Shown here piece by piece: positions 1 through 26,282 of a stretch of DNA of 26,282 bases. The notes beneath the pieces are model-generated. The model ran no database searches, had not been told where the DNA came from, and saw only the letters and a program-made list of their open reading frames with translations. The translations under genes were made by a program, and so were the position numbers. Each line of letters opens with the position of its first letter. Position 1 is the first letter of the stretch. Source of the stretch: a virus; IMG/VR virus record IMGVR_UViG_3300050026_000789, positions 1 to 26,282 of that record. One strand, given 5' to 3'.

Positions 1-556
1 CCTTCAGTTCGCGCATGTTGACCATCACGCACGGGAAACATCCGACGCGGCAAGCGCCCATCAGGTAGAGCGGGTTCGGCTTGACGCCACGCTCGGCCAT
101 CAGCGCAAAGCATTGGCCTGCGGTCCAGGTCAGCAGCGGACGATCGATCCATGCATCGAAATCGTCTGACCACTGACGGTGAACCATCCGAGAGCGGCTT
201 TCACTCTCGTCGGCCCTGATCCCCTGATAGACCGTGATCTCATCGTCTATGGTCTTCAACCAATCGATCATCGGGCGCACCTTCAAAGCCTCGGTGCAGA
301 ATCGCGCTTTAGCCGATGGAGCTCTCTTTTTGATCTGGACAAGTTGACGCATTCCATCTGGATATTTATAGCTTTTAAGGGTCACGAGTTTACCGCCCAA
401 CAGTGATTGGTTGATCTCCTCTATATAGGCATAGGTAATCTTGTGCTCCCATCCTGTATCGCAGAAAACGGCAGTGAACTCCGGCAGATTCTCAATAGCC
501 CAGAGAACCAAAGCCGTTGAGTCCTTTCCCCCGCTAAAACAGACGATGTGTTTCAT
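1..556 (-). CDS. PAPS reductase-family PP-loop protein (3' end outside window)
   Basis: The frame reads leftward from an ATG at 554-556 and stays open to the window edge, giving 185 residues without a stop. Residues 8-14 are SGGKDST, the PP-loop that binds ATP or an adenylated substrate. Further family hallmarks follow: RFCTEALKVRP near 85-95, GIRADES near 112-118, and NPLY followed by a cysteine cluster GCFPC near 161-176. This pattern is typical of phosphoadenosine phosphosulfate reductase-like enzymes, which are common in phages. DndC of DNA phosphorothioation belongs to the same superfamily. The start overlaps the stop of the upstream gene by one base (TGATG), so the two are probably translationally coupled. 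True sulfate reduction, a nucleotide or DNA modification, or a sulfur-transfer role cannot be told apart here. Family assignment is firm; substrate is unknown. Confidence 0.9.
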   Translation of the reverse strand, partial: MKHIVCFSGGKDSTALVLWAIENLPEFTAVFCDTGWEHKITYAYIEEINQSLLGGKLVTLKSYKYPDGMRQLVQIKKRAPSAKARFCTEALKVRPMIDWLKTIDDEITVYQGIRADESESRSRMVHRQWSDDFDAWIDRPLLTWTAGQCFALMAERGVKPNPLYLMGACRVGCFPCVMVNMRELK

Positions 557-1236
557 CAGTAACCCCTCTGCGCCAAATACATCTGCGCGCGCTGCAGAAC
601 ACCCTGGGCGGCGAACTGGTCTACGTTCATCCCGAGGTCCACCATTCCGTTCTGGTGGACCCGCACGATCACCACGCCGGCCAAATCATCGGCCTGCTCC
701 AAACTCTTCATCAGCACATCGCTCGCCGACGGCCGCCCACCGCCTCCGCTCGACAGGTCGTTCAGCGTTGGCCGGATCTCGCCAGCCGCTACCCCGTCCA
801 TCGCGTCGTTCATCCCCTGGACCCGCTCCTTCTTCCAGAACTCTGGATCGGCCTCAGCGGCCTTCAGGCGCTCCGCGTTGACCTGCGGAGAGGTGTTGGC
901 CTGTCCAGCAGCAGCCGGCGGCGCGCAGCTCGAGTTCTGGCCCATCCCGGCCCGGTCTCCCACCTGAAGCACTATCCCACCATCCGGCAAGTAGTCGGCC
1001 TGGATCACAGGCACCCCGTACAGCGCCTCCAGCCGGGGCGCAGCGTGTCCGTGCCGGATTCGCAGCCACAGCCGCCCGAAAGTGGACAGACGCGCCTTGT
1101 GGGCGGCAGCCAGCGTCTCGGCGACGGCTTGAGCGGTGCGAGGGTTCATCAAATACGCGACCGGCACCTGACCGCGGGCGATTACCTGGTCGATCAGCGC
1201 GCGACTGGCGGCCAAGAGTGCGAGGTTGTTTTCCAT
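556..1236 (-). CDS. Hypothetical phage protein, 226 aa
   Basis: I do not recognise the family. The start at 1236 is preferred over an ATG at 1260 because AAGGA lies about seven bases before it. The N-terminal half contains a stretch of the form YLMNPRTAQAV ... LYGVPVIQADYLPDGG (roughly residues 30-90), a pattern seen in many phage hypothetical proteins. The centre is rich in Ala, Pro and charged residues and carries a Gly-rich linker (SSGGGG). The C-terminus (VVIVRVHQNGMVDLGMNVDQ) looks like a compact alpha/beta domain. It lies between a DUF1376-type gene upstream and the PP-loop gene downstream on the same strand, so it probably belongs to the leftward early operon. No transmembrane segment or catalytic motif is visible. 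Confidence 0.72.
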   Translation of the reverse strand: MENNLALLAASRALIDQVIARGQVPVAYLMNPRTAQAVAETLAAAHKARLSTFGRLWLRIRHGHAAPRLEALYGVPVIQADYLPDGGIVLQVGDRAGMGQNSSCAPPAAAGQANTSPQVNAERLKAAEADPEFWKKERVQGMNDAMDGVAAGEIRPTLNDLSSGGGGRPSASDVLMKSLEQADDLAGVVIVRVHQNGMVDLGMNVDQFAAQGVLQRAQMYLAQRGY

Positions 1237-1430
1237 GGTGAAGTCCTTTCCAAAATCCATTTTCCTTCAAAAGCGAACAAAAAGCATAAAAATCGACAAA
1301 AAACGATGTTTTGCCACCAAAAGTACATAGAGATAAATACACTACATAAAAACCTCGGAGCTTCTATATAGAAAAAGCAAAAGCAAAAGCAAAAGCAAAA
1401 GAAGTGTATCACCACCCTTTGTACGGTGGT
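1237..1430. other. AT-rich intergenic region of the leftward operon
   Basis: About 190 bases separate two minus-strand genes. The stretch is strongly A-rich on the + strand (T-rich in the direction of transcription), holds a hexamer tandem repeat at 1373-1401 and a short palindrome ttctatatagaa near 1363. It could hold a leftward promoter for the 1236 gene, but I could not settle on a convincing -35/-10 pair. Confidence 0.5.
1373..1401. repeat. Hexamer tandem repeat (AAAAGC), about 4.8 copies
   Basis: Four perfect AAAAGC units occupy 1373-1396, followed by a partial unit AAAAG. It lies outside any gene, between the stop of the DUF1376-type gene and the start of the next leftward gene. Read on the minus strand it is a T-rich GCTTTT repeat about ten bases beyond the last dyad arm. 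Such repeats slip readily and could be variable among relatives. Confidence 0.9.
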
Positions 1431-1443
1431 TCAACCACCGTAC
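1411..1443. repeat. Dyad cluster at end of DUF1376-type gene
   Basis: ACCACC, GGTGGT and ACCACC arms follow one another. The right part, GTACGGTGGTT-C-AACCACCGTAC (1421-1443), is a perfect palindrome around one central base and could fold into a 9-bp hairpin with a TTCAA loop. It spans the stop codon at 1431-1433. In the leftward direction a T-rich tract follows only after about 20 bases, so it is a poor intrinsic terminator. A closely matching element lies inside the gene at 1609-1629. Confidence 0.7.
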
Positions 1444-1811
1444 TCTTCTGGTTCTTTTTGTAAGTTGTTCATTCTTTTAGACTCACCTGATTTTCTTCCA
1501 CCTTCGGCTGATTTTTCGCGCCAAACTTTTTGCTTCTCACGCTCTTTTTCCAAGCGCCTGTGAACCAAACGTAGAGGGTCGGTAGGACTTTGGTTAAAGC
1601 ATTCTCGTACCACCCTTAATACGGTGGTTGAAGCACCCTTTAAAAGACGGGAAAGATGGTCGTCATCGGCAGGAATACTTCCCTCGCGCCAGCAGTACGC
1701 CATGGCGCGGATATAGGCTCCCTCTTCTTCAAGGGTCATAAGTGCTGTGTTTTCATCGGCAAGATAATCGGCGGCATAAAACTGAAAACTCGGTGATTTT
1801 CCTGTAGCCAT
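1431..1811 (-). CDS. DUF1376 (YdaU-like) replication-associated protein
   Basis: The start at 1811 is chosen because residues from MATGKSPSFQFYAADYL onward match the DUF1376 N-terminus and GAGGAAG lies just upstream; the open frame extends further to a GTG at 1865. Hallmarks are FQFYAADYLADENTALMTLEEEGAYIRAMAYCW and the following GSIPADDDHLSRLLKG. DUF1376 proteins occur in phages and prophages next to replication genes and are thought to act in replication initiation or loader recruitment; the biochemical role is poorly established. At 126 residues this is a short version, essentially the conserved domain plus a Lys/Glu-rich tail (EKEREKQKVWREKSAEGGRK). It is the first gene of the leftward operon. 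Two copies of an ACCACC/GGTGGT dyad lie inside it and at its end, which could be binding sites for a replication or regulatory protein. Confidence 0.85.
   Translation of the reverse strand: MATGKSPSFQFYAADYLADENTALMTLEEEGAYIRAMAYCWREGSIPADDDHLSRLLKGASTTVLRVVRECFNQSPTDPLRLVHRRLEKEREKQKVWREKSAEGGRKSGESKRMNNLQKEPEEYGG
1609..1629. repeat. Internal copy of the ACCACC/GGTGGT dyad
   Basis: This 21-base element matches 1411-1431 at 19 of 21 positions; only the two central bases differ (AA here, TG there). The arms are ACCACC and GGTGGT. It lies within the coding sequence for the TTVLRVV segment, so some of the sequence is constrained by the protein. Confidence 0.75.
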
Positions 1812-1970
1812 TCTTCCTCGCAGTCTCATCGGAAGCGCCTGGACTGCGAGGCACAGGCGCTTCACGATGGATACCGTCGCTGGACGGTGTCCGCTGGCCG
1901 GCGGACGTTTTCAGTCTATCCCACCACAAAAAAACTTGCAAGCGCAAAAGCGACGGTGTAGACTCCAACC
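1812..1970. promoter_or_regulatory. Divergent control region between leftward and rightward operons
   Basis: This is the only place where the two gene blocks diverge head to head, so it should hold promoters in both directions. A GC-rich inverted repeat with arms GTCCGC and GCGGAC lies near 1888-1905. The right edge holds the + strand promoter candidate at 1936-1964. I could not assign a leftward promoter. Confidence 0.55.
1936..1964 (+). promoter_or_regulatory. Candidate sigma70-type promoter for the late operon, possibly leaderless
   Basis: TTGCAA (1936-1941) and TAGACT (1959-1964) are spaced by exactly 17 bases; each matches the consensus at four of six positions. The ATG of the next gene begins six bases after the -10, at 1971, and no Shine-Dalgarno sequence precedes it, so transcription would begin at or next to the start codon. 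The segment also contains GCAAGCGCAA, which recurs at 25167. Confidence 0.5.
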
Positions 1971-2567
1971 ATGAGCGTTATCGGGATCGTTTCCATCTCC
2001 ATCCTCGCCGCCCTGTTCTTGTTCCTGCTGCTCAGCGGAGTGGCCCTGCTGGTCTGGCTGTCCTTTACCCTGAAGCGGCAACTCGCCGGGGCAAAAGCGG
2101 AATCAGAGCGAGTCTATGCAGAGACTGGCCGGGTGCTGGCCGTGTACCAGGCGGAGAGCAAGGCTGCCATTGAGTCGGCCAAGTCGAGCTTCACCGCTAT
2201 CCGCACCGAGGTTCGAGGGTTGCTTGAAGACCACCGTCGCGAACTGGCTGCCACACTGGAAGCGCATCGCGCCGCCATGCAGGCTGGAATCGACAAGATC
2301 AACGCCGAGGCTCTTCAAGGTGCGGCCGCGCGCAGCATCCAGGCCTGCCTCCGGTTGGAAAAAGCGATTGGCGTCCTGCAGCAACTCTTCCTCGAAACCG
2401 AGTCGCGGTCCACACACGAGTACGGCGCCAATGAGTTTGCTCCCGAAGAGTCCACCTTCGGCACGCCGCCCAGCGGATTCGGGATGGGGACGACGGCAGC
2501 GCTCGACCAGCAGGCCCAGGACGAGGAGCAGCAAATCCTCTTCACCGAATCTCCAGCTCAGGTGTAG
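1971..2567 (+). CDS. Membrane-anchored coiled-coil protein, 198 aa
   Basis: Residues about 4-34 form one long hydrophobic segment (SISILAALFLFLLLSGVALLVWLSF), followed by KRQ and a long Ala/Glu/Lys/Arg-rich region to about 140 with strong helical, coiled-coil character. The tail is acidic and low in complexity. This gives a single-pass protein with a cytoplasmic or periplasmic helical rod. The architecture resembles phage i-spanins (Rz-like), but there is no overlapping outer-membrane partner gene and the position before terminase is not diagnostic, so I leave the function open. It is the first gene of the rightward operon, lies four bases before the small terminase gene, and lacks a Shine-Dalgarno site. 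Confidence 0.75.
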   Translation: MSVIGIVSISILAALFLFLLLSGVALLVWLSFTLKRQLAGAKAESERVYAETGRVLAVYQAESKAAIESAKSSFTAIRTEVRGLLEDHRRELAATLEAHRAAMQAGIDKINAEALQGAAARSIQACLRLEKAIGVLQQLFLETESRSTHEYGANEFAPEESTFGTPPSGFGMGTTAALDQQAQDEEQQILFTESPAQV

Positions 2568-2570
2568 CCC

Positions 2571-3302
2571 ATGCCAGCAGTCGCGGCGAAGAGAACTCGC
2601 AAGATCATCAGGTCGCCCAAACCTCCGAAGCCGCCGGGTACGGAACTGGCCATCGTGTCGCGTGGGATTGAGCGCGCTGGCGCAAAGGCGCTGATGACCA
2701 AGCCGACGCCGGCGGACAAGCGCCGCTGGTTCCTGGTTGAAGGCAACCAGAAGACCGTCGAGCAGGTGGCCGTCGAAGAGGGAGTCAGCTCGCTGGTGGT
2801 CCAAACCTCGATCGACCGCATTCGGTCCTGGATGTTCCGCAACCAACTCCCGGTCCTGACCGTCAGCATGGTCGAGACCATCCTTGGCCAGCTTGAGGGA
2901 ATGAACAAAGTCTTCCAACAGGGGATGAAAGCGGAGAAGGTCATCTTCGTGGACAAGGAAACCGGCAAGGTCACGAAGACTCCCGACACCGCAATGCGCT
3001 TGAAGACCATCACCGAGATCCGTGGCCTGATGGAGACGGTCCAGCCGCGGACTCCGCTCGTGCAGACGAACCAGCAGTTTATCAACGGCGTTTCGGGTGG
3101 CGGAAATGGGTACGGACCCAGCATGAGTTTCGAGGCGATCCTGCGCAAGAAGCGCGGTGAGGTCGGCTTGGCCAACGAGCAGGAAATAGCGGAAGCTGAG
3201 ATCGTGACTGCCGAGGATGAACTCTCCAACGAGTTCAAAGACTTTGGCGGGGATGAAGACGACGGCGAAGAAGACGAGGACGAAGATGAGAGTTCCTCGT
3301 AG
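2571..3302 (+). CDS. Probable small terminase subunit (DNA-binding)
   Basis: The 243-residue product has a basic N-terminus (KRTRKIIRSPKPPKPP), a helix-turn-helix-like segment at about 61-90 (KTVEQVAVEEGVSSLVVQ followed by a basic helix), a helical middle and an extreme acidic tail from about 219 (DDGEEDEDEDE). Small terminases recognise the packaging site on phage DNA and hand it to the large subunit. The main support is position: its 3' end overlaps the start of the large terminase by 17 bases. The sequence itself is not diagnostic. Translation starts at ATG 2571, three bases after the preceding stop, with AGGTG upstream. Confidence 0.65.
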   Translation: MPAVAAKRTRKIIRSPKPPKPPGTELAIVSRGIERAGAKALMTKPTPADKRRWFLVEGNQKTVEQVAVEEGVSSLVVQTSIDRIRSWMFRNQLPVLTVSMVETILGQLEGMNKVFQQGMKAEKVIFVDKETGKVTKTPDTAMRLKTITEIRGLMETVQPRTPLVQTNQQFINGVSGGGNGYGPSMSFEAILRKKRGEVGLANEQEIAEAEIVTAEDELSNEFKDFGGDEDDGEEDEDEDESSS

Positions 3303-5418
3303 AGACACCTCACTCAACGACGCCATCGAAGTGCTGCAAGAGCATTACATCCGCTGTGACCAAAACATCAGTCGAGCCTGGGCGGAACTTCCCCAAGACG
3401 GACTTGTCTTCATAGAATCCGAAGTCCAGAAGGCGCTTGACCTGCGCTACTATCTTGAGAACTACCACTTCATCACAACAGAGCAAGGCGTACAAAAATC
3501 TCTCTATCCATTTTGGGACCACCAGGAAATTGTCTACGAGGCGATGTGCGAGGAGTGGGCAGAGAACGGCTACTGCAAGATCATCATACTCAAGCCGCGA
3601 CAGACGGGAATCTCAGTGTGGACGGCAGCTGCCATGTTCCATCGAACTATCTTCACGCCGCACTGCTTCACGATGATTGTCGCGCAGAACGAAACCACAT
3701 CGGAGCATATCTACAAACTCAGCTTGAATGCTTATTCTAATTTGCCATGGTGGCTCAGGCCGGAGTATATGTATAAGACGAAGAAAGGGGCGATTGAGTT
3801 TCAGAGGTCTGACGAGAAAGAAAGACTGGTTGACCCTGGACTCGGTTCCGCTCTGCAGGTTTCTCCGGCGACACAAACTTCAGGCGTGGCTATCGGACGA
3901 ACGATAAGATGTCTCCATGCGAGCGAAGTTTCCCGCTGGCCTAACGACGAAATCTACGAAGGTGACATCAAGCCGTCGATGAACGCGCTCGATACCTTCC
4001 AAGTTTTTGAGTCAACCGGATATGGCCGTCAAGGTTTGTTTTATGACCAGTGGTGCGCGGCAGTGGATGGCGACAGTGATATGCGTTCGGTCTGGATTCC
4101 AGTTTACAAAGTCAAGAAATACTATCTCCCGCTCAAGAGCACATTCGAGTTATCCGAAGAAGAAACGACGTTCAACAAGCGCATCAAGCGGGAAGAACGC
4201 TTCCAGATACCGGATGAGTTTTGGAACTTCCGTCGCGTTCGTCTGCGCGCGGCGAAGCGTTCAGGGACAAAGGCTGGATTCCTTGAGTCATATCCTCTTA
4301 CTCCGAACGAAGCATTTCAATCGTCAGGCCTTTGCGCGTTTGACCGCGACTCTCTCGAATGGCAGGAGATCAATAAAGTCTGCAAGCCGCTATATGCTGG
4401 TGAGATCAGTTTGGTTTCGATGGAACCGCCAAGATACAACACCGATGACATCATGCCGGTGGCGGACGATGAGATACTTCCGAAGCGCAAGTCGGGGCGC
4501 GGCGGCAAGAGAATGCACATCTGGGAGATGCCGCAGCGTGGCGACACTTACTATGTGAGCGTTGACGTTGCGCTTGGAAACGGAGGTGACTTCTCGGTTG
4601 CGATAGTATGGCGAGCCGGTCAAGGCATGGAGCCGGACACGATGGTTGCATCCTGGTGGGGATGGATTCCGCCAAAGAAGTTTGCGCACGTCGTCGCGGC
4701 AATCGGCCTCTTCTACAACGGGGCTGAGGTGGCTGTCGAGTACATGAAGGATGGCATCACGACTGGCAACGAACTGCGCGACATGGATTACCCGAACCTC
4801 TATCGCCCGCAGTTCAAAGACCGTCTGACACATCAAGCCAGCAACTATCTTCACTGGTTGACCAACTCGAAGACCCGCGACGAGATTATCGGATCGATGA
4901 ACGAGGCGCTGCTCGACCACACGGTTGTTATTCGTGACGCGGACTTGCTCGATGAGATGGTGGACTTTGCTTCGTTGGACGGGGATGGACGGTCTGAGGG
5001 ACAGGGGAACGAAGACGACGGCGTGATGAGCGCGATGATCGGCCTCTACTGCCTGCGCGAAACGACCAAGCACCTGAAGACCAACGTGGCGACTGAGGCG
5101 ATTCGGCAGACGGGCGAGCTTCACGTCTACGGCGTCTACGACAACATCATGCGCCAGCGGGGCCAGTACAACACCGAGGCCGAGGCGCTGAATATGATCG
5201 AGGGTAAGGCGGGTTGGAGGGTTCAGGCGATTCTGGTTTGCAACGCAAACACTTTATTTTCGCCGATCTTTGACGCCATGGGTGCAGAGCATGATTTACA
5301 CTTAAGACAGGGAATGCACTCGACGGAGATCACCCCGGAGATTGTGTGGGCCTATAAGACGGCGATGTCCCAGGCTGGGCCGGGCCGGGGACTGGAAGAC
5401 TACGGCGAGGATTGGTAA
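3286..5418 (+). CDS. terL: Large terminase subunit (packaging ATPase-nuclease)
   Basis: The 710-residue protein pumps DNA into the prohead and cuts it. The ATPase half shows a Walker A-like KPRQTGIS at about 103-110, a Walker B region RCLHASEVSRW at about 208-218 with the catalytic Glu at about 214, and a likely coupling motif FESTGYG at about 241-247. The RNase H-like nuclease half begins with SVDVALGNGGDFSVAIVW at about 425-442 (first Asp about 427). EYMKDG near 485-490 and GNEDDGVMSAMIG near 574-586 supply further acidic residues. The start at 3286 is preferred over an in-frame ATG at 3217 because GAGGA precedes it at five bases and the upstream residues are an out-of-frame reading of the small terminase. 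About 110 residues after the nuclease form an extension. Codon composition is AT-richer in the first half than in the second. Confidence 0.95.
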   Translation: MRVPRRDTSLNDAIEVLQEHYIRCDQNISRAWAELPQDGLVFIESEVQKALDLRYYLENYHFITTEQGVQKSLYPFWDHQEIVYEAMCEEWAENGYCKIIILKPRQTGISVWTAAAMFHRTIFTPHCFTMIVAQNETTSEHIYKLSLNAYSNLPWWLRPEYMYKTKKGAIEFQRSDEKERLVDPGLGSALQVSPATQTSGVAIGRTIRCLHASEVSRWPNDEIYEGDIKPSMNALDTFQVFESTGYGRQGLFYDQWCAAVDGDSDMRSVWIPVYKVKKYYLPLKSTFELSEEETTFNKRIKREERFQIPDEFWNFRRVRLRAAKRSGTKAGFLESYPLTPNEAFQSSGLCAFDRDSLEWQEINKVCKPLYAGEISLVSMEPPRYNTDDIMPVADDEILPKRKSGRGGKRMHIWEMPQRGDTYYVSVDVALGNGGDFSVAIVWRAGQGMEPDTMVASWWGWIPPKKFAHVVAAIGLFYNGAEVAVEYMKDGITTGNELRDMDYPNLYRPQFKDRLTHQASNYLHWLTNSKTRDEIIGSMNEALLDHTVVIRDADLLDEMVDFASLDGDGRSEGQGNEDDGVMSAMIGLYCLRETTKHLKTNVATEAIRQTGELHVYGVYDNIMRQRGQYNTEAEALNMIEGKAGWRVQAILVCNANTLFSPIFDAMGAEHDLHLRQGMHSTEITPEIVWAYKTAMSQAGPGRGLEDYGEDW

Positions 5419-5430
5419 AGGAGAGACGAG

Positions 5431-5670
5431 ATGAAAATCATTTTTGTGAACAGCGATCAGTTTTATCAACTCTGGAACAAAGCCCTACCATCGCAGAGGA
5501 TAAGCGCGGAAATTCCACATCCGTCAATTGTGTTCCAGCACATCAACACGATGATAGCCTTGCGCGAGGGAATCGAAATAGGCTCCATTGCGGAAATGAA
5601 CGAGGAAAACCTTTCACTTCAACGTCTGACTGAAATTGTTGTCGGCAAGAAATACTTCGAGGTGGGATGA
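5431..5670 (+). CDS. Small hypothetical protein, 79 aa
   Basis: A good Shine-Dalgarno site (AAGGAGAG) precedes the ATG. The product is soluble, of mixed alpha/beta type, with MKIIFVNSDQFYQLWN at its start and a helical middle. I recognise no domain. It lies between the large terminase and a zinc-ribbon protein, and its stop overlaps the start of the next gene (ATGA), so the three are probably co-translated. Confidence 0.75.
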   Translation: MKIIFVNSDQFYQLWNKALPSQRISAEIPHPSIVFQHINTMIALREGIEIGSIAEMNEENLSLQRLTEIVVGKKYFEVG

Positions 5671-6158
5671 TGCTAGTTGGCGATAATGTGACCGGGGCAT
5701 ACTGCCCCATGTGCCGCAACAACGGGAGCCCCGCAGTCCAGGCGATGCGGGACAACAGGGATTGTTTTTGCCTGATGGGGCATCGAATGCCCCACGCGCA
5801 ATTCTGGTCGATGAAGCCGGACATGATGAAGACCGAAGTCCGGTTTTCTCCGGGATCGGGCGACGTGAAGGCGGAAATCTGGGTTAACCAGGAAGTCTTC
5901 ATGAAGTCCAAAGAGGCGCTGGGCGAGCGCTTCCATCCGACAATTGCTTCTCTTGTGAGATCCTGCATGGCCGGCGAGCCGGTGCTGATCGATGGCCAAC
6001 AGGCGGCGGAGCTGCGGAAAATGGGTGTGAAGAACGGCGCCGAGATGCTGGCCACGGCCAAACTGGTCAACGAACTGACCGGGCAGAATGAGTCGCTGGT
6101 CTCCAAGTTGAACGAGTGGGAGAGTCGATTCGCCAGGGCTCTCAACGGCGGAGAGTAA
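5667..6158 (+). CDS. Zinc-ribbon-like hypothetical protein, 163 aa
   Basis: Starts at an ATG within ATGATG that overlaps the previous stop; GAGGTGGG lies directly upstream, and the second ATG at 5670 is an equally good start. The N-terminus has YCPMCRNNGS followed by CFCLMGHRMPH, a Cys/His arrangement that could bind one zinc. A beta-rich middle (TEVRFSPGSGDVKAEIWVNQEV) and a helical, coiled-coil C-terminus follow. It precedes the portal gene. A role in packaging or head assembly is plausible from position alone. Confidence 0.7.
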   Translation: MMLVGDNVTGAYCPMCRNNGSPAVQAMRDNRDCFCLMGHRMPHAQFWSMKPDMMKTEVRFSPGSGDVKAEIWVNQEVFMKSKEALGERFHPTIASLVRSCMAGEPVLIDGQQAAELRKMGVKNGAEMLATAKLVNELTGQNESLVSKLNEWESRFARALNGGE

Positions 6159-6211
6159 ACCTCTCCGGAAAATAGTTCTCGCAAGTGACCCCCAAAACCT
6201 CTGCAATCAGG

Positions 6212-6217
6212 TAAACT
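6212..6217 (+). promoter_or_regulatory. -10-like TAAACT before the portal gene
   Basis: The hexamer TAAACT lies seven bases before the portal ATG, which has no Shine-Dalgarno sequence within 13 bases. No good -35 is visible. This is listed because the same layout occurs before three other genes lacking a ribosome binding site. Confidence 0.35.
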
Positions 6218-6224
6218 TGCCGCG

Positions 6225-8018
6225 ATGGCCGACTTCAACGAAAGACCGGAAAAGGCTCTGGAGAGGGAAGTTCTCTCCTGGTCAGATGCTGTCTATGAAG
6301 AAGCGGAGCGCGATCTTGCGGAATCCCGTGAGATCAAACTCACCTCTCGTCTCATCGACTACATCTCCGGACAACAGTGGAATGCGAAGTCCCGGTACGG
6401 CCGGTCTCGGCCCACGGTCAACCGCCTCTTCCGCCAGTTCGTCGAGATGGCCGGACTGCTCACGGACATCGAACCCGATTTCCAAGTCAAGTTTCACAAC
6501 GAGGACGAGGAGTTCGCCAAGCTCCAGGATCTGCTCAATGAGATGATCGGGATGTGGGCGCGGTTCACCGACTTCGAGGCGGAACTGACTCAATCGGTGA
6601 TGTGGGCCTTGCTGCATACCGGCTACGCAAAAATTCAGTGGAATTCGACGCTCAACAACGGGATGGGTGATTGCGAGTTCATGCCGCTCGGCCCGCTCAA
6701 TGTGATGACGATCGGCGCGGGCGCTCGGATTCAGGATGATGAGTGCGTCATCGCGCGCTGGCCGGTCACCCTCGAAGCATTGAAGCGCTCGTATGGCGAA
6801 CTGGCCGACGGTGTAATTCCAGACCTTGAAGGCAACGAGCCGACCGGGGAGATGTCCCGGCCCGGCAAGATGTCGCAGTCGTCTTGGGTGCGGTTGAAAC
6901 CGGCTCTCAAAAAGTTGCTGGGCAAGAAGGTGGCCGACGGGAAGCGGTCGCGCTATCCCAAAGCCATGCTCAAGCAGTTTTGGTTCAAGGACGGGTCGAA
7001 GAACGAAGGCGGCGAGACGAAGTGGGTTGGCGATCAGCAGTACAACTGGTCGTATCAGGTTGAGCCGGGATGCCTCTGGTATCCTCGCGGCCGGTTCGTT
7101 ATCACAGCCGGCGGCAAACTTCTACAGGACGGTCCAAACCCCTACTGGCACGCAATGTTCCCCTTCGCCAAGCTCCGGCTGATTCGGGTTCCATGGTCTC
7201 CCAACGGAGCCAGCCCCCTTGAGCCGATCGCCATGATGAGCGACATTGTGAACCGGATCAACGGCGGAATCATGGATATGATCAGGGCATCCATCGAGCC
7301 GCGCATGGTGGCGCCGAAGTCAGCGTTTGCCCAGAGCGTGTGGGATTCGATGGACCCCGGAGCGCCCGGCGGAAAGATCATGTACAACAACAATGCGCCG
7401 AAGTCCCCTGAGTTTCCCAAGCCACCAGAGCTCCCAGCTTACGTGCTCCAGATGAAGCAGGATGTGGAGAAAGAGCAGGACATGACCTCTGGCGCGGCGG
7501 GTATCAATCAGGCTGCGCAGAAGAAACAGGTTCCCGGCGGAGACTCGCTGGAGATGATTATGAATTCCCGGTCCATTCCCATCCGGTTCATGGGCCGCGG
7601 GCTACACAGTTTCCTCACCGAAGTTGGATCGATGGTCACAGCCAACAAGATGCAGTTTGAAACCTCCAGGAGCCGCATCAAGAAGTTTGGCGTCAAAGGC
7701 CTGACGGACGCCGACTTCGAGCCGCTTTACGGGCAGTGGCTGGAAAAAGGGATGGAGCCGGAAGAGTTCGTGCGCCAAGCGATCTTCTCGATCCGCAAGG
7801 GAAGCCTGCTGGCCATCGAGAAGCAGGACGAGGTGCAGGTGGCGTTCGTCATGCGGAAGATGGGTGATCTTTCCCGCAAGGGAATGTATCGCAAGCTCGG
7901 AGTTCCCAAGGCTGACGTGGACAAGATTGAGGCGGAACTCCTCGAAGAAGCCAAACAAAAGATTGCTCTGGCCGGCGCGGCCGGCGCGACACAGCACCCG
8001 CATGGCGGGAAGAAGTAG
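6225..8018 (+). CDS. Portal protein
   Basis: The 597-residue product has the size and features of a phage portal. An N-terminal region with RPTVNRLFRQFVEMAGLLTDIEPDFQ and a middle with GPLNVMTIGAGARIQDDECVIARW come first. The core has RVPWSPNGASPLEPIAMMSDIVNRINGG, then a Pro-rich segment KSPEFPKPPELPAYV and DMTSGAAGINQ, followed by a helical C-terminus. Portals form the dodecameric ring through which terminase drives DNA. Position after terminase and before the scaffold and capsid genes agrees. The C-terminus ends in Ala/Gly-rich repeats (AGAAGAT). The start lacks a Shine-Dalgarno site. The stop is one base from the stop of the convergent minus-strand gene, so there is no room for a terminator between them. 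Confidence 0.88.
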   Translation: MADFNERPEKALEREVLSWSDAVYEEAERDLAESREIKLTSRLIDYISGQQWNAKSRYGRSRPTVNRLFRQFVEMAGLLTDIEPDFQVKFHNEDEEFAKLQDLLNEMIGMWARFTDFEAELTQSVMWALLHTGYAKIQWNSTLNNGMGDCEFMPLGPLNVMTIGAGARIQDDECVIARWPVTLEALKRSYGELADGVIPDLEGNEPTGEMSRPGKMSQSSWVRLKPALKKLLGKKVADGKRSRYPKAMLKQFWFKDGSKNEGGETKWVGDQQYNWSYQVEPGCLWYPRGRFVITAGGKLLQDGPNPYWHAMFPFAKLRLIRVPWSPNGASPLEPIAMMSDIVNRINGGIMDMIRASIEPRMVAPKSAFAQSVWDSMDPGAPGGKIMYNNNAPKSPEFPKPPELPAYVLQMKQDVEKEQDMTSGAAGINQAAQKKQVPGGDSLEMIMNSRSIPIRFMGRGLHSFLTEVGSMVTANKMQFETSRSRIKKFGVKGLTDADFEPLYGQWLEKGMEPEEFVRQAIFSIRKGSLLAIEKQDEVQVAFVMRKMGDLSRKGMYRKLGVPKADVDKIEAELLEEAKQKIALAGAAGATQHPHGGKK

Positions 8019-8019
8019 A

Positions 8020-8190
8020 TTATTTTTTGCTTTTTATGAACGCATCCAAGTCACTTTCGCAAATGCGCCAGCATTTTTTACTGAGATGGACTCCAATCAA
8101 ATCTTTTGACCTCAGTAGACGGTAAACAGAAAATACTCCAATCTGAAGTCGAGATGCTACTTGCGCTGGTGAAAGATAGAAGTTTCCCAT
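8020..8190 (-). CDS. Small helix-turn-helix protein, excisionase/MerR-like
   Basis: The 56-residue product reads MGNFYLSPAQVASRLQIGVF followed by SVYRLLRSKDLIGVHLSKKCWRI and ESDLDAFIKSKK. This is the usual winged HTH_17/excisionase fold: an LSPAQVASRLQIG helix-turn-helix, a recognition helix VYRLLRSK, a short wing and a C-terminal helix. Such proteins are excisionases or small regulators. The frame extends six codons upstream to TTG (8208), but the ATG is preferred. It is the only minus-strand gene in the late block and is AT-richer than its neighbours, so it looks like an independently transcribed moron. No integrase is seen in the window. Confidence 0.85.
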   Translation of the reverse strand: MGNFYLSPAQVASRLQIGVFSVYRLLRSKDLIGVHLSKKCWRICESDLDAFIKSKK

Positions 8191-8196
8191 GCAAAT

Positions 8197-8226
8197 ATAG
8201 TACAACAATGCTCACCATTGCTACAA
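8197..8226 (-). promoter_or_regulatory. Candidate leaderless promoter for the helix-turn-helix gene
   Basis: Read on the minus strand, TTGTAG (8226-8221) and TACTAT (8202-8197) are spaced by 18 bases, and the ATG begins six bases after the -10. No Shine-Dalgarno sequence is present. The -35 matches only weakly. Confidence 0.45.
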
Positions 8227-8370
8227 ATCTTTCACTTTCTCCCATAAACCCCTACTCAACTGGATCAAAAAGTGATTCACAGGTGCGATATTGTTTTCGT
8301 GGATAGGGAAACATCCTACTGACCGTGGTGAAGGCCACGTTAAAAAACCGCTCCAAGAAGGAGGACGCCT

Positions 8371-8442
8371 ATGGCTCGCAAAGGTCACAAGCGCGGTCAC
8401 AAGTCGCGGAAGTCTCACCGCGGCTCCAAGCGCGAGAAGTAG
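8371..8442 (+). CDS. 23-residue highly basic peptide
   Basis: A perfect Shine-Dalgarno site AAGGAGG (8358-8364) lies six bases before an ATG. The frame encodes MARKGHKRGHKSRKSHRGSK plus REK and stops at TAG 8440-8442. Eleven of the 23 residues are Lys or Arg and three more are His, with GHK repeated. Nothing hydrophobic is present. The strong ribosome site and place directly before the capsid block make it likely to be translated. A nucleic-acid-binding or packaged peptide is possible. I know of no family. Confidence 0.65.
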   Translation: MARKGHKRGHKSRKSHRGSKREK

Positions 8443-8473
8443 TTCTCGTGCAGTCAGACACACAACTTTAACC

Positions 8474-8493
8474 GGGGCTGGTTCGCCAGCCCC
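8474..8493 (+). other. Intergenic GC hairpin with TTCG loop
   Basis: GGGGCTGG, TTCG, CCAGCCCC forms a perfect 8-bp stem with a tetraloop. It sits 20 bases before the 8514 start and is not followed by a T-run, so it is not a standard intrinsic terminator. It may be an mRNA processing or stabilising element. Confidence 0.75.
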
Positions 8494-8513
8494 CATCACC
8501 TCGGAGAATTCCC

Positions 8514-8699
8514 ATGGCAAAGAATGATCGCGTCAGCGAAGAGACTTTTGGCCCTACCGTTACGGCCCCCAAGATGACCGGCGGAAAGATCGCGCTCTTC
8601 GGCCACACGATTCACGACGGCGAGGCGATTCCGTCTCGCGGTTACAGTGTCAACGTGAAAACCGGGCACCCGGTAAACGGGCGCGGAAAGAGCAACTAA
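8514..8699 (+). CDS. Small hypothetical protein, 61 aa
   Basis: GGAG lies eight bases before the ATG. The protein is polar and beta-prone, with KIALFGHTIHDGEAIPSRGY in its centre and a basic, Gly-rich C-terminus. I do not recognise it. It is bracketed by the hairpin at 8474 and the next gene, which starts two bases after its stop. Confidence 0.65.
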   Translation: MAKNDRVSEETFGPTVTAPKMTGGKIALFGHTIHDGEAIPSRGYSVNVKTGHPVNGRGKSN

Positions 8700-8701
8700 C
8701 C

Positions 8702-9076
8702 ATGCCAATGCCAGCCCCCACTGCCGCCCCTCCGAATTTCTACGACAACCTGCCTGCGGGCGGAGATGCCGCAGCGGGCGGACCTCCTCCGAAGAAGCCG
8801 GGCGGCGAGTCCGACTCCGACGAGGAACTGATGAAGGGGTTGACCGGCGTGTACCGCGTTCTCAGTAAGATGGTCAAGATCAAGAAGGAATTGAAGCCGG
8901 GCATCGACAAGCTCAAGGACGGCATCAAGGAATTGGTTGTCCAGGGTCTGAAGAAAGACCCGAAAGATTTGGATTCCGGCGAAGAAAAACCGGCGGAGTC
9001 AGCACCACCGGAGCCGCCAGCAGGCGGGCCTCCATCACCTCCACCTTCCCAAACAGACGAGTCGCACGCAGCTTAG
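8702..9076 (+). CDS. Proline-rich hypothetical protein, 124 aa
   Basis: Starts two bases after the preceding stop, with only a weak GGAAAGAG upstream, so coupling is likely. The N-terminus is Pro/Ala/Gly-rich and disordered (MPMPAPTAAPP), a central helical region of about 45 residues is Lys-rich (VLSKMVKIKKELKPGIDKLK), and the tail is again Pro/Glu-rich. Position before the scaffold candidate suggests an assembly role. No domain is recognised. Confidence 0.65.
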   Translation: MPMPAPTAAPPNFYDNLPAGGDAAAGGPPPKKPGGESDSDEELMKGLTGVYRVLSKMVKIKKELKPGIDKLKDGIKELVVQGLKKDPKDLDSGEEKPAESAPPEPPAGGPPSPPPSQTDESHAA

Positions 9077-9094
9077 TGCGAAAGGGAGTAGTGT

Positions 9095-9814
9095 ATGGCA
9101 TTGCTTGACGATTTGAAGGGGATTTTAAGCCCCGCAGAATTCGCAAAAATCCAAGGGAACTCGGCGGTGGCGACCAGCCTGGCCCGCGGACAAGAACTCA
9201 TCAGTTTCTATGACGGCGATGAACCGCCGGCGAATACCGTGGTTGACCCGCCCGCGGCGCGCAGTACACCGCCTCCGGCAGCCGCTGGACAATTTGACCT
9301 GAGCGCGATCGACGGGATGCTTGACGCGAAGCTCGGCAAGATCAACGAGATTGTGGATGCGCGAGTTGCCGATGTGGTGAAGACGCGCGGCGACGAGTTG
9401 GTCAACAACGCCGTGGGTATCGCAGTTCGGCGCGCCGACGAGTTGAACCGCATCTATGGCCGCCATGAACGCGAAGTGGGCAAGCCGTTCAACTCCGCCG
9501 ACTTCACCGCGTACCTGGAGAAGCCGGAGAATAAGGCGCGTGGATTCCGCACGATGACCGATGCTTACGAGGCCTATGTGGGTCCGGTTGTGCAAGAGCG
9601 CACCATCGAAGCGGAAGTCACGAAGCGCGTGAAGGCGCAGTCTGGCACGGCAGGCGTACCGGGAACCACTCCGGCACCGGCTACCAACAGCAACATTCGG
9701 ATGTTTATCAACCGCGGCAAGACCGGCGCGGATGGTGCTCCAACGACCGGCGCGGGGCGCGCGGCCGCAATGCTCGACAGAATGCAGTCTCGTCAGTTGG
9801 AAATGGCGAGCTAG
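9095..9814 (+). CDS. Probable scaffolding protein
   Basis: The 239-residue product is soluble and charged. It has an N-terminal helix (MALLDDLKGILSPAEFAKIQ), a Pro/Ala linker at about 45-65, a long helical region at about 67-165 and a Gly/Ala/Thr-rich C-terminus ending in AAAMLDRMQSRQLEMAS. Scaffolding proteins are helical, of low sequence conservation, and are normally encoded directly before the major capsid gene, as here. The assignment rests on this and not on sequence recognition. GGGAG lies six bases before the start. Confidence 0.55.
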   Translation: MALLDDLKGILSPAEFAKIQGNSAVATSLARGQELISFYDGDEPPANTVVDPPAARSTPPPAAAGQFDLSAIDGMLDAKLGKINEIVDARVADVVKTRGDELVNNAVGIAVRRADELNRIYGRHEREVGKPFNSADFTAYLEKPENKARGFRTMTDAYEAYVGPVVQERTIEAEVTKRVKAQSGTAGVPGTTPAPATNSNIRMFINRGKTGADGAPTTGAGRAAAMLDRMQSRQLEMAS

Positions 9815-9847
9815 GCAACAACAAAACTTTAACCACGGAGGCCAGTG

Positions 9848-10822
9848 ATGGCGCTTAACATCAATGACATCAGCGCAGTAACGAAGCAGGAGATCGTCCC
9901 CGAACTCGTGGACGAATACTACAAGGTATCTCCAGTTTTCGTTCAGATCTTCAAGGGTGATACGGTCAAGCCTTTCCCTGGTGGCCTCTACATCCAGCAG
10001 CCGATTCAGTACGCGCCGCTGAAGGCTGGCCCGTTTGCTCCCGGCTCAACCTTCGACATCTCCTATGTCTGGACGGACACGGCGATGACCTTCGCAGTGA
10101 AGTTCTATTACGCGAACGTGACCATTCAAGGCACGCAGTTGCCGATCAACATGGGCAGCAACGCGGTGATGAGCTTTGTCGAGGAGAAGATGATTAACGG
10201 CTCCCAGGCTTTGGCCCAGGCGCTGGCAATCGACATCTACAACGACGGCCAGGGAACCGTGTCCTCGCAGATTGCGCTGGACGGCCTGCTCGCCGGGTAC
10301 GATGACGGCACCAACTACCCGACCTATGGCGGCCTTCCCCGCGCCGCGATCGGCTCAGGCGCCTCGACCGGCATCAATGGCTACTACCAGAACGTCGGTG
10401 GCCCGCTGTCGATCACCGCGCTCCAGAAGGCGTATGGCCAGGGAACCTTTGGCAATCGCCAGCCGAATCTGATTGCGACCACGCAGTCGATTTACAACCA
10501 GCTCTACAATAAACTGGTTCCGGCGCAGCGCGTCAACGACAACATCATGGTTGACCAGGCGCAGAACATTGGCTTCACAGCCATCCGGTTCAACAACCAG
10601 CGGCTTGTGGTTGACCAGTATGTGCCCACGGGTTACGTCTTCGGCATGAACACCGACTTCCTGAACGTCCACATCTCGGACCATGAGTTGTTCGGCTTCG
10701 GGTTCACCGGCTTCAAGGAACTGCCGAACTCGGTTGACTCCGCCGGCCAGCTCTGCTTCGGTGGCAACATGGTGGTCAGCGCGCCGCGCTTGGGCTTTGT
10801 ACTCGCCGGAATCACGGGCTAG
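9848..10822 (+). CDS. Major capsid protein
   Basis: Translation starts at ATG 9848, six bases after GGAGG; a GTG at 9845 is in frame but less likely. The 324-residue product begins MALNINDISAVTKQEIVPEL and continues with the pattern of HK97-fold coat proteins: a loop rich in Gly/Pro (GGLYIQQPIQYAPLKAGPFAPG), a beta strand pair, VTIQGTQLPINMGSNAVMSF, then a spine helix FVEEKMINGSQALAQALA. TYGGLPRAAIG occurs near residue 160 and ends in a P-domain with GFTAIRFNNQRLVVDQYVP. Length and position after the scaffold agree. A GC hairpin follows the stop. Confidence 0.88.
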   Translation: MALNINDISAVTKQEIVPELVDEYYKVSPVFVQIFKGDTVKPFPGGLYIQQPIQYAPLKAGPFAPGSTFDISYVWTDTAMTFAVKFYYANVTIQGTQLPINMGSNAVMSFVEEKMINGSQALAQALAIDIYNDGQGTVSSQIALDGLLAGYDDGTNYPTYGGLPRAAIGSGASTGINGYYQNVGGPLSITALQKAYGQGTFGNRQPNLIATTQSIYNQLYNKLVPAQRVNDNIMVDQAQNIGFTAIRFNNQRLVVDQYVPTGYVFGMNTDFLNVHISDHELFGFGFTGFKELPNSVDSAGQLCFGGNMVVSAPRLGFVLAGITG

Positions 10823-10836
10823 TAGCGATTTGAACG

Positions 10837-10856
10837 GGGCGGGGTGATTCCCGCCC
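10837..10856 (+). other. Intergenic GC hairpin after major capsid gene
   Basis: GGGCGGG, GTGATT, CCCGCCC gives a perfect 7-bp stem 14 bases after the capsid stop. The sequence after it is ACAAGAATTTT, with no immediate T-run, so at most a weak terminator; a 3' stabilising structure is an alternative. Confidence 0.75.
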
Positions 10857-10897
10857 ACAAGAATTTTGCAGTGGCGCAACGGCGCTGGAGGCTTCAC

Positions 10898-11560
10898 ATG
10901 GCTCTCGGAACAGAATTTCCGATCATTACAACTGGCAACTTGTACACCTCGATCGACACGTATGCGTCCACGATCACGACGCAGCCTCCGGTCAATTGTC
11001 CGAGTTATCCCAACGGCGCGCAGAATCCCATTGGCTCGGCGTATCTGCTCGCGCCCGGCGCATTCTCCGGGCCGACCGTTTCCCAGACCTATGCCGCAAA
11101 CGGATGGGGCGCTCCGCTGATTGTGCGCTATGTGCGCTACAACTCGACGACCGCCGCCGCCATGCTCGCGTATCCCGCTCCTGTCTACTGGACGGATGAG
11201 ACCTATACGACCGTCACAGGCACCTTCTCCGAAGGCAACCCGGCGTCCACCGGCAACCTGAACTCGCTGGCCGGATGGCTGTTGCCAAACTTCACGTCGC
11301 TCAGCAAGACCGGCGCGGCTTCGACCACGGCTCTGAATGGCAACTTCTGCTTCATCGCCACCAAGGGTTTCTTGCCGGCGGCTGCAGTGTGTGCTTCGAC
11401 GGCGGTCGGTGATGCGCTGATTGGCGCATCGGGCAACTTCATCGTGACCCGCACGGCGTCCGGCTCGGCTCCGCTCTGCTCGAAACTTGCGCTCGCGTTG
11501 TCGGCCGTCACCGCCGTCGTCACCGCCGACATCTGGATCAACTGCGATCCCACGTTCTAA
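10898..11560 (+). CDS. Capsid-associated or decoration protein candidate, 220 aa
   Basis: The start at 10898 is chosen because GGAGG lies six bases upstream. The product is rich in Thr, Ser, Ala and Gly, nearly free of Lys, and beta-prone (MALGTEFPIITTGNLYTSID, IVTADIWIN near the end). Such composition fits a virion surface protein. It lies directly after the capsid gene and is flanked by GC hairpins on both sides. Five or so Cys residues are spread through it. I do not recognise a family; decoration function is inferred from position and composition. Confidence 0.6.
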   Translation: MALGTEFPIITTGNLYTSIDTYASTITTQPPVNCPSYPNGAQNPIGSAYLLAPGAFSGPTVSQTYAANGWGAPLIVRYVRYNSTTAAAMLAYPAPVYWTDETYTTVTGTFSEGNPASTGNLNSLAGWLLPNFTSLSKTGAASTTALNGNFCFIATKGFLPAAAVCASTAVGDALIGASGNFIVTRTASGSAPLCSKLALALSAVTAVVTADIWINCDPTF

Positions 11561-11566
11561 TCGGAA

Positions 11567-11593
11567 ACCCGCGCGTCGGAGTGATGCGCGGGT
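11567..11593 (+). other. Intergenic GC hairpin
   Basis: ACCCGCGC and GCGCGGGT form a perfect 8-bp stem with an 11-base loop, six bases after the preceding stop. No T-run follows. The ribosome site of the next gene (AAGGAG) begins a few bases downstream. Confidence 0.75.
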
Positions 11594-11614
11594 CGCAACC
11601 AAGGAGCAGCAGCC

Positions 11615-12877
11615 ATGTCTTTGACGCTCACAAAAGTTCCTGACAGCCAGCAGAGTGCGGGTGTGTCTCAGGTCAGCACGCTTTATCAGGCGCAGCCCGC
11701 CACGGCTGATTACCCGTCTGGCGGATACGTTATCCCCGGCGCTTTGACGACCAGCACGACCGTCATCGGAAACTTCGGTGCGGAGTTCTGCTACGGGATG
11801 GATGTGCAGGGCGGAAATGCGGCCTCTGCTGCCTATATGCCGATCTTCGTGTTCCCGGCGGGGTCGTTCGGAACCACTCCTTCACCGGCAACCTCGGTCA
11901 CCATGCTCATATCTCCTAACGGAGATGTCTCCGGAGTTCCGCTTGGCCTTGGAGCAGTTTCCGCCGCGAAGTCTACCACCATCGGTGTGACCGGAACGCC
12001 GACCAGTTTGGTCACGGTGGCCATCGCCAACAACCTCAAGGTGGGCCAGTTCATCTATTTGAACAGTTTCACCGCTGGCGCGGGCCTGAATGGCACCATC
12101 GTCCAAGTCGTTTCGGCAACTGCCACCGGCTTCACGGCCTACGCCCCCGGCGCGGCCAACATCACGGCGGCCACGGCGGACGTTACCGGCACCTATCAGT
12201 TGGTCCAGGCTGGCACAGGCAATAACCTGACCACCGGAACCTCTGTTGCCGTTACCAACGGCGCTTGCACTTCGGCCTCCCCTTCCGTCATGACGATGAC
12301 TTGCGCGAACTCTTTCGTGCCGGGCCAGTTCGTTGTTCTGCAGGGGTTTACCGCCTCCTCACTCACCCCGTTCAACGGCGTTCTTGCCCAGATCCTGACG
12401 GCATCCACGACTCAGTTCACCGCCAACTGGTACTACACCGGCGGCGCGCTGAATGCGGCTGAAACCACGGGTACGGCCTCTCTTCTCGTCACGGCTGGCA
12501 ATGCGCCGGTCTCGGCACAACTCGCAGCCCCGGCCACCACCAACACCACGCTTGTTGCGCCTGTCGCTGGAACCAGCCCCGGCACGGTGACGCTCGCCGC
12601 AAAGAACTCGCTCATCGCCGGAAGCGTCATCATCCTTCAAGGGCTTACCGCTGGCGCGCAGATGAATGGCTCGATCATGGCCGTCCAAACTGCAACCTAT
12701 GCGACTACGACCGTGCTTGGATGGCATTTGACTGGCGCTGTTGGTTCCACTGGTGACACGACCGGAACCATTATGCAGCTTGTCACCGGCACGCCGACCA
12801 CCACGCCGCAGGTTGCTGCGGGAACCGATCTCAGCGGTTGTATCTGGTTCCTGGATTTCCTGACCGGCGGAATGTAA
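11615..12877 (+). CDS. Triplicated beta-module structural protein, 420 aa
   Basis: After an N-terminal region of about 125 residues (MSLTLTKVPDSQQSAGVSQV...), the protein holds three copies of one module at about 131-197, 222-292 and 321-390. Each has the order: a beta strand (VTVAIANN, MTMTCANS, VTLAAKNS), a turn (LKVGQFIYLNSFTAG, FVPGQFVVLQGFTAS, LIAGSVIILQGLTAG), NG, a second pair of strands ending near FTA or VLG, and TGT..LV. The modules probably form small beta barrels displayed on the virion. Composition is Thr/Ala/Gly-rich with almost no Lys or Arg. Its place after the capsid block suggests a head fibre or decoration protein. AAGGAG lies eight bases before the ATG. Confidence 0.7.
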   Translation: MSLTLTKVPDSQQSAGVSQVSTLYQAQPATADYPSGGYVIPGALTTSTTVIGNFGAEFCYGMDVQGGNAASAAYMPIFVFPAGSFGTTPSPATSVTMLISPNGDVSGVPLGLGAVSAAKSTTIGVTGTPTSLVTVAIANNLKVGQFIYLNSFTAGAGLNGTIVQVVSATATGFTAYAPGAANITAATADVTGTYQLVQAGTGNNLTTGTSVAVTNGACTSASPSVMTMTCANSFVPGQFVVLQGFTASSLTPFNGVLAQILTASTTQFTANWYYTGGALNAAETTGTASLLVTAGNAPVSAQLAAPATTNTTLVAPVAGTSPGTVTLAAKNSLIAGSVIILQGLTAGAQMNGSIMAVQTATYATTTVLGWHLTGAVGSTGDTTGTIMQLVTGTPTTTPQVAAGTDLSGCIWFLDFLTGGM

Positions 12878-12891
12878 GGCATCAACCAAAG

Positions 12892-12917
12892 AGGGGCGGG
12901 GTCCAGATCCCTCCCCT
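12892..12917 (+). other. Intergenic imperfect GC hairpin
   Basis: AGGGG-C-GGG pairs with CCC-T-CCCCT around a short loop, 15 bases after the preceding stop. It resembles the hairpins at 10837 and 11567 in place and GC content and again lacks a T-run. Confidence 0.65.
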
Positions 12918-12949
12918 TGAAAGGCTTCCATATCGAGGTGAGGCGGGAG

Positions 12950-12955
12950 TACAAT
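12950..12955 (+). promoter_or_regulatory. -10-like TACAAT before the HNH gene
   Basis: TACAAT matches the -10 consensus at five of six positions and lies six bases before the ATG at 12962. GGGAG is 12 bases from the ATG, too far for an ideal ribosome site. The -35 region is weak. A gene-specific promoter would fit a mobile endonuclease gene. Confidence 0.45.
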
Positions 12956-12961
12956 TCGATT

Positions 12962-13690
12962 ATGACTTCCGCCTCCATTTTCGCCAACTGCCCGTCGAGA
13001 CAAAAGACCATCGAGAAGACCTGCCCGTCATGCGGACAGGTCTTTCTTGTCAGCAAGAAGAAGATCGATCAGAAGACGTGCAGCCGTACCTGTTCCTGCG
13101 CTTTACGCTTGGGGAGAGTCGGAGATATTGCGGTAAAAACTTGCCCTGTATGCAAAAAAACATTTCGCTCCCATAAGGATGCAACTCGTAAGTATTGCAG
13201 TCCGGGATGCTGCAACGTGGCGGGAGAGAAGAGAGAAGCCAGATGGAACGTAGCTCGTGAATTGACGCGCGCCAAATGTGCTGTTTGCGGGAAAGAATTC
13301 CTACCGGCGAATCCTAGAAAGAAAATCAACCAGATAACTTGCAGTCGAGAGTGCTGGTTTGCGTATTATCGTGACGATTCTGGAACCGTGAGAGATAGCG
13401 CAAAAGGATACAAGCGCGTTAAAACAGAAGATGGAAAATGGCGGCAGGAGCATTGTGTAATAGCTGAAAAAATGATAGGCAGACCTTTGACGAAAGAAGA
13501 GGTTGTTCATCACAGAAACGGAAAGAAAGGGGATAATCGTAAAGAAAATCTCCAAGTGGTTACAAAATCAGAGCATTCGACAATCCATCAAATGGCGGAG
13601 AGGATAGGAAACACTCTTATGGCGCAATGTATAGGACTTCCAATTCTTGCCGGAGAGTGGATTCATCCCTTAGAAGGATGCGAGGTGTAA
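12962..13690 (+). CDS. Free-standing HNH endonuclease with three zinc fingers
   Basis: The start at 12962 replaces an upstream GTG- or ATG-type start that would run through the hairpin. The 242-residue product has three repeats of a CxxC...CxxxC zinc module, at about 21-44 (CPSCGQVF), 61-83 (CPVCKKTF) and 106-131 (CAVCGKEF). A homing-type HNH domain follows at about 163-210: EHCVIAEKMIGRPLTKEE, VVHHRNGKKGDNRKENLQVV and TKSEHSTIHQ, with the catalytic His pair at 183-184. Such enzymes cut DNA in related phages lacking the gene and spread it by repair. The gene is clearly AT-richer than its neighbours and interrupts the structural operon, which supports recent insertion. Its stop is one base before the start of the next gene. 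Confidence 0.92.
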   Translation: MTSASIFANCPSRQKTIEKTCPSCGQVFLVSKKKIDQKTCSRTCSCALRLGRVGDIAVKTCPVCKKTFRSHKDATRKYCSPGCCNVAGEKREARWNVARELTRAKCAVCGKEFLPANPRKKINQITCSRECWFAYYRDDSGTVRDSAKGYKRVKTEDGKWRQEHCVIAEKMIGRPLTKEEVVHHRNGKKGDNRKENLQVVTKSEHSTIHQMAERIGNTLMAQCIGLPILAGEWIHPLEGCEV

Positions 13691-13691
13691 T

Positions 13692-14714
13692 GTGCCAGTG
13701 CCACCGATTGTTATACCTCAGCAAGTGCAACCTAACGTGGGAGTTCTCCCGTTCGTTCAACAAATGAACTTCGGAGGAATGATCGGGCAAGTTAGTTCTT
13801 GGAATCCTAACTGTATAGCCCAGATACCCGGATGGATCAATAACATTGTTCGAGGTCTGTATTCTCGTCGCACTTGGTACGGCCTCTTCACCAAGGGCCA
13901 GATCATCTGCCCGGCCTCGGTCAGCGGCGGCACGGCCACGGTCACCCACAACTCCTCTACAGTGCAAGGCAACAACACGACTTGGGATCAGACGCTGATT
14001 GGTCGCCAGTTCCGCGCCGGCCTCAACACGCCCATCTATACGATCACCGCAGTCAATCCGTTCGCGCAGACCTTGACGCTGGAGCTTCCCTGGGGCGGAC
14101 CTATGACACCGGGGCAGACGACGCAGACGACCGGCTACTATATCGTCCAGATGTACTACAGTTTTGGACCGAACATCAAGTACATCAAGACGTGCGTCAA
14201 TATGCAGATGGGGTTCAAGTTGTGGACGAATCTCACACAAGACTATCTGGACAACCGCGACCCGTGGCGCATCACCGTAAACTTCCCGTGGGGCTTGGCG
14301 CCGATGCCAGCGGACCCGAACGGGAACTACCTGATTGAATTATGGCCCGCGCCCTTCACGTCTCAGGCGCTACCTTTCATGGCGTACACGCAGCCGGCCA
14401 ACCTCGTGAATGATACCGATAGTCTGCCGCCGTACATCCGCTGCGATGTGGTCATCAAGGAAGCGATGTGCTGGGCTTTGCGCTACAAGCCGAAGGACAA
14501 CCCCGGCTACGATCCGCAGACGGCTCTGTCCCTGGCCAACACCTTCCACCAGGAGTACGAAGGGCTGCTGCTGGAGATGATGAACGAGGACGAAAACTTG
14601 TACCGGACGAGCTCGACAATCCAAGGCGAGGATCTGCCGTTCTATACGCCGGGTGGAGCTATTTGGGACGCCACCCATGCAACCATGTCCGGCGGCGGCG
14701 CGAACGATTGGTAG
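13692..14714 (+). CDS. Probable head-tail connector/adaptor protein, 340 aa
   Basis: GTG start five bases after GAGGTG. Residues about 78-135 form a beta module (GGTATVTHNSSTVQGNNTTW, IGRQFRAG, PIYTITAV, LTLELPWGG) found in many phage neck proteins. The rest is mixed, with WRITVNFPWGLAPMPAD and YLIELWPAPF, and a C-terminal helical region (VIKEAMCWALRYKP). That layout matches connector-like proteins encoded between capsid and tail genes. The assignment is by pattern and position. The first 190 or so bases are AT-rich like the adjacent HNH gene, and the composition switches sharply near 13,880. Confidence 0.6.
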   Translation: MPVPPIVIPQQVQPNVGVLPFVQQMNFGGMIGQVSSWNPNCIAQIPGWINNIVRGLYSRRTWYGLFTKGQIICPASVSGGTATVTHNSSTVQGNNTTWDQTLIGRQFRAGLNTPIYTITAVNPFAQTLTLELPWGGPMTPGQTTQTTGYYIVQMYYSFGPNIKYIKTCVNMQMGFKLWTNLTQDYLDNRDPWRITVNFPWGLAPMPADPNGNYLIELWPAPFTSQALPFMAYTQPANLVNDTDSLPPYIRCDVVIKEAMCWALRYKPKDNPGYDPQTALSLANTFHQEYEGLLLEMMNEDENLYRTSSTIQGEDLPFYTPGGAIWDATHATMSGGGANDW

Positions 14715-14732
14715 TGGTAAGATGGAGACGAG

Positions 14733-15086
14733 ATGAGCAAAAACATTTGTCAGCAGTGCGAGAAGGTGGTCTACCGGCTGAGGTTCATGGTCGAGCAGAA
14801 GAAGTGGCTGGGTGTCGATTGCGGGTGTGTGGCGGCGGATCGGGTGCCGAGGACAACTCTCAATCCCTTCAAAATCCGGTTCGACCATGTGGCAGATGAA
14901 TTCGGAAATCATCTCGAAGTCGAGAGCATCCGCCAACTCGAAGCCGCTGAGAAGCGCCTTGGTTTCCAAAGCGTGGTCCTCAACTCGGACGCGCAGAACT
15001 TTGATGACCCTCCGCAGCAGCGCGAGGTGACGGTAAGCGATCTTGTCAAGAGGAAATTCTCTCAAGTGAGGCAAAGGTATGCGTGA
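14733..15086 (+). CDS. Cysteine-motif hypothetical protein, 117 aa
   Basis: GGAG lies six bases before ATG 14733. The N-terminus has CQQCEKVVYRLRF and, about 15 residues on, DCGCV, so a single zinc site is plausible. The rest is helical and charged (SIRQLEAAEKRLGFQ, DLVKRKFSQVRQRYA). Its final codons overlap the start of the basic peptide gene at 15079. No known function. Confidence 0.7.
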   Translation: MSKNICQQCEKVVYRLRFMVEQKKWLGVDCGCVAADRVPRTTLNPFKIRFDHVADEFGNHLEVESIRQLEAAEKRLGFQSVVLNSDAQNFDDPPQQREVTVSDLVKRKFSQVRQRYA

Positions 15087-15240
15087 AGACAAAGAAACTC
15101 CAGAAATGGAAGCTCGTAGCCACTCGTCGAGGTTCTTGAAGAAGGCAGCCAGGCTTTCCTCCAAGCGGAAGACGGTGAAGCGCAAAACCAAGAAGCGCAA
15201 GTTGCATCGCGTCACGAAGCGCAGAGCGGGGAGCAGGTAA
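15079..15240 (+). CDS. 53-residue highly basic peptide
   Basis: ATG 15079 lies seven bases after GAGG and overlaps the end of the preceding gene by eight bases. After an acidic start (MREDKETPEMEARSHSSRFL) the peptide becomes extremely basic: KKAARLSSKRKTVKRKTKKR, then KLHRVTKRRAGSR. About 20 of the last 35 residues are Lys or Arg. It ends at TAA 15238-15240, two bases before the next ATG, and fits the gap between two genes exactly. It probably binds nucleic acid or is packaged with it; no family is known to me. Confidence 0.68.
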   Translation: MREDKETPEMEARSHSSRFLKKAARLSSKRKTVKRKTKKRKLHRVTKRRAGSR

Positions 15241-15242
15241 CC

Positions 15243-15605
15243 ATGAACCCATCGAACAGAGTCACCGACGTTTTTCGTCGCAAGAACTACGGCAAGGTGG
15301 ATGCGCCCGCCAACTCCAAGGCCGCCACCAGCGACTTCTTCATCGACCGCTCGCGCCTGGGAACGCACGAGGAGTACGACCCTTCGGTTGCGAATGAATG
15401 GGGCGGGACGGGGCGATATATCCAGAAGCCGAACTCAATCATGGACAATGTTCGGGGCGCGATGGGCGGGATCGGCTACAAGTCCAGCTACCGCAGCGTC
15501 CATGAACCAGCCGAGCCGACCAGCACGGAAGGGCCGGGATGCTGCTCGACTCCGTTTGGCCGCGATGCAAAGAATCCGTTGACTCGCCTCAGAGGAGATG
15601 ACTAG
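15243..15605 (+). CDS. Hypothetical protein, 120 aa
   Basis: Starts two bases after the basic peptide stop, with GGGGAG upstream. The protein is polar, Gly/Ser/Arg-rich and probably poorly ordered, with DVFRRKNYGKVDAP at its start and GPGCCSTPFGRDAKNPL near the end. No domain or membrane segment is visible. Position in the structural operon suggests a minor virion or assembly protein. Confidence 0.65.
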   Translation: MNPSNRVTDVFRRKNYGKVDAPANSKAATSDFFIDRSRLGTHEEYDPSVANEWGGTGRYIQKPNSIMDNVRGAMGGIGYKSSYRSVHEPAEPTSTEGPGCCSTPFGRDAKNPLTRLRGDD

Positions 15606-15607
15606 CC

Positions 15608-16207
15608 ATGGCAATGCGTCCGTTTTACGGAACTCAGACAATTTCAGGCACCGTCCAGCCGGTATTCGGAACAGCCGTTACGGCCGCTGTCACGCCGCCG
15701 CCAGACCAGTTCAGCGGCAATCTTGGACCAGCCAGCAACGAAACCCAATGCACTTTGACCGTGACCTCGACCAAGGGGTTTCTGCCGGGTGACCGCGTGG
15801 CCGTCGGATTGACCGCGGCATTCAAGCCGGGCATCGTGGCCGCCGGGTCCATCCCGGATCAAGGCATGGTGAAGACTGTCACGGACGCCACTCACCTCGT
15901 CGTGCAGGGGCTGAAGCAGTCTCATGCCGCCAGCGGCGAGTGGTGTGTACTCAATGAGGCTGCCGCCAACGTCTACATCCGTTCCGTGGTGACGACCGCT
16001 GCCGTCTACATCGGCAATGCTTCGACGGTAAGCTCCACCGACCTGAGCCTGATCGACATTCTTCCGATCGTGGCCGCCGCCGGCTCGAACCCGCTCTATA
16101 TCTTCGACGCGGAAACCGCTGGTACATCGCAGCCATTCCAGACGGTTGATTACTGGATGGTGGGAGCGGCCAACGACACCGTGCTCGCACGATTTATCCA
16201 GGTGTAA
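15608..16207 (+). CDS. Beta-rich structural protein, 199 aa
   Basis: The protein starts MAMRPFYGTQTISGTVQPVF, and GAGGAG lies ten bases before its start. Residues about 47-112 carry one copy of the beta module seen in the 420-residue protein: CTLTVTSTKGFLPGDRVAVG, a divergent loop, MVKTVTDATHLVVQGL. The C-terminal half has VYIGNASTVSSTD and PLYIFDAETAG, again beta-prone. This looks like a small virion surface protein. Function is inferred from composition and context. Confidence 0.62.
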   Translation: MAMRPFYGTQTISGTVQPVFGTAVTAAVTPPPDQFSGNLGPASNETQCTLTVTSTKGFLPGDRVAVGLTAAFKPGIVAAGSIPDQGMVKTVTDATHLVVQGLKQSHAASGEWCVLNEAAANVYIRSVVTTAAVYIGNASTVSSTDLSLIDILPIVAAAGSNPLYIFDAETAGTSQPFQTVDYWMVGAANDTVLARFIQV

Positions 16208-16230
16208 GAACAGCCATTGAAGGTGAACCA

Positions 16231-18180
16231 ATGAAAAACCCGATGAAGTCTTTGATGAAGATCGCATCCCCTCTAGTGATGCTCATGGGGGCCGCGCAGT
16301 TCTACGGACAGACAACCACCGTGACGGCCACAGTTACCGATTCTCAAGGAACCGCGTGGGCCAGCGCCCCTTATTCGATCATCTGGGCGGGGCAAGGAAA
16401 CCCGTCCACGACCGCAGGGCAATCGTTCACGCTGAAGTACACCGGGACAACCAATAGTTCCGGCGCGCTCTCTGTTGCCGGAGTCACCGATGTAAAATAT
16501 ATCGCGCCTTCGGGATCTTTGTGGAACGTGTGCGTCACGTCGGCCACATCCTCACCGGCCACGTACTGCATCACGGCTTCGATCACCGGCACGACGATGA
16601 GTTTAAGTACACCACTATCCGCTGCCGTTGTCCCGCCGTCGATCACGGGCGGCGCGCAGACCTGGGCCTATGCCGATACAGAAGTGAGCGCGTTTGCCGG
16701 GAACCAATACTATCGGACCAGCGACGGAACCTTCAGGTGCTATACGAGTTCATGGGGGGCTTGTCTTGGTGCTGGTGGGGTCATCGGCTCCACCACACAG
16801 ATTCCGTTCAATAATGCCGGGGTCATGGCTAGCGATGCGAACCTGACGTGGAATACGCTTGCGAATGGCGGATTGGCTATCGGCCCTCCCTTCAACGTTA
16901 CCGATTATCCAGGGACCGTTTTCAGCGTGAATGCTCCCTCTTCCAGCGGTGGATACACGCAAGCTGTCTGTCTGAATCCAACCACATCTGGACAGTGCGC
17001 GTGGGTTCTGCAGGCCAATGACGGAACAAACTGGAACCATTATTTCAATATCTTTCAAAACAATTCTACCGGCCCAAATATCTCCGATGTTTACTTCGCC
17101 AACGCCCATGCATCCGGGTTGTACGGCACCGATGCGGAAATGGATATTGGTTCTGGACTTGTTATCGGGACGGGCGGTGTAATTAACAATTACATCGATC
17201 AATACTCAACGCCTACGATGGTTCTCAACGATACCGCTGGAATGACGGTTCCTGACTTGGTTGTTACACAACTAGCCGCGCCAGGTGCCGCACCTACAGG
17301 TTCTCCATCGACGGTTCTTTCGATCTCGATTACCAACTGTCTGTCGAGAAATGGTGTGGCAATCTTGAGCACGTCCAACACAACCGGCCTATCGGCTGGG
17401 ATGTCGATGACGTTCAACAGCGGATTCACAACTTGCACCGAACTGAACGGAACCACGGCAACTTTGCTGTATGTCACCAACAACACGAGCTTCAAGGTTC
17501 TCGACTCCACGGCGCACGCTTCCACGGCAGAGACAGCGACGGCGGCGACCACAATGGCGGCAGCTACCTACTATGCCAAAGTGATACCGATTGACGCAGG
17601 CGGTCAACCTTCTGGACTAAGCGCGGAATCTTCTGGCGTAGTGGTTGCGGCCAATGGCTACATCACATGGACGATGCCAGCGGTTCCCGCGAGTGGAATC
17701 CATCACTACGAATTACACGTCGCCACCACAAGTGGATCAGAGACAACCAGTTGCCAAAATGTCTACAACGTGGCTGGCGGTGGAACCTATTTGCAGACGA
17801 ATACCACCTATGCGACGTGTTCATCGATAACGGGAGTTGTAAACAAAACCGGGTTGACATCCTCACCAACATACGGCACGACAACGAATTGCACTTCCTC
17901 AGCGGCTCCGGCCGTCTGCGCGTCGGCGGCGGCGGGCAGTGTAGTCGTAGCGGCTGCGGCGACTACCGTGGTGGTCAACACCACAGCGGTAACGGCCAAC
18001 AGCCAGATCATCGTGCAAGAGGACTCCAGCCTGGGTACGAAGCTCTCGGTGACCTGCAACGTGACTCCGGCGGTGGCCCCGCCCACAGTGTCGGCGCGCG
18101 TGGCGGCGACGAGCTTCACTATCACGACCACTGTACCGACGACGAACCCCAGGTGCTTTAGCTATACCATCGTCAATTGA
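16231..18180 (+). CDS. Fibre-like structural protein with N-terminal signal peptide, 649 aa
   Basis: AAGGTG precedes the ATG by six bases. Residues 1-26 look like a secretion signal: MKNPMKSLMK, a hydrophobic core SPLVMLMGAA, then Gln/Tyr/Gly before TTTVTATVT. Next comes a beta domain (VTDSQGTAWASAPYSIIWAG), a stretch STTQIPFNNAGVMASDANLT at about 187-206 of a kind common in phage tail fibres, and a GLSAG beta module at about 373-440. A fibronectin-like segment (ATYYAKVIPIDAGGQPSGLS, GIHHYELHVATTSG) follows at about 445-505. The C-terminal 80 residues are Val/Ala/Thr-rich. It probably forms a tail fibre or spike, or is exported by the host. A signal peptide is unusual for a virion protein. 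Confidence 0.62.
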   Translation: MKNPMKSLMKIASPLVMLMGAAQFYGQTTTVTATVTDSQGTAWASAPYSIIWAGQGNPSTTAGQSFTLKYTGTTNSSGALSVAGVTDVKYIAPSGSLWNVCVTSATSSPATYCITASITGTTMSLSTPLSAAVVPPSITGGAQTWAYADTEVSAFAGNQYYRTSDGTFRCYTSSWGACLGAGGVIGSTTQIPFNNAGVMASDANLTWNTLANGGLAIGPPFNVTDYPGTVFSVNAPSSSGGYTQAVCLNPTTSGQCAWVLQANDGTNWNHYFNIFQNNSTGPNISDVYFANAHASGLYGTDAEMDIGSGLVIGTGGVINNYIDQYSTPTMVLNDTAGMTVPDLVVTQLAAPGAAPTGSPSTVLSISITNCLSRNGVAILSTSNTTGLSAGMSMTFNSGFTTCTELNGTTATLLYVTNNTSFKVLDSTAHASTAETATAATTMAAATYYAKVIPIDAGGQPSGLSAESSGVVVAANGYITWTMPAVPASGIHHYELHVATTSGSETTSCQNVYNVAGGGTYLQTNTTYATCSSITGVVNKTGLTSSPTYGTTTNCTSSAAPAVCASAAAGSVVVAAAATTVVVNTTAVTANSQIIVQEDSSLGTKLSVTCNVTPAVAPPTVSARVAATSFTITTTVPTTNPRCFSYTIVN

Positions 18181-18186
18181 GGTTGC

Positions 18187-18879
18187 ATGGCCACTCCGAT
18201 CAGCACGCTCGCTGCGAATATCCAGTCTCGTTTGGAAGAAATTCCAGGCGGGGCTGGGCAGTGGTGGTCTGCGCAGCTCGAGATATACTCGGCGATCATG
18301 GAAGCTCAGTCGGACTTGCTGCTGCTCGTCGGCCGCCCCACGCAAGCCGTGAACATCCCTCTGACGCTGACGGCGAACTCGGTCTGGCAATTCGTGCCGA
18401 AAGGCTACCTGGCAATCACGGACATTCAGGGCGCGGGAAGTCCGCTCTACAAAGTGAACCTGTGGGATCTCGACTACCTGCAGACGAGTTGGGGTTCCGA
18501 CTGGACTCAGGATGTGGATGACGTTGCGCGCCGCTGGGCACCGATCGGCTTCAATATGTTCGTGGTCCATCCGGCACCGTCCACACCGCAGACTGTCAAT
18601 GTGACCGCAATTCAGTATCCGACGAGCGACGTTTGGCCGTATACTGGAAACGAGGGAGTGGTCTTCGAGGACAACTTCTTTCAGTTGATCGAGGAGTACG
18701 CGGCCTTCTACTGCCGGATCAAGGAACTCGGCGGGGAGTTCCAAGAAGGCGTAAAACTTTTCGAGCAGTACCTGCAGGGAGCGAAGCGCATGACGGCGAT
18801 TCAGGACTTGCGCGACCCGCTGCTTTTCACGAGCGGATATGGTGCGGCCAACAACATCAACCCAACAACCAAGCGATAG
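18187..18879 (+). CDS. Probable neck/connector protein, 230 aa
   Basis: GAGG lies five bases before the ATG, which is six bases after the preceding stop. The product starts with a helical region (LAANIQSRLEEIPGG, WWSAQLEIYSAIMEAQSDLL) and continues with strands (AVNIPLTLTANSVWQFVP, NMFVVHPAPSTPQTVNVTAI). A C-terminal helical bundle follows (NFFQLIEEYAAFYCRIKELG, FEQYLQGAKRM). That order, an alpha-helical start, a beta sandwich and a helical end, resembles phage head-completion or connector proteins. Exact role is not proven. Confidence 0.55.
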   Translation: MATPISTLAANIQSRLEEIPGGAGQWWSAQLEIYSAIMEAQSDLLLLVGRPTQAVNIPLTLTANSVWQFVPKGYLAITDIQGAGSPLYKVNLWDLDYLQTSWGSDWTQDVDDVARRWAPIGFNMFVVHPAPSTPQTVNVTAIQYPTSDVWPYTGNEGVVFEDNFFQLIEEYAAFYCRIKELGGEFQEGVKLFEQYLQGAKRMTAIQDLRDPLLFTSGYGAANNINPTTKR

Positions 18880-18888
18880 GAGATTTTC

Positions 18889-19197
18889 ATGGCGAACAAC
18901 ATTCAGCAGTTCCACGGCGAGGTGAGCGAATGCTTTTGCGGCCTTGCAAAGCATCCCGAAGGCACGAGCGAGCGCGCCTGCAAAATCTGCTTCGGCAGAG
19001 GTTTTGTGGCAGAATGCCTCGGCTGTGAAGGCCATGGCCAGACCACGCAGAAGATGGCTGGCGGCCCCGGCGCGATGGCGGCCACTTGTATCGCGTGCGG
19101 CGGCGTCGGCAAGTTTGGCGTCAACAAGCCGGCGGATTGGGACGAGACGCATCCGGTCATTGTTCCGGAAACCTCGGCGGAACTTGTCGCGGCGTAG
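18889..19197 (+). CDS. DnaJ-type cysteine-rich zinc protein, 102 aa
   Basis: AGGAG lies six bases before the ATG. The protein has three CxxCxGxG-like repeats (CKICFGRG, CLGCEGHG, CIACGGVG), the signature of the DnaJ zinc-binding central domain, plus an upstream CFC. DnaJ itself has four such repeats and a J domain, both absent here. These elements can serve as protein-folding or assembly factors or simply as structural zinc knuckles. The C-terminus is short and acidic. It lies between two neck candidates, so a chaperone-like part in tail assembly is conceivable but not shown. Confidence 0.8.
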   Translation: MANNIQQFHGEVSECFCGLAKHPEGTSERACKICFGRGFVAECLGCEGHGQTTQKMAGGPGAMAATCIACGGVGKFGVNKPADWDETHPVIVPETSAELVAA

Positions 19198-19247
19198 GAG
19201 AACAAATAGGGAAATGGTGGTACATGGAACATTGGCAGGGGTGAAGA

Positions 19248-20345
19248 GTGGCAAATCCAGGGACGGGGTTTAGAACGGCGGCTGATGTTCTGATGGAGAT
19301 CGGATTTCATCTCTGTCAGCCTAATGTCTACCAGCCGATCGTCAACCTCATCACAGCGGGCGCGGGCGTTACGGCCACTGTCGCCAGCACCTACGCGATG
19401 TACGCTGGCGCGCAGCTCGTGGTCGAAGTTCCCGGCAATGCCGCGCAAGAAGTCATCACCATCTCTAGCGTCACCAACGCCACTCAGTTCGTCGCCGACT
19501 TCGCCAACAATCATGCCGCGTCTGCGCCGGTCTGGGGAGCAACCTTCCCGACTCAGGAAGCCACGGACCCGATCTTCACCCAGGCGGAGATGCTGCAATA
19601 CCTGTCGCGGGCGCAGAACGAGTTCCTGACGGCCGTACCGTGCTTCTACCAGCGGTTCTTCCAGAATGTCAGCATGGGCCAGATCTACCAGTCCACGCCG
19701 CCCACGGCCATCCTGATCGACCGCATAGCGGCCTCGGCGCTCTACGTCGGCATTACCAGCATGACGCGCACTGGCGGGATCGTGACGCTCACCGCGGGCG
19801 GGCCGACAAACCTGTCGCAGTACAGCACCTTTGCCGTGGTCAATCCGACCGACACATCCTTCGCCGGAGTCTTCGCGGTCATCAGCGCGCCGTCGCCCAA
19901 CGTCATCACCTACCGGCAGGTTGGCGTCGATGCTTTGACCACGGGCGGGACCATCCAATCTATGCGTAGACTGTATGAGTTGACGCAAGAGGAGCTTGTG
20001 CAGCAGAATCGTAATTGGCAGGTGAGTTACGTCGGGCCGCTGCAAAGCTGGTTCGAGGACCGGGCCGGGCTGTACAGGTGGGGAGTCGGCGGCAAGCCGT
20101 CGTCAGGATTCCCGGTGGAACTGCTCTGCGCGGTGCGCGACACGGACACGCTGGGCCTTTTGGATGGATTCCTTGTTCCGGACCCGGCTTTGCACGGCGT
20201 GAAATATCTCGCGCTTAACTATTGCTGGTCCAAGGATTCTGTGGCCAGCCAGCCGCAGATGGCACAGTTCGCGCTCAAACGGTACGCTCAGGTGGTCATG
20301 GCGACCGGGCGCTACATCCAAGCCATGAAGATGGGGACGAAGTAG
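19248..20345 (+). CDS. Probable tail/neck structural protein, 365 aa
   Basis: GTG start with GGGGT five bases upstream. Two beta modules are visible: residues about 41-95 (VTATVASTYAMYAGAQLVVE ... EVITISSVTNATQFVADFAN), and about 177-236 (GGIVTLTAGGPTNLSQYSTF ... GVFAVISAPSPNVITYRQ). Between and after them are helical segments (TQAEMLQYLSRAQNEFLTAV, RRLYELTQEELVQQNRNW, QMAQFALKRYAQVVMATGRY). The mix of a helical adaptor core with inserted beta modules fits a neck or tail-completion protein. Assignment is by pattern and position only. Confidence 0.58.
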   Translation: MANPGTGFRTAADVLMEIGFHLCQPNVYQPIVNLITAGAGVTATVASTYAMYAGAQLVVEVPGNAAQEVITISSVTNATQFVADFANNHAASAPVWGATFPTQEATDPIFTQAEMLQYLSRAQNEFLTAVPCFYQRFFQNVSMGQIYQSTPPTAILIDRIAASALYVGITSMTRTGGIVTLTAGGPTNLSQYSTFAVVNPTDTSFAGVFAVISAPSPNVITYRQVGVDALTTGGTIQSMRRLYELTQEELVQQNRNWQVSYVGPLQSWFEDRAGLYRWGVGGKPSSGFPVELLCAVRDTDTLGLLDGFLVPDPALHGVKYLALNYCWSKDSVASQPQMAQFALKRYAQVVMATGRYIQAMKMGTK

Positions 20346-20813
20346 ATGGCCAACGCCGCGCGCACAATCCGCCCCACTGCTCCGGCCAACACGCCGATGC
20401 CAATCCAAAACTTCCAGTTGACGAAAGCGGACATTGAAGACCCATCGCTGGGCCGGCTGAACGTCATGCTCCAGCAGGTCATCCAGCGGGTGAACGAACA
20501 CTCTGGCGTCTCCGGGCCGACGCTGATGCCTTCGGGCGTGGACGTGCAGGGCAAGACCGTCACCGGGCTGGCCGCTCCCACTTCCGGTTCCGATGCGATT
20601 TCGTCGGGCCACGCGGACAGCCAGTACAGTGCTTCGACGCTGGGGCCGCAGTTGGACATCGGCGGAAAGAACGCCTTAAAGGGTTTGACGGGTCTTCAAC
20701 TTCAGCTCCAGCAGGCCGCGAACGGGACCGTCACCATCCCGAAGCTCACCACAGCGAATGGAAGCATCACATTCAAGAACGGACTAATCGTTTCATTTGT
20801 GCAGCCCACGTAG
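20346..20813 (+). CDS. Tail-associated hypothetical protein, 155 aa
   Basis: Starts directly after the previous stop (TAGATG), so translation is probably coupled. The N-terminus is Pro-rich, followed by a helix (LGRLNVMLQQVIQRVNEHSG), a segment with DVQGKTVTGLAAPTSGSDAI like many tail fibres, and a C-terminus ITFKNGLIVSFVQPT. That closing pattern, a Gly-containing strand pair ending in Pro-Thr, recurs in small phage tail proteins. Precise role unknown. Confidence 0.6.
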   Translation: MANAARTIRPTAPANTPMPIQNFQLTKADIEDPSLGRLNVMLQQVIQRVNEHSGVSGPTLMPSGVDVQGKTVTGLAAPTSGSDAISSGHADSQYSASTLGPQLDIGGKNALKGLTGLQLQLQQAANGTVTIPKLTTANGSITFKNGLIVSFVQPT

Positions 20814-20822
20814 AGGATCATC

Positions 20823-23800
20823 ATGGCTTCTGATACTACGTACAAACCTATTCCGTATGTGTATATCGATCATGGGTTGGTTGCCCGCCACGTAGAGGAC
20901 CAGTGCCCACCGAACACCTACCTCAACAATTTGAACTGCCTTTCAAGAGCCGAGAACAGCATGAGTTCTCGCTTCGGCACGCAAATCATCAACCGCGATC
21001 CCGCTGGTACAGGAACCAGCAACTACTACTTTACGCAGCCGGTAACATCGATCACACGCCTCAACTATCAGAGCAATTCTTGGCGCTATGCCGGACTCTC
21101 TGATGGTTCTCTCTGGCGGCGTGCGGGGAATACTCAAGGCGCGTACACGGGACTTACTCTTCCGACGACCGTCACAGGTTCGCAAATCGTTCTCTCTGGC
21201 CAGCCGTTTGAATCGTTTGTTGATAGTTGCTATGAGACCAGCCAGCCTTTCTTATTCATCTACGATCAGAACGCGAGCATCAAGGATCAGGGAACGGGAA
21301 GCCCGCAACTGACCGGCATCGACCCTTCTCCCTACACGCTCAACGTGCTTCCGTATGCCCCTCTTCTCACCATGATTGATAGTTTCGCTACGGGCAATTC
21401 ATATACGGTGGTGAATGTGACCGGATGGGCCTGGAGTTCTTACGAGACGCTTCCAGTAACTTCCGGAAACATGGTGACAGATTTCAGCCAATTTTTTCCA
21501 TCGTCGGCGACGGGTTCTTCATATAATCCAACTACCACGACAGGAACCGCGACTGCAAACCAAGGCGTTAAAGGATCAATCACACATAATTCAACGCCTA
21601 ATAGCGGGTACTCTTCAGTGGTTCCGCCGGCGGGAGATGTGGCAACTCTCAATGTTACCATCAACGGGAGTATATCGGTAACGGGCTCCGCTGCAAGTGG
21701 AGAGGTTACATTTCAATACAGCGTAGACTCAGGGGTAACATGGATCGACTTATATTATTTGTCATCATCAACCACTACAACGATCTCATCACAGAACGTG
21801 TTTGCGGTAGTCTCTGTAGGAAATATAAACACGATCCAGACGAGAGTATCCGTAACATCGTCCGTAGCGACAAATGGAAGCTCTGCGGTCTCCACGGGTA
21901 ATATAACGAACGTCTTTGTTACCGTGGCTCCTCCGTATTTCAGCACAGTCGAGAACGGGATGGTGGCAATCCTTAATACCAACACAAGCATCAGCGTTCC
22001 TATCGTTAGCGTAACATCATCGAACCTGGCGGGAGGAATTTATACTCAACTGACCGTTAATACGCAGATAGCTCATGGCCTGTCTGCGGGAAGCATGATT
22101 TCCATATACTCATCATCAAGCGATCTCGTGGATGGGTTTTACACGGTCATTGCGGCACCGACGACGACAAGTTTCACCATCCCATATATCTCGGCGGATC
22201 AGATTGGGTCAACCGGAGGACTGGTTTACGGTGGAGCGGCGGCACCAGCTTTCTGTGTTCTTGCAGATCAATATAATCTACCGTATCCTCAGCAGGTGTC
22301 AGCGTGGGGTTTTAATCAATATGTTCCTACGACAACCACTTCGTTTCCGGTTTCCTATTGGGGCGGGAGCGTGGCGGCGAGTACGACAGGAACAGTCACA
22401 AAAACAGTGACTTTAGACCTTAATCAGAATAATCAGGTAACGGATGACGACTTGATCGTTATGACTATCCTTGCGTCTGCTCCGTCCAATATATCTCAGG
22501 TAACATTGCAGTTCTTTGTTGGGTCAGGAACCAACAATTACTATCAGTCGTTCATATCTCCGGCGTACTTCCAGGGAGCGATTGCGGGTAATGTGACGGC
22601 GTATCAGGCGACTGAGAACCAAATTCTCGCAGATACGCTCGGATTGATTACAGGTCAACCAGCGGGAACAACATCAGCACAGTTGCAGCCGACAGTGATT
22701 TCTACAGGGGCTGGTTCGTGGCAAGCCTGTTATGTTCCTCGCGGTAACTTTCTTCCTGTTGGACAAGCGGGACAGTCTGGGCTGGATTGGTCGAATGTAA
22801 CCGGATGGAAGTTGAATGTTACCACCAACACGAACGGGGCGTGTACGTTTGAAGTGAATGGGATTTATCTGCAATGGGGGTACGGTCCTTCATCTTTCGC
22901 GGGTGTCGGTTATGACTATCGGCAAACGTATTACGATGCGAACACGGGAACCGAGTCATCACCTTGCCCGGAGCAAATGTTCAACAAGGATTTCGGGTAT
23001 CTTGCATCGGCAGTCGCGCCGATATTCTTGCGCCAGGCTGCGCAGGTCGTAGGACAGTATTCTCCAGACTCGCAGGTGACGCACGTCAGGCAGTACCGGC
23101 GCGGCGGAACGATGGCCGATAATTGGGTTCAGGTCGGCCAGATTCCGAACATCACCGGGACGGGGCAGTTTTACTTCAAAGATGTGATTGCCGACGCTTA
23201 TATCCAACAGGCGCAGATTCTGGTGAAGGACAATGACCCGCCGGTCACAAGCAACCTTGTCAGCCCGATTGAGACGACACTGGCAGCATCCACAATTCTG
23301 ATAGGACTGAATTCGATCTACAGTACATTCACCCCGCAGACGGTGACCGTGGCGCAGACCGGCGCGGTGTTTGTTCAGAACCAACTCGCCATCATCGGCA
23401 ACCCGTCGAATGAGGAAGTGGTGGCGGTGATCTCGGGCGGGACCGGAACCTTCACCGCGATTCTCCGCCTCCAGCACAACCAGGGTGAGCCAGTCAGCGT
23501 CTATGCCGTGCCGCGTCAAGCCTGCAACCTCTGCGCGTTCGCTTATGACCGCGTGTGGCTCGCCGGCGACCCGAACAACCCACATTATCTCTACTACTCG
23601 AAGAAAGGGCTTCCAGAGAACTTCGGGCCGCAGAACTACACCCCTGTCTCGACCCCGGACGACCCCATCAACGCGGTCATCAACTGGCGTGGGACGCTGA
23701 TTGTCGGCACGCTGAAGAGCTGGTTCATTATAGTGGGGCAAGGACACTCCCCCTACGCCCAGCCGACCGGCTCCGTGCATGGCATCATCGCGCAGAACGG

Positions 23801-24899
23801 ATGGGTCGAAGTTGAGGGAGCGATTGCGTACAGGGCCGCCGACGGCATTCGGATGTTCACTGGCGCCGAAGGCCAGTACATGACTCTGCCGATTGAGTGG
23901 ATTTACCGCGGCAACCCTCAGTGCATTCCGCCGCAGGCAGACTCGACTCAGGCCACGAATGACTTGATGGCCTACTATAACAATCAAGTCTTCGAGTCTT
24001 ATGTCAGCCTCAACTCCGGGCAGCGGTATCGCATGATCTGGGACACCGAGTACAAGCGCTTCCGCTATGACGACGTGGCTGCGACAGCGATGTATTGGGA
24101 GCGCGACACGAATGTCTTCCTTGTCGGCAAGAAGATCGGAACTGGCAAGTACGCTGTAGTGCAGGATCAAGTAGGCGACTATGACGATGGTGGATGGAAC
24201 ACGGCCACTCCGCCGACGCTAGTCCAGACGCCGATCAACATTACCATCCAGTCGCCGTACCGCGACCTCGGCAAACCGCACAACCAGAAGCAGTGGAACT
24301 TCTACGAGACAGACGTGAACACGCAAGGACAGACGATGACCTCGACGTTGCTCTTCGAGGATGGAACTATCTCGGTTCCGCTGGCCGACGCGGCTACTTC
24401 ATCGCGGCAGAAGGTTGAATTATTCGTTAACAACGGACTCGGCCAAGCCGCTTATCGAGCATCTATCGTCCACACCATTCCCGTGACGGTTGCGCCGATC
24501 CTCTATCAAGAAGACATCTATGCAGCGGAGTTAGCAGAGTTGACGGCGACGATAGATTCATACTGGATAAAATTCGGGATTGATGAGTCCAAGTTCGTCA
24601 AGCAGGCTTACTTCGATTACAGTTCCCCGGTTCCTTTGTCGGGTAGCTTGTATGCCGATAACAGCGCAATTCCGTATTTCACGTTTACCCTGCCAGCCAG
24701 CACGATCCGCACAGTAATTCGGCAGAGGTTTGGGAATAACAACTCAGGCACGACAGCCTTCACTCTCAGGACATGGCGCATTGTCGTGTTGGCGACCGGA
24801 AGTGTGCCTCCAGAGACATTCCAGATGTGGTCTCCGATCAAGATCGACTGGAAGCCAATAGGTCAAAACAGTTACCGTAAGTACGAACTCCAGACATAA
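20823..24899 (+). CDS. Very large tail protein, nozzle/tubular-protein-like, 1358 aa
   Basis: GAGGA lies five bases before the ATG. The N-terminal 200 residues contain repeated strands (SWRYAGLSDGSLWRRAG, SYETSQPFLFIYDQN-like). About 200-700 is Ser/Thr-rich and AT-rich in codons, with a GLSAG beta module at about 405-460. Residues about 838-893 carry a second module (TVTVAQTGAVFVQNQLAIIG, EEVVAVISGGTGTFTAILRL). From about 895 a propeller-like part begins: LCAFAYDRVWLAGDPNNPHY, INAVINWRGTLIVGTLKSWF, GWVEVEGAIAYRAADGIRMF. This resembles T7-type tail tubular protein B and P22 gp10-like nozzles, which close the tail tip. The similarity is of pattern, not measured. Confidence 0.62.
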   Translation: MASDTTYKPIPYVYIDHGLVARHVEDQCPPNTYLNNLNCLSRAENSMSSRFGTQIINRDPAGTGTSNYYFTQPVTSITRLNYQSNSWRYAGLSDGSLWRRAGNTQGAYTGLTLPTTVTGSQIVLSGQPFESFVDSCYETSQPFLFIYDQNASIKDQGTGSPQLTGIDPSPYTLNVLPYAPLLTMIDSFATGNSYTVVNVTGWAWSSYETLPVTSGNMVTDFSQFFPSSATGSSYNPTTTTGTATANQGVKGSITHNSTPNSGYSSVVPPAGDVATLNVTINGSISVTGSAASGEVTFQYSVDSGVTWIDLYYLSSSTTTTISSQNVFAVVSVGNINTIQTRVSVTSSVATNGSSAVSTGNITNVFVTVAPPYFSTVENGMVAILNTNTSISVPIVSVTSSNLAGGIYTQLTVNTQIAHGLSAGSMISIYSSSSDLVDGFYTVIAAPTTTSFTIPYISADQIGSTGGLVYGGAAAPAFCVLADQYNLPYPQQVSAWGFNQYVPTTTTSFPVSYWGGSVAASTTGTVTKTVTLDLNQNNQVTDDDLIVMTILASAPSNISQVTLQFFVGSGTNNYYQSFISPAYFQGAIAGNVTAYQATENQILADTLGLITGQPAGTTSAQLQPTVISTGAGSWQACYVPRGNFLPVGQAGQSGLDWSNVTGWKLNVTTNTNGACTFEVNGIYLQWGYGPSSFAGVGYDYRQTYYDANTGTESSPCPEQMFNKDFGYLASAVAPIFLRQAAQVVGQYSPDSQVTHVRQYRRGGTMADNWVQVGQIPNITGTGQFYFKDVIADAYIQQAQILVKDNDPPVTSNLVSPIETTLAASTILIGLNSIYSTFTPQTVTVAQTGAVFVQNQLAIIGNPSNEEVVAVISGGTGTFTAILRLQHNQGEPVSVYAVPRQACNLCAFAYDRVWLAGDPNNPHYLYYSKKGLPENFGPQNYTPVSTPDDPINAVINWRGTLIVGTLKSWFIIVGQGHSPYAQPTGSVHGIIAQNGWVEVEGAIAYRAADGIRMFTGAEGQYMTLPIEWIYRGNPQCIPPQADSTQATNDLMAYYNNQVFESYVSLNSGQRYRMIWDTEYKRFRYDDVAATAMYWERDTNVFLVGKKIGTGKYAVVQDQVGDYDDGGWNTATPPTLVQTPINITIQSPYRDLGKPHNQKQWNFYETDVNTQGQTMTSTLLFEDGTISVPLADAATSSRQKVELFVNNGLGQAAYRASIVHTIPVTVAPILYQEDIYAAELAELTATIDSYWIKFGIDESKFVKQAYFDYSSPVPLSGSLYADNSAIPYFTFTLPASTIRTVIRQRFGNNNSGTTAFTLRTWRIVVLATGSVPPETFQMWSPIKIDWKPIGQNSYRKYELQT

Positions 24900-24912
24900 C
24901 GAGGAACGAACA

Positions 24913-25122
24913 GTGGCGAAGCGATGCGAACGGAAAGAATGCAGGTCGAGGCATCCGAAAGCTGTTTTTATGGTGGACGGAAAACTACGCTGCTTGTCAT
25001 GCTTTGAGCGTTTTATGGAAATGCAAGGCATGGATGGTCATCGAGTGTATCGCCTATCCGACAACGAGGCCGACTTCGTCGAAGAAACTCACTGTCCGAC
25101 AGCCTGTGTGGCGCACGCCTGA
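24913..25122 (+). CDS. Small cysteine-motif protein, 69 aa
   Basis: GTG start with GAGGA seven bases upstream, 13 bases after the large tail gene stop. The product begins MAKRCERKECRSRHPKAVF and continues with DGKLRCLSCFERF. C5, C10 and the CLSC pair could bind one zinc. The C-terminus is short and acidic, then CPTACVAHA. No known function. Confidence 0.65.
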   Translation: MAKRCERKECRSRHPKAVFMVDGKLRCLSCFERFMEMQGMDGHRVYRLSDNEADFVEETHCPTACVAHA

Positions 25123-25130
25123 TTTTCTGC

Positions 25131-25185
25131 TTGCATGACCGGCGCTCCGGGTGTACATTTAGAATAGCAAGCGCAACTAGCGCTT
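25131..25185 (+). promoter_or_regulatory. Candidate promoter and leader hairpin before the 25200 gene
   Basis: TTGCAT (25131-25136) and TACATT (25154-25159) are spaced by 17 bases; an alternative -10, TAGAAT, lies at 25160-25165. The leader holds AAGCGC-AACTA-GCGCTT, a 6-bp stem with a 5-base loop (25169-25185), and then GAGG before the start codon. The spacing and the GGTGTA before the -10 resemble the 1936 candidate, and GCAAGCGCAA occurs in both regions. Confidence 0.45.
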
Positions 25186-25199
25186 AGACGAGGCACACA

Positions 25200-25484
25200 T
25201 TGGACGTTAAGAATCTCGAACTCGAAGCAATCTCCTTCAACCAAGCACCAACCAAAAGCCAGCTCACGAACGCTCTGCACGACATCAGCAAGTTCCTGGG
25301 CCGCGTTGGCGGCGCGCTCATTCTCGATGGCGCTTACTCCGTGGCCGATCCTCCGCTGGGCCAAATGCTCAACGCATCCATTCAGATCAAGGCAGCCGCA
25401 GACGCATTCGACGCCGGCCCCAACAGTTCCGGCCTGTCCTTGCCGCAGCCGGTTCCGGGTCAAGGTCCGCAGCGGGTTCGGTAG
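25200..25484 (+). CDS. Hypothetical protein, 94 aa
   Basis: TTG start with GAGG six bases upstream. The product is helical in its first half (NALHDISKFLGRVGGALILD) with LNASIQIKAAADAFDAGPNS in the middle and a Pro/Gly-rich tail. No membrane segment or motif is clear. It opens a second small-gene operon with its own likely promoter. Confidence 0.65.
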   Translation: MDVKNLELEAISFNQAPTKSQLTNALHDISKFLGRVGGALILDGAYSVADPPLGQMLNASIQIKAAADAFDAGPNSSGLSLPQPVPGQGPQRVR

Positions 25485-25700
25485 ATGCAGTCCGAACTCC
25501 TTACCCTTCACCGGCAGTTACACGCCGCCACGCGCACTCAAGAAGCGCCCTTGCCCTGGTGGATGCGAGTCCACCAGAAGGCAAAGGAAACACATCGAGC
25601 TATTGATATGCAACTCATGCTGGCAACCGGGGATGACTTGGAAGCTATTGCTGAAAGGAAACGGAAATGTACACTCTGCTCCCCGTCGCCCTGCCGCTGA
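25485..25700 (+). CDS. Small hypothetical protein, 71 aa
   Basis: ATG follows the preceding stop directly (TAGATG), which suggests coupling; there is no good Shine-Dalgarno site. The product is helical and charged (MQSELLTLHRQLHAATRTQE) with a Cys-containing end CTLCSPSPCR. The last 34 bases overlap the next gene. It is less certain than its neighbours because of the weak start and the overlap. Confidence 0.52.
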   Translation: MQSELLTLHRQLHAATRTQEAPLPWWMRVHQKAKETHRAIDMQLMLATGDDLEAIAERKRKCTLCSPSPCR

Positions 25701-26134
25701 TTTTGTGGATTCTCTCCCGCCTCTTCTTGCCCGCCGGTCCTTACGAGATGGACCACGGTAACGGAACCAAGCCAGGAACCTTCTTCCCGCTGTTGATTCT
25801 CTATCGGGCTTTCGGCTATATCCTCGTCGGTTTGAATGTGTACGGCGCGGACTGGTCTTATAAGCACACCTGCAACCTTTGGGTGTGCGGCGTGTTCTTG
25901 GCGGCTGCGCTGTACTCTCTTCTGTTTGCTGTCCTCCCGCTATTCTTCTATGAAGGGTATCTTCACGGCAAGTATCTCGGTCAGGATGCCAGCCCGGCGA
26001 GGGGTGTGTACGAGAAGATCGGGCCATCTAACTACACTCTCGGCAAGTATGCGCTGACTCTATCGCTCGGATACTCCTCGGTGGCGCTGTTGGTTTACGG
26101 CGTGGTGATGACGGCGTTGGAGGTTGGACGGTGA
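25667..26134 (+). CDS. Four-helix membrane protein, 155 aa
   Basis: GAAAGG precedes the ATG by seven bases. Four hydrophobic segments are visible at about 3-22 (LLPVALPLILWILSRLFL), 38-60 (TFFPLLILYRAFGYILVGL), 71-95 (LWVCGVFLAAALYSLLFAV) and 127-150 (LTLSLGYSSVALLVYGVVM). The loops are short. It is longer than typical holins, and no lysis enzyme is recognised nearby, so a holin role is only a possibility. The stop overlaps the next start (GTGA). Confidence 0.75.
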   Translation: MYTLLPVALPLILWILSRLFLPAGPYEMDHGNGTKPGTFFPLLILYRAFGYILVGLNVYGADWSYKHTCNLWVCGVFLAAALYSLLFAVLPLFFYEGYLHGKYLGQDASPARGVYEKIGPSNYTLGKYALTLSLGYSSVALLVYGVVMTALEVGR

Positions 26135-26282
26135 AGGATGTTGACGTTCTTGGCGCTCTGAAAGAAGACGAATACCGCCTTGGCGATCTGGCCGCCATTA
26201 GGTATGACCGCAAAAATACAGACCTCTTCCCAGACGATTATCTAGGTCATCTCTATCACCGTTGCCGAGAATCAAAGAGGCG
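26131..26282 (+). CDS. Partial hypothetical protein (3' end outside window)
   Basis: GTG start overlapping the preceding stop, with AGG about seven bases upstream. Fifty residues are visible without a stop, MKDVDVLGALKEDEYRLGDL continuing with AAIRYDRKNTDLFPDDYLGH. It is charged and helical. No family recognised. Confidence 0.6.
   Translation, partial: MKDVDVLGALKEDEYRLGDLAAIRYDRKNTDLFPDDYLGHLYHRCRESKR

Follow-up and report, generated by a model that had tools for sequence, protein, structure and literature searches.

RNA structures at the capsid operon of a soil phage family: a covarying leader element and a hairpin tied to a ribosome-binding site

A phage head operon has to yield hundreds of capsid subunits and few copies of the other parts, which is usually explained by promoters and ribosome-binding sites. 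The capsid block of the virus IMGVR_UViG_3300050026_000789 raises the question of whether RNA structure contributes. A preliminary description of this DNA (the window, the whole stretch of 26,282 nucleotides analyzed) had placed four stem-loops around the block. The features below lie on the + strand unless stated otherwise. The block follows a divergent gene on the - strand (8020 to 8193), kept in close relatives, for a small HTH_17 (excisionase/MerR-like) protein (Pfam PF12728, 40.3 bits against a cut-off of 27, search run on 8020 to 8208). It contains g8514 (8514 to 8699), which encodes a conserved 61-amino-acid head-operon protein found by tblastn in relatives and without a match in a Pfam search, and the major capsid protein gene (9845 to 10822; phrog_9953, E value 4e-24). 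The product of 10898 to 11560 is a capsid decoration or cement protein; its AlphaFold model (pLDDT 79) matched chains of decoration and cement proteins from phage capsids (best E value 8.2e-4, TMq 0.33). The beta-rich protein encoded at 11615 to 12877 (AlphaFold model, pLDDT 73) showed no PDB match with an E value of 0.001 or less and is possibly a head accessory protein. An HNH homing endonuclease gene follows (12962 to 13690; HNH_3, 41.7 bits; phrog_1271).

All four stem-loops were confirmed by folding, with energies of -16.3 kcal/mol for H1 (8474 to 8493), -15.9 kcal/mol for H2 (10837 to 10856), -20.9 kcal/mol for H3 (11567 to 11593), and -18.3 kcal/mol for H4 (about 12889 to 12918), whose stem contains one mismatch. 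All are GC-rich hairpins, as in Rho-independent terminators, and within the window none is followed by a T-tract, as had been described. Nine gaps of at least 20 nt in the gene map (805 nt in total) contained three hairpins of -15 kcal/mol or stronger, counting perfect stems only, so that H4 was uncounted; when the gaps were dinucleotide-shuffled 500 times, they averaged 0.058 such hairpins and contained at most 2. Over the whole window, six hairpins reached -15.8 kcal/mol. Because whole-window shuffles averaged 2.5 (range 1 to 7, 12 shuffles), the strength of the hairpins is mildly unusual at most, and their location is the unusual thing. Other strong hairpins were found at 1832 to 1863 and 1868 to 1893, outside the capsid block, and at 18221 to 18258 in coding sequence. 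Comparable hairpins were lacking from the later tail-gene gaps in relatives as well: for the 70 nt that follow g13692, g14733, g15608, g18187, g18889, and g19248, median z values were -0.11 to +0.50, compared with -2.53 for H1, -3.51 for H4, and -0.17 for 162 coding control windows, a comparison limited by most tail gaps being shorter than 25 nt and leaving no space for a hairpin.

H1, an 8-bp hairpin with a UUCG loop, lies 9 nt before the Shine-Dalgarno (SD) sequence of g8514 and was present in all 45 loci carrying that gene. The automatic scan passed 44 of them, selecting other hairpins in L014 and L015 and missing L018; H1 was confirmed by alignment in L014 and L018 and by sequence match in L015. 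Covariation in homologues, on which the preliminary description had been set beforehand to stand or fall, was strong for H1. Pairs were counted in 22 of the 45 loci, near-duplicates being left out; all 160 cells of the 20 distinct sequences were paired, and six of the eight pairs were altered on both sides. The covariation score was 0.442 against 0.192 for shuffled alignments, and none of 500 shuffles, which ignore relatedness, reached it; slid controls gave at most 0.22. The tetraloops were UNCG or GNRA in 17 of the 20 sequences (8 of 11 distinct tetraloops), with swaps between both classes. The cells included 13 G-U and no A-C pairs, which identifies RNA of the + strand as the form that pairs. 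This substitution pattern demonstrates selection for RNA pairing in H1.

The distance between H1 and the SD sequence had a median of 9 nt across loci and a standard deviation of 3.3 nt, compared with 7.5 nt for the distance to the upstream stop codon (Levene p 0.016). Judged from this spacing, H1 is linked to the ribosome-binding site that follows it and not to the upstream gene. The tight spacing would also suit a hairpin that insulates the g8514 ribosome-binding site from the surrounding GC-rich RNA, which we consider quite improbable: predicted openness from SD to start was higher for the native sequence than with H1 shuffled in 17 of 22 sequences, but the mean gain was 0.016, a shift that leaves an insulating role unsupported, and this role was rejected on predicted accessibility. 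In geometry, H1 and H2 correspond to the stable intercistronic hairpin of Escherichia coli galE, which has an 8-bp stem and a 4-nt loop, lies between cistrons, and sets mRNA stability and 3' ends, the latter 5 to 10 nt downstream, with no U-tract noted (PMC11925234). The exonuclease-blocking role of the galE hairpin was established by 3' RACE and mutants (PMC11925234). H1 differs from it in being tied to a downstream SD. The layout of H1 also resembles that of the T4 homing endonuclease gene seg43(25), whose hairpin lies just upstream of the ribosome-binding site without covering it (PMC2988022), but H1 precedes a head gene and is conserved family-wide.

H2 and H3 behaved differently. H2, an 8-bp hairpin after the capsid gene, was confined to close relatives: the same hairpin occurred in L001 to L008 and L016, its copies being near-identical plus one loop variant, and unrelated hairpins occurred in L038 and L070. 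In the same gap, a short GGCGC-AACG-GCGCY hairpin (10873 to 10886) abuts the SD of the decoration gene, and its sequence is kept through most of the group with more than 90% capsid protein identity. H3, an 11-bp hairpin after the decoration gene, was 97.4% paired with three pairs changed on both sides, a modest covariation within one subclade (seven full sequences; an eighth row, L003, is a 6-nt end fragment adding no pairs). Hairpins of -15 kcal/mol or stronger were found in 12 of 43 H2 gaps and 12 of 37 H3 gaps, one H3 case being a coding match in L026. Most relatives lack H2 and H3, so neither is required across the family. They may thus be incidental GC-rich hairpins of one subclade without function; this is a real possibility, though not the reading we favor, as H2 offers no testable covariation, but the maintained pairing of H3 and the excess of gap hairpins over the shuffled expectation speak against it. 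Under the reading we favor, H2 and H3 would most likely block 3'-5' exonucleases after the capsid and decoration genes.

At the H4 site, the conserved head/tail boundary, a strong hairpin was present in 26 of 27 loci; its position was kept, and its sequence was unrelated between lineages. The hairpin is followed by a T-run in L010, L014, L017, L018, L038, L068, and others, resembling Rho-independent terminators with a GC stem and T-run at a gene-block boundary, unlike H4 in the window and its clade, which lacks the T-run. In Tunturi_1, a distant cultured phage, the capsid gene is followed by a UACG hairpin, and a hairpin with TTTT precedes the tail gene. These sites would fit the view that all four hairpins are transcription attenuators, that is, intrinsic terminators with lost or weakened U-tracts. 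We regard this as unlikely, since H1 is universal and yet a T-run followed it in none of 22 sequences (3 T or fewer in 10 nt), and H2 and H3 likewise lack one. The four hairpins do not form one class: the H4 site is terminator-like in relatives, H1 belongs with the ribosome-binding site after it, and H2 and H3 are lineage-specific. A function for RNA structure at the capsid block is supported for H1 and H4 and weakly for H3, and the suggested differential stabilization or processing of mRNA by the hairpins is plausible in view of the galE geometry. The HNH gene is inserted directly after H4, and an 11-bp hairpin (12940 to 12975) common to L001, L002, and L016 encloses its SD (GGGAG) in the stable stem and its ATG in the loop, as in the ribosome-binding-site hairpins of T4 homing endonucleases (PMC2988022), a type that also has a late promoter in the region of the hairpin.

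Upstream of H1, leader element E (8322 to 8350) was better conserved than the hairpins. It consists of a 5-bp stem, an invariant GUGMAGGC region, and an A-rich tail ending in ACCG. Among 23 sequences (21 distinct), four of the five stem pairs changed on both sides, with 32 such cells, and the covariation score was 0.618 against 0.143 for shuffles, which ignore relatedness. This covariation demonstrates selection for RNA pairing in E. A 2-bp pseudoknot (8333-8334 with 8348-8349) is possible; one pair was formed in 21 of 21 rows and the other in 20 of 21, and because these pairs are invariant, covariation backs stem 1 and not the pseudoknot. RNAalifold on the leader alignment recovered the E stem and not the preceding hairpin P0 (8299 to 8319), a feature with weaker evidence for which relatives have RAGGC...GCCUGA hairpins (median z -1.34; z of -1 or lower in 14 of 24). 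A sigma-70 promoter was not found before P0 and E (Fisher p 0.64), so that a separate transcript start is unproven.

E occurs once per phage, which ruled out a repeated promoter-like element. It is highly improbable that these elements act as DNA, as a phage promoter, packaging site, or recombination site. GNNA loops are stable in DNA as well, and a single site per genome near the terminase and portal genes would suit a packaging site; however, the UNCG loops and the G-U cells of H1 point to + strand RNA, and a single-copy E is unlike a phage promoter set. No Rfam family matched E above cutoff. The best similarity, SAM_alpha (RF00521, SAM-II), scored 20.5 bits in the window and 21.9 in L073, far under the gathering score of 36, and SAM-II and other Rfam families were rejected. 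Like E, the SAM-II riboswitch has a short stem and an A-rich tail before an SD, but its long first loop is missing from E and the genes here are structural; we give a SAM-II-like riboswitch hardly any credence. A DNA-pattern scan (89 stretches) found bona fide copies, with stem and basic open reading frame (ORF), only in the phage family of the window; among the new loci checked, the other matches with at least four stem pairs lacked a K/R/H-rich ORF, and L075 ends before the ORF. Among 297 sampled Acidobacteriota genomes, searched with stricter filters that may lose weak matches, E occurred in one, the viral-looking L074, which was the starting contig of the search itself. The best match in Tunturi_1 reached 10 bits (E value 0.65), indicating that E is absent there or too diverged. 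In the part of the open literature searched, on RNA structure in leaders of phage capsid genes and on intercistronic and tetraloop hairpins, no report of the element was found. The T4-type gene 32 leader pseudoknot and gene 43 operator hairpin, which bind gp32 and gp43 and autoregulate replication genes (PMC3014915), are likewise phage leader structures upstream of ribosome-binding sites; E differs in that a tiny ORF of basic composition and the head genes follow it, and its pseudoknot is a candidate.

This tiny ORF (8371 to 8442; 23 codons; Lys/Arg/His-rich; MARKGHKRGHKSRKSHRGSKREK), in the gap before g8514, is one addition to the gene map; like E, it had escaped the preliminary description. 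E sits just before its SD, and a basic ORF with an SD-like motif was found in 26 of 26 sequences examined (52 to 65% K/R/H). Its stop codon lies in the loop of a further hairpin (8430 to 8451), for which local folds were used because the alignment was too poor for pair counts. A local fold of -11.5 kcal/mol or stronger was present in 20 of 23 sequences, compared with 17 of 171 other stop codons. Only the energy criterion discriminated: five or more enclosing pairs (21 of 23 versus 7 to 19 per control gene) and eight or more (21 of 23 versus 82 of 171) did so poorly. E, the tiny basic ORF, the stop-codon hairpin, and H1 could form one new riboregulator acting on the capsid operon. The Lys/Arg-rich peptide of 20 to 27 residues, its translation, or another ligand would then act via E on capsid gene translation; we propose this tentatively.

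Taken together, we give an even chance to the view that the capsid block is a transcription and translation unit whose output is set by + strand RNA structures; the effects on mRNA level, ends, or translation are all ones we infer. E would serve as a compact leader RNA before the SD of the tiny ORF, followed by the hairpin over its stop codon. On the g8514-scaffold-capsid mRNA, H1 would most likely act as a 5' stabilizer or in translation initiation. H4 would resemble a terminator, probably one that leaks in this phage, and would limit readthrough into the tail genes. The soil phage family probably infects Acidobacteriota, the host evidence being weak. Conserved, covarying RNA structures sit at control points of its capsid operon, the leader element, as a new RNA motif, comes with a strong set of covarying sequences, and defined sequences are now to hand for testing RNA-based control of stoichiometry. 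Because the positions of H1 and H4 are kept family-wide and a conserved RNA fold lies upstream, the output of the capsid genes in these phages is probably set by RNA structure.

The window, an IMG/VR virus record of 26,282 bases, encodes, left to right, a terminase (3217-5418), an SU10-like portal (6225-8018), the major capsid protein (9845-10822), the product of gene 10898 (10898-11560), a beta-rich protein (11615-12877) and an HNH endonuclease (12962-13690), with tail genes next. Both genes between capsid and HNH had been called candidate decoration genes. The gene 10898 product models as a capsid decoration or cement protein, its top PDB matches being phage capsid decoration, cement or head-fibre chains (entry titles BB1, HFTV1, Pam3, phi29 gp8.5, TW1 and T1), only one of which passed E 0.001; gene 11615 showed no convincing structure match. 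A capsid protein search returned 39 related loci (74-97% identity), and a profile search added five contigs (L055, L068, L070, L072 and L073). Because the relatives also include a contig within an Acidobacteria bin (L074) and, distantly, Tunturi_1, a cultured Tunturiibacter phage (27% identity across 78%), the host is likely a member of the Acidobacteriota. A passage of the Tunturi phage paper cautions on host links drawn from a viral contig in a bin (PMC11924767), and L074 is the same sort of case.

The four stem-loops around the capsid block, H1 (8474-8493), H2 (10837-10856), H3 (11567-11593) and H4 (about 12889-12918), folded as earlier described, with no T-tract after any of them. The whole window held six hairpins of such strength, compared with 2.5 in shuffles, and gaps totalling 805 nt held three perfect-stem hairpins, compared with 0.058 expected. 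Location, rather than strength, is the unusual feature. Across relatives, the 70 nt upstream of g8514 (61-aa head-operon protein, 8514-8699) and the 70 nt downstream of g11615 were much more strongly folded than shuffled sequence (median z, -2.53 and -3.51, respectively). The preliminary description saw no comparable hairpins in the later tail gaps, and this held across relatives, in which the gaps that follow the scaffold gene and every tail gene matched the coding controls. A z of -2 or lower was reached after the capsid gene in 5 of 24 relatives and after the decoration gene in 7 of 22, the latter stretch including some coding sequence in loci with a short gap. Strong hairpins also occur on the left side, outside the structural genes (1421-1443, 1832-1863 and 1868-1893), the first of them followed by T-rich sequence.

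H1 takes the form GGGGCCGG-loop-CCGGCCCC upstream of g8514 in all 45 loci, including the window. In 20 distinct sequences, 160/160 cells were paired, and the compensatory changes sought in relatives were found: six of eight pairs changed on both sides, with a covariation score that no shuffle reached. The window carries a UUCG loop, and relatives mostly carry UGCG, UACG, GCAA, GUGA, GAAA, GUAA or GCGA; UNCG or GNRA tetraloops account for 17/20, the exceptions being GACA, UUAG and CAAG, and two sequences carry a six-base GUAAAA loop. The stem contained 13 G-U cells and no A-C cell; therefore, the paired molecule is the + strand transcript. H1 lies a median of 9 nt upstream of the Shine-Dalgarno (standard deviation, 3.3 nt, or 1.9 nt without L020), and its distance from the upstream stop spreads more widely (7.5 nt; Levene P = 0.016). 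The tighter spacing thus links H1 either to initiation on the g8514-scaffold-capsid message or to the 5' end of that message. A role as an insulator was disfavoured, because in silico removal of H1 did not close the Shine-Dalgarno; stabilisation or active initiation is favoured over insulation for the same reason.

Upstream of H1, the leader contains a 23-codon ORF (8371-8442) with 52-65% Lys/Arg/His in 26/26 sequences examined. Its stop codon lies within a hairpin, with a local fold of -11.5 kcal/mol or lower in 20/23 cases versus 17/171 other stops. At the position of the tiny ORF, Tunturi_1 has an unannotated, Lys-rich 22-codon ORF (L041:4647-4715), read by eye as MAKESKKEMKKEELKKKKSGKK. 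The leader RNA element E (8322-8350) ends 18 to 32 nt before the tiny ORF and comprises a five-pair stem, a GUGMAGGC region with little or no variation and an A-rich tail that closes with ACCG. Across 21 distinct sequences, pairing held in 99% of stem cells and 32 cells showed both-sided change; the covariation score of 0.618 exceeded the shuffle value of 0.143, and controls with the pairing slid along the alignment stayed at or below 0.102. Double-change pair number (270/500) and further pair types (209/500) were not above shuffles, probably because nearly all stem columns vary. The shuffle controls disregard shared ancestry; the slid controls retain it and agree. By sequence comparison, H1 and E are structures under selection. 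A covariance model found one E per source in 38/40 sources, missing L012, whose contig begins inside g8702, and Tunturi_1; three extra matches in that search had a chance-level E-value of 3.8. Whole records gave one E in 9/11, with the same two misses. The loop GG could pair with the tail CC to give a two-pair pseudoknot; both pairs are invariant and hence show no covariation. An HTH_17 gene lies divergently farther upstream of the leader, and no sigma-70 promoter signal was found.

L001-L008 and L016 carry H2, which has one loop variant among them; at this site, L038 and L070 carry unrelated hairpins and the remaining relatives none. Tunturi_1 likewise carries a UACG-loop hairpin downstream of its capsid gene. 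H3 occurred in L001, L002, L004-L008, L012, L016 and L019, in which 97.4% of cells were paired and three pairs changed on both sides, so that compensatory change was modestly borne out; this pattern modestly supports a selected structure. In other loci whose next gene could be located, the gap spanned 3-23 nt, or else 48 nt that held no strong hairpin. H2 and H3 are similar in size to the galE exo-block hairpin, as an analogy only.

Downstream of g11615, a hairpin of -15 kcal/mol or lower was found in 26/27 loci. Only L072 lacked one; its gap is 25 nt long, and a 10-bp stem there covers the next gene's Shine-Dalgarno. The sequences of distant lineages are unalignable at this site, and the hairpin is nonetheless kept; thus, H4 is supported by position, not covariation. 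The hairpin leads into T-rich sequence in L010, L014, L017, L018, L038, L068 and Tunturi_1, and the window's clade has lost this T-run. Copies with the HNH gene (window, L001, L002 and L016) differ from those without it (L004, L006, L012 and L074) in the 3' half of H4, which still pairs in the former; therefore, the HNH insertion adjoins and re-forms H4. The site right after H4 is, judging from these loci, an insertion hot spot for HNH genes. HNH genes of varied sequence lie directly 3' of the hairpin in the window/L001, L002/L016, L010 and L014; in Tunturi_1 and L023-L025/L039, by contrast, HNH genes or fragments of them occupy the gap between portal and leader. A hairpin at 12940-12975 sequesters the HNH gene Shine-Dalgarno, as in T4 homing endonucleases, and is identical in L002/L016 although their HNH protein is only 38% identical.

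Two further observations concern the tail block. The g13692 homologues of seven loci (L004, L005, L006, L008, L011, L012 and L074) have no in-frame ATG, GTG or TTG from the upstream stop to the aligned N-terminus and have ATT or ATC 7 nt 3' of a GGAGGG, which together suggest starts at AUU/AUC; some may use an internal GTG instead. This GGAGGG sits in a CCCTCC...GGAGGG hairpin. A second small Lys/Arg-rich ORF (15079-15240, 53 aa) had no Pfam match.

We infer all regulatory effects of the leader and hairpins. The capsid operon would be punctuated by RNA structures: the leader could regulate translation, H1 would sit at the ribosome-binding site of the first head gene, H2 and H3, which follow the capsid and decoration genes, may act as exo-blocks in the window's lineage, and H4 would form a terminator-like boundary ahead of the tail genes. 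E had no Rfam match above the cut-off, and we regard E and H1 as novel forms of cis-regulatory phage RNA outside any named family. The nearest precedents come from T4-type phages, in which gene 32 has a leader pseudoknot, gene 43 an operator hairpin and homing endonuclease genes hairpins at their ribosome-binding sites (PMC3014915, PMC2988022). If E is proved to be such an RNA, it would be a further example beside them.
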